Assembly (NCBI RefSeq): GCF_002871345.2
Contig: NZ_CP136964.1
Location: 1,178,001-1,242,000 of the forward strand
Reading direction: 5' to 3'
DNA: 64,000 nt
DNA from: Nosocomiicoccus massiliensis
GTDB lineage: Bacteria > Bacillota > Bacilli > Staphylococcales > Salinicoccaceae
The translations under genes and the position numbers were made by a program. The notes beneath the pieces are model-generated. The model did no database searches and had not been told where the DNA came from. It was given only the letters and a program-made list of their open reading frames with translations. Of this stretch, positions 1 through 64,000 are shown in pieces. Each line of letters begins with the position of its first letter. The first letter of the stretch is position 1.

Positions 1-441
1 TGGTGGAATGATAACTGCGGAAGCATCTGACGCAATGTTCCCCATAATACCAACAAACACAACTGTATACGTAAGTATAAATGGTGGTGCTTTAAGTAAT
101 GTTTTTCTAATTACATAATCAAAAAATCCGACTTTTTCTACAAGTCCGACACCGAGCATCATCGCTAAAACAAGACCAAGTGGTGCGAATCCTGTAAAGT
201 TCGTCACTGTCTCAGTTAATATAAATTCAATACCCTCACGTGACAGTAAACTTTTAACTTCAACAACTTCACCTGTTGAAGGGTGTACTGTTGATGCACC
301 AAGACTTGTTGCAATAACTGATATAACAACTATTAAGACTGCAAATATTAAAAATAGTACAAAGGGATCCGGTAAACGTGATCCAATTTTTTCAATCACG
401 TCTAACGTTCTTTGAAATAGACTTTTCTTCGTGTTTTCCAT
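1..441 (-). CDS. AbgT-family transporter, N-terminal part (cut by window edge)
   Basis: The gene runs off the left edge; 147 codons are visible from the ATG at 439-441, with GGAGG eight bases upstream. The product is a membrane protein: a hydrophobic helix at about residues 24-47 follows a short cytoplasmic start, then a polar stretch, a hydrophobic hairpin with GFAPLGLVLAMMLGVGLVEK, and another helix. The last visible residues, GNIASDASAVIIPP, match the conserved ASDA-x-VxxxP region of the AbgT family (p-aminobenzoyl-glutamate importers and antimetabolite exporters). The family call rests on these motifs. The substrate cannot be deduced, and about two thirds of the protein lies outside the window. 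Confidence 0.8.
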   Translation of the reverse strand, partial: MENTKKSLFQRTLDVIEKIGSRLPDPFVLFLIFAVLIVVISVIATSLGASTVHPSTGEVVEVKSLLSREGIEFILTETVTNFTGFAPLGLVLAMMLGVGLVEKVGFFDYVIRKTLLKAPPFILTYTVVFVGIMGNIASDASAVIIPP

Positions 442-528
442 GGAATACACCTCCACTTATAGTTATAGTAATCATAAAATATTTTTAGCCTATAAAGCAA
501 TCGTTTTCAAAATAAAACAGAAAAAAAT

Positions 529-560
529 ACCCTCGCTGTAACCTCTAGTACAGTGAGGGT
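529..560 (-). terminator. Intrinsic terminator after rpsR
   Basis: Read on the minus strand, ACCCTCACTGTA pairs with TACAGCGAGGGT around a 7-8 base loop and is followed by ATTTTTTTC. It starts eight bases after the rpsR stop codon, so it should end the rpsR message. Confidence 0.85.
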
Positions 561-567
561 GTTAAGA

Positions 568-807
568 TTAAGCTTCTTCTTTAATGAAAGGAAGTAATCC
601 CATGTGACGTGCACGTTTAATTGCAGTTGTTAACTGACGTTGATACTTCGCTGAAGTACCTGTAACACGTCTTGGTAAAATTTTACCACGTTCTGAAATG
701 AATTTTTTCAGAAGATCTACTTCTTTATAGTCGATGTGCGTAATTCCGTTTGCAGTAAAGTAGCAAACTTTTCTACGACGACGACCGCCTCTTCTTGGAC
801 CTGCCAT
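568..807 (-). CDS. rpsR: 30S ribosomal protein S18
   Basis: A 79-residue basic protein with the S18 pattern: Arg/Gly-rich N-terminus, [37 protein letters not shown], and [23 protein letters not shown]18 binds 16S rRNA as a pair with S6 in the small-subunit platform. The start ATG has AGGAGGA at a good distance. In most Firmicutes rpsR is the third gene of rpsF-ssb-rpsR, but here 2.6 kb of molybdate-transporter-like genes separate ssb from rpsR. The gene appears to have its own promoter at 918-946 and its own terminator at 529-560, which would uncouple it from S6. Confidence 0.97.
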
Positions 808-917
808 AGTAATCCTCCTCTTGATTATAGATTCACTATCGATGTGTGTGATCGATATTCGTATCTATAACTACATATTCAAAACGTGTATAGTAGTGTG
901 TTTTTATGTGCTTTACT

Positions 918-946
918 ATTATATAGTGTTTAATTTTTAATGTCAA
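918..946 (-). promoter_or_regulatory. Perfect-consensus SigA promoter for rpsR
   Basis: On the minus strand TTGACA (941-946), exactly 17 bases, then TATAAT (918-923): a full match to the vegetative consensus. The -35 box overlaps the last codons of modB, and the predicted start lies about 100 bases before the rpsR ATG. It can drive rpsR independently of the upstream genes. Confidence 0.85.
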
Positions 947-1608
947 TTTTCTTTTACGCGGATAAATAGCATCATTACAAAACTAATTGTAATAATGGAA
1001 ATCACCCACATCCAAGCGAGTGTCATGTTACCAGATTGAATCGCTGAGTATACTGCTGTAGGTAACGTTTGTGTTTTACCAGGGATATTACCTGCAAACA
1101 TTAACGTCGCTCCGAATTCACCGAGTGCACGTGCGAAACTTAACATCGCACCTGTAATGAGTAAATTTTTTGACAGCGGGATAATTATTTTAAAAAATAT
1201 ACGTGCTTCTGAATTCCCATCAACACGTGCCGCTTCAATAATATGTTGGTCGATTGATAAAAAACCATTTTTCGCCGATTGATACATTAAAGGGAATGCA
1301 ACAACCGTACTCGCGATAATTGCTGCATATATCGTAAAGAGTACTCCGTGATCAAAAATCATATGTATCAGCTGACCGATATACGACTTTTTACCAAATA
1401 CGATAATGAGTATAAATCCAACTACTGTTGGTGGAAGTACAATTGGCAACATGAGTATCGTTTCTAAAACGACTTTACCTTTAAATTGATACTTCGTCAT
1501 GAGACGCGCTGCAAGTACACCAAATATAAATGCAAGTATAAGTGCAACTGACGCCACTTTTAGCGATAAAATTACCGGGGTCCAAAAGGCCATATCAGTA
1601 ATATTCAT
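943..1608 (-). CDS. modB: Molybdate-type ABC transporter permease
   Basis: A 221-residue membrane protein with about five to six hydrophobic segments and the binding-protein-dependent permease signature EAARVDGNSEARIFFKIIIP at about residues 128-147. The sequence LPIVLPPTVVGF and the family-typical RALGEFGATLMFAGNIPGKTQTLP point to ModB, the molybdate/tungstate permease. It starts seven bases after modA, so the two are co-transcribed. No ATPase gene (modC) follows; the next gene on this strand is rpsR. The ATPase must be encoded elsewhere, be borrowed from another transporter, or be lost. The oxyanion specificity (molybdate, tungstate) is inferred from the family. Confidence 0.92.
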   Translation of the reverse strand: MNITDMAFWTPVILSLKVASVALILAFIFGVLAARLMTKYQFKGKVVLETILMLPIVLPPTVVGFILIIVFGKKSYIGQLIHMIFDHGVLFTIYAAIIASTVVAFPLMYQSAKNGFLSIDQHIIEAARVDGNSEARIFFKIIIPLSKNLLITGAMLSFARALGEFGATLMFAGNIPGKTQTLPTAVYSAIQSGNMTLAWMWVISIITISFVMMLFIRVKEN

Positions 1609-1615
1609 ATAAACC

Positions 1616-2377
1616 CTACTCTACAGTAAAACCGTACTTTTTAAAGATATCTAATACAGCGTCACTATTTAAGAAATCATAAAATTCCTTTACTGATTCA
1701 GACTCACTTAGTGTCCCAATCGGATAAATGATCGGTTTATGTGTGTCGCTACCAAATTCATCGACGATATCGACTTTGTCTTTTTCAGTTTCAGCATCTG
1801 TTTCATAAACAACCCCAGCGTCTACTTCACCTTGAGCAACGTAAGTGAGTACTGCACGTACATCACTTGCATATATAAATTTACTCTCTAATTCATCAAA
1901 CAAATTAAGAGATGTGAACGCTTCTTTTGCATACTTTCCTGCTGGTACTGTTTCTACCTCACCAATTGCGATTTGTGATACGTATTTTAAATCATCAATT
2001 GAATTTACAGTACCGTCTTCAGGACGAATTAAAACGAGTTTGTTTTCAAGGTAATCTTTCTTTTCAAAAATTAACCCTTCGTCATCGACTTGTTTAAAAT
2101 CATCTTGTGACGCTGAAATAAATAGATCAACTGGTGCACCTTTTAAAATCTGTTCACGTAACGCGCCTGAACCACCATAGTTGACATCGATTTTTACGTC
2201 ACTTTCTTTGTTGTACTCTTCGATTACTTCATTTAGCGCATCTTGTAAACTTGCTGCTGCAGATACTGTAATCGTTTCTGCTTTTGTCTCTTTTTTACTT
2301 TCTTGTTTTGAATCATTACTACAAGCAGTTAATACTAATACAAAAATAAGTGAGATTAAGAATAGTATTCTTTTCAT
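1616..2377 (-). CDS. modA: Molybdate-type ABC transporter substrate-binding lipoprotein
   Basis: 253 residues beginning with a lipoprotein signal peptide (MKRILFLISLIFVLVLTAC, lipobox LTAC with Cys19). The mature part has the ModA fold markers: VSAAASLQDALNEV, YGGSGALREQILKGAPVDLFISAS, and AGVVYETDAE near the end. Ser and Ala residues in the SAAASL and GGSGAL loops form the oxyanion pocket in known ModA proteins. The ATG directly abuts the stop codon of the upstream paralogue (TAAATG), which implies translational coupling. It works with the ModB permease encoded just downstream. Confidence 0.93.
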   Translation of the reverse strand: MKRILFLISLIFVLVLTACSNDSKQESKKETKAETITVSAAASLQDALNEVIEEYNKESDVKIDVNYGGSGALREQILKGAPVDLFISASQDDFKQVDDEGLIFEKKDYLENKLVLIRPEDGTVNSIDDLKYVSQIAIGEVETVPAGKYAKEAFTSLNLFDELESKFIYASDVRAVLTYVAQGEVDAGVVYETDAETEKDKVDIVDEFGSDTHKPIIYPIGTLSESESVKEFYDFLNSDAVLDIFKKYGFTVE

Positions 2378-3223
2378 TTAAATAATATACCCATACTCAG
2401 AGAATACATCTAAACTATCGTTTGATAATAGGTAACTATAAACAGTTCGTGTGCTACTCTCGAGCTCTTCCTTTTTTATAATTCCTACTTTGTAGATATA
2501 CGGTTCAACAATGTTACGTGGTAATCGTTTCAGGACATGATAATCTTCATCTGTTTCAACTTCTGATAGATATAAGACTCCAACAGATGCATTGTTATTT
2601 GCAATGTCTTGTTTTACATCGTCTACACTATCGCCGAGAATTAGATTGTCTGTCGTGCTTACATCTTTAAATTCATCGTCTTCAAATACTTTTTTGCTCA
2701 ACTCACCCTCTTCATAAAGCTCAGGGTTTAAGATAGCAATACGCGTATCTTCATCGATATCTGATGTCTTTTGAATATCTGGTGAATCTACTTTTGTAAA
2801 TAATACAAGCTCATCCATCATGCCAACACCAGTGTCTTTATGTTCGATTAATTTTTCATCAATCATTTCATTTACAATATCTTCTGTTGTAAATACAATT
2901 GCATTTTTATCATTATTGATTGTTTCATCAATCATTTCATCATTTTTTAAATATTTAACGTCGAGAATGATGTCTTCATGACTTTCTTGGAAGTTTTTCG
3001 CAATTTCCTCAAATGGTTCTTGTAAGTTTTCACGTACATATATCGTTACAACTTCTGGTTCTATCGTTTTTACTTTTTCTTCTTCTTTTTCTTCTACCGT
3101 TTTGTCTTTACTCGGCGGCTCCTCTTTATTTGAAGATGAATTATTTTGACATGCGACCAATACAAATGTCACCGACATAAGTACAAATAGTATGATCGAC
3201 TGTCTTTTATTTATAAAACTCAT
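2378..3223 (-). CDS. Divergent ModA-like lipoprotein
   Basis: 281 residues: a signal peptide with lipobox LVAC (Cys25), a Lys/Glu-rich linker (about residues 30-55), then a domain that lines up along its length with the neighbouring ModA, including the C-terminal pattern YLLSNDSLDVFSEYGYI against FLNSDAVLDIFKKYGF in ModA. The loops that hold the anion in ModA are replaced: SAAASL by YVRENL and GGSGAL by LKNDEM. It is probably a duplicated binding protein that has lost or changed its ligand. It is first of the three-gene unit and is separated from ssb by a terminator. The fold assignment is inference from this alignment by eye. Confidence 0.7.
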   Translation of the reverse strand: MSFINKRQSIILFVLMSVTFVLVACQNNSSSNKEEPPSKDKTVEEKEEEKVKTIEPEVVTIYVRENLQEPFEEIAKNFQESHEDIILDVKYLKNDEMIDETINNDKNAIVFTTEDIVNEMIDEKLIEHKDTGVGMMDELVLFTKVDSPDIQKTSDIDEDTRIAILNPELYEEGELSKKVFEDDEFKDVSTTDNLILGDSVDDVKQDIANNNASVGVLYLSEVETDEDYHVLKRLPRNIVEPYIYKVGIIKKEELESSTRTVYSYLLSNDSLDVFSEYGYII

Positions 3224-3293
3224 AACTAAACTCCTTAAAAAATAGCATTAAACACACTATATAAATATTTTAAAATAACTTATGTAAAAAAAT

Positions 3294-3317
3294 AAACCGA
3301 GACGATTGTCTCGGTTT
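3294..3317 (-). terminator. Terminator after ssb
   Basis: AAACCGAGAC pairs perfectly with GTCTCGGTTT around a 4-base loop; on the minus strand it is followed by ATTTTTTTA. It lies 87 bases beyond the ssb stop, so rpsF-ssb transcription should end before the mod genes. Confidence 0.88.
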
Positions 3318-3403
3318 GCACACACCGAAATCCACACATTGATTTCAGTTTTAACACTACTAATACACATACAATTCGTAGTTATAAAATTAAATTCTCT
3401 ATG

Positions 3404-3880
3404 TTAGAACGGTAAATCGTCTTCACTAATGTCTACGTTTCCTGTAGAATTCGCAAATGGATTCTCAGGTGGACGTGAACCGTAAGATTGATTTCCGCTG
3501 TTATACGGCTCAGAATAACTTTCTGCCGCATGACTTGCCTGATTACTGCTGTTTTGTCGATTTTTCGGTTCTAAGAACTGAACACTGTCACATACTACTT
3601 CTGTAACATATACTCTTTGGCCTTCTTTGTTTTCGTAGCTACGTGATTGGAGTCTTCCATCAACGCCTACTAAACTACCTTTTTGAACGTAGTTTTTAAC
3701 GTTTTCTGCTTGTTTTCTAAATACAACACAGTTGATAAAGTCAGCACCACGTTCTCCGTTTCTGTCAGTAAATGGTCTGTTGACTGCTAAGGTAAAGTTA
3801 CCTACTTGTACACCACTTTGACCAGCGCGGAGTTCAGGATCTCTTGTGAGACGGCCAACTAAAACGACACGATTCAGCAT
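3404..3880 (-). CDS. ssb: Single-stranded DNA-binding protein
   Basis: 158 residues: an N-terminal OB fold ([18 protein letters not shown], then FTLAVNRPF and [15 protein letters not shown], ending near residue 105), a Gly/Ser/Asn-rich flexible linker, and the acidic C-terminal tip DISEDDLPF that recruits replication and repair partners. It coats single-stranded DNA as a tetramer during replication and repair. It follows rpsF by 24 bases with an RBS in the gap. Unlike the usual order it is not followed by rpsR; a terminator at 3294-3317 closes the transcript. Confidence 0.97.
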
Positions 3881-3904
3881 GTAATCATCTCCATTTTCTA
3901 TTCA

Positions 3905-4210
3905 TTACTTTTCTTCGCGTTCTTCGTCGCGAACTACGATGTGACGAATGATGTCGTTGCTGATTTTAGCAAGACGGTCAAACTCGTCAACTGCTTTTGA
4001 ATCTTCTGCATCTAATTTAATAATTTGGTATAAACCGTCTTTGTAGTCTTCGATTTCGTAAGCTAAACGACGTTTACCCCACTCTTTAGATTCGATGATT
4101 TCAGCACCGTTAGAAGTAAGCACTTCGTCAAAACACTCAACGAGTTGTTTTACTGCATCTTCTTCTAAATCCGGACGTACGATATATAAAATCTCGTATG
4201 CTCTTTTCAT
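3905..4210 (-). CDS. rpsF: 30S ribosomal protein S6
   Basis: 101 residues, with the S6 pattern [21 protein letters not shown] at the start, the central [20 protein letters not shown], and [11 protein letters not shown] at the end. S6 pairs with S18 on the 30S platform. It is the first gene of the rpsF-ssb transcript and is preceded by AAGGAGG. A structured leader (4228-4262) resembles the known S6:S18 autoregulatory element, and a SigA promoter sits at 4288-4316. Confidence 0.97.
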
Positions 4211-4227
4211 CTTTACACCTCCTTATG

Positions 4228-4262
4228 GACTTTGCGGCCAAAACATTCGTTTTGGCAAGGAA
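4228..4262 (-). promoter_or_regulatory. Putative S6:S18 autoregulatory leader element
   Basis: On the minus strand CCAAAAC, a GAAT loop and GTTTTGG form a hairpin followed directly by CCGCAAAG, between the rpsF promoter and its RBS. A hairpin with an adjacent CCG is the hallmark of the leader bound by the S6:S18 complex in many bacteria. If it works here, it would sense S6:S18 but control only rpsF-ssb, because rpsR now has a separate promoter. Confidence 0.6.
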
Positions 4263-4287
4263 TAATTTTCATTACTCACAATCAGAT

Positions 4288-4316
4288 ATTATACCAGTTA
4301 GGTTTACGAAATACAA
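4288..4316 (-). promoter_or_regulatory. SigA promoter of rpsF-ssb
   Basis: Minus strand TTGTAT (4311-4316), 17 bases, TATAAT (4288-4293), about 75 bases upstream of the rpsF start. Confidence 0.7.
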
Positions 4317-4355
4317 TTGTTAATGTGAGATATTCTTTTATATTTAACTATTAAA

Positions 4356-4859
4356 TCACTCATAATATTTATCATATGAAATAATTGAATGTTTTATACG
4401 TTTAATAAATTCCTTATCACTACTCACAACATCCAATACATCTGTAGTTATATAAACAATGAAATTTTTATTATAAAAATAAAGATAATTATCTTCAGCA
4501 TCTAATGATTTCATATATTGATAATAATAACGAATTACCTCAGGACTTACATTTTTAATTTCAGCAAAAATATATTCAATTAAGTCGTCCTCTTCTGTAT
4601 AGTTCACTTGTTTTAGTTTAAAATCATGTTTATTCTTAAACGCATCCATATAACTTTTTAATTTTAAATTTAATATTTCTCGTGATAATCCATTAATTGA
4701 GTAACTGTCTAGATAAAAGATATGAAAGGATTCATCTTCTTTAAATAAACTTATAATAAAGTTAAAAATATATTCATTTACACAATCAAAATCGAATCTT
4801 ACTCTATTTGTTTTTCTTGCATGCAGGTAAGGACTAATGTTGGTTTGACTAAGAATCAA
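4356..4859 (-). CDS. Unrecognised 167-residue protein
   Basis: An intact reading frame that I do not recognise. It is rich in Tyr, Phe, Ile, Asp and Lys (for example VIRYYYQYMKSLDAEDNYLYFY), with no signal peptide, membrane helix or clear catalytic motif. It looks like a soluble alpha/beta protein. Base composition is more AT-rich than the neighbouring ychF and rpsF. It sits alone between the rpsF promoter and a terminator hairpin near ychF, suggesting a lineage-specific insertion. The RBS is weak: only AAATGG or GGGG-like stretches precede the ATG, so the start is uncertain. The AT-rich codon use fits a recent arrival. Confidence 0.55.
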   Translation of the reverse strand: MILSQTNISPYLHARKTNRVRFDFDCVNEYIFNFIISLFKEDESFHIFYLDSYSINGLSREILNLKLKSYMDAFKNKHDFKLKQVNYTEEDDLIEYIFAEIKNVSPEVIRYYYQYMKSLDAEDNYLYFYNKNFIVYITTDVLDVVSSDKEFIKRIKHSIISYDKYYE

Positions 4860-4940
4860 TGTTAAATGGTGTATTCATCTAGTAACCCCTCTATAAATTT
4901 ATAATTATTATAAACCTACATTTAAAATTAATAAATTAAA

Positions 4941-4965
4941 AACTGCATCATTTAGTGATGCAGTT
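4941..4965. terminator. Hairpin after ychF
   Basis: AACTGCATCA and TGATGCAGTT form a 10-base perfect stem around TTTAG. Minus-strand reading ends in TTTTTAATTT, so it should terminate ychF transcripts, 12 bases past its stop. Confidence 0.8.
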
Positions 4966-4977
4966 ATTGACTAGTGT

Positions 4978-6078
4978 TTATACGTTAAATCTAAAGTGCA
5001 CGACGTCTCCGTCTTGCATAATATAATCTTTTCCTTCTAATCGTGATTTACCCGCTTCTTTTACAGCCGCTTCACTTCCTAGTTCTACGAGATCATCGTA
5101 ACTCATTACTTCCGCACGGATAAATCCTTTTTGGAAATCTGTATGGATAATTCCAGCACATTCTGGTGCAGTCATCCCTTTTTTAAACGTCCATGCGCGT
5201 ACTTCTTGAACGCCCGCTGTGAAGTATGTCGCAAGTCCTAATAAGTCGTATGTTTGACGAATTAATTTATCAAGTCCTGATTCTTCAAGTCCGAGTGCTT
5301 CTAAAAATTCGTTTTTATCTTCATCGTCGAGTACTGCCATTTCTTCTTCGACACGCGCAGATACTGGTACAACTTGTGCATCTTCCGCTTTTGCGTAATC
5401 GATGATTTTCTTTAAATATTCGTTGTTTTCTAAATCAGCTAATTCATCTTCAGCAACGTTTGCCACGTATATAATTGGCTTTTGTGTTAAGAAGTTTAAA
5501 TGTTTTACAACTGCTTTTTCTTCAGCTGTCAGTGAAACTGAGCGTACTGGTTTGTTTTCTTCAAGTGCGACTTTAATTTTAGTTAATACATCTGTTTCAA
5601 ACATTGCGTCCTTATCTTTTTGACGTGCCATTTTTTCAACACGTGGTAAGCGTCTTTCGATGCTTTCTAAGTCAGCAAAAATTAACTCCATATTAATTAC
5701 TTCGATGTCATCAATTGGATCGACTCTACCTGAAACGTGTGTAATGTTGTCGTCATCGAATGCACGAACAACCTGACAAATTGCATCTACCTCACGGATG
5801 TGAGATAAGAATTTGTTACCTAAACCTTCCCCTTTTGATGCACCTTTTACGATACCTGCGATATCTGTAAATTCAAATGCTGTTGGGACTGTCTTTTTTG
5901 GTACGACGATTTCAGTTAACTTATCAAGTCTTTCATCTGGTACGTCTACGATTCCGACGTTTGGGTCGATTGTTGCGAATGGATAGTTCGCAGCAAGTGC
6001 CCCTGCCTTAGTAATTGCGTTAAATAAAGTAGATTTACCAACGTTTGGTAATCCGACGATTCCTGCTGTTAATGCCAT
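4978..6078 (-). CDS. ychF: Redox-regulated ATPase/ribosome-binding P-loop protein YchF
   Basis: 366 residues, the usual YchF/Ola1 length. The P-loop GLPNVGKST lies at residues 8-16, the G3-like motif DIAGIVKGASKGEGLGNKFL near 70-89, and the adenine-specific motif NVAEDE near 205 (NxxE replaces the NKxD of true GTPases). A coiled-coil arm at about 130-190 and a C-terminal TGS domain (HTDFQKGFIRAEVMSYDDL ... DGDVVHFRFNV) complete the family plan. It hydrolyses ATP, binds ribosomes and is linked to stress responses in other bacteria. The DUF951 gene lies 17 bases upstream on the same strand. Confidence 0.96.
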   Translation of the reverse strand: MALTAGIVGLPNVGKSTLFNAITKAGALAANYPFATIDPNVGIVDVPDERLDKLTEIVVPKKTVPTAFEFTDIAGIVKGASKGEGLGNKFLSHIREVDAICQVVRAFDDDNITHVSGRVDPIDDIEVINMELIFADLESIERRLPRVEKMARQKDKDAMFETDVLTKIKVALEENKPVRSVSLTAEEKAVVKHLNFLTQKPIIYVANVAEDELADLENNEYLKKIIDYAKAEDAQVVPVSARVEEEMAVLDDEDKNEFLEALGLEESGLDKLIRQTYDLLGLATYFTAGVQEVRAWTFKKGMTAPECAGIIHTDFQKGFIRAEVMSYDDLVELGSEAAVKEAGKSRLEGKDYIMQDGDVVHFRFNV

Positions 6079-6095
6079 TATTTTCTCTCCTCAAA

Positions 6096-6281
6096 TTAAA
6101 ATTGTTTGACATGCTTTATACGTTTTATAAACTCTGGTCTCGGTAACATAATCGTACGATCACACGCTGTACATTTAATTTTGATATCTGCACCAAGACG
6201 CGTGACTTTAAATTCATTATTTCCACATGGATGTGGTTTTTTCATCTCAACAATACTGCCAAGCTGGAATTCTTTACTCAT
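6096..6281 (-). CDS. DUF951 family small protein
   Basis: A 61-residue protein with the DUF951 pattern: GSIVEMKKPHPCGNNEFKVTRLGADIKIKC near the start and the C-x2-C-type pair CTACDRTIMLPR. The three cysteines could bind metal. The family (YyzM in Bacillus) is widespread next to ychF or mechanosensitive-channel genes near oriC, and its function is not established. It is packed between the channel gene (12 bases) and ychF (17 bases), probably one transcript. Confidence 0.9.
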   Translation of the reverse strand: MSKEFQLGSIVEMKKPHPCGNNEFKVTRLGADIKIKCTACDRTIMLPRPEFIKRIKHVKQF

Positions 6282-6293
6282 ATATTTACCTCT

Positions 6294-7223
6294 TTACTTC
6301 TTTTCTTCATTAAATTCTACAGATGGAACACCGAGAATAATTTCGTTGTTTTTAAGAAGTGTTTGAATATTTTTACGATAATCACGTAGCACCTGGAATT
6401 GTTCCATTGGACGCGTAATAAACATAATTCTATATTGTAATTGACCACTAATGAAATCTTGAACACCGAGTAATTGTGGTGGTTCTACGATACTTTCGTT
6501 TTTCTGCCAATTTTCTTCAACATATACACTTAATAATCTTTCAATTCGACTAATATCTGTGTCAATCGGTAAGTAAAACTCTAAAAACGCAATCGAATTT
6601 TCTTTAGAAAAATTCACAACTTCTCCTATTGTACCATTTGGCACCATATACATTTCAGAGTTATAACCTAAAACTTTCGAACTTCTCAGTCCGAGGTATA
6701 CGACTTGTCCTTCTGCAATTGGTGATCCTTGATTAGTAAATTTAACAAAGTCACCTTTGTCGAACTGATTTTCTAAAATGATAAAGAACCCAGTAATCAT
6801 ATCTTTAACTAAACTTTGTGCACCAAAACCGATTGCTAAACCAGCAATCCCTGCCCCAGCGAGCAGTGTTCCAACAGGTATGTTAAATATTTCTAATATT
6901 GTCACGACAATAACGAACCATCCAAATACCGTCACGCTATTTTGTAACATACTTAGAAGTGTTTTATTACGCTTTAAACTAATTTGTGCTTTACCAGGAC
7001 GTAGCGATATTTTTTTTAGTAAGAAATTTTCGATAATCCGATTGACAATTTTTATAATAATCATCCCTAAAATGACTATAAAAATTGACCATAATACACG
7101 TTCTCCAACGTTAACCCATAGTTCTACAGATGTGATTTTTTTCCATATCGTATCTAAAAAACTCGTATCTAATGGTGTATCGATCGCTTCGACTGCCATC
7201 AACGTTAGCCAGTTTAGAATCAT
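6294..7223 (-). CDS. MscS-family small-conductance mechanosensitive channel
   Basis: 309 residues. Three N-terminal membrane segments (about 32-58, 92-115 and 120-150) end in the pore-lining helix pattern AGAGIAGLAIGFGAQSLVKD, the MscS TM3 signature of spaced Gly and Ala. The cytoplasmic beta domain begins with GFFIILENQFDKGDFVKF and VVYLGLRSSKVLG. Such channels open under hypo-osmotic shock to release solutes. The ATG follows GGAGAGG and starts immediately after the parB stop codon, so it is likely coupled to parB. This matches the yyaD/yyaF/parB neighbourhood of other Firmicutes. Confidence 0.93.
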   Translation of the reverse strand: MILNWLTLMAVEAIDTPLDTSFLDTIWKKITSVELWVNVGERVLWSIFIVILGMIIIKIVNRIIENFLLKKISLRPGKAQISLKRNKTLLSMLQNSVTVFGWFVIVVTILEIFNIPVGTLLAGAGIAGLAIGFGAQSLVKDMITGFFIILENQFDKGDFVKFTNQGSPIAEGQVVYLGLRSSKVLGYNSEMYMVPNGTIGEVVNFSKENSIAFLEFYLPIDTDISRIERLLSVYVEENWQKNESIVEPPQLLGVQDFISGQLQYRIMFITRPMEQFQVLRDYRKNIQTLLKNNEIILGVPSVEFNEEKK

Positions 7224-8012
7224 TTAATCCTCTCCTATTTCACTCAGTAATTTGACGAGTCGCTTGTACTCTTCAACACTCGTAAAAGATAAAACAATTT
7301 GTCCCTTTTTGCCGACTTGTTTAATATCAACATCCGTACCTAACCGTCGTTTTAAGGACTGTTCAACACGTGCGATTGGTGCGGGTTTTTCGACATATTT
7401 CTTTTCGGCTTTTTTAGTTGCTTCGAATTTACGTACAAAACGTTCTGTCTCACGAACATTCCACTTTTCATCGACAATTCGTTTAGCGATTTCTTCAATA
7501 TGTAACTGATTTTTTAAACTGAGTAATGTTCGTCCGTGTGCTGTTGTTAGTTTACCATCTTGTATAAGTTGTATTACTGAATGAGGTAAATTTAATAAAC
7601 GAATCATGTTCGCGATATATGATCTCGATTTACCAAGCTTTTTAGCCGTTTCTGATTGATTGAGATTCAACGTTTCCATATATTTTTTGTAACTCATCGC
7701 TTCCTCAAATGGATCTAAATCTTCACGTTGTAAGTTTTCAATTATCGCATATGTCATCATTTCTTCATCTGACATTTCTTTGACAATCGCATCGATAGTT
7801 TCTAAGTTTAACGCTTTAAACGCACGCCATCTTCTCTCTCCAGCAATTAACGTATACCCGATAACAGTTTGACGCACAATAATCGGTTGAAGTAGTCCGT
7901 TTTCTTGTATAGAAACTTTTAATGCATTTAACTCTTTTTCGTCAAAATGCAGTCTCGGCTGATATGGATTCGGTTTGATGTCAGAAACACGAATACTTTC
8001 TATACGACTCAT
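7224..8012 (-). CDS. parB: Chromosome-partitioning protein ParB (Spo0J)
   Basis: 262 residues: N-terminal CTP-binding ParB domain with the ADGNGERR-type box LIAGERRWRAFKAL (about residues 57-70) and ENLQREDLDPFEEA, a helix-turn-helix (LNQSETAKKLGKSRSYIANMIRLL, about 117-140) that reads parS, and a C-terminal dimerisation domain. ParB loads at parS and slides to organise the origin and recruit SMC. It lies 13 bases downstream of its paralogue noc. No parA/soj gene lies between them, unlike in Bacillus. A matching parS site is present in this window at 55011-55026. Confidence 0.93.
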   Translation of the reverse strand: MSRIESIRVSDIKPNPYQPRLHFDEKELNALKVSIQENGLLQPIIVRQTVIGYTLIAGERRWRAFKALNLETIDAIVKEMSDEEMMTYAIIENLQREDLDPFEEAMSYKKYMETLNLNQSETAKKLGKSRSYIANMIRLLNLPHSVIQLIQDGKLTTAHGRTLLSLKNQLHIEEIAKRIVDEKWNVRETERFVRKFEATKKAEKKYVEKPAPIARVEQSLKRRLGTDVDIKQVGKKGQIVLSFTSVEEYKRLVKLLSEIGED

Positions 8013-8025
8013 TTCTGCATCTCTC

Positions 8026-8835
8026 CTACTTTTTAATTTTTATATTAATGATATACGTATCTTCATCTTCTGTTTTTTCACATAACACTTCATGACCGTG
8101 ACGTTTAATTTTTTGAATTTCATTATCTAAATCATTCATGAGAAATGTCATGTCATCATTAAAGTTAATTTGCGTTTCTTTTTGTTTCAAACGGTTTTTA
8201 ACGAGCTGCTCGGTATCTTTAACGGTTAAATCTTTGTCTTTTACTTTTTCTAACACTTCGTACTGCATAGCGTTATCTAAAGAAAGCATTGCCCTCGCGT
8301 GTCTTTCACTTATATCATTATTTTGTAACGCCGTTATAACGGGTGATGATAGCTTTAATAATCGTAATTTATTCGCGATAAAGGACTGACTTTTTCCAAG
8401 TGAATGCGCGAGATCCTTTTGTGTAATGTCATCCATAGATAATAAGTCTTTATATGCAAGTGCTTCTTCGTAAGGAGATAAGTCTTCACGTTGAATATTT
8501 TCAATAATCGCTATAACTGCTGCTTCTTGATCTGTAAAATAGCGAATAATCGATTCGACATTTTCAAAATGTAATGATTTTATTGCTCTAAAACGGCGTT
8601 CGCCTGCGATAATTTCATACATACCTTCTTCGATTGGTCGTAACGTAATCGGTTGAAGTAGACCATGAACTTCAATAGAATCGGCAAGTTCTTTGATCGA
8701 TTTGTTATCAAATACTTTTCTCGGCTGGAATCTGTTCGGTACGATTTTTTCAACCGGTATTTTTTCAATCTTATCTTCAACGTGACGATCCGTTTTATCG
8801 AGTAGATTAAATAACTTTGAAAATGGCTTTTTCAA
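8026..8835 (-). CDS. noc: Nucleoid occlusion protein Noc (ParB paralogue)
   Basis: 269 residues with a TTG start preceded by AGGAGGA. The first residues MKKPFSKLFNLLDK form an amphipathic stretch like the membrane-targeting helix of Noc, followed by VPNRFQPRKVFD and IIAGERRFRAIKSL (CTP box), then ITQKDLAHSLGKSQSFIANKLRLL (DNA-reading helix-turn-helix). The position next to rsmG identifies it as noc rather than parB. Noc binds its own sites and blocks division over DNA by pulling it to the membrane. Candidate binding sites are listed at 8885 and in the findings. Confidence 0.9.
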   Translation of the reverse strand: MKKPFSKLFNLLDKTDRHVEDKIEKIPVEKIVPNRFQPRKVFDNKSIKELADSIEVHGLLQPITLRPIEEGMYEIIAGERRFRAIKSLHFENVESIIRYFTDQEAAVIAIIENIQREDLSPYEEALAYKDLLSMDDITQKDLAHSLGKSQSFIANKLRLLKLSSPVITALQNNDISERHARAMLSLDNAMQYEVLEKVKDKDLTVKDTEQLVKNRLKQKETQINFNDDMTFLMNDLDNEIQKIKRHGHEVLCEKTEDEDTYIINIKIKK

Positions 8836-8848
8836 CGTGATTCCTCCT

Positions 8849-9568
8849 TTACTTTACTAATGGTTTTTTATTCGGTGTACCTGGTTTTCTCGGGAAATCT
8901 CTCGGAGTTTTTCGTTTTTTATCGAATTCGATAATATAACGCTCGCTATTTTCATGTGGTAATGATAACGAGAACACTTGACTCAATTCTCCACCAAGTA
9001 ATTCTAAAGCAAATTCCGCTTCTCTTAATTCTTCTTCTGCCTTTTGACCTTTTAATACGATTAAACGCCCACCTGTACGAACGAGTGGTAAACATAATTC
9101 TAGTAATACATTTAAGCGTGCAACTGCACGTGCTGTTACGATATCAAACATATGTCGTTGACCATGTTGACCGAATGTTTCTGCACGGTCATGTACTAAT
9201 GTAATTTTATCTAATTTTAAGTTTGCTGTTAATTCATTTAAAAAAGTAATACGCTTTTTTAATGAATCGACAATCGTTATTTTTAAATCTGGACGAATGA
9301 TTTTCATCGGTAATGAGGGGAACCCTGCACCTGCACCAACATCACAAATTGATGTACCTTCTTCGATATCTAAGAAAAATAACGGCGTAATTGAGTCATA
9401 GAAATGTTTTTCATACACTTCTTCTTCATCTGTAATTGCTGTTAAATTCATTTTTTCGTTCCATTCGACTAACATTTTAAAGTATATATCGAATTGTTCG
9501 AGCTGATAATCTGTCACTTCAATACCTTCGTCTTTTAAATAACTTATAAACTCTTCTCTTGTCATCAT
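8849..9568 (-). CDS. rsmG: 16S rRNA (guanine-527-N7) methyltransferase
   Basis: 239 residues with the RsmG/GidB layout: YDSITPLFFLDIEEGTSICDVGAGAGFPSLPMKI holds the SAM-binding GxGxGFP motif (about residues 70-95), then VDSLKKRITFLNEL, and VTARAVARLNVLLELCLPLV. It methylates G527 of 16S rRNA; loss gives low-level streptomycin resistance in other bacteria. Two ATGs lie in tandem; the second (9563-9565) has better spacing from AGAGGG. It sits between mnmG and noc with short gaps, part of the ancient oriC-proximal cluster. Confidence 0.96.
   Translation of the reverse strand: MMTREEFISYLKDEGIEVTDYQLEQFDIYFKMLVEWNEKMNLTAITDEEEVYEKHFYDSITPLFFLDIEEGTSICDVGAGAGFPSLPMKIIRPDLKITIVDSLKKRITFLNELTANLKLDKITLVHDRAETFGQHGQRHMFDIVTARAVARLNVLLELCLPLVRTGGRLIVLKGQKAEEELREAEFALELLGGELSQVFSLSLPHENSERYIIEFDKKRKTPRDFPRKPGTPNKKPLVK
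8885..8898. other. Candidate Noc-binding site
   Basis: TTTTCTCGGGAAAT matches 12 of 14 positions of the Bacillus Noc-binding consensus ATTTCCCGGGAAAT. It lies inside the end of rsmG, beside noc. One near-match can arise by chance, so confidence is low. Confidence 0.3.
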
Positions 9569-9607
9569 TATCCCTCTGAATTTAAGAAAAAAGGCTTAAA
9601 TAAGCCT

Positions 9608-11488
9608 TTAATCTTGTATTTTCGCTATTTTCCCTTGTTCGATATAAACGAGTAAGATAGAAATATCTGCTGGGTTAACGCCAGAAATTCTAGACGCTTG
9701 TGCGAGATCTAACGGTCTTACTTCTTTTAACTTATCGCGCGCTTCTGACGCAAGTGAATGAATTTGATCGTAGTCGATATTATCTGGAATACGTTTACTT
9801 TCCATACGCTTCATTTTTTCAACTTGCGTTAAAGATTTTTTAATATAGCCATCGTATTTAATTTGAATTTCAATTTGTTCTTTCTCTTCAGGTGAAAGTA
9901 CGGATTCTTCGTTTAGAATTTCCATAATATCATCGTAATTCATTTCTGGACGACGCAGTAAATCTCTAGCGAGAATGCCGTCTTTTAATCGAGATCCACC
10001 TTTATTTTCAATAATAGACTGCGTATGTTCATTTGGTTTAATACGAATCGATTCGAGTCTTTCAAGTTCATTTTCAATTCTTGCTTTTTTACTTTGGAAT
10101 CTCTCATAACGCTCTTCTGATATAAGTCCTTCACGATATCCAATATCAGTTAATCGTAAATCTGCATTGTCGTGACGTAAAATTAAACGGTGTTCTGCAC
10201 GAGACGTTAATAATCTATATGGTTCCTCTGTTCCTTTTGTTACTAGGTCATCGATTAACACACCGATATACGCATCTGTACGACTTAAAATTAATGGTTC
10301 TTTACCAAGTAATTTGTTTGCTGCGTTAATACCCGCGATAATACCTTGTGCAGCCGCTTCCTCATAACCACTTGTTCCATTAATTTGTCCTGCTGTAAAT
10401 AAATTTTCTATTTTTTTAGTTTCAAGTGTTGGCCATAATTGTGTCGGTACGACCGCATCGTATTCAATTGCGTAACCTGTACGCATCATACGTGCATTTT
10501 TAAGTCCATGAATTGTCTTTAACATTTCTTGTTGTACATGTTCTGGCATACTCGTAGATAACCCTTGTACATAGACTTCTTTTGTATGTCTACCTTCAGG
10601 CTCTAAGAATATTTGGTGACGTGGTTTATCGTTGAATCGGACGATTTTATCTTCGATAGATGGACAATATCTCGGCCCTGTACCTTCGATAAGTCCAGAA
10701 TACATTGCTGAAAGATGTAAGTTATCGTTTATAATTTCGTGTGTAAATTCATTCGTGTGAGTCAGCCAACATGGGAGTTGATTCATATTAAATTCTGTTG
10801 TGTCATAACTAAATGCACGTGGTACATCGTCACCAGGTTGAATTTCAGTTTCCTCGTAATCGATTGAGTCTGAATTCACGCGTGGCGGTGTACCTGTTTT
10901 AAAACGAACGATTTCAAATCCTAGTTCTTTTAATTGATCTGCAAGTTTTAATGAAGGCATTTGATGGTTTGGTCCTGAAGAATATTTTAAGTTTCCTAAA
11001 ATAATTTCTCCACGTAAAAATGTACCTGTCGTGATAATCACTGCATCACTATAATATTCAGTGTTAATATTAGTGCGGACACCTTTTACGACATCATCTT
11101 CGATAATTAAAGCATCGACCATCGCTTGAAGGATATCTAGATTTTCTTCATCTTCTAATACTTGCTTCATCACTTTTTGATAATCTAATTTATCTGCTTG
11201 TGCGCGTAATGCACGAACTGCAGGTCCTTTACCCGTATTTAACATACGCATTTGAATATTTGTTTTATCGACAACTTTTGCCATTTCTCCGCCAAGAGCA
11301 TCCACTTCTCTTACGACGATACCTTTAGCTGGACCCCCTACTGACGGGTTGCATGGCATAAACGCAATATTATCTAGGTTGATTGTCAGCATTAAAGTTT
11401 TTAACCCTTTACGAGCCGTTGCAAGTCCCGCTTCAATACCCGCATGTCCTGCACCGACGACGATACAATCGTATTTATTATGCTCCAT
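9608..11488 (-). CDS. mnmG: tRNA uridine-34 carboxymethylaminomethylation enzyme MnmG (GidA)
   Basis: 626 residues, typical length. N-terminal FAD-binding motif [14 protein letters not shown] (residues 10-23), [10 protein letters not shown] near 48, the conserved Cys-containing regions [10 protein letters not shown] and [15 protein letters not shown], the GYEEAAAQG motif near 370 and the helical C-terminal domain. With MnmE it builds the cmnm5 group at U34 of certain tRNAs, using FAD, folate and glycine. The gap to the upstream mnmE is 11 bases with an RBS in it, consistent with joint expression. Confidence 0.97.
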
Positions 11489-11499
11489 AATTTTTCCTC

Positions 11500-12876
11500 C
11501 TATTTTCCTAAACAGAATTGACTAAATAGCTGATCAATCAATTCTTCTGAAACATCTTGACCAATTACTTCTCCGAGTAATTGCCACGTTTTTACTAAAT
11601 CTATTTGGATCATATCTACTGGAATATCCATTTCAGCAGCTTCGATCGCATCAATAATACTTCTATGCGCTTGTTCTAGTAGATGAATATGACGATTATT
11701 TGATACGTAAGTTGAATCTTGTATCGAAATACCACCACTAAAGAATAACTCTTTAATACTTTCTTCTAAATCTTTAATCCCTGTGCCCTCTGTAACAGAA
11801 GTTAACACGACAGGAAAATCATAATCTGATTTTAAAGTATCGATATCAATTGTACCTTCTAAATCTGTCTTGTTGACGATAATGATGACGTTACGCTCTT
11901 TTAAATTGTTTAATATATCTTTATCTTCTTCTGAAAAACCAGTCGTATGATCTAATAGATAAAGTATTAATTCTGCATTTTGTAACGCTTCACGTGAACG
12001 TTCGACACCGATTTTCTCAACGATATCTTCTGTTTCACGAATGCCTGCAGTGTCTGTGAGTTTTAACGGAATACCATTGACGTTGACGTATTCCTCTAAA
12101 ATATCTCGCGTTGTTCCTGCGATATCAGTAACGATTGCACGGTTATCTTGAATGAGATAGTTTAATAAAGAACTTTTACCAACGTTTGGTTTTCCGACGA
12201 TTACTGTATTTAATCCTTCACGTAAAATACGTCCTTCACGTGATGATTTTAATAGGTCCTCGATTTCTGTTTTAATCGTGCGCGATGCTTCGAGTAATTG
12301 ACGCGTCGTTGCTTCTTCGACATCATCATACTCTGGATAATCGATATTAACCTCAACTTGAGCAAGTACGACTAATATTTCTTGTCGTAAATGTTCAATA
12401 TACTCTTTTAAGCGTCCTTGCATTTGTTGGTTCGCAATTTTAGACGCGTCATCTGTCTTTGATTGTATGAAATCCATAATTCCTTCTGCTTGAGATAAAT
12501 CAATACGTCCATTTAAAAATGCACGTTTTGTAAACTCTCCCGGCTCTGCCATTTCAGCGCCATTTTGTAATGTTAACTGAAGGATATGATTTATTGTATG
12601 AATACCACCGTGGCAGTTAATTTCAACGATATCTTCACGTGTATATGTTTTTGGTGCACGCATAACGGCTACCATTACTTCTTCGATTACTTCGTTCGTT
12701 TTTGGATCGACGATATGACCGTAATTGATCGTATGAGAGTCTACTTCCTTTAAACTCTTTTTACCTTTATATAGTCGGTCTGCGATGGCGATTGCTTCAT
12801 CTCCTGAAAGTCTGACAATTGCGATGGCTCCTTCACCAACCGGTGTTGATATACTCGAAATTGTGTCAAATTTCAT
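11500..12876 (-). CDS. mnmE: tRNA modification GTPase MnmE (TrmE)
   Basis: 458 residues: N-terminal folate-binding domain ([22 protein letters not shown]), helical region, embedded G domain with [10 protein letters not shown] (about 227-236), DTAGIRET and NKTD, and the C-terminal CLGK tail whose Cys is needed for modification. It works as a dimer with MnmG in wobble-uridine modification. It lies 12 bases downstream of jag. The order jag-mnmE-mnmG-rsmG-noc matches Bacillus. Confidence 0.97.
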
Positions 12877-12888
12877 TGGATTATCCCT

Positions 12889-13746
12889 CTATTCTCTTTC
12901 AATAACAATATGACGATTTGGTTCTTTACCAGCTGAGTAAGTTTTGATGTTTGTAACGTTATAAAGAGCGTTATGAATGATCTTTCTTTCATATGCTGGC
13001 ATCGGTTCTAAGTGTACTGGTAGGTTTGTACGTACTGCTTTTTTCGACATATTAATCGCAAGATTTTCAAGTATTTCTTCGCGTTTTTCGCGATAGTTTT
13101 CTGTATCGATAATAATTCTTCCGTAACCTTTATATATTCTATTGAAGTAATGCTGGCCAATTTCACTTAACGCATTTAATGTCGATCCACGTTTACCGAT
13201 GACTTTTGCCGCTTTATCTGCAAATACGTTAATCATTACTGTACGATCGTCGACTGTATAATCTGTATAGTTAGAAATACCCATTTCATTAACAACAGAC
13301 TGAATATAATTCGCTGTACTTTCGACTGCTTCATCGAACGTAAATTTCGGTGTTTGTACATCAGTCTCTTCATATGAATCGTCTAATTGCTCTTCGTGTT
13401 GTTCAACAGTATCTTCTTTCATACCTACAACTTCTTCGACAGTATCTAATTGATTAACGTCTGTCTCTTCTTCTACAACTTCTTGTTCAATAACCTCTAA
13501 TTCTGTAGTTTCTTCTATAGAATCTTCCAGGTGCCTCATTTGAACTGCTTCAATTGTATTTAATTGTTTTAACTCCGGATTAATAATCGTAAGTTTAACT
13601 TCAGCTTCTTTTTTCATTAAACCTAAGAAACCTTTAGAACCTTGTTGTAGTACGTCAATACTGATGTCTGACTCTTCGACATTTAAATCGTTTAAACCTT
13701 TTTGCAGCGCGTCTTCTACAGTTTCACCTCTGTAAACTTTATACAT
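12889..13746 (-). CDS. jag: Jag/KhpB (EloR) RNA-binding protein
   Basis: 285 residues from the ATG at 13744-13746, which has GGAGG eight bases upstream; an in-frame ATG 27 bases earlier overlaps rnpA and lacks an RBS. Jag-N domain (YKVYRGETVEDALQKGL ... GSKGFLGLMKKEAEVKL, residues 1-52), a long acidic linker rich in Glu, Val and Thr (about 60-135), a KH domain with the GKRG loop (about 190) and a C-terminal R3H domain. In other Gram-positives KhpB helps control cell elongation and RNA stability. The usual upstream partner yidC/spoIIIJ is missing here; rnpA is directly upstream. Confidence 0.92.
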   Translation of the reverse strand: MYKVYRGETVEDALQKGLNDLNVEESDISIDVLQQGSKGFLGLMKKEAEVKLTIINPELKQLNTIEAVQMRHLEDSIEETTELEVIEQEVVEEETDVNQLDTVEEVVGMKEDTVEQHEEQLDDSYEETDVQTPKFTFDEAVESTANYIQSVVNEMGISNYTDYTVDDRTVMINVFADKAAKVIGKRGSTLNALSEIGQHYFNRIYKGYGRIIIDTENYREKREEILENLAINMSKKAVRTNLPVHLEPMPAYERKIIHNALYNVTNIKTYSAGKEPNRHIVIERE

Positions 13747-13760
13747 GTGTCTATCCTCCA

Positions 13761-14096
13761 TTATTTTATGCATTTTGCGATTCGCAAAACGTGTAATAAA
13801 GACTTTTCAATGTCGTGATAGTCCATATCTTTAACAGGCTGTCTTGCAATCACAATGTATTCTGTTGTTTTAAGTGTGTCTTTATGTTGAGTGAAAAATG
13901 CGCGGATTCGACGTTTAATTTGATTTCTTTTTACGGCATTGCCTAATTTTTTCGAAACACTGATACCAAGTCTAAAATGTGTTTCATCAGACTTTTCTTT
14001 CGTATAAATAACGAATTGTCGATTCGCAACAGACTTACCTTTTTTAAAGACATACTGAAAATCTTTTTGTTTTTTAATACGATACTCTTTTTTCAT
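13761..14096 (-). CDS. rnpA: Ribonuclease P protein component
   Basis: 111 residues, basic, with the RNase P protein signature RLGISVSKKLGNAVKRNQIKRRIRAFF (central, about residues 43-69), F-x-VFKKGKS near residue 13, and IVIARQPVKDMDYHDIEKSL. It assists the catalytic RNA in removing 5' leaders from pre-tRNAs. It lies about 100 bases downstream of rpmH on the same strand; a terminator hairpin between them probably sets their expression ratio. Confidence 0.96.
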   Translation of the reverse strand: MKKEYRIKKQKDFQYVFKKGKSVANRQFVIYTKEKSDETHFRLGISVSKKLGNAVKRNQIKRRIRAFFTQHKDTLKTTEYIVIARQPVKDMDYHDIEKSLLHVLRIAKCIK

Positions 14097-14172
14097 ACAA
14101 CTGTACCTCTTTATGATTACATATTATACAAAATATAGACATGATATGACACTTTATGAATTGACACAAAAA

Positions 14173-14198
14173 AAGATCACCTATGACTAGATGATCTT
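14173..14198 (-). terminator. Terminator/attenuator between rpmH and rnpA
   Basis: AAGATCA and TGATCTT pair around a 12-base loop and are followed on the minus strand by TTTTTTG. It begins five bases past the rpmH stop, and partial read-through would feed rnpA. Confidence 0.7.
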
Positions 14199-14202
14199 CA
14201 TA

Positions 14203-14340
14203 TTATGCAGATAATACTTTTCTACCTTTTCTTCTGCGACGCGCAAGTACTTTACGTCCATTTTTAGTACTCATTCTCGCACGGAATCCGTGTACTTTTG
14301 AACGCTTGCGTTTATTTGGTTGATACGTACGTTTAGGCAT
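14203..14340 (-). CDS. rpmH: 50S ribosomal protein L34
   Basis: A 45-residue, very basic protein: [19 protein letters not shown] at the N-terminus and a C-terminus [17 protein letters not shown], the invariant L34 pattern. The ATG is preceded by GGAGGTG. It is the first minus-strand gene left of oriC, back to back with dnaA, as in nearly all Firmicutes. Confidence 0.97.
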
Positions 14341-14405
14341 AACTACACCTCCATGTAATCCAATGCTATATGAATTTTTCTGTCAATAATTTTAGCAACT
14401 ACTAC

Positions 14406-14434
14406 ATAATAACAGAATCCAAATACCATTTCAA
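14406..14434 (-). promoter_or_regulatory. Promoter of rpmH
   Basis: Minus strand TTGAAA (14429-14434), 17 bases, TATTAT (14406-14411), about 65 bases before the rpmH start. Confidence 0.55.
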
Positions 14435-14489
14435 TTATTTTTTTGGCATTATTACGTATTCTAACAGATTAAATTAGATGTTTTCTTCA

Positions 14490-14760
14490 TAAAAATGTGG
14501 ATAACTTTTCAATGAATTTTAGTTTTCCACCACATTGTGCATAACTTATAAACAAAATAACACACATTTAATTATTTATGTGGATAACTTGTGAATTTGT
14601 GGATACTTTTGTTGGATCATTGATATATTAACGTTTATCTATTATAATTTTTATTGAATTCTATGTGAATAACTAAAAACATAAGTGTTTTATCCACATT
14701 TGTGGAAAGGTTGTGGATAACTTTTATCACCATTGTTTATATATTTATCCACAGTATGTG
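14490..14760. other. oriC: Replication origin, DnaA-box cluster upstream of dnaA
   Basis: Perfect DnaA boxes (TTATCCACA or its complement) lie at 14496-14504, 14579-14587, 14690-14698, 14712-14720 and 14745-14753. One-mismatch copies lie at 14536 (TGTGCATAA), 14598 (TGTGGATAC) and 14664 (TGTGAATAA). The region is AT-rich and non-coding, and genes on the two sides diverge from it, so leading-strand bias switches here. With the boxes after dnaA it forms a bipartite origin as known in Bacillus and Staphylococcus. Confidence 0.95.
14620..14648 (+). promoter_or_regulatory. Promoter of dnaA
   Basis: TTGATA (14620-14625), 17 bases, TATAAT (14643-14648), about 130 bases upstream of the dnaA start and inside the DnaA-box cluster, which allows autorepression. 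Confidence 0.7.
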
Positions 14761-14787
14761 AATTAACTTAAAAGTGAGGTTAAATTT

Positions 14788-16116
14788 ATGGATGGTTTAG
14801 GAGAAATTTGGAAAAAGATTTTAGATGAAATCGAACAAAATGTGTCTAGTGCAAGTTTTGGTGTTTGGTTCGCAGACTTAAAATTAGTAGAACTTTCTCA
14901 AGAAAATGCAGTGATTGAATCAAGTTCAGAATTCAATCGTAACTGGCTAGAAGAGCATTATAAAGATCTCATTGCAGAATCTATTTTTAAAGTAGTCGGT
15001 GAATCGCCTGAGATTACACTCATTGTCGCTGGTGAAGAATCAGTAAATTCATCTATAGTTAAAGATGAAAAACCAGTTGAACCTACTGAAGAACGTGTAT
15101 TTAATATTAACGAAGAAAACACATTCGATACATTTGTTATTGGAAATGGAAATCGATTTGCACATGCTGCTTCACTCGCAGTCGCTGAAGCACCTGCAAA
15201 AGCATATAACCCACTATTTATATATGGTGGTGTTGGATTAGGGAAAACCCATTTAATGCACGCAATCGGTAACTATATTCAAAAAACACGTCCAGATGCT
15301 AAAGTCGCATACCTATCAAGCGAACGTTTTACGAATGATTTTATCAACTCGATTCGTGATAACAAACCTGAAGCATTTAGAAATAAATATCGAAATATTG
15401 ATGTCTTATTAATCGATGACATTCAATTTTTAGCAGGAAAAGAGCAAACACAAGAAGAGTTCTTCCATACATTTAACGCACTTCATGATGAAGATAAACA
15501 AATCGTAATTACAAGTGATCGTACGCCAAAAGAAATCCCTACATTAGAAGATAGATTACGATCACGATTTGGTTGGGGGTTAATTACAGATATTACTCCA
15601 CCTGACCTTGAAACGAGAATTGCAATATTAAAGAAAAAATGTGAAGAAGCAAACGTCGTCATTCCAAAAGAATCGATGCTGTACATCGCAAATCAAATTG
15701 ATACGAATATTCGTGAACTAGAAGGTGCCTTAACACGAGTCGCAGCATACGCAAAACTAACAAATCAAGAAATGTCTCCAGAAGTTGTTGCGGAAGCTCT
15801 AAAAGATATTGTCAAAGAGCCAAAACAAAGAAAAATTAGTATAGAAGACATACAAGCAGTTGTCGCTGAACATTACAGCATTAAAATAGATGATTTTAGT
15901 TCTAAAAAAAGAACGCGCTCTATCGCATTTCCACGACACGTCGCAATGTATTTATCGCGTGAACTCACAGATAACTCTTTACCAAAAATTGGAGAGATTT
16001 TTGGCGGTAGAGATCATACGACGGTTATTCATGCGCACGAAAAAATTTCTAAATTACTACAAACTGACGAAGAATTCGTAGAGGAATTAAAAGAGATCGA
16101 AAATAAACTCGGTTAA
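14788..16116 (+). CDS. dnaA: Chromosomal replication initiator DnaA
   Basis: 442 residues in the usual four domains: domain I (1-85, with [16 protein letters not shown]), a short variable linker, the AAA+ domain with Walker [17 protein letters not shown] (about 145-160) and Walker [14 protein letters not shown], and the C-terminal DnaA-box binder with the signature [16 protein letters not shown]. It melts the origin and loads the helicase. GTGAGG lies seven bases before the ATG. DnaA boxes on both sides indicate autoregulation. Confidence 0.98.
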
Positions 16117-16121
16117 TATTA

Positions 16122-16222
16122 TGTGAGTAATGTGGATAAATGGTACACTAATATCAACAGTTTATACACATGTGAATAACTTTGATATATCAACGTGTTT
16201 TCCACTTATCCACATATTCACA
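16122..16222. other. oriC: Second half of oriC, DnaA boxes between dnaA and dnaN
   Basis: Perfect boxes at 16131-16139 (TGTGGATAA) and 16206-16214 (TTATCCACA), with near-matches at 16122, 16162 (TTATACACA) and 16171 (TGTGAATAA). The AT-rich run between about 16230 and 16265 is a plausible unwinding element, though its position is inference. Confidence 0.88.
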
Positions 16223-16282
16223 GTGCCTACTACGACTTTTACTATTTTTATATATAATATATAGAATAAAAGGAGTTATCAT

Positions 16283-17416
16283 ATGCAAATACAAATTCAA
16301 CGTGCTTATTTCACAGAACAACTAAACGACGTATTAAAAGCAATATCAAATCGTACAACGCTTCCTATTTTGTCAGGAATTAAAATAGAAGTATCTTCTG
16401 ACAAATTAGTACTAATAGGGAGTAACGGAGAGATTTCAATCGAAATCACAATTCCAACAGAAGTAGATAACGAAGAAATTTTAACAGTTACTGAACCTGG
16501 TGAAGCAGTCTTACCTGCAAGATTTTTCACAGATATCGTTAAAAAATTAGATGGAGATTACGTCCAATTAAAATCAACAGATCAATTTGGAATTCAAGTG
16601 AGTGGCGGTAAATCTAATTTCGTCATTAGTGGATCAAATCCAGATCACTACCCACTACTTCCTGAAGTGAATAACGAAGAAAGTATTAAAATCGCAGCAT
16701 CTGTTTTAAAAACGATTATTAACGAGACAAACTTTGCAGTATCAAGTTCAGAAACTCGCCCAGTTTTAACAGGTGTTAACTGGCAATTCTTTGATGAGTC
16801 ACTGCATTTTACAGCGACAGATTCACATAGACTTGCGCTACGTAAGTTAAATGACAAAGAAAACTCTATCGAAATTAGTAATGCGATTATTCCTGGTAAA
16901 GCATTACACGAACTAAATAAAATTATCGAAGATAGTGAAGAAGATGTGGAAATTAACTTCTCACAAAACCAAGTATTATTTAAATACGGTCATTTAAGAT
17001 TTATCTCTCGTTTACTAGAAGGAAATTATCCTGACACGTCAAGATTGTTCCCAGAAAACTTCGAGACAAAGTTAGTAATCAATAATAATGAATTTTTAAA
17101 AGCGATTGACCGAGTGTCATTACTTGCACTTGAGGGTGGAAATAGCGCGATTAAAATGACAATCGACAATAGTCGTGTTCTTTTATCGTCAAATAGTCCA
17201 GAAATTGGAAACGTAGAAGAAGAAGTCGGTGCACTAAATTTAGAAGGTGAACCGCTACAAATTTCATTCAACTCAAGATATATGATGGACGCGCTACGTG
17301 CAATCCCTGAAGAAGAAGTCTCAATTGAGTTCTTTGGAACGATGAAACCATTTACGATTCAATCAAGTACATCAAACGATGTTGTTCAATTAATTTTACC
17401 AATTAGAACTTACTAA
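16283..17416 (+). CDS. dnaN: DNA polymerase III beta sliding clamp
   Basis: 377 residues, the standard three-domain clamp: RTTLPILSGIKIE at residues 20-32, VLPARFFTDIVKKL near 78, RPVLTGVNWQF near 158, ATDSHRLALRK near 178, and the C-terminal IQSSTSNDVVQLILPIRTY. Two copies form a ring that holds polymerase on DNA. AAGGAG lies before the ATG. A terminator at 17423-17467 separates it from yaaA. Confidence 0.98.
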   Translation: MQIQIQRAYFTEQLNDVLKAISNRTTLPILSGIKIEVSSDKLVLIGSNGEISIEITIPTEVDNEEILTVTEPGEAVLPARFFTDIVKKLDGDYVQLKSTDQFGIQVSGGKSNFVISGSNPDHYPLLPEVNNEESIKIAASVLKTIINETNFAVSSSETRPVLTGVNWQFFDESLHFTATDSHRLALRKLNDKENSIEISNAIIPGKALHELNKIIEDSEEDVEINFSQNQVLFKYGHLRFISRLLEGNYPDTSRLFPENFETKLVINNNEFLKAIDRVSLLALEGGNSAIKMTIDNSRVLLSSNSPEIGNVEEEVGALNLEGEPLQISFNSRYMMDALRAIPEEEVSIEFFGTMKPFTIQSSTSNDVVQLILPIRTY

Positions 17417-17422
17417 ATTTAT

Positions 17423-17467
17423 AAGCTATATGCCTCATGTTTTAAAATATGAGCATATAGCTTTTTT
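17423..17467 (+). terminator. Terminator after dnaN
   Basis: AAGCTATATGCCTCAT pairs with ATGAGCATATAGCTT (one C bulge) and is followed by TTTTTAATT. Confidence 0.88.
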
Positions 17468-17592
17468 AATTGTTATTAAGTAGGTGGAGTACAAAATAAT
17501 ATAAAAGCCCTCTATGACCCTTAAAATAGCGATTAAGATGAAAATACACCGAAAATACTGTATAATATAAACAATACGAGGAGGAAAAACAG

Positions 17593-17806
17593 ATGGAAAT
17601 CGTTCAATTAAGTGATGGAATTATTACAATCGGTCAATTTTTAAAACACCAGTCTATTATTCAGTCTGGTGGAGAAGCAAAGTGGTTTCTTGCAGAGAAT
17701 GAAGTGTATTTAAACGATGAACCCGAAAATCGTCGTGGTAAAAAGCTTCATCATGGTGACGTCCTCGATCTAGGTGAGTTTGGAGTATATCGAATAGAGT
17801 ATGTAG

Positions 17807-17820
<14 letters not shown>
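17593..17820 (+). CDS. yaaA: S4-domain RNA-binding protein YaaA (RlbA type)
   Basis: A 75-residue protein made of one S4-like domain (TIGQFLKHQSIIQSGGEAKWFLAENEVYLNDEPENRRGKKLHHGDVLDL in order). It lies between dnaN and recF as in other Firmicutes, where it is thought to act in ribosome assembly. AGGAGGA precedes the ATG and its last 14 bases overlap recF, so the two are translationally coupled. A TATAAT at about 17560 may be the promoter of the yaaA-recF-gyrBA run. Confidence 0.92.
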
Positions 17821-20838
<3,018 letters not shown>

Positions 20839-20851
20839 GGAGGAAATTTAA

Positions 20852-23323
20852 TTGGCTGAACATAGTAATATTCAACCCGTAAATATTAGTAAAACGATGA
20901 AGAGTTCCTTCTTGAGCTATGCGATGAGTGTTATCGTATCACGTGCGTTACCAGATGTTCGAGACGGATTAAAGCCAGTACACCGTAGAATTTTATACGG
21001 TATGTATGATAACGGTATGACGAACGACAAACCGTTTAAAAAATCAGCACGTATCGTCGGAGACGTAATGGGTAAATATCACCCACATGGTGACTCTTCA
21101 ATTTATGAAGCGATGGTGAGACTCGCACAAGACTTCTCAACGCGTTATCCACTCGTTCATGGACAAGGGAACTTTGGTTCAATGGACGGTGATGGAGCAG
21201 CTGCACAGCGTTACACAGAAGCAAAAATGTCGAAAATCGCGATGGAACTATTAAGAGATATTAACAAAAATACGATCGATTTCGCACCAAACTACGATGA
21301 AACAGAACGGGAACCAGTCGTATTACCGGCACACTTTCCGAATTTACTCGTCAATGGTGCGTCAGGAATTGCAGTCGGTATGGCGACAAATATACCACCA
21401 CATAACTTAGTAGAATCTATTAATGGTGTCCTTGCTCTTTCAGAAAATCCAGACATTACGACGCTAGAGTTAATGGATATTATTAAAGGACCTGATTTCC
21501 CAACAGCAGGACTGATTATGGGACGCTCTGGTATTAAAAAAGCGTATGAAACAGGTCGTGGTTCGATTATTATGCGTGCGAAATGTACGATTGAAGAAAT
21601 GAAAAACGGTAAAGAACGTATCGTCGTTTCTGAAATTCCATACCAAGTAAACAAAGCACGTTTAGTCGAAAAAATCGCAGAACTTGTACGCGATAAAAAA
21701 ATCGAAGGTATTACAGATTTACGTGATGAAACGTCACTTCAAGAAGGCGTTAAAATCATCATTGAGATTCGTCGCGATCAAAACGCGAACGTTATATTAA
21801 ACAACTTATATAAACAAACACCTCTACAATTATCGTTTGGTGTCAACATGCTCGCTCTTGTAAATGGTGAACCTCAAACACTCACGTTAAAAGAGATGTT
21901 ATATCACTATCTTGAGCACCAAAAAGAAGTCGTAACAAGACGCACAGAGTTCGATTTAGATCGTGCGAAAGTACGTGCACACATTTTAGAAGGACTCATG
22001 ATTGCACTCGATCATATCGATGAAATCATCGCTTTAATTCGTGCGTCAGAAACAGATGAAGAAGCTAAATTAGGCTTAATGGAGCAATTTAGTTTATCTG
22101 AAAAGCAAGCACAAGCGATATTAGATATGAGATTACGTCGCCTTACAGGTTTAGAGCGCGACAAAATCCAATCAGAGTACGATGAGCTTATGAAAACTAT
22201 CGAATCACTTCAAGCGATTTTAGATTCTGAAGATAAACTGTTAGAGCTTATCCGTAAAGAATTAATTGAAATTCGCGATAAATATGGTGATGAGCGCCGT
22301 ACAGAAATCACTGCAGGCGCAATAGATATCGAAGATGAGGATTTAATTCCAGAAGAACAAATCGTCGTCACGTTATCTCATAAAAACTATATTAAACGTC
22401 TCCCAGCTGACACGTATCGCGCACAAAAACGCGGTGGACGCGGTATTCAAGGTATGAATACGGTGGAAGATGACTTCGTTGAAAAAATCGTAGCGATGTC
22501 GACACACGATTATTTATTATTCTTTACGAATAAAGGTCGTGTATACCGACTCAAAGGATACGAAGTTGCGGAATTATCGCGTCAATCTAAAGGTATTCCA
22601 ATCGTTAATATGATTGAAGTCGATAAAGACGAAAAAATCACGACGATGTTATCGGTTAAAGATAAAGACGGAGATACGGATGGCTATCACCTACTATTCG
22701 TTACGCGTAATGGTCTTGTGAAACGTACGAAACTATCAGAATTTAACCGTATTAATCGTAACGGTAAAATCGCAATTACGTTTAGAGATAACGATGAATT
22801 ACTCGCAGTTCGTCTTACAGACGGTCAATCAGAAGTAATCATTGGATCTAAACAAGGACAACTCATTCGTTTCGATGAAAACGACGTTCGTTCTATGGGA
22901 CGTACGGCAGCAGGTGTACTTGGAATGCGTCTACGTGAAGGTGATGAAGTCGTTGGAATTGATATATTAAAAGAAAATCAACACGTGTTAGTCGTGACAA
23001 ATAAAGGTTACGGTAAACAGACGATTGAAAGTGCGTATCGTCAAACGAAACGTGGCGGTCTCGGAGTTAAAACGATTTACTTAACTGAAAAAATCGGAGA
23101 ACTCGAGTCTATCGCTGCGGTTGACGGAAACGAAGATTTAATGGTCGTTACAAATCGTGGTGTCATTATTCGATTCGCGATTAGTGATGTATCGATTACG
23201 GGACGTAGTACTCAAGGTGTTCGTCTAATGCGCTTAGATGACTCTAACAACGTTGTTACTGTAGCGGTTGTTAAAGATGTTGAAGCGGATATTGAAGACG
23301 AAGTAGAAAATACCGAAGAATAA
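20852..23323 (+). CDS. gyrA: DNA gyrase subunit A
   Basis: 823 residues with a TTG start after AGGAGGA. The quinolone-resistance region reads [20 protein letters not shown], i.e. Ser and Glu at the positions usually mutated, so a susceptible-type sequence by inspection. Catalytic Tyr is in [11 protein letters not shown] (about residue 124). The C-terminal beta-pinwheel carries the GyrA box [11 protein letters not shown] (about 528). An acidic tail ends the protein ([11 protein letters not shown]). A strong terminator follows. Confidence 0.98.
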
Positions 23324-23326
23324 ATT

Positions 23327-23357
23327 AAAAGTTGGAGATTTTCTCCAACTTTTTTTG
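23327..23357 (+). terminator. Terminator after gyrA
   Basis: GTTGGAGA pairs with TCTCCAAC, with A and T runs extending the stem, followed by TTTTTTTG; it begins four bases past the gyrA stop. Confidence 0.9.
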
Positions 23358-23368
23358 ATTTTAAAAAA

Positions 23369-23382
23369 TGTAAACGTTATAC
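23369..23382 (+). promoter_or_regulatory. Candidate cre site before hutH
   Basis: TGTAAACGTTATAC matches 12 of 14 positions of the catabolite-responsive consensus TGWNANCGNTNWCA; it lies about 35 bases before the hutH start. CcpA control of histidine degradation is known in Bacillus, so a role here is plausible but not shown. Confidence 0.45.
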
Positions 23383-23417
23383 TGTTGTTAAATTCAGAGT
23401 TTTAAGGAGGAATTGAG

Positions 23418-24914
23418 TTGGTAGTTTTAAAATTAGATGGAAGCGCTTTAGAAATTAAGGATATTAAATCATTTTTACAACATGAAAATTCTAAAATTGA
23501 AGTGACCGAAGACGCGTATAAAAGAGTTCATGCATCAAGACAAATCGTTGAAAACATCATCGATAATGAACGTACAATTTACGGGATTACAACAGGTTTT
23601 GGACTGTTTAGTGACGTCTTAATTTCAAAAGAAAAAACATCACAGCTTCAAACAAATCTTATTCGCTCTCATGCGGTTGGTGTTGGAAATTATTTAAGTG
23701 AAAATACTGCACTACTCATGATGGTATTACGTTTAAATACAATGTTAAAAGGACATTCAGGCGTGAGAACAATTCTCGTCGATCAGTTAAAAACATTTAT
23801 TAACGAAAGAATTATTCCAGCCATTCCAGAACAAGGTTCTTTAGGTGCTTCAGGAGATCTCGCACCGTTATCTCATATGGCACTTCCACTAACTGGTGAA
23901 GGTGAAGTGTTAAAAGACGGTAAAGTGACTCCGACTATTGAAGTGTTAAAAGAAAAACAAATCGAACCAATTGAACTTGCTGCAAAAGAAGGTCTCGCTT
24001 TAATTAACGGTACACAAGCGATGACAGCAGTTGGTGTCATTACATATATCGAAGCAGAAAAGCTGATGGAAGATAGTTTATGGATTTCATCTTTAACACA
24101 TCAAAGTTTACATGGTATTACAGACGCATACGATGAAAAAATTCACATTGCACGTGGATACGATGAGCAAATTTACGTTGCGAAAAAAATGAGAGAGTAT
24201 TTAAAAGACTCAAAACTGACTACACATCAAGGTGAATTACGTGTACAAGATGCATACTCACTTCGTTGTATTCCACAAGTGCACGGCGCAAGTTTCCAAA
24301 CGTTAAAATATGTAAAAGAAAAGTTAGAAATTGAAATGAACGCTGCAAATGATAACCCATTAATATTTAGTGAAAACGAAGTCTACTCTGGTGGAAACTT
24401 CCACGGACAACCGATCGCTATCGCGATGGATTTATTAAAAATCGGTGTTGCAGAAATTGCAAATATTTCAGAAAGACGCATCGAGCGATTAGTAAACCCA
24501 GATTTAAACGACGGATTACCAGCATTTTTAAGTCCAGAAGATGGACTACAGTCAGGTGCAATGATTTTACAATATATGGCGGCAAGTTTAGTTTCTGAAA
24601 ACAAAACACTCGCACATCCAGCATCTGTTGATTCAATACCGTCTAGTGGAAACCAAGAAGATCACGTTTCTATGGGAACAATTGGTGCTAGACACGCTAG
24701 AGACATCGTGGAAAACGTTCGAAACGTCCTTGCAACTGAGTTGTTCATCGCACTAAGTGCTGTAGAAATTCGTGGTGTGGACAAACTATCACCAAAAACG
24801 AAAGAGAAATTTGACGAATATAGAAAAGTTGCGGCGTTTATCGACCAAGACCGTAAATTCTCAGATGATATCAAACAACTATCACTCGCATTACGTGCTA
24901 TTCAAAGTATTTAA
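23418..24914 (+). CDS. hutH: Histidine ammonia-lyase
   Basis: 498 residues, TTG start after AAGGAGG. The self-cyclising Ala-Ser-Gly triplet that forms the MIO cofactor is in [17 protein letters not shown] (about residues 141-157). [11 protein letters not shown] near 56 and NDNPLIF near 315 are further family marks. It converts histidine to urocanate and ammonia. It starts the hutH-hutU-hutI cluster; the order gyrA-hutH-serS is shared with Staphylococcus, but there hutU and hutI lie elsewhere as far as I recall. Confidence 0.97.
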
Positions 24915-24967
24915 TCGGTCTTTTTTTTATGTCATGAACTATTTTAATTTTCAAGGAGTGTTAAATT

Positions 24968-26626
24968 ATGTCAAGAAATATTCGAGCTAAAAAAGGTTTA
25001 GAAATTGAGTGTAAAGGATGGGAACAAGAAGCAGCTTTACGTATGTTATATAACAACTTAGATCCTGAGGTTGCTGAGCATCCAGAGAATTTAGTCGTAT
25101 ACGGGGGTATCGGTAAAGCAGCGCGTAACTGGGAAGCATTTGATGCGATTGTCGATACGTTAAGAAATCTTGAAGACGATGAAACGATGCTCGTTCAGTC
25201 TGGTAAACCTGTTGCGGTTTTTAAGACGCATGACGAGGCACCACGCGTACTTTTATCTAACTCAGTACTCGTACCTAAGTGGGCAAATTGGGAACACTTT
25301 AATGAGCTCGATAAAAAAGGGTTAATGATGTACGGCCAGATGACGGCTGGTTCATGGATTTATATCGGGTCTCAAGGAATCGTTCAAGGGACATACGAAT
25401 CATTTGCAGAGCTTGCGAACCAGCACTACGGTGGTAGTTTAAAAGGAACGATTACGTTAACTGCTGGACTTGGTGGTATGGGTGGTGCACAACCTCTCGC
25501 GGTATCGTTTTGTGATGGTGTGTCGATTACTGTTGAGGTCGACAAATCTCGAATTGAAAAACGAATTGAGACTGGATACTGTGACGTTATGATTGAAGAC
25601 TTAGACGAAGCATTAAAAGTCGCTGAAGAAGCGAGAGATGAAGGACGTAATTTATCGATTGGATTATTAGGAAACGCTGCAGAAATTTTACCTAAAATTC
25701 TAAATAGCGATACGAAAATCGACGTCGTTACTGACCAAACGAGTGCGCATGACCCGTTAAACGGTTATGTACCTGAAGGATACTCGTTAGAAGAAGCAAA
25801 AAAACTACGCGAAGAAAATCCTGAAAAGTATGTTGAGTTATCTACAGCCTCTATGGCAAAACACGTTGAAGCGATGCTCGGATTTAAAGAAAAAGGCGCA
25901 GTTGTTTTCGATTATGGAAACAATATTCGACAAGTTGCGTATGATTACGGTGTAAAAAATGCATTTGACTTTGGAGGATTCGTGCCACTATTCATTCGTC
26001 CATTATTCTGTGAAGGTAAAGGACCATTTAGATTTGCGGCGTTATCTGGAGACCCTAAAGATATCGAAGCGGCAGATAAAAAAATGCGTGAATTATTCCC
26101 AGATAATGACAAGTTAATTCGTTGGTTAGATATGGCTGAAGAACGTATTCACTTCCAAGGATTACCATCACGTATCGCTTGGTTAGGATACGGTGAACGT
26201 GCGAAAATGGGGTTAGCATTAAACGAAATGGTTCGTACAGGAGAAATTAGCGCACCAATCGTTATTGGACGTGACCATCTAGACTCTGGTTCAGTTGCAA
26301 GTCCTAACCGTGAAACTGAGTCGATGAAAGACGGAAGTGACGCAGTTGGTGACTGGGCAGTATTAAACGCGTTAGTGAACACGGCAGCAGGAGGATCATG
26401 GATTTCATTCCACCACGGTGGTGGTGTTGGTATGGGATACTCATTACATGCAGGAATGGTCGTCGTTGCAGATGGAACAGACAGAGCAGCGAGACGATTA
26501 GAAAGAGTATTAACTACAGATCCGGGTATGGGAGTAGTAAGACATGTTGACGCTGGATATGATATAGCAATCGAAACAGCGAAAAAATACAACATGAATA
26601 TACCAATGTTAAAGGAGAATAAATAA
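24968..26626 (+). CDS. hutU: Urocanate hydratase
   Basis: 552 residues. The NAD-binding region [20 protein letters not shown] (about residues 160-180), the catalytic-loop region [15 protein letters not shown] and [19 protein letters not shown] with the conserved Cys, and the C-terminal [18 protein letters not shown] (about 476) all match urocanase. It makes imidazolone propionate from urocanate with tightly bound NAD. CAAGGAG lies before the ATG, and its stop overlaps the hutI start by one base (TAATG). Confidence 0.97.
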
Positions 26627-27864
26627 TGTCGACAACAATTATTAAAAATATTGGTGAGTTAGTATTACCAAAGAAATCAACACGTGCATTAAAAGGAAAA
26701 GAGATGGACGAGTTATTAATCGTGAAAGACGGTATGGTCGTCATTGAAGACGGTAAAGTCATCTATAGTGGTGAAAAGACAGATGATTATACAGCAGATC
26801 AAGAAATTGATGCTGAAGGAAAGCTTGTCACACCTGCTCTAGTCGACCCTCATACACACGTCGTTCATGGTGGATCACGTGAGCACGAGTTAGCGTTAAA
26901 AATTCAGGGTGTCGATTATTTAGAGATTTTAGAACAAGGTGGCGGTATTTTAAATACTGTTGAAGCGACTAAAAAAGCATCGTTTGATGAGTTGTTAGAA
27001 AAAGCATCGAAAAACATTATCCGTATGATTCAGCACGGTGTATTAACAGTAGAATCAAAAAGTGGATATGGTCTCGATTTAGAAAATGAATTAAAACAAT
27101 TAAAAGTATCACACGCACTTGAAGAAAAGTTTCCAATCACAATGAAACATACGTACTTAGGTCCACACGCAGTACCTAAAGGCCGAGAAAACGAAGAATT
27201 TTTACAAGAGATGACAGATTTACTTCAAAACGATGAAATTAAAAAGCTATCTGATTTTGCAGATATATTTACTGAAACAGGAGTTTTCAGCGTTGAGGAG
27301 TCAAGACGTTATATGGAAGCAGCTAAAGAAGCGGGATACGATTTAAAAATCCATGCAGATGAAATCGATCCACTCGGTGGTTTAGGTCTCGCTATCGAAC
27401 AAGGTGCAGTCAGTGCAGATCATTTAGTCGCCGCTTCAGATAAAGACAAAAAAGCATTGAAAGATAGCGACACAATCGCTGTACTTCTACCAGGTACAAC
27501 GTTCTATTTAGGAAAAGACGATTATGCTGATGCACGTGGAATGATTGATAACGGTGGAGCTGTAGCTCTCGCGACGGACTTTAACCCTGGAAGCTGTGTG
27601 ACAGATAACTTACAAATGATTATGACAATCGGTGCAATCAAACTTAGAATGACACCAAAAGAAGTATGGAACGCAGTAACAGTAAACGCAGCACACGCAA
27701 TTAAAACAGATCGTGGTACGTTAGATGCTGGAGATGATGCGAACCTCGTCATTTGGAACGCACCAAACCACGAATACGTACCGTATCATTATGGTGTAAA
27801 CCATGCATCAAAAGTAATTGCTAATGGTCAAGTCGTTTTTGAGCAACCTGGACTTAACCTATAG
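26626..27864 (+). CDS. hutI: Imidazolonepropionase
   Basis: 412 residues of the amidohydrolase superfamily: metal site [17 protein letters not shown] (about 73-89), [36 protein letters not shown] near 243, and [10 protein letters not shown] near 319. It opens the imidazolone ring to give N-formimino-glutamate. It is coupled to hutU by a one-base overlap. No hutG or other enzyme for formiminoglutamate follows; the next element is the serS leader. Confidence 0.96.
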
Positions 27865-27870
27865 TCATTA

Positions 27871-27899
27871 TTGAAAATAACGAAGAAAATTATTATAAT
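27871..27899 (+). promoter_or_regulatory. Promoter of serS leader
   Basis: TTGAAA (27871-27876), 17 bases, TATAAT (27894-27899), directly upstream of the T-box leader. Confidence 0.72.
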
Positions 27900-27905
27900 A
27901 AAAGT

Positions 27906-28130
27906 AATCAAATAACATTTACTTGTGAGATGCAGTAACATTCGCCCTACTTTTAGAGAGACTATGGTTGGTGAGAATAGTTAGTAAGCGATGTGAATTT
28001 CTATCTCTATTACAGCAAGTAAACGAAGTTCACTTCGTTTTAAAATGAGATGCATACGTTAAACGTATGTAATTAGGGTGGCAACGCGTATATAACCACG
28101 TCCCTTTTGTATATTGGGGCGTGGTTTTTT
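27906..28130 (+). promoter_or_regulatory. T-box leader of serS
   Basis: The hallmark T-box sequence AGGGTGGCAACGCG lies at 28075-28088, where ACC of uncharged tRNA pairs with GGT. Stem I is bounded by TAGAGAG and its partner CTCTA (about 27953 and 28012), and the loop just before the latter holds TTCTA, giving UCU (Ser) as the likely specifier. The terminator CCACGTCCC/GGGGCGTGG followed by TTTTTT is at 28096-28130. Low charging of serine tRNA should favour read-through into serS. Confidence 0.92.
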
Positions 28131-28161
28131 GTATCTACAAGTAAATTTAGGAGGAAAATAA

Positions 28162-29439
<1,278 letters not shown>

Positions 29440-29451
29440 TAATATTATTGA

Positions 29452-29480
29452 ATGCTCCTATTTCATAGGAGCATATTTTT
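29452..29480 (+). terminator. Terminator after serS
   Basis: ATGCTCCTA and TAGGAGCAT form a 9-base perfect stem around TTTCA, followed by ATTTTTAT. Confidence 0.88.
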
Positions 29481-29501
29481 ATAAGCTTAGGGTGTGTAAT
29501 T

Positions 29502-30422
29502 TTGAAACAAGATATACCTTATTTAAAAGTCGTATCAGCAATCGCTGTGAGTTTAATATTATTTTTACTAACCGACTTTACATTTATACTCGGATTTTTA
29601 CTCGTTCCGTTTGTCATCTATTTATTATTAGATATTAAGTTCAAATCTGATCGTACATTCTTTATAACGGTTTTCATCATATGGATTCCAACACTATACG
29701 GATTTTCAATACTATCATTTGTGATGTTTATCGTTATCGTGTGTTCAGTCTTATTACTTGAAGGTACGTTGAAGCAACGTTTCACACAAGAAGTTACACT
29801 TACATATTTAACGTTTTTAATGGGTATACTATCGTTATCTAGTGTGCTTATTCTTCAAGCATTTAAGGTAATACCATCTTTTGGAAATATAGAGTCACGA
29901 ATGATTGCGTGGTACACAGAACAATTAAATGACGTATCGAGCATTACCGGTCAAACATTTGATACAGAAATGATTATTCAATCTGTAAAAGGATTTTTCA
30001 CATTAATTCCATCACAATTTTTTGTAGTGAGTTTTGTGATTGCACTCTATACGGTACTAATGATTCGAGTATTAGTCACAGACAAATCTCAACTTTGGAC
30101 ATATGTACCATTTAGTAAATGGGTTTTCCCGAGAAATATCGCTTATATTTATTTTGGATTTATGATCTTAACGCTATTTCAAAATACGTTAGGTGATGCA
30201 GTTTATGCGATTGTCATGAACTCAATGGTAATTTTAGAGTGGATTATATACATACATGGTTTAGCATTTGTTTTATACTTTTTAAAACATAAAGAACTTA
30301 ACATTGTATGGATTGTACTCATTATGATTGTTTCAGTCATTCTTAAACCAATTACATTATTTGTTGGATTTATAGATATGTTATTTAGATTTAGACGACG
30401 TATTGAGACAGGGGGGAAATAG
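29502..30422 (+). CDS. YybS family (DUF2232) membrane protein
   Basis: 306 residues with a TTG start (AGGGTG upstream) and roughly eight hydrophobic helices spread over the full length (for example VSAIAVSLILFLLTDFTFIL and FVVSFVIALYTVLMIRVLV). Its position just before gdpP-rplI-dnaB is that of yybS in Bacillus and its Staphylococcus counterpart. The function is unknown. It lies three bases before gdpP, so the two are probably co-expressed. The family call rests on topology plus neighbourhood. Confidence 0.8.
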   Translation: MKQDIPYLKVVSAIAVSLILFLLTDFTFILGFLLVPFVIYLLLDIKFKSDRTFFITVFIIWIPTLYGFSILSFVMFIVIVCSVLLLEGTLKQRFTQEVTLTYLTFLMGILSLSSVLILQAFKVIPSFGNIESRMIAWYTEQLNDVSSITGQTFDTEMIIQSVKGFFTLIPSQFFVVSFVIALYTVLMIRVLVTDKSQLWTYVPFSKWVFPRNIAYIYFGFMILTLFQNTLGDAVYAIVMNSMVILEWIIYIHGLAFVLYFLKHKELNIVWIVLIMIVSVILKPITLFVGFIDMLFRFRRRIETGGK

Positions 30423-30425
30423 CAC

Positions 30426-32402
30426 ATGTTTAAAGTACTCGATAAAAAACTCATACTCATTCCGTTTAGTATTATTCTTTTACACATCGTGATATTGAGT
30501 ACATTTATATTTATCAACCACTTTAGTTTTGGAGTACTGAGTTTCTTAGTAAGTGGGATTTTATTAGCGCTCGTATATATATACGCTAATCGTTGGCTAA
30601 CATTATCAGAAAAAAATTTAAGAGTGTTAGCAGATGATATCGCAAAAGGAAAAGAGTACACGGCAGACCATATGCCAGTCGGTATGATTATGATCAATGA
30701 TGACGACGAAATTATATGGATGAACGCCTACATGGAAGAAGAGATGCCAGAAGAACTGTACAACGAACCGATTAACACCGTATTTCCGAATTTGTTAACG
30801 ATGATTAAAACAAACAATCTAACTCAGACGGAAACAGTCTATGAAGATAAGTCATACAAAGTTTTTTATGAAGAAGAGTTATCGATGCTTCATTTTATTG
30901 ATATTACAAATGAAAAGAAATTAAGAAAAAAACTCGATGATAGAAAACCTGTAATTGGTATTTTATTTCTAGATAACTATGATGATGTCACTCAAAACAT
31001 GACGGAAAACTTAAAAAGTGAGTTAAATAACCTCATTATGTCAACGATTAACGAATGGGCTGAAGAACACCATGTGTACATTCGTAGATTTTCAAATGAC
31101 CGTTTTATGATTGTTATGGAAAATATCAGTCTTGAAGCGGTCGAGGACACACGTTTTCAACTACTCGATAAAGTGCGTGAATCTACTCAAGAAATGGGCG
31201 CACAGGTTACGTTATCTATCGGTCTTGGTGAAGGATCGACAGATTACATTGAAATCGGACAACTCGCACAATCTGCGTTAGACTTAGCGCTCGGACGCGG
31301 TGGTGACCAAGTAGCAATTAAAGCAGTGAACGGTTCAGCACGTTTTTATGGTGGTAAAACAGATCCGATGGAAAAACGTACACGCGTAAAAGCTCGTGTT
31401 ATGGCGCATGCCCTACGTGACTTGTTACTTGAAGGTGAAAATGTCTTAATTATGGGGCATAAAAATCCTGACGTCGACTCAATCGGTGCGAGTATTGGTG
31501 TTGCGAAAATCGCAAAATCAAACGGAATCGATGCACATATTGTATTAAATGAGTCAGACTTAGACGATACGTTAACACGTATGATGAACGAAGTACGTGA
31601 CCACGAACATATATATGAAACATTTATTTCATCAGAAGATGCATTTGACTTAATGACGCCAGGCACGACAGTCGTCGTCGTTGATACGCATCGACCATCG
31701 ATGGTGCTCGATACCGATATTTTAAATAAAGCAACGCGTAAAGTTGTTATCGACCACCATAGACGTGCGGATGAAATGATTTCTAACCCACTACTTGTGT
31801 ACATGGAACCATATGCATCTAGTGCATGTGAACTTGTCGCAGAGCTACTTGAGTATCAGTATCAAGAACATAAAATGTCACGTTTAGAAGCGACGATTAT
31901 GTTGACGGGTATTATCGTCGATACGAGAAACTATACGTTACGTACAGGTAGTCGTACGTTTGATGCAGCGAGTTACTTACGTTCAAACGGTGCTGACCCA
32001 GTACTCGCTCAGACGTTCTTAAAAGATGATATCGATACGTTTATCGCACGTAGTGATCTCATAAAATCTGCTGAGATAGACTCTGATGGTATTGCGATCG
32101 TTAAAGCAGACCAAACGATGACATATCATCCAGTCACTGTCGCACAAGCAGCTGACTCTCTACTTCAAATTGAAGGTGTACGTGCATCGTTTGTTATTGC
32201 GACACGGGAAGATGATTCAATTGGAATTTCTGCACGATCTTTAGGAGATATTAATGTACAAATTATTATGGAAGAGCTCGGCGGCGGTGGGCATTTAACA
32301 AACGCTGCAACGAGACGTACAGATGTGACGATGGACGAGTTATATGACGAGTTAAAACATGTCATAGACCAAATGAAAGATATTAGGAGTGAAGAAGAAT
32401 GA
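30426..32402 (+). CDS. gdpP: Cyclic-di-AMP phosphodiesterase GdpP
   Basis: 658 residues: two membrane helices (about 10-30 and 36-56), a PAS-like domain (about 75-145, [20 protein letters not shown]), a degenerate GGDEF domain (about 175-300; no GGDEF motif, the corresponding stretch being [12 protein letters not shown]), then the DHH-DHHA1 catalytic part with [18 protein letters not shown] (about 343), [16 protein letters not shown] and [12 protein letters not shown] near the end. It hydrolyses c-di-AMP and so affects potassium balance, wall stress and beta-lactam tolerance in staphylococci. Its stop overlaps rplI by four bases. Confidence 0.96.
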
Positions 32403-32845
32403 AAGTCATTCTATTAAAAGATGTTAAGAATATCGGTAAAGCAGGAGAAGTAAAAGAAGTTGCTGCAGGTTATGCACAAAACTTTTTATTTAAAAAAGGA
32501 CTTGCAGAAGAAGCTACTCCAGCTAACTTAAAAAAATTAGAAGCTCAACAAGAACAAAAACGTGAAGCAGCACGTGAAGAGCTTGAGGACGCAAAAGCGT
32601 TAAAGGAAAAATTAGAACAGTTAGAAGTTACGATTAAAATGAAATCTGGTGAAGATGGTCGTCTATTCGGTTCAGTGAGTTCTAAACAAGTCATTGAAGC
32701 GTATAAAAAAGAACATGACATTAAACTCGACCGTAGAAAATTAGATATGCCTGAACCGCTAAAAGCACTTGGATATCATAAAGTAGATGTGAAGTTACAT
32801 CAAGAAGTTACTGCAGTACTTAAAATTCACGTCGTAGAACAGTAA
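32399..32845 (+). CDS. rplI: 50S ribosomal protein L9
   Basis: 148 residues: N-terminal rRNA-binding domain [20 protein letters not shown] with the [17 protein letters not shown] turn, a long connecting helix (about 42-74, Lys/Glu/Ala-rich) and a C-terminal globular domain ending [16 protein letters not shown]. It overlaps gdpP by ATGA and lies 11 bases before dnaB, so the three share a transcript. Confidence 0.97.
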
Positions 32846-32856
32846 GAGGTGTCGTC

Positions 32857-34263
32857 ATGGAAAATAACAATCATTTTCCGCGTCAAATGCCACATAGTAC
32901 CGATGCAGAACAAGCACTACTCGGTGCGGTTTTAATAAATCCAGAGATTATGATAGACGTCGAGACGACGTTAGAAATCGATGATTTTTATGAACGCGCA
33001 CACCAACTCATTTATAGTAGTATGCTCGAGGTAAATCAAGCGAATAAAAAGATTAGCCCACTACTACTCATGGAACACTTTAAAGTAAAAAATATAGTCA
33101 ATGATGTCGGTGGATTATCGTATTTAACAAATTTATTTGAAATGTCACCGACGTCATCCAATTGGGAAGAATATGCAGATATTATACGTAAAAATTCGTT
33201 GAGACGTGTTCTAATTCGAAAAGCAGAGCGTCTATCATTAGATAGTTTCAACCCTGAGACTAATGTCGAGGAATTAATTGCTGAAGCAGAAAAATCGATG
33301 ATGGATATCGAAAAAGACCGTAGACGTGACGGATTTAAAACGATGAGAGATGTCGTTTACGATATTTTCACAGAAATCGATGAATACTCTAAACTCGATA
33401 ACAAAGGTATTACAGGGATACCAACAGGTTATCGACAACTCGATAAAATGACGAGTGGTCTACAACCGAATGATCTAATCATTCTCGCAGCGCGTCCGTC
33501 GATGGGTAAAACAGCTTTTGCATTAAACATTGCAGAAAACGTAGGAATGTCTAGCACTAATAAAAATACAGTCGCAATATTCTCACTCGAAATGGGTGCA
33601 GAACAACTCGCGACACGTATGATTTCAAGTGTTGGACATATCGATTCATCGAGTTTAAGAAATAGACAGCTCAACCAAGAAGAATGGGACAACTTAGCAC
33701 ACGTTACTGGTAAATTATCAGATACAAATATTTTCATAGATGATACACCAGGTATACGTGTAAATGAGATTCGTTCAAAGTGTATTAAGCTAAAAGCACA
33801 ACACGGTCTCGATTTAATTATTATCGACTACTTACAACTAATTCAAGGATCTAGTCGAAGAAATAGTGAAAATAGACAACAAGAAGTATCTGAAATTTCA
33901 CGTATGTTAAAAGCTCTGGCACGTGAAATGGAATGTCCAGTCATTGCATTGTCTCAGCTCTCACGTAGTGTTGAATCTAGGCAAGATAAACGTCCGATGA
34001 TGAGTGACTTACGTGAATCTGGATCGATTGAGCAAGATGCGGACATCGTTGCATTTTTATATCGTGATGATTATTACAATCGCGGTGAAGGTGAAGACGA
34101 TGAAGGCGCACAAAGTACTCAAGATGAAATAGAAATCATCATTGCAAAACATCGTAACGGACCGACTGGAACAGTTAAATTAATGTTTAATAAACAACAT
34201 AGTAACTTTATAGATCTTGCGGTTCAAGAATTTGAAGATGGATACATCCCACCGGGGAGCTAA
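32857..34263 (+). CDS. dnaB: Replicative DNA helicase
   Basis: 468 residues: helical N-terminal domain (PHSTDAEQALLGAVLINPE) and RecA-like C-terminal domain with Walker A LAARPSMGKTAFALNIAENV (about 209-228), VAIFSLEMGAEQLATRM, Walker B LIIIDYLQLIQG and the arginine-finger region MSDLRESGSIEQDADIVAFLYR. The hexamer unwinds DNA at the fork. Named dnaC in Bacillus. The terminator at 34269 ends the gdpP-rplI-dnaB unit. Confidence 0.97.
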   Translation: MENNNHFPRQMPHSTDAEQALLGAVLINPEIMIDVETTLEIDDFYERAHQLIYSSMLEVNQANKKISPLLLMEHFKVKNIVNDVGGLSYLTNLFEMSPTSSNWEEYADIIRKNSLRRVLIRKAERLSLDSFNPETNVEELIAEAEKSMMDIEKDRRRDGFKTMRDVVYDIFTEIDEYSKLDNKGITGIPTGYRQLDKMTSGLQPNDLIILAARPSMGKTAFALNIAENVGMSSTNKNTVAIFSLEMGAEQLATRMISSVGHIDSSSLRNRQLNQEEWDNLAHVTGKLSDTNIFIDDTPGIRVNEIRSKCIKLKAQHGLDLIIIDYLQLIQGSSRRNSENRQQEVSEISRMLKALAREMECPVIALSQLSRSVESRQDKRPMMSDLRESGSIEQDADIVAFLYRDDYYNRGEGEDDEGAQSTQDEIEIIIAKHRNGPTGTVKLMFNKQHSNFIDLAVQEFEDGYIPPGS

Positions 34264-34268
34264 CATTA

Positions 34269-34301
34269 AAGCACTTCTAAACGTTTAGAAGTGCTTATTT
34301 T
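34269..34301 (+). terminator. Terminator after dnaB
   Basis: AAGCACTTCTAAACGTTTAGAAGTGCTT is a 14-base self-complementary hairpin followed by ATTTTAATT. Confidence 0.87.
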
Positions 34302-34313
34302 AATTGATTTTAG

Positions 34314-35657
<1,344 letters not shown>

Positions 35658-35663
35658 TATTTA

Positions 35664-35696
35664 AAGGCTATCTCAAAACGAGATAGCCCTTTTCTT
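35664..35696 (+). terminator. Terminator after purA
   Basis: GGCTATCTC and GAGATAGCC pair around a 5-base loop, followed by CTTTTCTTATT. Confidence 0.85.
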
Positions 35697-35775
35697 ATTC
35701 ATACCAAATTTTTCAATAAAAAATCTAATCAAAAGATTAATTAGAAAAAAACTTTTAAAAATATTCAAAAAAACC

Positions 35776-35803
35776 TTGCTTTAAATTACCACCATGCTAT
35801 AAT
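35776..35803 (+). promoter_or_regulatory. Promoter of the tRNA pair
   Basis: TTGCTT, 16 bases, TATAAT with an extended -10 (TGC before TATAAT), 21 bases upstream of tRNA-Glu. Confidence 0.7.
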
Positions 35804-35824
35804 AAGTCTTGTGTTCAGATAACT

Positions 35825-35896
35825 GGCCCCTTGGTCAAGCGGTTAAGACACCGCCCTTTCACGGCGGTAACACGGGTTCGAGTCCCGTAGGGGTCA
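35825..35896 (+). tRNA. tRNA-Glu (UUC anticodon)
   Basis: A 72-base cloverleaf: acceptor GGCCCCT with AGGGGTC, D arm with GGTCAAGCGGTTAAGAC, anticodon stem CCGCC/GGCGG with loop CTTTCAC (anticodon TTC), T arm ACGGGTTCGAGTCCCGT. CCA is not encoded. Same position between purA and walR as in Staphylococcus. Confidence 0.96.
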
Positions 35897-35923
35897 TTTT
35901 TATTTTGTTTACTTATCTGAATT

Positions 35924-35996
35924 GGTCCCGTGGTGTAGCGGTTAACATGCCTGCCTGTCACGCAGGAGATCGCGGGTTCGATTCCCGTCGGGACCG
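35924..35996 (+). tRNA. tRNA-Asp (GUC anticodon)
   Basis: A 73-base cloverleaf: acceptor GGTCCCG with CGGGACC, anticodon stem CCTGC/GCAGG with loop CTGTCAC (anticodon GTC), T arm GCGGGTTCGATTCCCGT, discriminator G. CCA is not encoded. It lies 27 bases after tRNA-Glu in the same transcript. Confidence 0.96.
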
Positions 35997-36001
35997 TAAG
36001 T

Positions 36002-36034
36002 ATCCTCTAGTGAAATATCGCTAGAGGATTTTTT
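36002..36034 (+). terminator. Terminator after tRNA-Asp
   Basis: ATCCTCTAG and CTAGAGGAT around a 10-base loop, then TTTTTAT, six bases after the tRNA. Confidence 0.87.
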
Positions 36035-36100
36035 ATGGAATTTTATATTATTAGAATAGTCTGAAAAAATTATTATTACTATTGACAATTTATAGTTAAA

Positions 36101-36469
36101 ATGATTAAGATGAAAGAAATTCAAAAAGAACGCGGACTTGCGTATCTATTTATCGCGCATGATTTATCGATGGTTAAATACATTTCAGATAGAATTGCAG
36201 TGATGTATAAAGGTAAGCTACTAGAAATTGGTGAAGCGGATGACTTATATCAAAATCCAGTTCATCCATACACGAAGTCCCTACTTTCGGCTGTACCACA
36301 GCCAGACCCTGAAAGTGAGAAAGAACGTCAACGTATTCCATATACACCGACAGAATACAGCGAATCCGACGAAGAAGATTTGATGCTGAGAGACCTCGGT
36401 AACGGTCATTTCGTTTACTGTACAACAAAAGAATTTGAAGCATGGTCAAAAGAGTATCCCACAGTTTAA
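36101..36469 (+). pseudogene. C-terminal fragment of an OppF/AppF-type peptide ABC transporter ATPase
   Basis: 122 codons that match only the end of oligopeptide-transporter ATPases: the H-loop region YLFIAHDLSMVKYISDRIAVMYKGKLLEIG, then NPVHPYTKSLLSAVPQPDP (the OppD/OppF C-terminal domain) and a tail ending HFVYCTTKEFEAWSKEYP. Walker A, the Q-loop, the ABC signature and Walker B are all absent; similarity begins abruptly at the helix KMKEIQKERGL. No RBS precedes the ATG. It stands alone between tRNA-Asp and walR, with its own terminator. A functional ATPase is excluded; an expressed short protein is possible but unlikely. Confidence 0.85.
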
Positions 36470-36485
36470 TACTGTGGGATTTTTC
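36456..36485 (+). terminator. Terminator overlapping the end of the oppF fragment
   Basis: ATCCCACAGT and ACTGTGGGAT, 10-base perfect stem around TTAAT, followed by TTTTTCG. The 5' arm lies in the last codons of the fragment. Confidence 0.85.
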
Positions 36486-36575
36486 GTGGTATAATTTATA
36501 GTTATAGTATAATAATATGTACATAAATATTTTAGAAATAGAGATATATTATTTTCTCTAGAACGGGGGAAAACA

Positions 36576-37274
36576 ATGCCAGCTAAAATAGTTGTAGTTG
36601 ATGATGAAAAGCCAATCGCAGAGATTTTAGAATTTAACTTACAAAAAGAAGGTTACGAAGTTTTAATTGCGCACGAAGGTAACGAAGCCCTTGAACTAAT
36701 ATTGGAAGAAGTACCAGATCTTATTTTGCTCGATATTATGTTACCGGGTAAAGATGGTATGGATATTTGTAAAGAAGTACGTAAATATCATGATATGCCG
36801 ATTATTATGTTAACAGCAAAAGATGACGAAATCGACAAAGTACTCGGTTTAGAACTTGGTGCGGATGATTACGTTACGAAGCCATTTTCAGCACGTGAAT
36901 TAATTGCACGTGTTAAGGCAAACTTACGCCGTAAAACACCGTCAACTGAAGAGGCTAAAAAAGATGAAAACATCATCACAAATCGTGAGATTACGATTGA
37001 TCTAGATGCATATCTTGTTAAAAAGAATGATGTTGAAGTCGAACTTACACAACGTGAATTTGAGTTATTAAAATATTTAGCACAGTATCCAGGGCAAGTG
37101 ATGACACGTGAACATTTACTTGAAACAGTTTGGGGTTATGACTACTTCGGAGATGTACGTACTGTAGACGTAACAATCCGTCGTTTAAGAGAGAAAATTG
37201 AAACAGATTCTAGTCATCCAGAGTACATTTTAACACGCCGTGGTGTCGGATACTTTTTAAAAGGTGACGACTAA
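36576..37274 (+). CDS. walR: Response regulator WalR (YycF)
   Basis: 232 residues: receiver domain with acidic pocket VVDDEKP (Asp9/10), phospho-acceptor Asp in [16 protein letters not shown] (about residue 53), Lys in [15 protein letters not shown] (about 101), and an OmpR-type winged-helix domain ([31 protein letters not shown] ... [12 protein letters not shown]). WalR controls autolysins and is usually essential. GGGGGA precedes the ATG, and walK begins at the next base after the stop. Confidence 0.97.
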
Positions 37275-39122
37275 ATGCTGAACTATTGGCGTCGAAACAT
37301 TCAATCTCTTCAAGTTAAACTCGTCGTTATATACGTTTTATTAATCATTATCGGTATGCAAATTATCGGATTATATTTTACAAACGTATTAGAAAGAGAT
37401 TTAACAGAAAACTTTAAAAGTAACATCGAGTCACAAATTGACTTAATCGAAACGCGTATCGTCGAGCTCGATAGCGAACATGAAAACAATCGTAATAAAT
37501 TTCAGCAAGAAGTACAAAAAGTGATCGATGATTATGGTAATCGTTCAGATGTTAATGAAATTCGATACGTAAACTCCGATCAAATACTTCTTGCAACGAG
37601 CAAGATTTCTAACGAATCGACGTTAAACTCTCGAGTGAACATAAAAGAGTTAAACGAAGCGTTAGAAACCGGCACTCAAAATGATGATATATTCGTAAGT
37701 AAAGCGGATGATAACAAACGTATGTGGATTGTGAACTCTCCTGTTATTGCACACGATAAAGTAATTGGAAGTCTATACGTTGCATCAAACATCGAGAACG
37801 TATATTCGCAACTCGAAAAAATTAACAATACATTTATTATCGCAACTGCGATATCACTCATTATTACGACAGTGCTCGGTATATTTGTTGCACGTACGAT
37901 TACAAAACCGATTATTAGTATGAGAAACCAAGCACTTCTCATGTCTGAGGGTAACTATACGTCTCGCGTACAAATATATAGTGATGATGAAATTGGTCAA
38001 CTTGCTGAATCGTTCAATATCTTGTCTAAACGCGTTCAAGAAGCACAAGCGAATACTGAAAGTGAGAAGAACCGACTAGACTCTGTTATCACACATATGT
38101 CAGACGGTATTATTTCATCTGACAGACGCGGTGGAATACGTCTCGCAAACGACACAGCGTTATATATGTTAGATGTTAAGTACGAGGATATTTTAAATAA
38201 AAATATGATTACAGAACTCGGACTTGAAGACGAGCTCGAATTATCCGATATACTAGATGATCGTGATACGTCTCATTTAATATTTTTAGAATCTAAAGAA
38301 GGTAACCGCATCGTCCGTGTGAACTTTAGTGCTATCGTTAAAGATACTGGATTTGTCAGTGGATTTATCGCTGTAATGCATGACGTTACAGAACAAGAAG
38401 AATTCGAAAGAGAGCGTCGAGAATTCGTTGCGAACGTATCTCACGAGCTTCGTACCCCACTCACTTCGATGCATAGTTATATCGAAGCTTTAGAAGACGG
38501 TGCATGGCAAGATGACGAAATCGCGCCACGATTTTTAAAAGTTACACGTGAAGAAACAGAGCGTATGTCCCGACTCGTTGAAGACTTACTTCAACTTTCA
38601 CGTATGGACAGTGAAGTCGAAGAAATCAATAAAGAAGTTGTGAACTTTAATATGTTCTTAGAAAATATTATCGAGCGATTCACAGTAACATTTAAAGATG
38701 AGGTTGTATTTACTAAAAATATACCGAACAAACCAATCTATTCTGAAATCGCAATAGATAAGATGATGCAAGTGCTTGATAACGTTATAACTAACGCTAT
38801 AAAATATCAAACACGTACACCTAAAAAGGTTGAATTCCACTTACAAGAGAACACGTTATACAAACGCATGACGTTACGAATTAAAGACCACGGTCTCGGA
38901 ATACCGGGTAAAAATGTCAATCAAATCTTCGATCGATTTTATAGAATCGATAAATCACGTACACGTCAAATGGGTGGTACCGGACTTGGACTCGCAATTT
39001 CTAAGGAGATTGTCGAAGCGCACGACGGTAAAATTTGGGCGACGAGTATTGAAGGTGAAGGCACGACAATTTTCATTAACTTACCTTGTTTAGATATTGA
39101 AGAGGATGAGTGGGATGAATAA
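37275..39122 (+). CDS. walK: Sensor histidine kinase WalK (YycG)
   Basis: 615 residues: membrane helix (about 13-35), extracellular sensor domain (about 36-183), second helix (about 184-203), HAMP domain (about 204-256, [20 protein letters not shown]), PAS domain (about 262-375), HisKA with the phospho-accepting His in [19 protein letters not shown], and HATPase_c with [22 protein letters not shown] and [19 protein letters not shown]. It senses wall or septal state and phosphorylates WalR. Its stop overlaps the walH start by eight bases. Confidence 0.97.
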
Positions 39123-40425
39123 AGAACACGTCAAAACAGTAGTGCTAACGTTACTCGTCATTATAAGTTGTATACTCACATATAAAAGCTGGAGTTATAC
39201 TGCAGAATTCGAAACTATTGATACAACACTTTCACCGTCACCGATGGCCTCTCAAGGTGAGGATGTGACGTTTGGAGATGTGATACGAGCGTATCAAGTT
39301 GTCTATGCAACAGAACAAGAAGAAATTGGAACAGTCGATAAAGACGTAATTGCTGAAATTGGGAAGTTATTTAACGAAAAAGAGGTTCAATTTTTAAATC
39401 ATCCAGAAAGCATTAATCAGTTAAAAGCAGATGCACTTATTGAAGGTAGCGAGATGCTTTTAATTGATTATTACTCAGAGATACCTGCACGTACATTTTT
39501 TACGATGTTAAAAAGTGACATCGATGAGAATTTTGTAGATTTTCAGTTTGATCGTGTGTTTTTAGAGTTGCACGACAATTACGTCGTTTTTAACTTTTTT
39601 AACAGTGAACGTACGATGTTTATACCGTATAGAATTGATGTTAGTAAAGATGAAGTTATACAGATTATCAATCGAAATAGCGACAAATTTACAGATTATT
39701 CGATGGTGATTACAAACGAAGCGACATCAAACAGACTGACAGCGATATACGGTCCAAAGTCGCCAGGTAAAAAGACTGTACACCAATTTATACCATCGAC
39801 AATCAGTGTTTCTGCAATGAACGAAACACTGTTTACTCAATCAAATATAGAACAAAAGCAAACAAAAGATATTACAGTGTACGAAGCAGATACTGAAATC
39901 GCGACGTATACATCGAGTAATTATCAATATACGTTTATGAATTTAAAAGGATCAGACGTTAATGAACTGTCCCCCTATCGTTCGATTGAAAAGTCATTCA
40001 TCTTTTTAAATGGACATATGGGCTTAACGTCAAGATATACTCTACTTGAGTATGATAGCGACGATAATCTCGTAGTGTATCGACCACTTATAAATAACTA
40101 TATTGTTTTTAGCGATGAAATTATGAGTGAAATTTACGTGAAAATCGGTAAGACGACAATCACAGAATATAGTCGACCGATGATTCAGTTAAATGCAAAC
40201 ATTCCTTCTGATTTAAGTGTGACGTTAGAAGATATTGAAAAAGTACGTTACCAAATTGTATTACATGAAGATTATGAGCTATCAAAGGTTAGCAAAATTA
40301 TCATCGCATATGATTTAAAGCATAATACAGATCAAAGTGAGTTAAACGTAGTTGAGTATACACCGAGTTGGTATATTTTATATGATGGAGAATGGATAAA
40401 ATACGATATTGGAGAGGAAGCGTAA
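39115..40425 (+). CDS. walH: WalK regulatory protein WalH (YycH)
   Basis: 436 residues from the ATG at 39115, which overlaps the walK end; GAGGATGAG lies upstream. An N-terminal membrane anchor (about 4-24, [21 protein letters not shown]) is followed by a large extracellular part, as in YycH. In Bacillus YycH restrains WalK through membrane contacts; in Staphylococcus aureus it promotes WalK activity. Sequence is divergent, so the assignment relies on topology and position between walK and walI. Confidence 0.9.
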
Positions 40426-41177
40426 TGGATTGGAAACTAAGTAAATCTATATATATTACAGTGTTTTTAATCATCAATATCGTATTGTTGATAGTTTTAT
40501 ATAATCAATATAATATACAAGAACGACATGAATCGAGTAGAAGTCAGTCTATTAGTAAAAGTGCAGATTATAAAACGAACGTTGATGCTCTAAAAAATAT
40601 AAAACTATCCGTATTAAACGGTATGCAACATGAGTTTCAATCTGAAACTAGTATGAATCAAAGTGGAATAACACAAAATGTTTTTGAAGTTAAAGATTTA
40701 GAATTAGATTCAACAAAAATTAAAGAATATATCGATAAAGAAGTATTTAGAGGAAGTGAGTACACGTATGATTCAGAAAATAGTATTTCAGATACGATTT
40801 ACTATAATCAAATGTACGACTCACTTCCGATATTCAATAATAGCGTAGGCCGTATTAAAGTAGTTAAAGAGAGTGATGGCGCATTGCGCTTTGAACAGGG
40901 ATATATCTCTAATATCTCTGTAAACGAATATTCAAAACAAGTACAAGTGAGCGACCCGATAAAACTTGCTGAAGAACTTGCTAAAGAAAAGGTAATTTCA
41001 AAAGAAGCGGTTTTAAAATCGAGTACACTCGGTCATTACGTCATACTTTTAAACGATGAAGAACAACAAGTGTTGTTACGACCGAAATGGAAACTTGTCA
41101 TTGAAGAAGATGATAGAACACGTATTATATACGTAGATGCAATCAATGCATCTGAAGAAATAATTGAAGGTGAGTGA
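40425..41177 (+). CDS. walI: WalK regulatory protein WalI (YycI)
   Basis: 250 residues from the ATG at 40425 (GGAGAGGAAG upstream; TAATG overlap with walH). One membrane anchor near the N-terminus ([20 protein letters not shown] onward) and an extracellular domain with the YycI-type motif FNNSVGRIKVVKESDGALRFEQGYI. It works with WalH on WalK. The next gene, walJ, starts eight bases past its stop. Confidence 0.9.
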   Translation: MDWKLSKSIYITVFLIINIVLLIVLYNQYNIQERHESSRSQSISKSADYKTNVDALKNIKLSVLNGMQHEFQSETSMNQSGITQNVFEVKDLELDSTKIKEYIDKEVFRGSEYTYDSENSISDTIYYNQMYDSLPIFNNSVGRIKVVKESDGALRFEQGYISNISVNEYSKQVQVSDPIKLAEELAKEKVISKEAVLKSSTLGHYVILLNDEEQQVLLRPKWKLVIEEDDRTRIIYVDAINASEEIIEGE

Positions 41178-41185
41178 CATCCACA

Positions 41186-41974
41186 ATGAAAATGAGCGTA
41201 CTTGCGAGCGGCTCGACAGGGAATTGTATATATGTTGAGTCCGAATCAGGTAGTCTTTTAATCGATGTGGGTCTTACATGTAAGCGAACAGAACTTGCGT
41301 TAAATAAAATAGAGCGATCATTAAACGATATTGACGCTATTTTAATCACACATGAGCATAGCGATCATATAAAAGGTTTAAAAGTCATCGCAAAGCGTTA
41401 TAACATACCGATATTCGCGAATAAAAAGACATGGCAAGCTATTGAATCTAAAAATATTCACGTCAATAGAGAGCAAAAATTTGAATTTAACGCATTAAAC
41501 TATAAAGAAATTATCGGTTTAGATGTCGAATCATTCAACGTCTCACATGATGCGGTAGATCCACAGTTTTACACCCTATCACAAAATGATAAAAAACTAT
41601 CCGTTATTACAGATACCGGGTACGTCTCAGATGAGATGAAAGGTATTATAAAAGATAGCGACGTATTCGTATTTGAATCTAACCACGACGTCGATATGCT
41701 TCGTGCGGGTAGATACCCATGGGTAACAAAGCAACGTATATTAAGTGATGTTGGACACGTATCAAACGAAGACGCCGCACATGCGATGAAAGACGTTATT
41801 ACAGATCGAACGAAACGAATTTATTTATCGCATTTAAGTCAAGACAACAACATCAAAGAACTCGCACGAATGAGTGTAGAGCAAGTGTTAAATCATCATG
41901 ATGTCGATACAGTGTCACATGTGGAATTACACGATACAGATAAAGACGAACCAACGAGAATATATACATTATAA
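41186..41974 (+). CDS. walJ: Metallo-beta-lactamase-fold hydrolase WalJ (YycJ)
   Basis: 262 residues from the ATG at 41186 (MKMSVLASGSTGNC), with GAAGGTGAG upstream; a GTG at 41174 is too close to that RBS. The metal-binding motif ILITHEHSDHIKGL (HxHxDH, about residues 54-67) and ITDTGYVSD mark the MBL superfamily. YycJ is probably an exonuclease acting in DNA repair or replication-linked processes. It ends the wal operon; a terminator and DnaA boxes follow. Confidence 0.94.
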   Translation: MKMSVLASGSTGNCIYVESESGSLLIDVGLTCKRTELALNKIERSLNDIDAILITHEHSDHIKGLKVIAKRYNIPIFANKKTWQAIESKNIHVNREQKFEFNALNYKEIIGLDVESFNVSHDAVDPQFYTLSQNDKKLSVITDTGYVSDEMKGIIKDSDVFVFESNHDVDMLRAGRYPWVTKQRILSDVGHVSNEDAAHAMKDVITDRTKRIYLSHLSQDNNIKELARMSVEQVLNHHDVDTVSHVELHDTDKDEPTRIYTL

Positions 41975-41977
41975 AAG

Positions 41978-42021
41978 TTATCCACAGAGATATGTGTATA
42001 ACTACTGAATAATGTGGATAA
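41978..42021. other. DnaA-box cluster between walJ and rlmH
   Basis: Two perfect DnaA boxes (TTATCCACA at 41978-41986 and TGTGGATAA at 42013-42021) flank a one-mismatch copy (TGTGTATAA at 41993-42001) within 44 bases, three bases past the walJ stop. They lie about 26 kb from oriC. Confidence 0.75.
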
Positions 42022-42026
42022 CTTGG

Positions 42027-42056
42027 GGACCAAGTGTGGAATACTTGGTCCTTTTC
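42027..42056 (+). terminator. Terminator after the wal operon
   Basis: GGACCAAGT and ACTTGGTCC, 9-base perfect stem around a 7-base loop, followed by TTTTCTG. Confidence 0.85.
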
Positions 42057-42085
42057 TGTGAATAAGTTTAAAAGAAGGTGAAAAT

Positions 42086-42565
42086 ATGAAAATAACGATT
42101 ATCACTGTTGGAAAATTAAAAGAGAAATATTGGCGTGAAGCGGTTAAAGAATATGAAAAGAGACTCAGTAAATATGCGAACGTCTCACTCATTGAAGTAA
42201 AAGACGAGCCGGAACCAAATAACGCGAGTGAAAAAGATATAGAAAACATTAAACATAAAGAAGCGGAACGTATTTTATCAAAAATAAAACCAAATCAACA
42301 CGTCGTCACGTTAGAAATAAACGGAGAAGCACACTCGTCAGAAAGTTTTGCAAAACAATATAATAACTGGAAAACACAAGGCAAAAGTAATGTCGTATTC
42401 GTCATTGGAGGAAGTAACGGAATTGGAGAAGACGTGTTAAAACGATCAAACGAAGCAATCAGCTTCGGAAAAATGACCTACCCTCATCAAATGATGAAAG
42501 TTATACTACTCGAGCAGTTATTTAGGGTGAATAAGATTTTGAATAATGAGAGTTATCATAAGTGA
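42086..42565 (+). CDS. rlmH: 23S rRNA (pseudouridine-1915-N3) methyltransferase RlmH
   Basis: 159 residues, the fixed RlmH length. MKITIITVGKLKEKYWREAVKEYEKRL at the start, HVVTLEINGEAHSSESFA in the middle, VFVIGGSNGIGEDVLKRSNE (SAM-binding SPOUT knot, about 104-123) and the C-terminal KMTYPHQMMKVILLEQLFR and NESYHK. It methylates pseudouridine 1915 in helix 69. GAAGGTG lies before the ATG. This is orfX of Staphylococcus, whose last codons are the SCC insertion site. Confidence 0.98.
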   Translation: MKITIITVGKLKEKYWREAVKEYEKRLSKYANVSLIEVKDEPEPNNASEKDIENIKHKEAERILSKIKPNQHVVTLEINGEAHSSESFAKQYNNWKTQGKSNVVFVIGGSNGIGEDVLKRSNEAISFGKMTYPHQMMKVILLEQLFRVNKILNNESYHK

Positions 42566-42567
42566 TG
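42548..42567 (+). other. SCC attachment-site sequence at the rlmH 3' end
   Basis: GAGAGTTATCATAAGTGATG contains TATCATAAGTGATG, the core recognised by Ccr recombinases at the end of rlmH in staphylococci. I found no convincing second copy downstream within the window. Confidence 0.75.
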
Positions 42568-42666
42568 TGGTTACTTAAAATAAACATACATTATTCATTA
42601 CTTTGAAGATTCTTTATCATACAATTAGTTTATTGAATTCAAATAAAGTTTATGAGGTGAATGTAA

Positions 42667-42735
42667 ATGACTCAATATTGGTTAATATCTGCTAACCATA
42701 ATAAATATGATCATGAAGCGGCATTCCAAAAATGA
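42667..42735 (+). pseudogene. 5' fragment of an SCC-type gene (possibly EVE-domain protein)
   Basis: Only 22 codons remain: MTQYWLISANHNKYD then HEAAFQK and a stop. GAGGTGA lies just upstream, so the start is genuine. The opening YWLISAN resembles the first strand of EVE-domain (modified-base-binding) proteins, which occur in SCC elements; that identity is uncertain. The fragment stops exactly where the ccrA remnant on the other strand begins, so both were cut at one junction near 42731-42738. Confidence 0.5.
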
Positions 42736-42805
42736 GAGATTTCTGAGTAGCTAAGCTTTGTTGTTTTAATGTACTTTGACGTACATAACCAATGGCTTTG
42801 ACCAT
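42731..42805 (-). pseudogene. 5' fragment of a ccrA-type cassette recombinase gene
   Basis: From an ATG at 42803-42805 with GGAGGTG upstream, 25 codons read MVKAIGYVRQSTLKQQSLAT then QKSLI. This closely matches the N-terminus of CcrA serine recombinases of SCC elements (form xxAIGYxRQSTxKQQSLxxQK), including the catalytic-domain Arg-Gln-Ser. After this the frame leaves the family and stops. The rest of the roughly 450-codon gene, ccrB and the cargo are absent. It lies 166 bases after the rlmH attachment site. Confidence 0.85.
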
Positions 42806-42856
42806 AGTATTCACCTCCACGAAGATAATATATATTTATGAATAAGTTCAAATAAA

Positions 42857-42885
42857 GGTCCAACGTGTCATCAACACGTTGGACC
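42857..42885 (-). terminator. Terminator upstream of the ccrA remnant
   Basis: GGTCCAACGTG and CACGTTGGACC pair perfectly (11 bases); the minus-strand reading continues TTTATTTG. It would have ended a minus-strand gene to the right of ccrA that is now missing. 42886-43053 shows no other gene, only AT-rich DNA. Confidence 0.65.
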
Positions 42886-43059
42886 GCAATAATTAATGAT
42901 CATGATGTAATTTTTCAATAAAATAATTAGTTAATGATGCAATAAATTTATATTTCAAATATAAAGTATCTAATAAATGTTGTAAAATATCATTAAGTTA
43001 TTTACGATAAATATAAATTAAAAGATTATTTTTATCGTATAGTGGAGAGGTTAATGACA

Positions 43060-44352
43060 ATGAAACACATGCATTTATCCGTTTTAGCTTATAGTACAGG
43101 TCTACATCCTGCCTCTTGGAGACTACCGCATTCATATGTTGAAGAAGTTGGGGATATTGATTTTCAAATTAAGTTAGCAAAATTAGCTGAAAAAGGTAAA
43201 CTGGATGCATTCTTCTTAGGTGATGGTCAATATATTTCTGGAGAAGAAACGGGACATATCTCTTATTATTTTGAACCACTAACGGCGCTTGCCGCAATTT
43301 CACGTGAAACACATTCAATTGGTCTGATAGGTACCATTTCTTCTTCTTTTTATGAACCTTATCTTGCAGCTCGTATGCTTTCAAGTTTACATCAAATATC
43401 TCATGGACGTATTGGGGCAAATATTGTAACATCTCAATTTGATTTAGAAGCACAAAACTATTCGATGCAAGCTTTACCACATCTTGAAAAACGATATGAA
43501 CGAGCAGACGAATTTATTAATGTAATGAAAAAATTATGGGAGTCATTTACTGTAGAGGCTATCGTTAATCACAAAGAGTCAGGGATTGGCTTAAATCATC
43601 AGTATATTCATCCACTTCATTATCAAGGAAAGTATTTTCAAGTTGCCGGAGCTATTAACATTCCAACACCAAAATATGGTCGACCACGTTTATTTCAAGC
43701 AGGAACTTCCATTCCAGGTCGTGATTTAGCAGTACGACACGTGGATGCTATTTTTTCAATTGCATGGAATATACAAGATGGCCAACAGTTCAGACAAGAC
43801 ATTCATCAACGGGCTATGGAAGCAAATCGTCAACCCCCTCTTGTATTACCAGGTCTCACCGTTTATGTTGATGAGAATGAAGAGGATGCTTATAAACTTA
43901 AGCAACAATTAGATGATATGATTCCACTTGAAAAACGCAAGAAACAATTATCTAAAGCCATTGGTCTAGATATAAGTGAGTGGACACTAGATGAAGTCGT
44001 GCCATCATTACCACCTTATGAGGCATTAGAGAAAAAAGTTGTAAAATCTATGTATAAAGCCATACAACGTGCCGTTAAGACTGAGCAACTTACATTAAGA
44101 GATTTATTAGATCGTTTTGGTACTTGGGTAGGGCATAAGACAATAGTAGGAACTCCTGAACAAGTGGCGGATGAAATGATCGAATGGTTTGAAAAAGAAG
44201 CGTGCGATGGTTTTATGTTGATGGCCCCGACGTATCCAGAATCATTTGAAAAATTTATTCATTTAGTGATACCAATTCTTCAAGAACGTGGAGTGTTTAG
44301 AAGAGATTATGAGAGTCATCTGTTAAAAAATCATTTGGGTATAAAAAACTAA
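43060..44352 (+). CDS. LLM-class flavin-dependent monooxygenase (NtaA/SnaA-type)
   Basis: 430 residues of a TIM-barrel, FMN-dependent bacterial-luciferase-family enzyme. KHMHLSVLAYSTGLHPASWR at the start, DAFFLGDGQYISG, GLIGTISSSFYEPYLAARML (about 92-111), HGRIGANIVTSQFD and GRPRLFQAGTSIPGRDLAVRH are typical of the nitrilotriacetate/pristinamycin monooxygenase A group, which needs a separate flavin reductase. The start is chosen at 43060 (10 bases from GGAGAGG); GTG 43042 and ATG 43054 are alternatives. It stands alone next to the SCC scar, so it may be cargo. The substrate is unknown. Confidence 0.88.
   Translation: MKHMHLSVLAYSTGLHPASWRLPHSYVEEVGDIDFQIKLAKLAEKGKLDAFFLGDGQYISGEETGHISYYFEPLTALAAISRETHSIGLIGTISSSFYEPYLAARMLSSLHQISHGRIGANIVTSQFDLEAQNYSMQALPHLEKRYERADEFINVMKKLWESFTVEAIVNHKESGIGLNHQYIHPLHYQGKYFQVAGAINIPTPKYGRPRLFQAGTSIPGRDLAVRHVDAIFSIAWNIQDGQQFRQDIHQRAMEANRQPPLVLPGLTVYVDENEEDAYKLKQQLDDMIPLEKRKKQLSKAIGLDISEWTLDEVVPSLPPYEALEKKVVKSMYKAIQRAVKTEQLTLRDLLDRFGTWVGHKTIVGTPEQVADEMIEWFEKEACDGFMLMAPTYPESFEKFIHLVIPILQERGVFRRDYESHLLKNHLGIKN
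43296..43311. other. parS-like 16-mer inside the monooxygenase gene
   Basis: AATTTCACGTGAAACA matches 14 of 16 positions of TGTTTCACGTGAAACA; both mismatches are at the left end. It lies in coding sequence, so chance is a real possibility. Confidence 0.35.
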
Positions 44353-44495
44353 AAATCAATATTTACTTTATTCAATTTTACATATGTAATATCAGAAAAG
44401 ATATAGAATTATGGTATTATATGGTAAATATTAAGAACTAATTGGTTACTAAATATAAAATGTAATTATGTATTGGTAAAAGAGGATTTAAATGA

Positions 44496-44523
44496 AGGCG
44501 AAGTGCTCCTCAGCACTTCGCCT
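44496..44523. terminator. Terminator between convergent genes
   Basis: AGGCGAAGTGCT and AGCACTTCGCCT, 12-base perfect stem around CCTC. It serves the convergent monooxygenase (plus) and SDR (minus) genes. The remaining 44353-44568 sequence is AT-rich without another supported gene. Confidence 0.8.
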
Positions 44524-44568
44524 AAAATTTATTCAAAAGAATCATTTATATTTTAAGTGATTTATCAT

Positions 44569-45303
44569 TTATAGTGCAGTAATACCACCATCTATAACAA
44601 ATTCTGATCCTGTAGAATAAGAAGCATCGTCAGACGCTAAGAAACATACAAGGTTAGATACTTCTTCTGGCTGCGCCACTCTACGCAGTGGAATTGTTTT
44701 TTCGAATTCTTTAACGGCTTCTTTAACATCTTCTTGCTCTAACATTGCTGTTTTTATAACACCTGGGTGTACTGAGTTAACTCTAATATTGTATGGAGAC
44801 AATTCTTTAGCTGCAGCTTTTGTCATACCTCTGACCGCAAATTTTGTATCTGTATAGCCAATTGCACCACCAACAAGACCATTTATTGAAGAAATATTGA
44901 TAATTGACCCTTGTTTTTGACTTTTCATAATTTCAGATACAGTTTTGATGCCTAAAAATACAGATACTTGATTAATATTTACAATCTTCATATAATCTTC
45001 TAATGATATTTGGTCAATTGTTTTATTGTATGTGATTCCAGCATTATTAACCAATACATCAATTCGATTCCATTTGTTCATTACTTCTTGAATGACATGA
45101 TTCCAATCTGCTTCTTTAGATACATCATGCTTGATAAATAAAACATCGTCTCCAAGAGAATTAGCTGTTTTTTGGCCTAATTCATCATTAATATCAGTTA
45201 TCACGACTTTTGCGCCTTCAGCTATCGCTTTTTTGGCATGAAGTTCTCCCATACCTTGTGCGCCACCAGTAATAACGACGACTTTATCTTGTAATTTTCC
45301 CAT
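44569..45303 (-). CDS. Short-chain dehydrogenase/reductase
   Basis: 244 residues from the ATG at 45301-45303, which has GAGGAAGG ten bases upstream; an in-frame start 36 bases earlier has none. Classical SDR: TGGAQGMGELHAK (NAD(P) TGxxxGxG, residues 12-24), NNAG near 85, catalytic Ser in NISSINGLVGG (about 137), Tyr and Lys as YTDTKFAVRG with the Y-x3-K spacing near 151-155, and the C-terminal FLASDDASYSTGSEFVIDGG. It resembles 3-alpha/beta-hydroxysteroid or acetoin-type dehydrogenases, but the substrate is not identifiable. It converges on the monooxygenase gene. Confidence 0.93.
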   Translation of the reverse strand: MGKLQDKVVVITGGAQGMGELHAKKAIAEGAKVVITDINDELGQKTANSLGDDVLFIKHDVSKEADWNHVIQEVMNKWNRIDVLVNNAGITYNKTIDQISLEDYMKIVNINQVSVFLGIKTVSEIMKSQKQGSIINISSINGLVGGAIGYTDTKFAVRGMTKAAAKELSPYNIRVNSVHPGVIKTAMLEQEDVKEAVKEFEKTIPLRRVAQPEEVSNLVCFLASDDASYSTGSEFVIDGGITAL

Positions 45304-45408
45304 TGTAAAACATCCTTCCTCTAAATTAATATTGTTCATAATATTATTGTATATTTAACTCACTTCAGAAGCTAAAAAAGTCACTTATATTTATATAGGT
45401 TTTATAAC

Positions 45409-47214
45409 TTAAACATATGATTCTGTCAGTTCTAAGAATTCTTCAATATCTTTATGCACTGATTCTAATGCTTCTTGCCAGAAGTCTGGTTTACGTAAAT
45501 CAACGTTTAAATGTTTTTCAGCTAACTCTTCTGTCGTCATACTCGCAGTATCACGTAGAAGTGCGATGTAATCATCTTCAGTTACGTTTTCATCTTCTAA
45601 GAAGCGGTTGTATATACCTAAGCTGAAGAAGTATCCAAATGTGTACGGGAAGTTATAGAACGGTACACCCGTAATATGGAAATGTAATTTTGTTGCCCAG
45701 AACATCGGATGATAAGATTTCAGCGCATCTTCGTATGCTTCTTCTTGTGCGTCTTTCATCAGTTCTTTTAGTCTATTGCTGTCTAACGTTCCTTTTTGAC
45801 GTTCATCATATAAATTACGTTCAAAGATATAGCGTGCGTGGATATTCATCATAAATGCCACACTTCTAGAAATTTTTTCATCGATTAAATTGATTTTCTC
45901 TGCTTCTGACGCCGCGTTTTCAATCGTTGCGTTTGAAACAACGAGCTCAGCGAATGTAGATGCTGTTTCAGCAACGTTCATAGCATAGCGCTGGTTAAGT
46001 AACGGTAAATCACGCATGACATAACTATGGAACGCATGTCCGAGTTCGTGTGCGAGTGTTGAGACGTTACCTGTGCTACCTGCAAACGTCATAAAAATAC
46101 GTGACTGTTTTGATTCCGGAAGGTTTGAACAGTATCCACCTGGACGTTTTCCTGGACGATCTTCCGCTTCAATCCACTGCTCTTCAAATGCACGACGAGA
46201 CATCTCTGCCATCTTTGGACTAAATGATTTAAAGTTATCGATAATAAACTCTGCCGCTTCATCGTACGTATATTTTTTGTTCTTATAGTCTCCGACATCT
46301 ACACTTGCGTGTACGTCGAGCCACCCTAATTGCTCGACACCAAGAAGCTGTGCTTTTCTTTCGAAGTATTTCTTTAATGGTGATTTATTTTTCGCAATCG
46401 TATTCCACATTGTATCGAGTGTTTCTTCTTCCATACGGTTGTAGTCTAACGGTACTTTCATATAATCTTTATAGTCATGAAGTTCATAGTTATTTAAACG
46501 GAAGCCTGATAGATGGTTTAACGTTGTAGCAAATAAATCTGCTTTTTTATTCCACTCTTCTTCCCAAATTTTTAACAGTTCTTCACGTTTTTCTGGATTC
46601 TCTTCTGATCCCATTTTGTTTTCAAATTGCCCTGCTGAGTAATACTTAGTCTCACCGTCTTCAGTGACTGGGATTTGAATTGATGCAACGAGTTGATTGT
46701 ACATATTGCCCCAACCGTGTAAGCCATCGAGTGATAAGCTATTGATAATTGTTTCTTCTTCTGTCGATAGTAAATCCGCTTCGTTTTTACGAATTTCTTT
46801 TAAAGGAAAACGCATTGCGTTAAAGAAGTCATCTTCTAATAACGTGTTAAATTGATCTTCAGTAAGTGCACTGATTTTTTTATTTAAAATAATAATCTCA
46901 GATGAGAAATCTTTACGTAAATTAGCTACAGCATTTGTATTTTTTAATGCTTTTTGATCCGTAATATTTGCAGATGCTAATCCGTTAGAGAAACTTCCCA
47001 TCTCGCCAAGCGCGTTTGAAATTTTTTCGTATTGCTCTAATAAACTCTTTAGCGGTGTAAAATCATTAGAACTTTCGTCAGAATTCCACTCTTCTAGTTT
47101 TTCAGAGAACTCTCTAATACTGTCACTCACTTCTACTAAACGATTTTGGAAAGCAGAAGATTCACTTCCACCAGGAAACACACTTTCCATATCCCAATTA
47201 TCTTTGTAATTCAT
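45409..47214 (-). CDS. pepF: Oligoendopeptidase F family metallopeptidase
   Basis: 601 residues from the ATG at 47212-47214 (AAGGAAGG six bases upstream; the earlier in-frame ATG lies inside that RBS). M3B family: HExxH zinc site in STLAHELGHAFHSYVMRDLP (about 388), the downstream Glu in MNVAETASTFAELVV, and the C-terminal HFHITGVPFYNFPYTFGYFF with the substrate-stabilising Tyr/His residues. It degrades short peptides in the cytoplasm. It stands as a single gene. Confidence 0.95.
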   Translation of the reverse strand: MNYKDNWDMESVFPGGSESSAFQNRLVEVSDSIREFSEKLEEWNSDESSNDFTPLKSLLEQYEKISNALGEMGSFSNGLASANITDQKALKNTNAVANLRKDFSSEIIILNKKISALTEDQFNTLLEDDFFNAMRFPLKEIRKNEADLLSTEEETIINSLSLDGLHGWGNMYNQLVASIQIPVTEDGETKYYSAGQFENKMGSEENPEKREELLKIWEEEWNKKADLFATTLNHLSGFRLNNYELHDYKDYMKVPLDYNRMEEETLDTMWNTIAKNKSPLKKYFERKAQLLGVEQLGWLDVHASVDVGDYKNKKYTYDEAAEFIIDNFKSFSPKMAEMSRRAFEEQWIEAEDRPGKRPGGYCSNLPESKQSRIFMTFAGSTGNVSTLAHELGHAFHSYVMRDLPLLNQRYAMNVAETASTFAELVVSNATIENAASEAEKINLIDEKISRSVAFMMNIHARYIFERNLYDERQKGTLDSNRLKELMKDAQEEAYEDALKSYHPMFWATKLHFHITGVPFYNFPYTFGYFFSLGIYNRFLEDENVTEDDYIALLRDTASMTTEELAEKHLNVDLRKPDFWQEALESVHKDIEEFLELTESYV

Positions 47215-47419
47215 CAAATTCCTTCCTTTCAAAGTAAAATGTAGTTACATTTATCATACAGGAAATAATGGAGAAGTGATATAAATCGCTTCCATAATTT
47301 GAATATAAATTTGTTAGAAATGATAGAATAATATTATTGGAACGTCTATTTTAAAAATTATTATTTGAGGAATACGTAGCAAATTATTATAAACGATCAA
47401 AAAATAGGAGTTTTATAGT

Positions 47420-48580
47420 ATGTACCGAGTTAATCCATTCCATCCAAACTCTATATATTTAATAAGCGAAAATAAAAAATTTAATATCTATTTTGAAGAA
47501 CTTAAAAGAAAATTTCCTTATCATGACTACATTTTAAATATAGGAGATTATGAAGTTAATAACTACTCCGATTATGGATTTATCGAGTTTCGTCGAACTT
47601 ATGATTTAAATATTGAACTCAATAGATTGTTAAATTGTTTCTTTGAAAACAAAGAGAACATCGTTCAACGGGCTTCTACTCCATTTACGTTGTCGAACCA
47701 ATTGATAAAAAAATGGTACGAGATATATAAAAAAACTCATAAAGTTAATCCTGTGAAGAATTTTAATTTAGAAGAGTTTAAAGAGAAATTAGCTGAGGGT
47801 TTAGATTTTGAGAATTCTATAGTTATTTTTAATACTCAGTGTGAAATAATTGCATATGCTCTGATTTATGATGATTCTAAAGATACAAAAGAAGTTGGAT
47901 ACGTCTATTTTAAAGATACTAAATCTAAGCAACAATTGTTAGAAATACTTTTCAATCGTTTAATATTTTTAAACAATAAAGGAATACACAGTATAGTTAC
48001 CGAAGTTGATACTACCGACAAATATGCATATGAAATTTTTGGTGCTTTTATTGATGATTCTACAGCGTATATGAAAACTTTAATTTATAAATCTAAAATG
48101 ACCAAACTCTCCAGTAGAAATATAGAACACGATGATATTAATTACGTTCTAAATTGGTCTAAAGATATTCATTTTTGTTTATCTAATGGTTGGCCGTTAA
48201 ATCGTACAAACGAAGCAATTTTTGAATGGTGGAATTATGTAATTGAATCACAATCAGATAATTTTCAAAGAAAAATGCTGATATCAAATAAAACTACCAT
48301 TGGCTATTATGATATATATATACATAACGACAATATAATAGAACTGGGTATTGCGATTGGTGATAAGAACTTTAGAAATAAAGGGTATGGTTCATTATTA
48401 TTCTCTAAAATAACTGCTGAAGTGAGTCGAAAATACCCTTCAAAAGATATCATTGCAATTACTGATAAAACGAATATTGTAGCACAAAGGATGATAATAA
48501 AGTCAGGATATCGAGTAGAAAATAGCGATAAATACAAACCTTATATAACAAATGATGAGTTAGTGTATCGCTATATTTAG
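47420..48580 (+). CDS. Double GNAT-domain acetyltransferase-like protein
   Basis: 386 residues. The C-terminal half (about 225-386) is a GNAT domain: IIELGIAIGDKNFRNKGYGSLLF carries the acetyl-CoA pyrophosphate loop (R-N-K-G-Y-G) and AQRMIIKSGYR the usual end. The N-terminal half (about 1-215) has a weaker GNAT-like plan (ECEIIAYALIYDD, EVGYVYFKDTK) without a recognisable loop, so it may be a degenerate repeat. AGGAG lies before the ATG. Composition is AT-rich and the next gene, GrpB, is similar, which suggests a small acquired block. Substrate unknown. Confidence 0.75.
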   Translation: MYRVNPFHPNSIYLISENKKFNIYFEELKRKFPYHDYILNIGDYEVNNYSDYGFIEFRRTYDLNIELNRLLNCFFENKENIVQRASTPFTLSNQLIKKWYEIYKKTHKVNPVKNFNLEEFKEKLAEGLDFENSIVIFNTQCEIIAYALIYDDSKDTKEVGYVYFKDTKSKQQLLEILFNRLIFLNNKGIHSIVTEVDTTDKYAYEIFGAFIDDSTAYMKTLIYKSKMTKLSSRNIEHDDINYVLNWSKDIHFCLSNGWPLNRTNEAIFEWWNYVIESQSDNFQRKMLISNKTTIGYYDIYIHNDNIIELGIAIGDKNFRNKGYGSLLFSKITAEVSRKYPSKDIIAITDKTNIVAQRMIIKSGYRVENSDKYKPYITNDELVYRYI

Positions 48581-48627
48581 GATGCTTTTTTTATGGTAAT
48601 TAGGAAATTAAATTTAGAGGTGATTCT

Positions 48628-49161
48628 TTGAGTTTAGGGCTTAAAAATAATGAAATTAGATTAGTAGAGTATTCACCAAAATGGAAAGATGAGTTTGAAA
48701 CTACTAAAAATTTAATATTAAATTATACTCATATTCCTGAAAACAGAATCGAACATATTGGTAGTACATCAATAATCGGTATGTCAGCTAAGCCTATAGT
48801 AGATATTGTTATAGGCATAGGTGATTTAGATAATGTTGAGAAAGATTTGTTTCAAGGATTAGAAAAAGCAGGATTTCTGAGATTAAAAGTGGACCGTCCT
48901 AATGAAATTGTCCTTGCAAAATTTTTAGATGATTCTTACAAAGTAAAAACACATTTTATCCATTTAGTTGAGTATAAAGGAGATTTATGGCATGATTTAA
49001 TATTCTTTAGGGATTATTTAAATAGTAATAGAGAAGCTAGAGAAGAATATTTAGATGTTAAAAATAAATATCTAAGCAACGCCTCGAAAGATATTATCGA
49101 ATATACTAACTATAAGGAAGAATTTGTGAAAGAAATTTATAAAAAGAGAAAGGATTTTTAA
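48628..49161 (+). CDS. GrpB family nucleotidyltransferase-like protein
   Basis: 177 residues with a TTG start after GAGGTGA. The GrpB/UPF0157 pattern is clear: IRLVEYSPKWKDEFETTKNLI (about 11-31), RIEHIGSTSIIGMSAKPIVDIVIGI (about 48-72), HFIHLVEYKGDLWHDLIFFRDYL. The GS-x13-D-x-D-like arrangement recalls nucleotidyltransferases; the family occurs alone or fused to dephospho-CoA kinase and its role is unsettled. It ends two bases before mqo. Confidence 0.9.
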   Translation: MSLGLKNNEIRLVEYSPKWKDEFETTKNLILNYTHIPENRIEHIGSTSIIGMSAKPIVDIVIGIGDLDNVEKDLFQGLEKAGFLRLKVDRPNEIVLAKFLDDSYKVKTHFIHLVEYKGDLWHDLIFFRDYLNSNREAREEYLDVKNKYLSNASKDIIEYTNYKEEFVKEIYKKRKDF

Positions 49162-49163
49162 TT

Positions 49164-50660
49164 ATGACTGAGGCAGACAATCAGCATAAAGATATTATTG
49201 TGATTGGTGCGGGTATTATAGGTACTTCGGTAGCGACGATGCTTTCAAAAGTGAGCCCGGACTGGAATATCGATATGTATGAAAGATTAGATGAAGCGGG
49301 AATCGAGAGTTCGAACGAAAAGAACAATGCAGGTACAGGTCACGCTGCACTCTGTGAGCTAAACTATACTGTGGAACAAAAGGACGGCTCTATCGATGCT
49401 TCTAAAGCAGAAGTGATCAATGAGCAATTTGAACTGTCTAAGCAGTTCTGGGGCAGTTTAGTGAAAAATGGTGATATTTCTAACCCTGAAGAGTTTATTC
49501 AGCCACTACCGCATATTAGTTTTGTAATGGGCCCAACGAATGTTGAGTTTTTACGTAAACGTTATGAAAAACTTAAAACGATTCCTATGTTTGATAATAT
49601 CGAGTACACAGAAGATATTGAAACGATGAGAGAATGGATGCCATTGATGATGCGAAATCGTAAACCAGGTCAGTTAATGGCAGCGAGTAAGATCGATGAA
49701 GGAACTGACGTAAACTATGGTGCTTTAACACGTAAATTAGCGGCATATTTAGAAAAGCAATCAAATGTCTCTTTAAAATATAACCATGAAGTAATCGACT
49801 TAACTCAAAGAGAAGACGGCAAATGGGAAGTTCTCGTAAGAAATAGAGCGACGAAAGAGAAGTTCGTAAAAGTAGCTGATAAAGTGTTTATCGGTGCTGG
49901 GGGTTACTCTATTCCACTACTTCAAAAGAGTGGCATTGCTCAAAGGCAAAATGTCGGAGGTTTCCCTATTACTGGTCAATTCTTAGCGTGTAAAAATAAA
50001 GATATTATTAAACAACATCACGCGAAAGTTTACAGTAAAGAGCCTCTAGGTAAGCCACCAATGACTGTACCGCATCTCGATACACGTTATATTGATGGTG
50101 AAAGTACGTTATTATTTGGACCATATGCAAATATCAATCCTAAATTCTTAAAATACGGTTCGTTCTTTGACTTATTTGGCTCAGTAAAACCGTATAATAT
50201 TACAACGCTATTATCATCTGCAGCTAAAAATATACCGCTCATTAAATACTCGATTGACCAGATGGTGATGACTAAAAAAGGTTATATGAACTACTTAAGA
50301 ACATTCATACCCGATGCAAAAGATGAGGACTGGAAATTATATACTGCTGGTAAACGTGTTCAAGTGATTAAAGACGATGATGAATACGGGAAAGGCTACG
50401 TCGCATTCGGAACAGAAGTTGTGAATTCTGATGATCACTCTGTTATTGCAGTATTAGGAGAATCACCAGGTGCTTCAATATCATTCTCTGTAGTGCTTGA
50501 AGCATTAGAGAAAAACTTTAAAGAAGACCGTGAGCTCTGGGAACCTGCAGTTAAAAAGTTAGTTCCATCATATGGCAAATCACTGATTGATGACGAAAAA
50601 CTGATGAGAGAAACGCGTAAAGAAACATCTGAAAACTTGAATTTAAATTATTATAATTAA
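49164..50660 (+). CDS. Malate:quinone or lactate:quinone oxidoreductase
   Basis: 498 residues. FAD-binding VIGAGIIGTSVATML (about 12-26), the family blocks ERLDEAGIESSNEKNNAGTG, HAALCELNYT, AASKIDEGTDVNYGALTRKL, LDTRYIDGESTLLFGPYANI and GESPGASISFSV near 435 define the Mqo family. Length and many residues resemble staphylococcal Mqo2, later shown to be the lactate:quinone oxidoreductase Lqo, so either substrate is possible. It is a peripheral membrane enzyme that passes electrons to menaquinone. The 33-codon gene at 50682 probably shares its transcript. Confidence 0.93.
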   Translation: MTEADNQHKDIIVIGAGIIGTSVATMLSKVSPDWNIDMYERLDEAGIESSNEKNNAGTGHAALCELNYTVEQKDGSIDASKAEVINEQFELSKQFWGSLVKNGDISNPEEFIQPLPHISFVMGPTNVEFLRKRYEKLKTIPMFDNIEYTEDIETMREWMPLMMRNRKPGQLMAASKIDEGTDVNYGALTRKLAAYLEKQSNVSLKYNHEVIDLTQREDGKWEVLVRNRATKEKFVKVADKVFIGAGGYSIPLLQKSGIAQRQNVGGFPITGQFLACKNKDIIKQHHAKVYSKEPLGKPPMTVPHLDTRYIDGESTLLFGPYANINPKFLKYGSFFDLFGSVKPYNITTLLSSAAKNIPLIKYSIDQMVMTKKGYMNYLRTFIPDAKDEDWKLYTAGKRVQVIKDDDEYGKGYVAFGTEVVNSDDHSVIAVLGESPGASISFSVVLEALEKNFKEDRELWEPAVKKLVPSYGKSLIDDEKLMRETRKETSENLNLNYYN

Positions 50661-50681
50661 TTTTAAAAAGAGGTTATATTC

Positions 50682-50783
50682 ATGAAAAAAACAATCGTTA
50701 TTTTAGGCGTTATTTCGGCGTTACTCGTAGCGTTTAAGTTATATCAAGACAAGGTCAATGAAACGCCAAATATAGAATATTAA
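50682..50783 (+). CDS. 33-residue membrane peptide downstream of mqo/lqo
   Basis: An ATG with AGAGG 11 bases upstream opens 33 codons: MKKTIVILGVISALLVAFKL (one hydrophobic helix with a basic start), then YQDKVNETPNIEY. It is 21 bases after mqo and is followed by a terminator hairpin six bases beyond its stop, so it fits neatly in the mqo transcript. It is too hydrophobic and well positioned to dismiss, but I know no family for it; a signal-anchored small protein is the simplest reading. Confidence 0.6.
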   Translation: MKKTIVILGVISALLVAFKLYQDKVNETPNIEY

Positions 50784-50788
50784 TATAT

Positions 50789-50821
50789 AAGAGGCCGTGA
50801 TAATTTTTATCACGGCCTCTT
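50789..50821. terminator. Perfect 14-base hairpin shared by mqo and the SAM riboswitch
   Basis: AAGAGGCCGTGATA and TATCACGGCCTCTT pair perfectly around a 5-base loop. Neither side has a long T run (TTTGCATT on plus, ATATATTA on minus). On the minus strand its first five bases, AAGAG, are also the closing strand of the riboswitch P1 helix, as expected of a SAM-I expression platform. Confidence 0.7.
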
Positions 50822-50915
50822 TGCATTCAGTATAAACTGTTGGAATTGGCACATCGCTAAAAGCTGTTGCCGGAGTTTCACAGGGCCAAATCCCTCCACT
50901 CACTCTTAATAAGAG
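50817..50915 (-). promoter_or_regulatory. SAM-I (S-box) riboswitch aptamer, orphan
   Basis: Read on the minus strand the element starts CTCTTATTAAGAGTGAGTGG and contains AGGGATTTGGCCCTGTGAAA, CTCCGGCAACAGC, GATGTGCCAATTCC and CAGTTTATACTG in the order and spacing of the S-box consensus (kink-turn, the GGCCC...UGAAA-C core and the GUGCCAAUUCC strand). P1 can form between CTCTT and the AAGAG at 50817-50821. A TATAAT box lies 32 bases upstream. No gene follows on this strand: beyond the hairpin lie the small peptide gene and mqo on the opposite strand. Confidence 0.9.
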
Positions 50916-50946
50916 AACTATTCTATTGATTAAAAATATATAGCAT

Positions 50947-50952
50947 ATTATA
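50947..50952 (-). promoter_or_regulatory. -10 box that could drive the orphan riboswitch
   Basis: TATAAT on the minus strand, 32 bases before the aptamer; the -35 region (TTAGTT or TTTAGT, 16-17 bases away) is weak. 50953-51036 shows no gene. Confidence 0.4.
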
Positions 50953-51036
50953 TGTGTTTTAGAAGTAAAACTAAAAAGGTGATGCTTACCGTTACGTAAA
51001 ATAATGTTGAAGCATTAGGATATTATCTAAAGGATG

Positions 51037-51073
51037 AAAATAAGAAGTAACGCCATACGTTACTTCTTATTTT
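51037..51073 (-). terminator. Terminator of the ABC-F gene
   Basis: AAATAAGAAGTAACG and CGTTACTTCTTATTT form a 15-base perfect stem around CCATA; its upstream arm holds the ABC-F stop codon. Confidence 0.85.
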
Positions 51074-52539
51074 ATCTTTTTAAGTTTTTTGTTTTCTATC
51101 TTATATACTTCGTCTGCGACATTTTCTAAAAATTCTACATCATGTGATGTTAGAAGTACTGTGCCTGGATATGTGTTTAAATATGTTTCTAGAACATTTA
51201 TTGTATCAATATCTAGATAATTTGTTGGTTCATCTAGTATTAGCAAGTTATCTCCAGATATTAATGTTAGAAATAACGATACGCGTACCGCTTCTCCTCC
51301 ACTTAATGTTGAAATACTTCTTTCAAAATCGTTGTCTGTGAATTTTAAATCATTGAGCATTTCTTTTAGTAGGTACTTTGAAACAGACGTATGTTTTGAT
51401 ACGTATTCTAATAATGGCTCTGTGCGGTGCTTAAATTCTAGATAACTTAATTGATTATAGAAGCCAAGCTCTGCATTTTTAGAAAATGTGATGATATCAA
51501 GTTTATTATTAAAAGCTCCTTTTACATATTCAATAATAGTCGTTTTACCGGTACCATTGTTCCCTTTTAATGCCGTAATTTTTCCACGACTGATTTGTAA
51601 GTTTAGAGATTCTATAAGTAATTTGTTTCCTGCTGTAATATCAATATAGTTAAATATAATTGGAAAACGGTTATGATCTGTCTTGATGTCAGCTTCTTCA
51701 AATATCGGTAGTACTTTTTCTTCAGGTAATTTTATTTCTTCCATACTATCGATACGGTTCTGCATGTTTTTCGCAGATTGCATAATTCCTTTTTGTACCG
51801 TCCCTTTTTCTTTTGTCATTCGTGAGGATAGAGAACGATGATTTGCTCCCTTTCTACCGATTAATATTTTTTCAGCATGTATTTTTGCGTCACTTATTGA
51901 TGCTTCCAATCTTTTGATTTCTTTATCTTGTATTTCTTTTTGATGATAGAGTGATTCACGCTCTTTTTCGATTTCTCTTTTATAATCATCATAATTTCCG
52001 CTAAATACATGTATTGACTGTTCTTCAATTGACCATACTTCATTTACACATTCATTTAATAGACGTCTATCGTGTGAAATTATTAAAGTTGCACCGTCAT
52101 AATTTTTAATTGTACGTATTAAAAATTCGATACCCTCTTTGTCTAAATGAGATGTCGGTTCATCAAGTATAAGTAAATCATAGTGCGAAGAGAATACTTC
52201 TAATATACGTAGTTTTGATAGTTCTCCGCCGCTAAACTCTGATGTACCATAAGGTATGTTTAATTCACTAAGTAATCTTCCATCAAAATTGAAGTCATAT
52301 GGAATATTATCAGATACTTGTTCTAAGTAGCCTATGTTATTGGTGTTTAACTGGATATGACCTTGTGTCGGTTTAATTTCCTCTAAAATTAATTGTGCTA
52401 AAGATGATTTACCTGCACCGTTTTCACCAATTAAACCAATTCGACTACTCTCTTTAATTTCTAACTCATCAGTGTCGAATAATAAGTAACTGCCAAAGTC
52501 GAGTGCGATTTTGTTTAATTTAACGAGAACTTTAGTCAT
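51067..52539 (-). CDS. ABC-F family ATPase (ribosome-protection type)
   Basis: 490 residues, no membrane segments, two ABC domains: Walker A LIGENGAGKSS (about 36-46), signature EFSGGELSKLR, Walker B LLILDEPTSHLDKEG, then second Walker A LKGNNGTGKTTI (about 323-334), signature STLSGGEAVRVSL and LLILDEPTNYLDIDT. A charged linker of about 80-100 residues (180-285) joins them, the region that reaches the ribosomal exit site in antibiotic-resistance ABC-F proteins. Overall design resembles Msr/Vga/Lsa-type proteins more than housekeeping EttA, but resistance cannot be claimed from sequence. It follows the upstream gene by 20 bases. Confidence 0.88.
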   Translation of the reverse strand: MTKVLVKLNKIALDFGSYLLFDTDELEIKESSRIGLIGENGAGKSSLAQLILEEIKPTQGHIQLNTNNIGYLEQVSDNIPYDFNFDGRLLSELNIPYGTSEFSGGELSKLRILEVFSSHYDLLILDEPTSHLDKEGIEFLIRTIKNYDGATLIISHDRRLLNECVNEVWSIEEQSIHVFSGNYDDYKREIEKERESLYHQKEIQDKEIKRLEASISDAKIHAEKILIGRKGANHRSLSSRMTKEKGTVQKGIMQSAKNMQNRIDSMEEIKLPEEKVLPIFEEADIKTDHNRFPIIFNYIDITAGNKLLIESLNLQISRGKITALKGNNGTGKTTIIEYVKGAFNNKLDIITFSKNAELGFYNQLSYLEFKHRTEPLLEYVSKHTSVSKYLLKEMLNDLKFTDNDFERSISTLSGGEAVRVSLFLTLISGDNLLILDEPTNYLDIDTINVLETYLNTYPGTVLLTSHDVEFLENVADEVYKIENKKLKKIK

Positions 52540-52559
52540 ATCTATACCTTCTTTCTAAC

Positions 52560-53696
52560 TTAAGACCAGAAAGGTTGATCCCATACTTTTAATGATTGTC
52601 CTAAGTTTTTCTCTTGTGCTGATTTATAGAGTTCATATCCCCATGATATGTCTTCTACAGCCATTCCTCCTGCGAGGAAGACGATTTTTTCTTTGTCGTC
52701 TTTACGCCCTTCTTTTTTACCACTGACAACGTCACCAAGATCTGTGATGCTTTTTTCGTCGAGTTTTTCTTCTTTTACGAGTCTAAATACCTGTCCGCCG
52801 ATACCGTAGTTTAAGTCTTTAGAAACTCCTTTTGTACCGCTTTGTAGGTATTCCCACTCTTCCCATTCTTCACCTGTTTCTTTGTGCATTTCCCAGTTAT
52901 CCATAACGACTGTGTTATTTAGTATGAAGTCATCACTGAGGTTTGCTTCTCCGGAAAGTAAAAGAAGAGATCCGTCTTTTAAGTACTCTTCTTTAATTTC
53001 TGGACGAACAGCACCTGATGCTGCGACGTTTATGACGTCTGCTTCTTTGACTGCATCTTCTAAGGAGCTTGATATCACTGTTTCTACGTCGTGTTCTTTT
53101 TTAAGGTTATTTGAGAATTTTTCTGCTTGTTGTTCGTTAATGTCGAAGATGTTGACTTGTTTGATATTTTTATTTGCTTCTAAAATTGCAAGTGTACTTG
53201 ACCAACTGATGACCCCTGCTCCGATAATTGCGAGAGTATGTGCTTCTTTTGAAGCAAGATACTTTGTAGCAACTGCTGGGACTGCACCTGTACGTGTCGC
53301 ACTGATTAAATTTGCACTCATATATGCAAAAGGTGCACCAGTGTCTGCATCGTTTAACGTGATCATTAAAACGGAACGTGGTAATCCTTTTTCTTTGTTT
53401 GCTACGTTTGATCCGTACCATTTTTGTCCCGTAATATTATATTTCCCACCTAAATATGCGTTCATTGACATAAATCGACGGTCTGGCCCTGCGACTGGCA
53501 TATTCTCAGTACGCTTTTCTTTTGGAAACCATAGTTGACTGCCGTGACTGTTTTCTCTCGGTCCTCCCATAATGTAATCTTTTTCACCAAGTAAACGGAA
53601 CACTTCTTCGATTGTGTCGACGCATTTTTTTGCATCTAACACACCTGCTTCAACTAAATCTTCTTCGGATAAAAATAAAAACTCCACTTTTGACAT
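52560..53696 (-). CDS. Ornithine cyclodeaminase/mu-crystallin family protein (tyramine oxidase subunit B type)
   Basis: 378 residues. The family's NAD(P)-binding region TLAIIGAGVISWSSTLAILE (about 154-173), SANLISATRTGAVPAVATKYLASKEAH just before it and VIVNVAASGAVRPEI-like VINVAASGAVRPEIKEEYL after it identify the group. The N-terminus (EFLFLSEEDLVEAGVLDAKKCVDTIEEVF) and the GGPRENSHGSQLWFPKE block match proteins annotated as tyramine oxidase subunit B. The biochemical role is not secure. AAGGAGGAGA precedes the ATG, and a cre-like site lies just upstream. The ABC-F gene follows on the same strand. Confidence 0.8.
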   Translation of the reverse strand: MSKVEFLFLSEEDLVEAGVLDAKKCVDTIEEVFRLLGEKDYIMGGPRENSHGSQLWFPKEKRTENMPVAGPDRRFMSMNAYLGGKYNITGQKWYGSNVANKEKGLPRSVLMITLNDADTGAPFAYMSANLISATRTGAVPAVATKYLASKEAHTLAIIGAGVISWSSTLAILEANKNIKQVNIFDINEQQAEKFSNNLKKEHDVETVISSSLEDAVKEADVINVAASGAVRPEIKEEYLKDGSLLLLSGEANLSDDFILNNTVVMDNWEMHKETGEEWEEWEYLQSGTKGVSKDLNYGIGGQVFRLVKEEKLDEKSITDLGDVVSGKKEGRKDDKEKIVFLAGGMAVEDISWGYELYKSAQEKNLGQSLKVWDQPFWS

Positions 53697-53709
53697 TTGT
53701 TCTCCTCCT

Positions 53710-53723
53710 TAAAAACGCTTTCA
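53710..53723 (-). promoter_or_regulatory. Candidate cre site before the cyclodeaminase-family gene
   Basis: Minus strand TGAAAGCGTTTTTA matches 13 of 14 positions of TGWNANCGNTNWCA. It adjoins the RBS, a position where CcpA can block elongation. Confidence 0.5.
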
Positions 53724-53845
53724 TTTATGTATGAGTTATTTTATCATATTTTTAAATTTTCTAAAAACTAAAGCATTATGATAGGAGATATTTGTTTTAT
53801 GATACACTTAATATGAAGAGATATATGATATTTGTGGGTGAAAAA

Positions 53846-55000
53846 ATGGACAACTATTTTGAGCAAGGAAACTTTGAACCGTTTGTGTACAAGCGATTGA
53901 ATGAGGTTATTGATACTTACAAAAATGACACTGATAGTTACGTTGTTTTCGACTATGATAATACAAGTATTATTATGGATATTGAAGACAATTTAAATGT
54001 TTATTTGATGGAACATTTAGCATATCGGCTCACGCCTGAAGTGTTATATGAAACGTTAACGAATCCAGATTATCGTGAGGAGTTATCTCAAACGTTTGAT
54101 AGTCGGTTTAAAAATGCGACAGGTTTTAATTTAGCTGAAGATATTTATAAGGAATATCAGTGGTTATACGATAATTACATTAGTCTAGAAAATCGTTCGG
54201 AAGATCTTTTAAAAGAGATTAAAGAGACAAACCACTACAAAACGTTTAGAGCCAAGTTAAGGCTATTCCATACTCATGTAAATAGTAAATTATCAAGGCG
54301 ACCGTCTAATGGTTGGATGACTTATTTATTTGCTGGTCATACAATTGATTCATTTAAAGAGTTATGCCGAAGTTGTATTAAAGAATCACTAGAAAAACCG
54401 TTTGAAAAAGTGACGTACGAAAGCTCAGAAAATATACCTGGAAAATCAGGTGTAGTCATTTCTACTTTTAAATCGGGATTATCAGTGCCTGAAGAATTGT
54501 TAAACTTATATCGCGCGTTTACAAATAATGGAATTACGACTTATATCGTAAGTGCAAGTCCGAGAGTATATGTTGAAGTCGCAGCTGAAATGCTTGGGCA
54601 TTCAGTAAAGGTAGACAATATTGTCGCCATGGAATTTGAAGAAGATAACGGCGTTATAACGCCCGTTATGAAAGCTGACTCACCAATCACAAAAGGCCCT
54701 GGTAAAACAGAGGCAATACAAAAGCTGATTATGCCGAAGCATAATGGTAAACAACCAGTTGCGATGTTTGGTGACAGTATCGGTGATTACGATATGATGC
54801 AAACGTTTACCGAAACACCACTATGCGTTATTTTTAACCGTCATATGACAGATGACTTTAAACAGTTAATCGATCTCGCAATTGAACAATATAATCAAAA
54901 AGATGCACGCTTTGTATTACAAGGACGCGATGAAAATACAGGTGTTCTTATACCGAGTCAATCATCGATTTCGTTTGGAGAAACTGAACCAAAATTATAA
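53846..55000 (+). CDS. HAD-superfamily phosphatase, likely phosphoserine phosphatase
   Basis: 384 residues from the ATG at 53846 (GGGTGA upstream); a TTG at 53792 and an ATG at 53813 are in-frame alternatives. HAD motifs: nucleophile FDYDNTS (Asp36, Asp38), a helical cap insertion of about 170 residues, motif II TYIVSASPRVYVEVAAEMLG, Lys in GPGKTEAI and motif IV FGDSIGDYDMM. The length and large cap differ from SerB of E. coli. It is nine bases or fewer from the serC RBS and in line with serC-serA, so dephosphorylation of phosphoserine is the obvious role; this is inference from context. Confidence 0.75.
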   Translation: MDNYFEQGNFEPFVYKRLNEVIDTYKNDTDSYVVFDYDNTSIIMDIEDNLNVYLMEHLAYRLTPEVLYETLTNPDYREELSQTFDSRFKNATGFNLAEDIYKEYQWLYDNYISLENRSEDLLKEIKETNHYKTFRAKLRLFHTHVNSKLSRRPSNGWMTYLFAGHTIDSFKELCRSCIKESLEKPFEKVTYESSENIPGKSGVVISTFKSGLSVPEELLNLYRAFTNNGITTYIVSASPRVYVEVAAEMLGHSVKVDNIVAMEFEEDNGVITPVMKADSPITKGPGKTEAIQKLIMPKHNGKQPVAMFGDSIGDYDMMQTFTETPLCVIFNRHMTDDFKQLIDLAIEQYNQKDARFVLQGRDENTGVLIPSQSSISFGETEPKL

Positions 55001-55010
55001 ATAAAAGGAG

Positions 55011-55026
55011 TGTTTCACGTGAAACG
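55011..55026. other. parS: parS site (ParB-binding), overlapping the serC start
   Basis: TGTTTCACGTGAAACG matches 15 of 16 positions of the Firmicutes parS consensus TGTTNCACGTGAAACA; only the last base differs. The central CACGTG palindrome is intact. The GTG of CACGTG is the probable serC start codon. It lies about 40 kb to the right of dnaA, in the zone where parS sites cluster. Confidence 0.85.
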
Positions 55027-56098
55027 CACATTTAACTTATCAGCAGGCCCAGCAATGTTACCGACATCTGTTTTAGAACGCGCACAAAAAGAGATGTTAG
55101 ATTATGACGGGACAGGCATGTCTGTAATGGAGATGAGTCATAGAAGTAGTTACTTTGATGACATTATCCAAGATGCTGAAAAAAACTTAAGAGAATTACT
55201 TAATATTAACGATAATTATAAAATTCTCTTTTTACAAGGCGGAGCGAGCCAAGCATTCTATACGTTAGTTATGAACTTAAAACAATCTGGTAAAGTTGCA
55301 TACATCGATAGCGGTAACTTTGCTAAAAAAGCATTAGAAGCTGCTGAAGAATTAAAAGACGACTATGGACTTGAAATCGACGTCGTTGCATCATCCAAAG
55401 AAGATGGTTATAAGTCATTACCAAACTATCCAGATACGTTAGAAGGTTATGATTACTTGCATATTTGCTCAAATAACACGATCGAAGGAACACAGTTTAA
55501 AGAGTTCCCGATTTATAAGGGCATTCCTTTAGTCTGTGATATGAGTTCGGATATACTTTCACGTCCATTTAATATCAACGATTTTGGAATGATTTATGCA
55601 GGTGCTCAAAAGAACCTCGGTATTGCAGGACTAACGCTCGTTATTATTCGAGAAGACTTACTTGGGCTAAATGATGTTCCTAAAATGTTTGACTACAAAG
55701 TCTTTAGCGATAAAAACTCGATGTATAATACACCATCGACTTACCCTATTTATATTCATAAACTCGTGACAGATTGGTTGTTAGAAATTGGTGGTCTAGA
55801 AGAGATTTATAAGAGAAATAAAGAAAAAGCACGTATTTTATATGATTACTTAGACGAATCAACATTATTCGTACCTACTGCAGATAAAGACTCACGTTCA
55901 CTGATGAACGTCACGTTTTCTACAGGAAACGACGAGTTAGATAAAGAATTTGTAGCATATACGAAAGAAAATGGTTTTGAAAATATTAAAGGACATCGTT
56001 CAGTCGGTGGTATGCGTGCATCTATTTATAACGCATTCCCTATTGAAGGTGTAGAAGCACTCGTACAACTAATGAAGAAATTCGAAGAGGAGAATTAA
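55019..56098 (+). CDS. serC: Phosphoserine aminotransferase
   Basis: 359 residues from GTG at 55019 (AAAGGAG eight bases upstream, MKRTFNLSAGPAMLP); the GTG at 55010 overlaps the RBS. Fold-type I PLP enzyme: FNLSAGPAMLP (about 4-14), MEMSHRSSYFDDI, FLQGGASQAFYTLVMNL, PLP Lys in IYAGAQKNLGIAGLTLVII (about residue 196), and HRSVGGMRASIYNA near the end. It converts 3-phosphohydroxypyruvate to phosphoserine. serA starts three bases after its stop. Confidence 0.96.
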   Translation: MKRTFNLSAGPAMLPTSVLERAQKEMLDYDGTGMSVMEMSHRSSYFDDIIQDAEKNLRELLNINDNYKILFLQGGASQAFYTLVMNLKQSGKVAYIDSGNFAKKALEAAEELKDDYGLEIDVVASSKEDGYKSLPNYPDTLEGYDYLHICSNNTIEGTQFKEFPIYKGIPLVCDMSSDILSRPFNINDFGMIYAGAQKNLGIAGLTLVIIREDLLGLNDVPKMFDYKVFSDKNSMYNTPSTYPIYIHKLVTDWLLEIGGLEEIYKRNKEKARILYDYLDESTLFVPTADKDSRSLMNVTFSTGNDELDKEFVAYTKENGFENIKGHRSVGGMRASIYNAFPIEGVEALVQLMKKFEEEN

Positions 56099-56101
56099 GC
56101 A

Positions 56102-57301
56102 ATGTCACAATTTGACATAAAAACATTTAACAGTATCGCAATTGAAGGTTTACAACGTTTTACAAAAGACAAGTACACAATCAACGAAACAGACGATCCA
56201 GAAGCAATTATTTTACGTAGTTATAATTTACATGATGAACCAATTAACGATAGTTTACTAGCAGTAGGTCGCGCAGGAGCAGGGTTTAACAATATTCCAG
56301 TAGATAAATTATCTGAAGCGGGCGTTATTGCATTTAACGCACCAGGTGCAAATGCCAACTCCGTTAAAGAACTCGTATTAACATCACTGATCTCACATGC
56401 AAGAAATACACTTGAAGCATCGCAATGGGCAACTGAGCTTACGGGTGATGATATTGCTACACAAGTCGAAGATGGTAAAAAGAAATTTAAAGGTCATGAA
56501 ATTAAAGGTAAAACGCTAGGTGTTATTGGTCTTGGTCAAGTAGGTTTACTCGTTGCGAACGATGCAGAAAACCTTGGCATGGACGTTATCGGATACGACC
56601 CTTACATTAGTGTCGATGCTGCATGGAACATTAACCGCTCAGTTACAAAAGCATCATCAATCGATGAAGTGTTACAAAAAGCGGACTACATTACGATTCA
56701 CGTACCGTTTTTAGAGAGTACAAAGCATATGATCGACTCAACAGCGATTCGTCAAATGAAAGCAACAGCAGTATTATTAAACTTCTCACGTGCTGAAATT
56801 GTAGACGAAGATGCACTTGTAAAAGCATTAAACCACAACAGACTCGGTCACTACATTAGCGATTTCCCTAATGAAACAGTACTCGGGCAAGATAAAGTAA
56901 CACTACTCCCTCATCTCGGTGCTTCAACAGGAGAATCTGAGAAAAACTCAGCAGTAATGGTAGCAAATGAGTTAAAAGACTATTTAGAAAATGGAAATAT
57001 CGTAAACTCAGTAAACTATCCAAGAGTCTCAATGACACTATCGTCACCGTTACGAATTGCGGTATGTAATAGGAACATCAAAAACATCATTGCATCACTT
57101 ACAAAACTATTGTCTGAAGAAGGACTCAATATTGATCGTATCATAAACAAATCACGTGGAGATTACGCATATACGTTAGTGGATATCACTGAAGCGGATG
57201 AAGAAAAAGTAAAAGACCTCATCCAAGAAATCGAATCAAAGGACGGAATACTAAAGGTTCGACTCATTAAGAATTTAGAGCATGATGCATGGTATAACTA
57301 A
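56102..57301 (+). CDS. serA: D-3-phosphoglycerate dehydrogenase
   Basis: 399 residues: NAD-binding LGVIGLGQVGLLVANDAENL (about 139-158), IHVPFLESTKHMIDS and NFSRAEIVDEDALVKAL, the active-site His in LLPHLGASTGESEKN, and a C-terminal ACT domain (about 317-395). It lacks the extra allosteric domain of longer SerA forms. It opens serine synthesis from 3-phosphoglycerate. Together with serC and the HAD gene it makes a full pathway. GAGGAG precedes the ATG. Confidence 0.96.
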   Translation: MSQFDIKTFNSIAIEGLQRFTKDKYTINETDDPEAIILRSYNLHDEPINDSLLAVGRAGAGFNNIPVDKLSEAGVIAFNAPGANANSVKELVLTSLISHARNTLEASQWATELTGDDIATQVEDGKKKFKGHEIKGKTLGVIGLGQVGLLVANDAENLGMDVIGYDPYISVDAAWNINRSVTKASSIDEVLQKADYITIHVPFLESTKHMIDSTAIRQMKATAVLLNFSRAEIVDEDALVKALNHNRLGHYISDFPNETVLGQDKVTLLPHLGASTGESEKNSAVMVANELKDYLENGNIVNSVNYPRVSMTLSSPLRIAVCNRNIKNIIASLTKLLSEEGLNIDRIINKSRGDYAYTLVDITEADEEKVKDLIQEIESKDGILKVRLIKNLEHDAWYN

Positions 57302-57328
57302 TAAGTAACGCTAGGCATTACTTATTAT
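57300..57328 (+). terminator. Hairpin after serA
   Basis: AATAAGTAA and TTACTTATT (9-base stem) with inner CGCTAGGCA; it overlaps the serA stop, and TAAAAGG follows. Partial read-through into the rhodanese gene is possible. Confidence 0.6.
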
Positions 57329-57344
57329 TAAAAGGAGAATTAAT

Positions 57345-57641
57345 ATGAAAGTTAAGTCTAAAGGTATTAATGATTTTACTAAGGCTGAGTTGGAAGAACT
57401 AGCTACGAATGGTCAAGTTATTGATGTGCGTTCTACTTTAGAACGTTTTTTCGGGAAAGTTAAGGGTGCAACGCATGTACCGCTTATGAAGGTTTCTAAC
57501 TTTGATGGACCTAAAGATAAGACGTATTACGTATATTGTGCAAGTGGTATGAGAAGTCAAAGAGCATGTGAAGAATTAGCTGCTAAAGGTTATAAGACAG
57601 TGAACTTAAAGGGTGGCTACGGATTGTTTACCAATAAATAG
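57345..57641 (+). CDS. Rhodanese-like domain protein
   Basis: 98 residues, a single rhodanese domain: VIDVRSTLERFFGKVKGATH (about 25-44), catalytic Cys in YYVYCASGMRSQRACEEL (about residue 66; loop CASGMR), and GYKTVNLKGGY. It may transfer sulfur from thiosulfate or persulfides. AAAGGAG precedes the ATG, and an unusually long hairpin begins in its last codons. Confidence 0.93.
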   Translation: MKVKSKGINDFTKAELEELATNGQVIDVRSTLERFFGKVKGATHVPLMKVSNFDGPKDKTYYVYCASGMRSQRACEELAAKGYKTVNLKGGYGLFTNK

Positions 57642-57697
57642 ATATAATAACGCCCATCGTTTTAATTGTAACGATGGGCGTTATTATATCTATTTTA
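57637..57697. terminator. 25-base perfect hairpin after the rhodanese gene
   Basis: The arms 57637-57661 and 57670-57694 are fully complementary over 25 bases (inner part AACGCCCATCGTT/AACGATGGGCGTT) around an 8-base loop, followed by TTAATT. It contains the rhodanese stop codon. Length is far beyond a typical terminator. Confidence 0.85.
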
Positions 57698-57769
57698 ATT
57701 ACACTACAAAATAACGGTAATGCAACGCTTCTTGCAATAGTGGTTACCTTTTAATACTATTTGAACAGT

Positions 57770-57797
57770 TTGACTGAGCGCCCATTAAGGGTATATT
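57770..57797 (+). promoter_or_regulatory. Promoter of the epimerase gene
   Basis: TTGACT (57770-57775), 16 bases, TATATT (57792-57797), 23 bases before the ATG at 57820. A hairpin-like GGTAA...TTACC lies just upstream (about 57715-57750). Confidence 0.6.
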
Positions 57798-57819
57798 CAA
57801 CTAATTGGAGGTAATACCT

Positions 57820-58704
57820 ATGAAAAAAATTCTAATTTCTGGTGGTACAGGTTTAGTTGGTAATAAGATTATAGATAACTTTAGCAATGCTGAATTTTAC
57901 GTTTTAACACGTTCTGATAGAGATAATACAGATAACGTCACTTATATAAACTGGTCTGAAGATGATTATTTAAAAGAAGTGCCTGAAGTTGATGTTGTCA
58001 TTAACTTAGCGGGTGCGAGTATTAGTCAATTTTGGACAGAAGAAAATAAAGAAAAAATTGTTAAGTCGCGAGTAGAATCTACACGTAAATTAAAGAACAT
58101 TATCGATAGACAAGATGAAAAACCATTTTTAATCTCAGCGAGTGCAGTTGGATATTATCCAACTTCTCAGACTAACCGCTATGTGGAAGATGATAAATAT
58201 GAGCCGTTTGATTTTTTATCTGATACAGTACATGTATGGGAGAATGAAGCAAAGAAAATTGAAGATACAGGTGTAAAGACTGCGTACACGCGATTTGGTA
58301 TTATCTTTTCAAAAGAAGGCGGCGCATTGCCTTTAATTGTTTTGCCGTACAAATTGTTTGTCGGGGGTAATATTGGTGATGGTCATCAGCCATATGCATT
58401 TGTGCACATTGAAGATCTCGTCCGTGCTTTAGAATTTATAGCAGATAAAGAATTGACAGGTGTGTTTAATATTACTGCACCATATCCAGCGACCCAAGAA
58501 ATTGTAGGTAAAAGTATCGCGAAGACGATTAAACGTCCACACTTAATACCAGCACCAAAGCTGTTATTTGAAATGACACTTGGAGAGCAATCTAAACTTA
58601 TTACTGAAGGACAACGTGCGTTACCTAAACGTTTAATTGAAGAGGGCTTTAAATTTAAATTTGAAACGGTTGAAGAAGCAATCCGTGATCTATATGGCAA
58701 GTAG
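57820..58704 (+). CDS. TIGR01777-family NAD-dependent epimerase
   Basis: 294 residues from the ATG at 57820 (GGAGG eight bases upstream). Extended SDR: ILISGGTGLVGNKIIDNF (GGTGxxG, about 4-21), VVINLAGASISQFWTEENKEKI (about 63-84), SASAVGYYP with catalytic Ser-Tyr, TRFGIIFSKEGGALP, PYAFVHIEDLVRAL and the C-terminal DUF1731-like part (PKRLIEEGFKFKFETVEEAI). Substrate unknown; homologues include the YfcH/SulA-type proteins. Its end overlaps the next gene by 11 bases. Confidence 0.93.
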   Translation: MKKILISGGTGLVGNKIIDNFSNAEFYVLTRSDRDNTDNVTYINWSEDDYLKEVPEVDVVINLAGASISQFWTEENKEKIVKSRVESTRKLKNIIDRQDEKPFLISASAVGYYPTSQTNRYVEDDKYEPFDFLSDTVHVWENEAKKIEDTGVKTAYTRFGIIFSKEGGALPLIVLPYKLFVGGNIGDGHQPYAFVHIEDLVRALEFIADKELTGVFNITAPYPATQEIVGKSIAKTIKRPHLIPAPKLLFEMTLGEQSKLITEGQRALPKRLIEEGFKFKFETVEEAIRDLYGK

Positions 58705-59056
58705 GTTTGAGATAGAAAAGCTATGGCGCGAGGAGAAGTATAAAGTGATGTACTTCAGCCAGCGCCATTATAATTTAATAAGAGAGTTGTTAAAAGGCAA
58801 TCCAAGTATGGAAGAACTTGAAAGTTATATTAAAGAAGCTTATTCACTGATGCCGACAACGGGTTCTAAAACAAACGCGTATGAACATATGTGGGGTTAT
58901 TTTAAAAAGCGCGCAACTACTGAAGAGAAGAAAAAGTTTTTTGCATTACTTGAACATGCTAAAGATGACAAAGCAATAAAAATATATCTATATGACCTTG
59001 CAAAAAAGTATAAAGTTAAATATTTAACCGATAGTACGATACTAAATGGCAAGTGA
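58694..59056 (+). CDS. DUF1722 (YbgA-like) protein
   Basis: 120 residues from the ATG at 58694 (MASRFEIEKLWREEKYKVMY), inside the end of the epimerase gene. The whole sequence is one DUF1722 domain: FSQRHYNLIRELLKGNP, AYEHMWGYFKKRATTEEKKKF, IKIYLYDLAKKYKVKYL. In other bacteria this domain is fused to DUF523 or lies near photolyase/MerR genes; its role is unknown. The overlap implies coupled translation with the epimerase. Confidence 0.88.
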   Translation: MASRFEIEKLWREEKYKVMYFSQRHYNLIRELLKGNPSMEELESYIKEAYSLMPTTGSKTNAYEHMWGYFKKRATTEEKKKFFALLEHAKDDKAIKIYLYDLAKKYKVKYLTDSTILNGK

Positions 59057-59074
59057 TCGAACAGGAGAAAAATT

Positions 59075-60124
59075 ATGTTTCTAGCATGGAATGAAATTAA
59101 AAGAAATAAACTAAAATTTAGTTTAATAATAGGCGTACTCGTTTTAATTAGTTATTTACTATTCTTGCTTTCAGGACTCGCAAAAGGGCTTATCAATATG
59201 AATACTGAAGGAATAGATGACTGGCAGGCGGACGCTATCGTATTAAATAAAAACGCGAACGAGACGATTCAACAATCAAAATTTAATGTCTCGCTTGTTG
59301 ATGATAAGTTTAAAGAAAGTGCACGACTCAAACAAACAGGTGTCATTGTTTCGAATAACGATAAAGAAGAAAATGCTATTTTCTTTGGTACAGAAGAGAA
59401 CTCATTTTTAGTACCGAAGATAATTGAGGGAGAAACTCCACAGCATGAAAACGAAGTATTAATCGATAAATCTTTAAAAGAAAAAGGATTTAAAGTTGGA
59501 GATAATCTAGAACTTGCACAAGTTGATGAGGTATTAAAAGTCGTTGGAGTAACTGAAAGTGCAAAATTTAATGCCTCCCCTGTAATTTTTGGAGATTTTG
59601 ATACTTTTTTAAAAATTAACCCAATGTTAAGTGAAGGTGAAACCAATGCAGTTGTCGTTAAAGATAAAGATTTTAATGATGTGAAATTAGATAATGATTT
59701 AGAAGTTTTAGCAATTGAAGATTTTATTGAAGAGCTCCCAGGCTATAAAGAGCAAAATTTAACATTAAACTTTATGATAGGTTTTCTATTTGTCATATCG
59801 ATGACAGTTATCGGTGTATTTCTATATGTTATTACATTACAAAAAATTAATTTATTTGGAGTGTTAAAAGCACAAGGGTTTACTAACGGTGACCTCGCAA
59901 AAGTGATGATATCACAAACGTTTATTCTATCAGCAATTGGTACAATTATCGGATTAATATTTACACTCATCACAGCGCTAGTACTTCCTGACATTGTTCC
60001 AATTAAATTTGAATATTCAACGCTTGCGTTATACGGAGCAATTTTAATCGTCGTTTCTTTACTCGGTAGTCTATTTTCAATATTTACAATAAGAAATATC
60101 GACCCCTTAGAAGCGATCGGATAG
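59075..60124 (+). CDS. HrtB-type ABC transporter permease
   Basis: 349 residues of the MacB/FtsX type: first membrane helix at about 15-37 (SLIIGVLVLISYLLFLLSGL), a long extracellular domain (about 40-215), then three helices (about 228-252, 276-303, 315-340) and the end RNIDPLEAIG. The start FLAWNEIKRNKLK and GLAKGLINMNTEGIDDWQADAIVLNK closely recalls HrtB, the permease of the staphylococcal haem-toxicity exporter. AGGAG precedes the ATG. The ATPase gene follows after nine bases; in Staphylococcus aureus hrtA comes first, so the order is swapped. Confidence 0.82.
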   Translation: MFLAWNEIKRNKLKFSLIIGVLVLISYLLFLLSGLAKGLINMNTEGIDDWQADAIVLNKNANETIQQSKFNVSLVDDKFKESARLKQTGVIVSNNDKEENAIFFGTEENSFLVPKIIEGETPQHENEVLIDKSLKEKGFKVGDNLELAQVDEVLKVVGVTESAKFNASPVIFGDFDTFLKINPMLSEGETNAVVVKDKDFNDVKLDNDLEVLAIEDFIEELPGYKEQNLTLNFMIGFLFVISMTVIGVFLYVITLQKINLFGVLKAQGFTNGDLAKVMISQTFILSAIGTIIGLIFTLITALVLPDIVPIKFEYSTLALYGAILIVVSLLGSLFSIFTIRNIDPLEAIG

Positions 60125-60133
60125 GAGAATATT

Positions 60134-60802
60134 ATGTTAAAATTTGAAGAAGTCTCAAAAGAATTTAAAGATGGTAAAGAAATTATTGAAGCGGTTCAAC
60201 CAGTTTCCTTAACTTTAAATAAAGGAGAATTAGTCGCAATTATTGGACCCTCTGGTTCAGGAAAAAGTACATTTTTAACGATGGCAGGCGCACTACAAAA
60301 GCCATCAAAAGGTATAATTTCAATTGATGATGAAAAAATCACTAATTTAAATGATAAAGAACTCGCAAAGTTGCGATTAGAGAAAATAGGGTTTATACTT
60401 CAGACGTCAAACTTAGTGGATTTTCTAACAGTGTCACAGCAATTCGAGTTGTTAAAGAAATATAAAAAAGATGTTATATCTGACGAAAAGTTAGACCAGT
60501 TACTTAAACGACTCGATTTAGACAAAACAAAAAATCAATTACCATCAGAAATATCCGGTGGACAGCGACAAAGAGTTGCGATTGCTAAAGCTTTATATAC
60601 AGATCCTGCGATTATATTAGCAGACGAGCCAACCGCATCGCTGGATACAAATAATGCTTTAGAAGTAATGGAGATTTTACGTGAACTTACAAAAGAATAC
60701 GATAAAACAACGATTATTGTGACGCATGATAATCGTCTCATTCAATATTCAGATCGTGTATTAGAAATGATTGATGGTAAGCTAACAGAGACAAAACAGT
60801 AG
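60134..60802 (+). CDS. HrtA-type ABC transporter ATPase
   Basis: 222 residues, one ABC domain: Walker A IGPSGSGKSTFLTM (about 37-50), Q-loop LQTSNLVDFLT, signature SEISGGQRQRVAIAKAL (about 138-154), Walker B ILADEPTASLDTNN, H-loop IIVTHDNRL. It belongs to the LolD/MacB group that pairs with FtsX-type permeases, here the HrtB-like protein encoded just upstream. In Staphylococcus aureus HrtAB expels excess haem under HssRS control; no hssRS genes are in this window. Confidence 0.87.
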   Translation: MLKFEEVSKEFKDGKEIIEAVQPVSLTLNKGELVAIIGPSGSGKSTFLTMAGALQKPSKGIISIDDEKITNLNDKELAKLRLEKIGFILQTSNLVDFLTVSQQFELLKKYKKDVISDEKLDQLLKRLDLDKTKNQLPSEISGGQRQRVAIAKALYTDPAIILADEPTASLDTNNALEVMEILRELTKEYDKTTIIVTHDNRLIQYSDRVLEMIDGKLTETKQ

Positions 60803-60819
60803 TATATGGAGGATATAGA

Positions 60820-62244
60820 ATGTTTAGTGTTGATGAATCTTTGACCTTGAAAATAGTAATCGCTATATACTTTCTATTGTTATTAGTGATGACGATATTT
60901 CTTGGTCGTAAGGTGAAGACTTACGAAGATTATAATATCGCAAGTAGAAATGTATCGATGTTTCCACTTATACTGACCTTTGTTGGAACAGGAGTTGGCG
61001 GTGCGACGCTTCTAGGGTATACAGAAAATGGACGTGTACTCGGAATGGGACAAATGTGGATACATATAACGATGTTATTTGCGGTTATTGTACTTGCTTC
61101 ATTATTTTTAAAGAGGATCCGTTTAATCGGAGAAGAGTACAATATGGTCACAATTGGAGATTTCACTGCTTTGAAATACGGTGAAACGGCAAGAATCCCA
61201 ACAGCAATTAGTTTCTTGTTTGCATATTGTTCAATGACAGGAATGCAGTTTGTTGCGATTGCATCTATTTTAAACTTAACCATCGGTTTAAATATGACTT
61301 TAGGGATTATTATAGGTTGGTTATTCTTAAGTTTTAAAACATATATTGGTGGATTAAAAGTAGTCGTATGGCAAGATGTTATACAAGGGTTACTACTTAC
61401 AGTCGGTATTTTTATATTGCTTATAGGGGTACTACAACAATCAGGCAGTTATAGTCAAATGATTATAAATGCAGATTCAATGGGTGAAAAAGCAATGCTT
61501 AGCGTTATGAATATAACGCCGAAAGAAATACTCATTTACTTATTAACACTTGCATGCTATCAATTTATTAGACAAGACGTATGGCAAAGGATATGGGCAG
61601 CTAAAAGTTTAAATACAGCGAAAAATGCGTATTGGATCTCAATGGTTATTGCGATTCTTTTAGGTGCTATTACGATATTAATCGGTATTTATAGTAAATA
61701 TGGTTTACACTTAGAAGTAGAAGAAACGTCGCTGACATTCTATTATGTCGTACAATCGGTATTTCCGTTCTCTCTTGTTATATTTATGATTGTAATATTA
61801 CTTGCCGCTGTGATTTCAAGTGCGGATTCGTTCTTTATTGCAGGATCTTCATCTGTTGCGAACGATATAATTAAACCGAACGTCAAAACAAAAGATGATA
61901 AAAAGATGCTGAAATATAGTAGATTCTCAGTTGTTATCGTTTCTGTGATATCTCTTATCATGGCTTTAACGATACCTGGGCTTGTCAACTTAATGGTCAC
62001 AGGGACAGCAATGTCAGTATCAGGATTACTTGTACCAGTTACAGCAGGGTTATTTATGAAACGTGTATCAAAAGAAGCTGGACTATATTCAATGTGGGTT
62101 GGACTCATTACAGCAGTCATTTGGCAGATTCTCAGTCATCCATTTGGACTCCACCCAATTATGATTGGACTACCAGTTTCACTAATTGTATTTATATTAG
62201 TTTCAAAAATGAATAAAAAAACAACGCCTACCGTTATAAATTAA
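60820..62244 (+). CDS. Sodium:solute symporter (SSS family)
   Basis: 474 residues with about 13 hydrophobic helices. TYEDYNIASRNVSMFPLILTFVGTGVGGATLLGYTENG (about 34-71), GEEYNMVTIGDFTALKYGET and LLAAVISSADSFFIAGSSSVANDI (about 328-351, the sodium-site region) mark the family. The transported solute is not clear. AGGAGG lies before the ATG, 17 bases after the ATPase gene. It converges with the aromatic amino acid decarboxylase gene, and amino acid or amine uptake is a possible role. Confidence 0.88.
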   Translation: MFSVDESLTLKIVIAIYFLLLLVMTIFLGRKVKTYEDYNIASRNVSMFPLILTFVGTGVGGATLLGYTENGRVLGMGQMWIHITMLFAVIVLASLFLKRIRLIGEEYNMVTIGDFTALKYGETARIPTAISFLFAYCSMTGMQFVAIASILNLTIGLNMTLGIIIGWLFLSFKTYIGGLKVVVWQDVIQGLLLTVGIFILLIGVLQQSGSYSQMIINADSMGEKAMLSVMNITPKEILIYLLTLACYQFIRQDVWQRIWAAKSLNTAKNAYWISMVIAILLGAITILIGIYSKYGLHLEVEETSLTFYYVVQSVFPFSLVIFMIVILLAAVISSADSFFIAGSSSVANDIIKPNVKTKDDKKMLKYSRFSVVIVSVISLIMALTIPGLVNLMVTGTAMSVSGLLVPVTAGLFMKRVSKEAGLYSMWVGLITAVIWQILSHPFGLHPIMIGLPVSLIVFILVSKMNKKTTPTVIN

Positions 62245-62258
62245 TAATGGTGGGCGTT
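62223..62258 (+). terminator. Hairpin at the end of the symporter gene
   Basis: AACGCCTACCGTTAT pairs with ATAATGGTGGGCGTT (two G-T pairs), followed by ATTATATTTCT; the upstream arm lies in the last codons. Confidence 0.8.
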
Positions 62259-62323
62259 ATTATATTTCTCTAGGACTGTTGGAAAGCATTATTTATCAAT
62301 ATTTATTTGACCTCGTCAATTAA

Positions 62324-62342
62324 TATAACGCATAGCGTTATA
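62324..62342 (-). terminator. Short hairpin at the end of the decarboxylase gene
   Basis: TATAACGC and GCGTTATA around ATA, overlapping the decarboxylase stop; weak T tail (ATTAATTG). Confidence 0.5.
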
Positions 62343-63753
62343 AGTTTTCTATCTCTTCTAAAATATAAAGTCTGAGTCGGTCAATCGTTTCTTTTATATC
62401 ATCTTCTGTCGTTTCCGGATGGATCGTACACATACGGAATACTTTTTTGTTGTTTAGAGTCGTTGTATATGCAACACCGTATCCTGAGTCTGCAAGTTTT
62501 TTAGCGGCAAGGTTATTTAGATGATCATTTTCTTCATCAGTAAATGAGTCGTTATAATATCTGAAACTTAAAATAGATAGACTCGGCTGTGAGATAATTT
62601 CAAAGTTTTCGATTGATTCTACGTAATCTTTTGTGTATTCTGCAAGTTCTTGACCATAGTCAATACGTCTTCTAAACTCATCTTCACCAACAACTTGTAA
62701 CGTTAGCCATAATTTTACAGCACGTGCTGGGCGTGTCAGTTCGATACCGAGCATCTCTGGATCGATAACGTCATCGTCTGATGTGATGTCGTCAAGATAC
62801 TCTGCTTTTTCACCATAACTGTTAATGAGGTTGTCTTTATCTTTTACGATAATCATTGCACAACTATACGTTTGGAAGAGAAGTTTATGTGCATCCCACG
62901 TAACGCTATCAGAACGCTCGATCCCTTTAAATAACGCCTTACCTTTTGTAGATAATAAATGTGATGCACCGTATGCCCCATCGACGTGTTGCCAAATATT
63001 ATATTCTTCACAAATATTTGCAATCGCATCGAAATCATCTACTGCACCGGTATTCGTTGTACCTGCAGTTGAAATAACGAGTGCTGGTATAAATCCGTTT
63101 TTCACGTCTTCTTCGATTGTCCTTTTTAGATGAGTAACGTTCATTGTAAAGTCTTCGTTATGATCAATGATACGTATATTATCCGCCGGGAATCCAGCTA
63201 CATGTAAAGCCTTACGACCTGAGTGATGCGTTTGAGACGTTAAGTAAACGGTAGTTTGAGTGAGTTTGTCTAGCGTTACTTTTGCATCACGTGCTGTAAC
63301 GACAGCCGTTAGATTCGCCATTGACCCACCAGATACAAACACTCCTCCACTTGGCTTCACTTCATATCCAACTTTTTCTGCAAGATAGTTAATTAAATTA
63401 CGCTCGATACTTATTGGTAACGTCGCGTTTTTAAAGTTCGAAGCATGGATATTATTTGCAGTTGTTAAAATATCACCTAACCATGATAATCGTGATGCTG
63501 GACCAGGGATAAACGAAAACGCACGTTTATGATTTGGACGATATAAATAAGTCAATACTTCGTTGTTTAACTCCGAAAGTACTTCATAAATATCCCTTCC
63601 AACTTTTGGAACCTCCATCTTTTCATACTTTTGAGTTAATTCTTTTGGCGCTTGTACAGTCGCTGGTAACTGACTGACATCTCGATTTAAGTATTTGTTG
63701 ACCTCATCTCGAATTATCGTTTCTAGATCAAGGTTCGTTTCATTAAATGTCAT
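62338..63753 (-). CDS. Group II PLP-dependent aromatic amino acid decarboxylase (SadA-like)
   Basis: 471 residues from the ATG at 63751-63753 (AAAGGGTG upstream; GTG at 63762 overlaps the RBS). Family marks: SFIPGPASRLSWLGDILTTA, GGVFVSGGSMANLTAVVTAR (about 138-157), TSQTHHSGRKALHVAG, STAGTTNTGAVDD, HVDGAYGAS, PLP Lys in SVTWDAHKLLFQTYSC (about 297-312) and LTRPARAVKLWLTLQVVG. It resembles the staphylococcal SadA enzyme, which makes trace amines from aromatic amino acids; glutamate decarboxylase is less likely. It stands alone and converges with the symporter. Confidence 0.85.
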   Translation of the reverse strand: MTFNETNLDLETIIRDEVNKYLNRDVSQLPATVQAPKELTQKYEKMEVPKVGRDIYEVLSELNNEVLTYLYRPNHKRAFSFIPGPASRLSWLGDILTTANNIHASNFKNATLPISIERNLINYLAEKVGYEVKPSGGVFVSGGSMANLTAVVTARDAKVTLDKLTQTTVYLTSQTHHSGRKALHVAGFPADNIRIIDHNEDFTMNVTHLKRTIEEDVKNGFIPALVISTAGTTNTGAVDDFDAIANICEEYNIWQHVDGAYGASHLLSTKGKALFKGIERSDSVTWDAHKLLFQTYSCAMIIVKDKDNLINSYGEKAEYLDDITSDDDVIDPEMLGIELTRPARAVKLWLTLQVVGEDEFRRRIDYGQELAEYTKDYVESIENFEIISQPSLSILSFRYYNDSFTDEENDHLNNLAAKKLADSGYGVAYTTTLNNKKVFRMCTIHPETTEDDIKETIDRLRLYILEEIENL

Positions 63754-63945
63754 TACATTCACCCTTTCGTAGTCATAAGTTGATTATAACTGACTATGAT
63801 TTGTTAAATCTATTAATAATAAGATGTATAATAGTTGTAATCATTCTGTTTTTACTAAAAACTATAGGAAGATACGCTAAAAAATGCTAGAATAGAGATA
63901 AGACTGTATGTTTTATAATTAATATATTGTAAAGGAGTAATGAAA

Positions 63946-64000
63946 TTGTTCGTTTTAGGTGCAGTAACAGATTGGCTTGTTATGGGATTCTTTATTGCAA
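63946..64000 (+). CDS. Start of a gene cut by the window edge (hydrophobic N-terminus)
   Basis: A TTG start at 63946 with AAAGGAG eight bases upstream opens MFVLGAVTDWLVMGFFIA and runs off the edge. An ATG at 63940 is in frame but only two bases from the RBS. The visible part is a membrane helix; the family cannot be named. The preceding 63754-63930 region is AT-rich with no gene. Confidence 0.5.
   Translation, partial: MFVLGAVTDWLVMGFFIA

Follow-up and report, generated by a model that had tools for sequence, protein, structure and literature searches.

Genes and features of the locus

The stretch of DNA analysed here (the window) comprises 64,000 nt of the Nosocomiicoccus massiliensis genome (contig NZ_CP136964.1, positions 1,178,001 to 1,242,000). 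Its minus strand carries at 50817-50915 a SAM-I (S-box) aptamer, which matches the Rfam family RF00162 with 62.1 bits against a gathering cut-off of 44.4 (E 5.4e-12 over the whole window) and in which nucleotides 50915-50817 cover the model from its first to its last position. The initial annotation had placed a well-conserved S-box at exactly these coordinates and had proposed a covariance search with the Rfam family as a check; the score obtained is far above the cut-off and rules out a chance match to the SAM family. Helix P1 is formed by five pairs (CUCUU/AAGAG), with two inner pairs that Rfam flags as non-standard. The aptamer is preceded on the same strand by a conserved 5' leader, UAAUCAAUAGAAUAG (50918-50932), which in the intact cassettes described below forms one strand of an additional helix, P0 (46 cassettes), and has lost its 3' partner here.

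The aptamer lies antisense to the end of a plus-strand operon. The first gene of this operon (49164-50660), previously read as mqo, is probably lqo, which encodes a lactate:quinone rather than a malate:quinone oxidoreductase, as its best NCBIfam family is L-lactate dehydrogenase (quinone) (NF040844, 971.8 bits, cut-off 915). NF040844 is an exception model for lactate:quinone oxidoreductase, and a second lqo-type copy, 50% identical, is present elsewhere in the genomes of three relatives. The gene that follows (50682-50783) had been recognized as coding for a 33-codon peptide, and this reading is supported by its assignment to the SE2200 family of small proteins (NF040843, 63.7 bits, cut-off 30). 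The aptamer is flanked on its other side by a minus-strand gene for an ABC-F family ATPase (51067-52539; NF000355, 404.1 bits, cut-off 380), and beyond it, at 52560-53696, by a PRK06199-family gene of full length (tyramine oxidase subunit B model), of which only ~190-250 bp at its end match the corresponding place in the genomes G001 and G003. The window also contains a T-box leader at 27914-28108, with 96.5 bits just above the cut-off of 93.

Downstream of the aptamer, the listing of minus-strand ORFs holds only short frames (up to 59 aa) antisense to the neighbouring genes, in agreement with the earlier statement that no gene follows the aptamer on its own strand; an RNA that continued in this direction would enter the complement of SE2200 and of the lqo/mqo-type gene. 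A trace of the protein encoded by the intact cassettes was searched for in the whole 64 kb and none was found (best tblastn E 0.42).

The terminator hairpin of the neighbouring operon

Immediately after SE2200 there is a perfect hairpin of 15 bp (14-15 bp; 50789-50821), with an energy of -23.5 kcal/mol when folded alone. On the minus strand its 5' arm contains the five bases AAGAG (50821-50817) that constitute the 3' strand of P1, so that the overlap between hairpin and P1 pointed out in the initial annotation is real. The proposal that this hairpin acts as the expression platform of the aptamer did not hold. Homologous hairpins occupy the same place in the relatives G003 (locus L005), with the aptamer at a distance of ~500 bp, and G002 (locus L006), with no aptamer near, and therefore the hairpin is the terminator of the lqo-SE2200 operon; its position in both relatives, together with the fold energies, rules it out as a native platform. 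When P1 is formed, a hairpin of 10 bp and -13.2 kcal/mol remains.

An S-box cassette with a small-protein gene in Staphylococcales

In other genera, aptamers 82-94% identical to that of the window over ~95-130 nt, which share its 5' leader, belong to an intact unit in which the S-box is followed by a terminator (GCTCTTCTTAATT..GAAGAGCTATTTTATTT in the locus L009), a ribosome-binding site and a small ORF. A pattern scan performed with the aptamer alone on named genomes, including two metagenome bins, detected 21 loci in Staphylococcus, Jeotgalicoccus, Salinicoccus, Phocicoccus and Lacicoccus, some of them overlapping the set used for aptamer identity; an ORF of 57-63 aa is present in 21 of 21, and a terminator and a ribosome-binding site could be recognized by eye. 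Starting from the protein (~58 aa), homologs were detected at 66 places (e.g., L012, L015, and L017) in 62 of 157 Staphylococcales genomes, representing 9 of 14 genera. A SAM aptamer was found upstream at 48 of the 50 places checked (17/17, 18/20 and 13/13 in three subsets, the last by sequence), the exceptions being L128 and L131; the 16 places left aside are weak matches and include all those of three genera, and aptamer and protein were seen together in six of the nine genera, those covered by the places checked. The protein gene is interrupted by an in-frame stop at four of the 66 places (G030, G137, G138, and G101), and the aptamer is kept in the first three of them, while none was found at that of G101.

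A search of protein databases grouped the small protein in 58 clusters without a Pfam domain, for which all printed source names were hypothetical or uncharacterised, and a scan against Pfam and NCBIfam assigned it to no family. The predicted structure consists of three helices (mean pLDDT 93.2, pTM 0.72) and gave no significant match in the PDB either by sequence or by fold. A search of plasmid records gave no match. In the three genomes of the genus, a first search for the protein, made with no positive control, was negative, and a second one, based on an alignment that contained the 25-residue remnant of G003 described below, likewise detected it in none of the three, so remnants of this length evidently escape it. 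In terms of identity, the RNA of the cassette is better conserved across genera (82-94%) than the protein. By analogy with other S-boxes, the aptamer should switch the unit off in the presence of SAM. In Staphylococcus aureus a SAM riboswitch has been described before the gene for homoserine O-acetyltransferase (PMC3386247). No paper describing a unit of S-box and ~58-aa protein was retrieved in a literature search, and passages of two articles that mention SAM riboswitches (PMC6848492; PMC3766115) do not refer to it.

The intact cassettes contain an extra helix, P0, between the 5' leader AAATAAAATAG and the complementary U-tract of the terminator, CTATTTTATTT (L009:1500-1660 and 45 other cassettes). 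The nine pairs of P0 are formed in 98.3% of the cells of the alignment of 46 cassettes, a count made on 46 of the 47 distinct cassettes with omission of the most divergent one, L129. Changes on both sides were observed at three of the nine pairs, which account for all 9 double-change cells of the structure, vs a mean of 1.1 in shuffles that ignore relatedness; six of the nine cells are located at the outermost pair. In the minimum-energy folds of G003 and L009, the leader and the 5' strand of P1 are paired with the 3' arm of the terminator and its U-tract. As modelled, this pairing of leader and terminator would lock the antiterminated state or could instead seal the terminated RNA.

The SAM pocket, P1 and folding of the RNA

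The nucleotides A6, U7, A87 and U88 are among the highly conserved ones of SAM-I riboswitches, as stated in PMC3764141, and U7 and U88 direct their O4 atoms toward the sulfonium of SAM, according to PMC6914780. Using a numbering that we transferred from the Rfam alignment, the aptamer of the window keeps A6 and U7 and has changed the other two, the equivalent of A87 (50823, minus strand) being C and that of U88 (50822) being A. The other distinct cassettes (71 loci were collapsed to 49 distinct sequences, including the window) retain both A87 and U88 in 48 of 48 cases, and so do 11 of 11 other S-boxes found in three genomes of the genus. The 3' strand of P1 reads GCAAAGAG in the window vs GAU(A/G)AGAAG in the other cassettes, with few exceptions. 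Together with the two non-standard pairs marked by Rfam, these differences contradict the intact core attributed to this aptamer in the initial annotation, and the RNA of the window would bind SAM poorly or may have lost SAM binding.

When the aptamer of the window is folded alone, the five outer pairs of P1 have probabilities of 0.69-0.85, vs 7-8 pairs, nearly all of them at 0.84 or above, in G003 and L009. In the fold of the full RNA the probability of P1 in the window drops below 0.05 because the 15-bp hairpin takes its 3' strand. The full-length folds of G003 and L009 do not show P1 above 0.05 either, because without SAM the antiterminated fold wins, so the absence of P1 at full length does not discriminate between the window and the cassettes. 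Complementary segments of antiterminator type (P1 3' strand and terminator 5' arm) are found in G003 and L009 and are absent from the window, where no expression platform of its own exists and the P1 bases belong to the hairpin of the neighbour.

The region upstream was compared with that of G003. The ancestral -10 box, TATAAT in G003, has changed to TATATA in the window (50937-50942, minus strand). The TATAAT box noted in the initial annotation is indeed present, at 50952-50947 of the minus strand, upstream of the ancestral position and at a site where G003 has no TATAAT; it is one of 82 in the window (~105 in shuffles), and a pattern search detected no promoter-like pair on the minus strand near the aptamer. 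G003 displays such a pair (TTCAGA-17-TATAAT with TG, 10/12), as does L009 (10/12), although pattern matches of this kind are weak evidence since shuffles yield several.

The same locus in relatives

The comparison of this locus in related genomes, which had been suggested as a check, revealed that the adjacency of aptamer and lqo is conserved neither in G003 nor in G002. In G003, which belongs to the same genus, lqo, SE2200 and the homologous hairpin follow each other as in the window, and the aptamer lies ~500 bp beyond the hairpin. The intervening segment contains a disrupted merR-like gene (a name given by eye; a Pfam scan of one fragment gave no MerR match and other families only below the cut-off), a 25-codon ORF preceded by its ribosome-binding site, and the terminator that belongs to the cassette. 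Compared with G002, the merR-like gene of G003 (L005:994-1338) carries an in-frame stop and a replaced start region, which disrupt it. The first 25 codons of the ORF match homologs of 70 aa, after which the sequence runs out of frame and is truncated into the merR-like fragment; the 25 residues are identical in P0055, P0056 and P0058 (25/25) and nearly so in P0057 (24/25). These 70-aa proteins are intact versions close to the remnant of G003, whose own copy is broken, so the small-protein cassette decays within the genus. G002, a genome 86% complete, has the hairpin after SE2200 and lacks an aptamer nearby; no close copy of the aptamer was detected elsewhere in it. In the nearest genome, G001, which has 29% of sampled words in common with the window, the contig with lqo ends inside the gene, and the gene found on the opposite flank is another one, judged by eye to encode a surface protein.

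From the leader to P4 the RNA of the window is identical to that of G003 at 99 of 99 nt, in spite of the fact that the lqo genes of both differ at 62 of 178 four-fold sites (35%). For comparison, the S-boxes that precede metK and metN in G003 share, flanks included, 91% and 93% identity with their counterparts in G001. In the Jeotgalicoccus-type genomes G008 and G012, the aptamer studied here is 94% identical over ~96 nt, and the metK/metN S-boxes are 75-85% identical over 89-124 nt. These values show strong selection on the aptamer, or its transfer, before the gene was lost; they are not evidence of selection after the loss because intact genes persist among close homologs. A recent deletion explains the 99-nt identity, as a retained function would.

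Probable origin of the gene-less aptamer

The window differs from the 48 other cassettes in that it has no terminator of its own, no U-tract partner, no ribosome-binding site and no ORF, everything past P4 being missing. We consider with a probability of about 0.85 that the aptamer is the decaying remnant of a small-protein cassette that was under SAM control and has been lost, and that a deletion left it stranded at the lqo-SE2200 terminator. The ancestral unit would have consisted of a SAM-I aptamer, a terminator/antiterminator and the gene for a three-helix protein of ~58 aa (70 aa in versions like that of G003). With the deletion, the gene and its expression platform would have disappeared, as would much of the P1 3' strand and, probably, the merR-like gene adjoining the cassette in relatives, and the aptamer would have been fused to the operon terminator, from which the present P1 would have borrowed its five pairs by chance. 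The motif CTTCTT is common to the lqo terminator and to the P1 region of the cassette, and the sequences fit a deletion that may have been mediated by this microhomology. If it is still made, the RNA would be ~150 nt long, would end at the hairpin and would control nothing in cis. The aptamer, the cassette in other genomes, the assignment of the hairpin to the neighbour and the changes at A87/U88 and in the -10 box are shown by the data; we infer the deletion as an event, the loss of SAM binding and the lack of function.

The initial annotation had considered a relic, an antisense RNA to mqo and a trans-acting RNA. The idea of a relic is the one retained here, with a different lost partner, in all likelihood the gene of a ~60-70 aa protein to which no function is assigned, and not a met operon. 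The latter was rejected since the 11 further S-boxes detected in the genus lie upstream of genes of apparent metK or MetN type and are different aptamers, weakly similar to this one; NCBIfam, applied to four of the 11 downstream genes, placed metK above its cut-off and gave MetN as the best family, below the cut-off, for the other three.

The 99-nt identity counts against a relic because an old loss of the gene would require selection on the aptamer alone. It is the main argument for a gene-less S-box RNA retained for a role in trans, in which promoter, aptamer and borrowed terminator would produce a short and stable RNA able to pair with mRNAs encoded elsewhere, as SreA does. The strength of the hairpin, the higher conservation of the RNA than of the protein across genera and the persistence of the aptamer at three of the four stop-bearing places would also agree with such a role. 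Nevertheless, the intact 70-aa homologs imply that the identity can predate the gene loss, the changes at A87/U88 and in the -10 box, the failure to find a promoter pair and the loss of the P0 partner speak against it, and SreA itself heads a transporter operon (PMC8079631), so this explanation is considered unlikely. A related view, that the aptamer is selected as a free-standing short RNA with the terminator of the neighbour as its 3' end, and that the variant with A87 changed to C and U88 to A in an otherwise intact aptamer senses a ligand other than SAM or acts as a decoy or trans RNA, appears very unlikely to us.

Regulation of the lqo/mqo-type operon by a SAM-controlled antisense RNA, comparable to the S-box of ubiG-mccBA in Clostridium acetobutylicum, is suggested by the orientation of the aptamer and its position at the 3' end of the operon, and also by the mutually exclusive formation of P1 and of the base of the hairpin, which follows from the five P1 bases sitting in the latter. 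To our knowledge, the oxidation of lactate or malate has no link with SAM. Neither of the two relatives shares the arrangement (~500 bp lie between in G003 and no aptamer is there in G002), and the hairpin should stop the RNA ahead of the gene. P1 would weaken this hairpin rather than favour it, and since 10 bp remain paired when P1 is formed, read-through would be small and its sense opposite to that of normal S-boxes. With A87/U88 changed as well, an antisense function is highly improbable. Finally, an assembly error at the junction, with an intact cassette elsewhere in the genome, is barely credible even though the gene-less junction is known from a single assembly and the contig of G001 also breaks here, given the single-base differences in the P1 3' strand, the -10 box and both arms of the hairpin, which are unlike those of joined contigs of G003 type, and the lack of any trace of the protein in 64 kb.

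Relation to known systems and significance

The aptamer of the window keeps the whole architecture of SAM-I riboswitches (RF00162) and departs from them in having neither a gene nor an expression platform of its own, a replaced P1 3' strand and changed A87/U88. With the cassettes it has in common the aptamer and the 5' leader, in contrast to the terminator, U-tract partner, ribosome-binding site and ORF, which it has lost. As in SreA/SreB of Listeria, the RNA would be a short S-box RNA that ends at a terminator; however, SreA, for which an mRNA target is known, is described as a terminated leader RNA that heads a transporter operon (PMC8079631). The location resembles that of antisense-acting riboswitches such as the ubiG-mccBA S-box, at the 3' end of an operon and antisense to it, and falls within the distance used in a survey of such arrangements (less than 500 nt from the 3' end of a gene; PMC9943018). 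It differs from them in the absence of a conserved pairing with a gene, of a known metabolic link and of a switching platform, and neither a target consistent with the ligand nor synteny was found in the two relatives. The survey judges candidates by genome context and metabolic sense and regards those beside pseudogenes as fortuitous events (PMC9943018), a class that is the nearest to the present case, in which the gene is entirely gone.

The reading of this locus as a relic implies that nothing more than a deletion is needed to create an "antisense riboswitch", which calls for caution in surveys that count such arrangements. It also points to a recurrent intact unit in which a SAM-I riboswitch precedes the gene of an uncharacterised three-helix small protein.
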